Source: Gemmatimonadota bacterium
GTDB taxonomy: Bacteria; 4572-55; J002
Length of the DNA: 6,605 nt
Assembly: GCA_003697105.1 (NCBI GenBank)
Contig: RFFQ01000039.1
Span: forward strand, 1 to 6,605
Direction: 5' to 3'
Below, piece by piece: positions 1-6,605 of this stretch. The position numbers and the translations under genes were made by a program. The notes below the pieces were generated by a model. The model did no database searches. It was not told the DNA's origin and worked only from the letters and a program-made list of their open reading frames with translations. Numbering within the stretch: the first letter of the stretch is position 1; each line of letters starts with the position of its first letter.

Positions 1-13
1 TCAATGTTTCCAT
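1..13 (-). CDS. Possible 5' end of a gene leaving the window (first four codons only)
   Basis: On the minus strand an ATG at 13-11 begins Met-Glu-Thr-Leu and runs off the left edge. A GGAG element (19-22 on the plus strand, read as CTCC) sits five bases upstream of it, which is good SD spacing. The sequence before it, up to the thioredoxin terminator at 153-175, is AT-rich and shows no other gene, as expected of a promoter-containing spacer between two genes of the same direction. Only four codons are visible, so no product can be named and the start itself may be chance. Confidence 0.3.
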
Positions 14-152
14 CGCTACTCCACGAATGAGGGGTCAAGTAAATTGAGATGGAAAAATCTAAACCAAATCAAATCAAAGCGAAACTTTTTTGTTGATAAT
101 AAATGAGTTAAATAGCTTTTGTCAGTCAATCAGGAATTTGGGGTTTGAAAGG
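14..152. other. AT-rich intergenic spacer with no recognisable gene
   Basis: This stretch lies between the thioredoxin terminator and the possible gene start at the left edge. I see no sustained reading frame, no RNA gene and no convincing sigma-70 promoter. A short run of AAATC repeats occurs around 64-77. If a gene does begin at position 13, its promoter should be here. Confidence 0.5.
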
Positions 153-175
153 AAAAAAGGAGTCCAGCGGACTCC
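153..175 (-). terminator. Intrinsic terminator of the thioredoxin gene
   Basis: Read on the minus strand, a perfect 7-bp stem GGAGTCC/GGACTCC (169-175 and 159-165) closes a three-base loop and is followed at once by six T residues (158-153). It lies 45 bases beyond the thioredoxin stop codon. The other strand gives the same hairpin followed by C and TTTT, so weak termination in the plus direction is also possible. Confidence 0.85.
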
Positions 176-190
176 CTTTTCATTTCAAGC

Positions 191-204
191 AGATAACAGA
201 TAAC
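191..204. repeat. Two-copy heptamer direct repeat AGATAAC
   Basis: AGATAAC occurs twice back to back just downstream of the thioredoxin stop codon. A related doublet, GCTAACAGCTAAC, occurs at 1749-1761. Both carry the word TAACAG in non-coding DNA. The repeats are short and could be chance or slippage products. Confidence 0.4.
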
Positions 205-219
205 CCGTAAAAATAAAAT

Positions 220-588
220 TTAGTTTTGCACGGGCGGTACTTTCAGCACCTCTTCAAACGCTTTGATCAGCGAGGCTTTCGGCATCGCTCCCATTGCCAT
301 TTGGGGCTTATCATCCACCGGGCAAAAAAGTAGGGACGGGATGCTTTGAATACCGAATACGGCGGCAAGCTCCTGTTGTTCTTCTGTATTTACTTTATAA
401 ATATCGATTTTGCCAGCGTATTCTTCCGAGAGTTCGTCCAAAATTGGCGCGATCATCTTGCAGGGTCCGCACCAATCGGCGTAAAAGTCGATCAGGCAGG
501 GCTTATCCCCTTCAAATTTCCACTCTTCGTTCTCTTCATAATTAAATACTTTCGTTAAAAAGGTATCTTTGGTTAAATGTTCAGGCAT
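220..588 (-). CDS. trxA: Thioredoxin
   Basis: This is a small cytoplasmic disulfide reductase of 122 residues that would reduce protein disulfides with electrons from thioredoxin reductase. The classical active site WCGPC is at residues 39-43 (C40 and C43), within FYADWCGPCK. The buried Asp of the family is D34, and the cis-proline loop is SIP at 82-84. There is no signal peptide, which argues for a cytoplasmic thioredoxin and against a periplasmic TlpA or DsbA type. An N-terminal extension of about 20 residues precedes the fold, giving a total slightly longer than the usual 105-110. Two further cysteines are present, C31 just before the beta strand leading to the active site and C89 five residues after the cis-proline. 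The start is supported by a strong SD, AAGGAGG at 600-594. The gene lies 79 bases downstream of the glycosyltransferase on the same strand, but a promoter-like sequence and its own terminator suggest it can be transcribed alone. Family assignment is secure; the symbol is by family convention. Confidence 0.96.
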   Translation of the reverse strand: MPEHLTKDTFLTKVFNYEENEEWKFEGDKPCLIDFYADWCGPCKMIAPILDELSEEYAGKIDIYKVNTEEQQELAAVFGIQSIPSLLFCPVDDKPQMAMGAMPKASLIKAFEEVLKVPPVQN

Positions 589-593
589 GGTAA

Positions 594-600
594 CCTCCTT
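594..600 (-). promoter_or_regulatory. Ribosome binding site of the thioredoxin gene
   Basis: AAGGAGG on the minus strand is a near-perfect anti-SD match and ends five bases before the ATG at 588. It fixes the start of the thioredoxin gene. Confidence 0.85.
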
Positions 601-621
601 GTGATGATGTGAAATTGGAGT

Positions 622-650
622 AACATAAATTAGCTCAGTTTACATATAAA
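622..650 (-). promoter_or_regulatory. Candidate sigma-70 promoter for thioredoxin
   Basis: On the minus strand TTTATA (650-645, 4 of 6 to TTGACA) and TATGTT (627-622, 4 of 6 to TATAAT) are separated by exactly 17 bases. Transcription would start near 615 and give a leader of about 27 bases ending in the SD. The region is very AT-rich, so chance matches are common. An AT-only 7-bp hairpin (642-661) overlaps the -35 element. Confidence 0.35.
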
Positions 651-667
651 TAAATATATGTTTATAT

Positions 668-1639
668 TTATACTTTGTCAAGCTTTTTTACTTCCCGCTT
701 GTCGTTAGGTGGTTCCGTCTCCACAAAGCCGAGGCGGTCTGCAATAATGTAGGGCGGGCGTTGCTTGACTTCATCATAAATCCGGGCGATGTATTCTCCG
801 ATAATGCCGATACCAATTAGTTGGACACCCCCTAAAAAAAGGATGGAAATGAGGGTAGTCGCATAACCGGGAACTACATCGACGGTTAAAAACCGCTCGA
901 TGAAGATCAGCATTGCACTAAAAAACGCGATGAATGAGACGATGAAGCCAAAGATAGTTACAGCTCGAAGCGGCGCGGTGGTAAATGCCATTAAACCATC
1001 TAACGCTAAGGTGAACAGCTTGCCGAAAGTGTATTTGACTTCCCCCGCATACCGGGCGTCCCGCTCGTAGGGGATACCGGTTTGCCGGAATCCTACCCAG
1101 GAGCGCAAGCCCCGCACAAAGCGGTGCTGTTCTGGGAATTTACGCAGATGATCAGCAACTTTGCGGTCGATTAGCCCGAAATCCCCGGAGTCAAGCGGAA
1201 TATCAATATTTGCGATTTCCCGCAATAAACGGTAGAACAAGGCGTATGCCACACGTTTTTTCCATGATTCTTTCCGGTGTTGGCGCACACCATACACTAC
1301 ATCATAACCTTCACGCCATTTGTCAATGAATTGGGGGATTATTTCCGGCGGGTCTTGCAAGTCACCATCTAAAATGATAACAGCGTCGCCTTGCGCGTGG
1401 TCAATACCCGCCGTAATGGCCATCTGGTGTCCAAAATTGCGCGAAAATGAGAGACACTTGATCCGCCGGTTCTGCCGGTAAAACTGGTGAATCACCGCTA
1501 ATGAATCATCGGTACTGCCGTCGTTGACCACAATCACTTCGTAGTCCATACGTATGGTTTCAAGAACCTGCGTCACGCGCCGAAATAGTTCGGGCAGAAT
1601 TTCTTGCTCATTATAAATCGGAATAATGATGGAAAGCAT
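668..1639 (-). CDS. Family 2 glycosyltransferase with two C-terminal membrane helices (polyprenyl-phosphate sugar transferase type)
   Basis: The 323-residue protein has a cytosolic GT-A domain and a membrane anchor, the layout of GtrB, ArnC and DPM1-like enzymes. Those move a sugar from a nucleotide donor to a polyprenyl phosphate at the inner face of the membrane. Visible motifs are the opening IIIPIYNEQEIL (4-15), the nucleotide-binding VVNDGSTDDS (37-46), SRNFGHQMAITAGID (66-80), and the metal-binding DGDLQDPPE at 91-99 with D91 and D93. Acceptor-side residues follow at SGDFGLIDR (151-159) and the QHRFVRGLRSWVGF stretch (171-184). Two hydrophobic segments at about 226-247 and 261-283 are followed by GEYIARIYDEVKQRPPYII, the usual tail of this subfamily. 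An in-frame TAA at 1648-1646 lies three codons before the ATG, so the start cannot move upstream, and the family motif begins at residue 3. No SD precedes the ATG; a 17-bp tandem array abuts it. The sugar and final product (lipid A, O-antigen or protein glycan) cannot be told from sequence. Confidence 0.9.
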   Translation of the reverse strand: MLSIIIPIYNEQEILPELFRRVTQVLETIRMDYEVIVVNDGSTDDSLAVIHQFYRQNRRIKCLSFSRNFGHQMAITAGIDHAQGDAVIILDGDLQDPPEIIPQFIDKWREGYDVVYGVRQHRKESWKKRVAYALFYRLLREIANIDIPLDSGDFGLIDRKVADHLRKFPEQHRFVRGLRSWVGFRQTGIPYERDARYAGEVKYTFGKLFTLALDGLMAFTTAPLRAVTIFGFIVSFIAFFSAMLIFIERFLTVDVVPGYATTLISILFLGGVQLIGIGIIGEYIARIYDEVKQRPPYIIADRLGFVETEPPNDKREVKKLDKV

Positions 1640-1640
1640 T

Positions 1641-1740
1641 GAGTTTTATGAGTTTGGGAGTTTTACGAGTTTGGGAGTTTTACGAGTTTGGGAGTTTTAC
1701 GAGTTTGGGAGTTTTACGAGTTTGGGAGTTTGGGAGTTTT
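1641..1740. repeat. 17-bp tandem repeat array abutting the glycosyltransferase start codon
   Basis: On the plus strand the unit GAGTTTTACGAGTTTGG occurs five times without gaps (1641-1657, 1658-1674, 1675-1691, 1692-1708, 1709-1725). The last four copies are identical and the first differs by one base (TATG for TACG). A partial copy GAGTTTGG (1726-1733) and GAGTTTT (1734-1740) end the array. Each unit is itself two halves, GAGTTTTAC and GAGTTTGG, so the hexamer GAGTTT occurs 12 times. The array stops one base before the start codon of the minus-strand glycosyltransferase, where an SD would normally be. There are no spacers, so it is not a CRISPR. Near-identity of the copies points to recent expansion by slippage or to constraint. 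Confidence 0.95.
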
Positions 1741-1770
1741 TTTACACTGCTAACAGCTAACGGTTCATTC

Positions 1771-1799
1771 ATCATTGTTCATTTTTAGGAGTCTGTCAA
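1771..1799 (-). promoter_or_regulatory. Candidate sigma-70 promoter for the glycosyltransferase
   Basis: On the minus strand a perfect -35 hexamer TTGACA (1799-1794) is followed after 17 bases by AATGAT (1776-1771, 4 of 6 to TATAAT). A start near 1764 would put the whole 17-bp array into the untranslated leader. The -35 hexamer is the outer end of the inverted repeat at 1794-1833. Confidence 0.5.
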
Positions 1800-1833
1800 C
1801 AAAAATCGTGTAACTCATCGATTTTGCTTGACA
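1794..1833. repeat. Imperfect inverted repeat carrying outward-facing -35 hexamers
   Basis: The left arm TGTCAACAAAAATCG (1794-1808) and right arm CGATTTTGCTTGACA (1819-1833) match at 13 of 15 positions as inverted copies around a 10-base centre. Each arm ends in a perfect TTGACA reading outward. It could be a shared operator for the two divergent genes, or a leftover of a mobile element whose terminal repeats carry outward -35 boxes. The sequence alone does not decide. Confidence 0.7.
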
Positions 1834-1856
1834 AGATTTAGTGGATCGCATATCTA
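1828..1856 (+). promoter_or_regulatory. Candidate sigma-70 promoter for P5C dehydrogenase
   Basis: A perfect TTGACA (1828-1833) is followed after 17 bases by TATCTA (1851-1856), which matches TATAAT only in its first three positions. A start near 1863 would leave a leader of about 88 bases that begins with the hairpin at 1863-1878. The weak -10 would fit a promoter that needs an activator, but that is inference. Confidence 0.4.
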
Positions 1857-1862
1857 GCTTTC

Positions 1863-1878
1863 AAGCGGATCACCGCTT
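1863..1878 (+). promoter_or_regulatory. Short perfect palindrome at the predicted mRNA start
   Basis: AAGCGG and CCGCTT form a perfect 6-bp inverted repeat around ATCA. It sits just after the predicted transcription start of the dehydrogenase, so it could be a 5' stabilising hairpin or a repressor site overlapping the initial transcribed region. No T run follows, so it is not a terminator. Confidence 0.4.
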
Positions 1879-1939
1879 AATCCCACATTTTAAGTTCTAA
1901 TTTTGTATGTTCAATTTTTAATTTTTACGTAATAGACAC

Positions 1940-1946
1940 GAGGAGG
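1940..1946 (+). promoter_or_regulatory. Ribosome binding site of P5C dehydrogenase
   Basis: GAGGAGG ends five bases before the ATG at 1952 and decides this start. Confidence 0.85.
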
Positions 1947-1951
1947 TTGTT

Positions 1952-3508
1952 ATGCTACGTGAATTTCGGAACGAGCCGTATGTTGATTTTTCCCAACCGG
2001 AACCTCGCCGCCGGATGGAGGAAGCGTTAGCGTATGTGGAGTCGCAATTGGGTAAAGAATACAGCCTAATTATCGGTAATGAGCATATTACCACTGATGC
2101 TAAAATTACCTCCATAGCCCCATCTGACAAAAATAAGGTGATTGGTATCTTTTCCAAAGCAGATAAAGAGCTTGCCAACAAAGCGGTCGAAACGGCGTAT
2201 GAGACCTTCCAGACATGGAAAAATGTCGATCCGATTGTGCGGGCGCGGTATCTATTGAAAGGTGCGGCAGAGATGCGCCGTCGGATTTATGAATTCTCCG
2301 CCTGGATGGTCTATGAAGAAGGAAAAAATTGGTTGGAAGCGTATGCCGATACCGCCGAAGCGATTGATTTTCTGGAGTTTTATGCTCGCGAAATGATGCG
2401 GTTAGCCGCGCCGCAACCCTTAACACCCATTGAAACAGAAGAAAATGATCTACAATATATTCCGTTGGGTGTTTTTGCGGTGATTCCGCCGTGGAATTTC
2501 CCGTTAGCCATTATGGCGGGTATGACGACTGCCGCCGTGGTTTCGGGCAATACGGTAGTTTTGAAACCCGCCAGCACGGCGCCGGCAGTTGCTCGGGTTT
2601 TTGTGGACATGATGATAAATGATTGCAGTTTACCGCCGGGCGTCATCAATTTCTGTCCGGGTTCCGGTGGCGAAATGGGGGATACGATTGTAGCCCATCC
2701 CAAAACACGGGGTATTGCTTTCACCGGTTCAAAGGAAGTTGGTTTGCATATCCATGAACTGGCGGCAAAAACGCAACCGGGTCAAATCTGGATTAAGCGC
2801 ACCATTCTCGAAATGGGGGGTAAAGACGCCATTTTAGTGGATAATAATGTAGATACCGACGAAGCCGCTGCCGGTATTGTCGCCTCGGCGTTTGGGTTTC
2901 AGGGTCAAAAATGTTCGGCGTGTTCGCGGGCAATCGTTCATCAAGATGTATATGATGAAGTGCTCGAAAAGGTCGTCGCAAAAGCGAAAGAACTGACCGT
3001 AGGACACGCTAAAGATAACCCCAACATGGCCGCAGTGATCGACGAAAATGCGTATAATAACATTCTCAATTATATTGAGATCGGCAAAGGCGAGGGGCGT
3101 TTGATGTGCGGTGGTGAACCGGCAAAAGTTGAAGGGTACGATGGCTTCTACATCCAGCCGACCGTCATCGCGGATGTCGATCCGCAAGCGACCATCGCTC
3201 AAGAAGAAATTTTTGGACCGGTATTGGCATTTATCAAAGCAAACGATTTTAAGCACGGTTTAGAAATTGTCAATAATACGGAGTTTGGCTTGACCGGTGC
3301 GGTGTACTCCAAAAACCGAGAGCACCTGGAATTAGCTCGGCGTGAGTTCCATGTGGGGAATTTGTACTTCAATCGAAAATGTACCGGTGCGTTAGTGGGT
3401 AGCCAACCGTTCGGAGGCTTCAATATGTCTGGGACGGATTCCAAAGCCGGTGGACGAGATTATCTGTTACTGTTTACCCAAGCTAAACTGATCTCGGAAC
3501 GATTATAA
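1952..3508 (+). CDS. pruA: L-glutamate gamma-semialdehyde (1-pyrroline-5-carboxylate) dehydrogenase
   Basis: This 518-residue cytosolic enzyme of the aldehyde dehydrogenase superfamily would oxidise glutamate semialdehyde, the open form of 1-pyrroline-5-carboxylate, to glutamate with NAD+, the second step of proline breakdown. The catalytic cysteine is C321 in GFQGQKCSACSR and the general base is E287 in ILEMGGKD. The oxyanion-hole asparagine is N182 in PPWNFP, and the cofactor loop FTGSKEVG is at 257-264. EEIFGPVLAF (418-427) and the C-terminal FGGFNMSGTDSKAGGRDYLLLFTQ (487-510) are hallmarks of the monofunctional RocA/PruA branch, and the length is what that branch shows. No proline dehydrogenase domain is fused and none is encoded next to it, so the first pathway step must lie elsewhere. 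It has its own SD, promoter candidate and strong terminator, which suggests a single-gene transcript. The symbol rocA is used for the same enzyme in Firmicutes. Confidence 0.95.
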   Translation: MLREFRNEPYVDFSQPEPRRRMEEALAYVESQLGKEYSLIIGNEHITTDAKITSIAPSDKNKVIGIFSKADKELANKAVETAYETFQTWKNVDPIVRARYLLKGAAEMRRRIYEFSAWMVYEEGKNWLEAYADTAEAIDFLEFYAREMMRLAAPQPLTPIETEENDLQYIPLGVFAVIPPWNFPLAIMAGMTTAAVVSGNTVVLKPASTAPAVARVFVDMMINDCSLPPGVINFCPGSGGEMGDTIVAHPKTRGIAFTGSKEVGLHIHELAAKTQPGQIWIKRTILEMGGKDAILVDNNVDTDEAAAGIVASAFGFQGQKCSACSRAIVHQDVYDEVLEKVVAKAKELTVGHAKDNPNMAAVIDENAYNNILNYIEIGKGEGRLMCGGEPAKVEGYDGFYIQPTVIADVDPQATIAQEEIFGPVLAFIKANDFKHGLEIVNNTEFGLTGAVYSKNREHLELARREFHVGNLYFNRKCTGALVGSQPFGGFNMSGTDSKAGGRDYLLLFTQAKLISERL

Positions 3509-3537
3509 CATTGCATTAAACCCTTTATTTAATTTAT

Positions 3538-3574
3538 GTGTCGTACATCCCATACGATGTACGGCACTTTTTTT
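3538..3574 (+). terminator. Intrinsic terminator of P5C dehydrogenase
   Basis: A 12-bp stem, GTGTCGTACATC (3538-3549) with GATGTACGGCAC (3556-3567), contains one U-G wobble and a six-base loop. Seven T residues (3568-3574) follow. It begins 29 bases after the stop codon. Confidence 0.9.
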
Positions 3575-3585
3575 GTCTTTATAAT
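3558..3585 (+). promoter_or_regulatory. Candidate promoter of the TonB-dependent receptor
   Basis: A perfect -10 hexamer TATAAT is at 3580-3585, with a poor -35, TGTACG (3 of 6), 16 bases upstream inside the terminator stem. Transcription would start near 3592, leaving a leader of about 34 bases. The -35 is weak, so an activator or alternative sigma factor is possible. Confidence 0.45.
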
Positions 3586-3604
3586 TGCTTTTCAACTTTT
3601 TTAG

Positions 3605-3613
3605 AAAAAGGAG
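3605..3613 (+). promoter_or_regulatory. Ribosome binding site of the TonB-dependent receptor
   Basis: AAAAAGGAG lies 12 bases before the ATG at 3626, longer spacing than for the other genes here. The start is still favoured because it alone gives the signal peptide. Confidence 0.6.
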
Positions 3614-3625
3614 AATCACCACGCT

Positions 3626-6076
3626 ATGAAACCACCACTTTGGGCACTACTGGTGTTGCTACTAATCGCAACAACAGTGAAAGCGCAACCGCCACACGGG
3701 ATGCGGGGAGAACGTCCGCAAGGAGGTATCATTATGGGTACCGTTGTGGATTCTGAGACCCAACAGCCATTGGAATATGCCAATCTGTTTTTATACACCC
3801 AAGCGGATTCAACCTATATTACCGGGGGTGTAACTCAAGCAGATGGAACCTTCCGCCTGATGCCAGTCAAACCGGGTACGTACTATTTGCAAATCTCGTT
3901 TATGGGTTTTGAGACGATCACCATCCCCAATATTGAGATCGCGTTTGAACGGGGAAAACTGCGCCGTAACGTGGGTGAAATCCGTCTTCACCCGTTGCCG
4001 GTGGCACTGGAAGGAGTGGAAGTATCCGGCGAGCGGGCGAAAATTGAATATCAAATTGATAAAAAGGTGATCAAAGTCAGTGAGTTTTATACCGCTACCT
4101 CCGGTTCTGCCGTAGATGTGCTGGAAAATGTGCCGTCGGTCAAGGTGGATATTGAAGGCAATGTCAGCTTGCGCGGTAGCGAAAATTTCACCGTCTTAAT
4201 TGATGGACGCCCGTCTATCCTGGATCCCAGTGATGCTTTGCAGCAAATCCCGGCAGGTACAATTGAAAATATTGAAATCATCACCAATCCCTCAGCCAAA
4301 TACAACCCAGAAGGAACGGCAGGGATCATCAACGTAATCACCAAAAAAAAGAAATCCTCTGGCGTGAGCGGGCGAGTGAACCTAAACGGCGGATGGGATG
4401 AAAAATATGGGGGAGATGTTCTGCTTAACTACCAAACACCGAAACTGACCTTCAATGTGGGGGTAGATTACAACCGTCGCCTCTTCCCGGGATCGACCGA
4501 GAGAGAAAATCGCACCACTGGTAACGATACAACAGCGTATGTGCGATCCCATGGCGATACGGAATGGGAGCGGGAGCGTTCCGGCATCCGGACGGGCATA
4601 TCCATAAACCTAACGCCGCAAAATACAGTTAGCCTGAGTGGGCGATGGGGTGACCGCCACTTTCAGCGATCCGCCAATACCACCATTGAGGAATGGCGCG
4701 AACCCGGTGACGCAAGAGCAACCTACACGGATCAAAGTGACACCAAACGGGGCGGACCCTTTTATGCACTCAATTTGACGTTCCAACACAAATTTGAAAA
4801 AAAGGGACATGAATTGAATCTTCAAACCGATTATTCTCACCGAGAATCGGAAGAAGAATCGGTGAATGCGCTATTTGATACGCATCTGAACCGTATCGAG
4901 GGACAAGTGACAGAAGAAGAGGGTCCTGCGGATCGGGTGGAATGCAAACTCGATTACGCGCTGCCCCTTCGGGAGAACGAGAAATTTGAAGCCGGGTTAC
5001 AAGCCCGGTTGGGACAATCGGAAGATGGCACGCGCTTCAGCGAGTATAACCCACTATCTGGACAATATGAAATCCAACCAGAATATGATCACACCACATT
5101 ATACACCCGCAACGTTTACTCTCTTTATTCGTTGTATGCAAATGAACAGGGCAATTTGGGCTATCAATTTGGATTGCGAGCCGAATACACGGATCGGGTC
5201 ACCGAGATAGAAAATGAAACAGAAGAATACCGGTTGGATCAATGGGACGTTTTCCCTTCGGTTCACTTCTCCTACACGCTGGGAAATAGGCAGAAATGGA
5301 TGGCCAGTTATACCCGCCGGATTGAGCATCCGCGCGGTTGGTATCTGGAGCCGTTTTTAACATGGTCAGATGCGTACAATGTTCGATCGGGAAATCCGGC
5401 GCTGAAGCCGGAGTATATCGATTCCTATGAAATCGGTTATCAACAATCGTTGGAAAAACACTCGATTTCCGTGGACGGGTACTACCGGGTCACCCACAAC
5501 AAAATTGAGCGGATTCGCACCGTTTACGCCGATAATATCTTGTTACATCTTCCCGAAAATGTGGGGAAAGATTATGCGCTGGGTGTGGAAATTATGTTGG
5601 ACCTAAATCCGGTGAAGTGGTGGAATATCAACTTGATGGGAGATATTTACGAGTACCGGGTAGAAGGTGATTTTGAAGGGCAGGAGTTTTCCCGAAAAAG
5701 TTCCAATTGGAGTAGCCGGTTTAATAATACCTTCAAATTCGGTTCGACCCGTTTACAGTTGAACGGCATGTATAACAGTCCGGCAACCTCTTCCCAAGGG
5801 GAACGGGAAGGCTTTTTTATGGCAAATGCCGCGATCCGGCAAAACTTACGTGGGAACAACATAACTGCAACCCTGCAAATCCGTGATATTTTTGATACGG
5901 GCACGTTTGAAACCACCGCAGAAAGTACAAATTTTTATTCCTACAGCAAATTTACGCATGACTCCCCCACGATTATGTTTACTTTAACGTACAACTTCAA
6001 TAATTATCGCCCCGACCGGCGGGATCGAAATGGAAATGGAGAAAACGGGGGTATGGAAGAAGGCGACGATTTTTAA
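3626..6076 (+). CDS. TonB-dependent receptor with carboxypeptidase-regulatory-like domain and outer membrane beta-barrel
   Basis: The 816-residue protein is an outer membrane receptor that would import a ligand using energy passed on by TonB-ExbBD. A signal peptide with a hydrophobic core (5-18) ends at VKA-Q, with likely cleavage after A20. A carboxypeptidase-regulatory-like beta-sandwich follows at about 37-125 (GTVVDSETQQPLEYANL, then GTFRLMPVKPGTYYLQISFMG). The plug domain is at about 150-240 and carries VLENVPSVKVDIEGNVSLRG, FTVLIDGRPS, IENIEIITNPSAKYNPEG and GTAGIINVITKK. The rest, about 245-793, is alternating amphipathic strands rich in Y, W, N and R, as in the OMP_b-brl_3 family. The last strand, PTIMFTLTYNFNNY, is followed by a polar tail of about 23 residues ending in Phe, as is common in relatives from the FCB group. 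No SusD-like partner lies nearby, which argues against a glycan-utilisation SusCD pair. The ligand cannot be predicted. The gene is flanked by terminators on both sides and is probably monocistronic. Confidence 0.93.
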   Translation: MKPPLWALLVLLLIATTVKAQPPHGMRGERPQGGIIMGTVVDSETQQPLEYANLFLYTQADSTYITGGVTQADGTFRLMPVKPGTYYLQISFMGFETITIPNIEIAFERGKLRRNVGEIRLHPLPVALEGVEVSGERAKIEYQIDKKVIKVSEFYTATSGSAVDVLENVPSVKVDIEGNVSLRGSENFTVLIDGRPSILDPSDALQQIPAGTIENIEIITNPSAKYNPEGTAGIINVITKKKKSSGVSGRVNLNGGWDEKYGGDVLLNYQTPKLTFNVGVDYNRRLFPGSTERENRTTGNDTTAYVRSHGDTEWERERSGIRTGISINLTPQNTVSLSGRWGDRHFQRSANTTIEEWREPGDARATYTDQSDTKRGGPFYALNLTFQHKFEKKGHELNLQTDYSHRESEEESVNALFDTHLNRIEGQVTEEEGPADRVECKLDYALPLRENEKFEAGLQARLGQSEDGTRFSEYNPLSGQYEIQPEYDHTTLYTRNVYSLYSLYANEQGNLGYQFGLRAEYTDRVTEIENETEEYRLDQWDVFPSVHFSYTLGNRQKWMASYTRRIEHPRGWYLEPFLTWSDAYNVRSGNPALKPEYIDSYEIGYQQSLEKHSISVDGYYRVTHNKIERIRTVYADNILLHLPENVGKDYALGVEIMLDLNPVKWWNINLMGDIYEYRVEGDFEGQEFSRKSSNWSSRFNNTFKFGSTRLQLNGMYNSPATSSQGEREGFFMANAAIRQNLRGNNITATLQIRDIFDTGTFETTAESTNFYSYSKFTHDSPTIMFTLTYNFNNYRPDRRDRNGNGENGGMEEGDDF

Positions 6077-6107
6077 TCACACCAAGTCCACCTATTTATA
6101 AAAACCG

Positions 6108-6143
6108 AAAAGCCTCGCGACAGGGTTGTCACGAGGCTTTTTT
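6108..6143. terminator. Bidirectional intrinsic terminator between convergent genes
   Basis: A 15-bp stem, AAAAGCCTCGCGACA (6108-6122) with TGTCACGAGGCTTTT (6127-6141), closes a GGGT loop and has one imperfect pair. In the plus direction this pair is C-A and six T residues (6138-6143) follow. In the minus direction it becomes a U-G wobble, and TTTT plus a second T run follow. The terminator therefore serves the receptor (plus) and the cytochrome/T9SS locus (minus). Confidence 0.88.
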
Positions 6144-6168
6144 CAATACCTGATTTTTTTCTCAGGCG

Positions 6169-6279
6169 CTATTTGAGTAGAACCATATTTACGGACGATT
6201 CGTAGTCACTGGTTTTCAAGCGGTAAACGTAGGTTCCAGTTTCGTGGCATCGCTCACGATTGAAATTTCTCAATCTTTA
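6169..6279 (-). pseudogene. Remnant of a T9SS C-terminal sorting domain
   Basis: On the minus strand a frame opens after a TAA (6279-6277) and runs 35 codons to a TAG (6171-6169). Its end reads HETGTYVYRLKTSDYES followed by SVNMVLLK and stop. The G-T-Y-x-Y-R-L core and the xxNMVLLK ending are the hallmark of the last two strands of the type A sorting domain that sends proteins through the type IX secretion system in FCB bacteria. Only these last strands survive: the usual N-P-F-N-P motif and the first half of the domain are absent. Upstream in this frame is a stop, and the nearest coding sequence, the cytochrome fragment at 6383, is in another frame. The tail therefore cannot be translated as part of that gene without a frameshift and stop suppression. 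It is most likely the decayed 3' end of the cytochrome gene; a sequencing error is an alternative. Confidence 0.75.
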
Positions 6280-6382
6280 GTGTCCTCGTTTAGTTTTACC
6301 GTATCACCTCACTTTCTACGTTAGCTTTTCCACCATCCGTGACGTTCTTACTTTCAATCCGTACCGGATGGTACATCATGGT
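6280..6382 (-). other. Stop-interrupted stretch between cytochrome fragment and T9SS tail
   Basis: Reading past the TAA that ends the cytochrome frame gives 28 further open codons (6382-6299), including YHPVRIESKNVTDGGKANVE, then TAA (6298-6296) and another TAA two codons later. The 28-codon piece reads like beta-sandwich protein sequence, and it could be the remains of the linker domain that normally sits between an enzymatic module and a T9SS sorting domain. No SD precedes its Met-Met, so it is not proposed as a gene of its own. Confidence 0.4.
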
Positions 6383-6605
6383 TTATTGAACATCTGCCAC
6401 TTGCATCTGACCGTCGTGAATGACGGCATTGGGCACATTCGTACCGGTTAAGTAGCGATAGCTTTGTTGCAATAATTGCACGGCGTAATCTGGATTGTGG
6501 ATACCATGGCTTTTATCATCATGCAGATAGACCATATTATATCCCGCTTCGCGATGAATCCGATCTGAGGTGGAGACATCGGAGATTGCTTCCACAACGC
6601 CATCA
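6383..6605 (-). CDS. C-terminal fragment of a probable multiheme cytochrome c, cut by the window edge
   Basis: A minus-strand frame is open from the right edge and ends in TAA at 6385-6383, giving about 73 residues. The segment HDDKSHGIHNPDYAVQLLQQ, followed by SYRYLTG, has the K-S-x-G-I-H-N-P-x-Y-A-x-x-L-L pattern found near the C-terminus of periplasmic multiheme cytochromes c, including the cytochrome c nitrite reductase-like group. There the histidine lies in the heme environment. No CXXCH heme site lies in the visible part; all would be upstream, outside the window. A GTG at 6595-6593 is an ordinary valine here, since the frame continues beyond it. The protein ends abruptly at QVADVQ, and a T9SS sorting remnant lies beyond in another frame, so the gene is probably truncated. 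If so, it once encoded an exported redox protein. The family call rests on one motif and is moderate. Confidence 0.55.
   Translation of the reverse strand, partial: DGVVEAISDVSTSDRIHREAGYNMVYLHDDKSHGIHNPDYAVQLLQQSYRYLTGTNVPNAVIHDGQMQVADVQ

Follow-up and report, generated by a model that had tools for sequence, protein, structure and literature searches.

Dispersed AACTC-type tandem arrays abut coding boundaries in a Gemmatimonadota genome and may serve as Shine-Dalgarno-free start regions

The spacer upstream of a family 2 glycosyltransferase gene contains one member of a dispersed family of short tandem arrays, in which the core AACTC recurs every 8-9 bp with variable linkers. We consider it probable that this family accumulates in spacers through copying between loci and slippage, and that purifying selection on the flanking genes keeps the arrays from crossing coding boundaries. 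At sites such as the present one, with AACTC on the sense strand right up to the ATG, the array would have taken the place of the original leader and its Shine-Dalgarno (SD) sequence, and ribosomes would probably land, independently of an SD, on the open, G-poor repeat; any tuning of expression by copy number would be a by-product.

The array beside the glycosyltransferase gene

The window analysed here (6,605 nt) is the entire contig C104 of a 4.18-Mb genome assembled in 199 contigs. The AACTC-type array occupies positions 1641 to 1738 and carries 12 AACTC cores, all on the minus strand, which is the strand of the glycosyltransferase mRNA. Tandem Repeats Finder (TRF) reported a period of 17 with 5.4 copies and 98% match at 1641-1731, as well as a period of 8, and a search that allowed up to 3 mismatches placed five tandem copies of the 17-mer at 1641-1725 (0.02 expected by chance), with one mismatch in the first copy. 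Each 17-mer joins a 9-bp unit, GAGTTTTAC, and an 8-bp unit, GAGTTTGG, which have AACTC/GAGTT in common, and beyond 1725 the array runs on to 1738 as GAGTTTGGGAGTT. The glycosyltransferase gene (668-1639, minus strand, 323 aa) begins with an ATG at 1637-1639, one base from the gene-side end of the array. The initial annotation, which had described five 17-bp repeats and a partial tail at this distance from the ATG, was thus borne out by both TRF and the mismatch search. It was also right that an in-frame stop fixes the ATG, as a TAA lies three codons upstream; in a perfect 17-mer array every frame of the mRNA strand contains TAA, and the other strand is free of stops. Position 1 of the Pfam profile aligns to residue 3 of the glycosyltransferase, which makes this start plausible.

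The mRNA strand of the array is almost devoid of G, and fold prediction leaves the array unpaired (fold z-score 0.07), in agreement with the earlier expectation that so G-poor a unit would hardly fold; a structured leader or riboswitch-like element is ruled out by the same result. A promoter-like sequence, TTGACA-17-AATGAT, is found at 1771-1799 on the minus strand, a site defined by its consensus match only (10/12 positions), and if it were used, the array would sit in a leader of roughly 120 nt. The array is thus likely to lie inside the 5' leader, as had been proposed, to judge from the sequence; the promoter-like site speaks for this part of the earlier reading, although it is weak, with 0.9 sites of such match expected per shuffled region. 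Beyond the array, as seen from the glycosyltransferase, positions 1739-1764 (minus strand) hold a second repeat-like phrase, CCGTTAGCTGTTAGCAGTGTAAAAA, and phrases related to it precede the arrays of L094, L097, L102 and L122.

Pfam supported the gene names given to the window (GT2 for the glycosyltransferase, thioredoxin, aldehyde dehydrogenase family and TonB-type barrel), with support for the aldehyde dehydrogenase at the level of the family and not of the P5C subtype. The latter gene (1952-3508, plus strand) is divergent from the glycosyltransferase gene and lies on the far side of the spacer. As first noted, the glycosyltransferase has no SD, while SDs are present for thioredoxin (591-600), the aldehyde dehydrogenase (about 1941-1947) and the TonB receptor (about 3607-3613). 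Past the TonB gene, positions 6180-6604 on the minus strand look like an interrupted reading frame, of which an open ORF at 6383-6604 and then a separate stretch resembling a C-terminal tail remain.

Dispersal across the genome

BLAST identified 44 matches to the array in its own genome, and a pattern of three AACTC cores yielded 342 matches (175 forward and 167 reverse), as compared to 1 for the reversed control pattern. We examined 36 stretches, with gene calls from a home-made hexamer model, and located 42 arrays, almost all of them between predicted genes. With tandem short units at about 40 arrays in one genome, the array belongs to a dispersed repeat family. The initial annotation had raised the possibility that the 17-mer is such a family; dispersal was confirmed by the genome search, and what the arrays have in common is the core AACTC with variable linkers. 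The proposal that the array is a replacement of the ribosome binding site specific to one gene did not hold, given about 40 dispersed copies that adjoin stops nearly as often as starts.

Several arrays also have flanking sequence in common. The phrase GTTAGCAGTGTACAAAA flanks the arrays L094, L097, L102 and L122 and occurs in variant form in the window; GGATTTAGGGATTAGGATTTAGGGGTTCATGTAATTCCC is found at L104 (twice), L105, L120 and L125, with 6-11 matches genome-wide; GGATGAAGGATGAAGG flanks L091, L099 and L101; and L098 and L103 have another flanking phrase in common. These phrases are degenerate and lie on the other side of the arrays. Common flanks at several arrays indicate that composite segments were copied between loci. 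Contigs end within an array at L092, L095, L096, L107, L110, L111, L115 and L116, which indicates that the AACTC family breaks the assembly and that long arrays may have more copies than were counted. The same array sequence is found at the contig ends L110 and L111 (G000 contigs C90 and C94) and at L107 and L116 (C78 and C121), and the two ends of each pair probably lie side by side in the genome.

Array-free spacers look ordinary, and a G-to-C strand switch was not found in them. A general switch from G-rich to C-rich in all spacers is ruled out by this observation and is also countered by the mixed arms opposite arrays at start boundaries. None of the relatives searched belonged to the same genus or family; one was of the same class, and its best glycosyltransferase match showed 35% identity.

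Position relative to gene boundaries

When arrays were read in the AACTC direction, 31 had both neighbours known and were used in an edge test, ahead of which the starts at L091 and L108 were shifted to in-frame upstream ATGs. A coding boundary was no more than 4 nt from the leading edge in 17 of the 31 arrays and from the trailing edge in 2 of 31; were the arrays placed uniformly in these spacers, 4.8 leading edges would be expected to lie so close, and none of 20,000 simulations reached 17. The leading edge was also the nearer edge in 24/31 arrays (p 0.003). The boundary ahead was a start in 20 cases, while in 16 an opposing gene ended there, and equality was not rejected (p 0.62); between tandem genes, 14 arrays were forward and 13 reverse. 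The initial annotation had taken scattering of the array with no link to start codons as evidence against its reading: the arrays are indeed scattered, but they are linked to gene edges, with starts not favoured. As stops are adjoined about equally often, a position beside a start codon does not by itself imply a role at that codon, and the array does not resemble a dedicated on/off switch. Simple slippage and selection would not predict the polarity seen here, in which the AACTC leading edge sits tight against the gene.

Start codons without Shine-Dalgarno sequences

Eleven genes start 0-4 nt past an array, and all 11 have ATG and none an SD. The 20 nt upstream of these array-adjoining starts contain 2% G, and their predicted unpaired probability from -15 to +10 is 0.73, as compared to 0.50 at 250 other starts (p about 1e-5), so that these starts as a group combine the lack of an SD with an open, G-poor region at the start, as expected of SD-independent sites. 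An SD-like 4-mer precedes 47% of predicted genes, as compared to 11% of internal ATGs, and 139 of 262 predicted genes have no SD, which means that an SD-less gene is not rare in this genome. Arrays that end 11-22 nt short of a start mostly have an SD in between (L097, L116, L117 and L124). Since the 11 ATG starts have no SD and are unusually unstructured, SD-independent initiation at array-adjoining starts appears likely from these predictions.

These starts also bear on a translational regulon, in which start-facing arrays would bind an RNA-binding protein or a ribosome variant, as proposed for TAACTGA in Beggiatoaceae; TAACTGA direct repeats are intergenic and have been described in marine Beggiatoaceae, Cyanobacteria and Bacteroidetes (MacGregor 2015, PMC4679880). 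While the 11 SD-less starts with an array 0-4 nt away speak for such a regulon, and repeats of Orange Guaymas Maribeggiatoa mostly end a few nt from starts, most commonly 1 nt (PMC4679880), we regard it as quite unlikely here: arrays of this genome have no orientation bias, as opposed to TAACTGA, of whose 170 sets 147 face a start and 12 a stop (PMC4679880), and the downstream genes have no common function.

Genes flanking the arrays

Pfam analysis of 30 proteins flanking arrays showed that these genes are mostly housekeeping genes, and not surface or phase-variable ones. Starts led by an array include those of PriA, a MutY-like glycosylase-NUDIX protein, an SMC_N (RecN-type) protein, MazG, biotin ligase, Leu/Phe-tRNA-protein transferase, SAM hydroxide adenosyltransferase and LptF/G, and stops on the array side include those of DapB, a glutamate-type dehydrogenase, RecJ, proline dehydrogenase, a carboxyl transferase and ExbB. 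Domains near arrays are complete, with DapB_C extending to residue 256 of 258 and Carboxyl_trans to 515 of 517, and PriA and LptFG likewise keep complete domains to a few residues from the array. As domains reach to within a few residues of the arrays, arrays stop where proteins stop, and this completeness points to purifying selection on the edges of genes.

The same neighbours weigh on the contingency-locus logic that had been attributed to the array, in which slippage would change the copy number of the 17-mer and thereby tune translation of the glycosyltransferase, a surface-modifying enzyme, as for the AGAT repeats of uspA2 in Moraxella catarrhalis, a precedent described in PMC4679880. 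The near-perfect tandem units, the leader location and the unstructured RNA all fit this logic; however, about 40 arrays of the same family exist, next to housekeeping genes and also at stop codons, and none of the relatives searched was from the same genus or family, as a strain comparison would require. The contingency-locus reading is thus not supported and we consider it unlikely, and a contingency set of surface genes is ruled out by the Pfam assignments of the neighbours.

Arrays in other lineages

A scan of GTDB contigs found AACTC arrays in many unrelated lineages, among the matches listed, and some of these arrays are coding repeats. The sequence GAGTTNNNNGAGTT followed within 30 nt by AACTCNNNNAACTC had 141 matches in 6 of 18 genomes, and the opposite order had none. 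The matches listed fall at about 35 distinct places, and as several Chloroflexi places are copies of one dispersed element, roughly 29 are independent. Inverted two-array spacers were found in Chloroflexi, Omnitrophica, Pyrinomonadaceae and Saprospiraceae bins and in Desulfobacterales, and within a spacer that has such a pair AACTC is directed outward, at the gene on either side. Pairs of TTTAGGG and CCCTAAA in Alistipes-like genomes have the same sense (6 to 0). In the array's own genome, inverted pairs of AACTC arrays were not found in either order. In three Omnitrophica stretches, 2-13 nt separate the array ends from start codons and -9 to 9 nt separate them from stop codons; arrays of the Chloroflexi bin keep a distance of at least 20 nt from starts, several of which have an SD in between. 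This bin (G060) also has near-identical inverted GAGTT-AACTC arms at L240, L242, L243, L246, L247 and L252, in a dispersed element with the common ends TTAAACTTTATTTTCATTCTCG and AACTATTTTNACAGGAG that occurs in several spacers and is possibly a small mobile repeat. At L256 (G055:C6:38000-51500), GAGTT/AACTC arrays are concentrated in one transporter operon, at about 4460-9300.

The outward polarity of inverted arrays is one regularity that falls outside our preferred explanation of copying, slippage and selection; no description of it was found in the literature searched, and its recurrence across phyla makes it a testable regularity. It could be accommodated if an undescribed DNA process built GAGTT-type spacers outward from gene edges in several phyla, with the arrays secondarily becoming SD-free initiation regions, which we consider very unlikely. 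A specific form, in which repair or copying extends repeats outward from gene boundaries by synthesis of the GAGTT strand, reading away from the gene, so that a spacer consists of two tails joined centrally, we regard as extremely doubtful. The exclusive order of GAGTT before AACTC and of TTTAGGG before CCCTAAA would be explained by such extension, as would the proximity of the leading edge to the gene in the edge test. However, the count of inverted pairs is inflated by inverted copies of one dispersed element, arms opposite arrays in the array's own genome are not consistently G-rich away from start boundaries, and at the branched-chain amino acid transporter locus of G055:C6, an unrelated genome, GAGTT arrays reach a start and some repeats lie inside coding sequence near gene starts. 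It also counts against such extension that we know of no enzyme that would carry it out.

Comparison with known repeat families

Cyanobacterial STRR heptamers are short-unit tandem arrays that are dispersed, mainly intergenic and degenerate. AACTC arrays resemble long simple sequence repeats (LSSRs) in these same properties, as far as the latter are described in PMC4679880 (citing Mrazek 2007), and differ from LSSRs and STRRs in their mixed units of 8 and 9, in being compound with other phrases and in their sharp abutment at coding boundaries. The AGAT repeats of uspA2 lie in the 5' leader, between promoter and start codon, as mentioned in PMC4679880, and the glycosyltransferase array likewise lies between a (here predicted) promoter and a start codon; however, uspA2 is one surface gene with, according to that mention, a shown effect of copy number, whereas AACTC arrays are found at about 40 loci with mostly housekeeping genes, and Pfam indicated no association with surface or antigenic genes, as expected of phase-variable loci, among the 30 flanking genes.

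No description of AACTC/GAGTT arrays was found in the open-access literature, and their closest precedent is TAACTGA (PMC4679880). Both repeats are dispersed and intergenic, in many cases 0 to a few nt separate the array from the ATG that follows, and both have a G-poor, unstructured sense strand, no SD and downstream genes without a common function; the largest class of TAACTGA repeats ends 1 nt before the start codon, and SDs are rare (PMC4679880). The two differ in their unit, which is AACTC plus 3-4 nt here (8-9 bp, variable) and 7 bp for TAACTGA (MacGregor 2015), and in start bias, which is absent for AACTC and strong for TAACTGA in Maribeggiatoa (PMC4679880); mixed orientations, on the other hand, are common to AACTC and to TAACTGA in Microcystis (PMC4679880). 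AACTC arrays also occur in phyla other than those reported for TAACTGA. AACTC arrays are thus a variant of known intergenic short-repeat families, and they extend the TAACTGA-type phenomenon to a new repeat and to new lineages.
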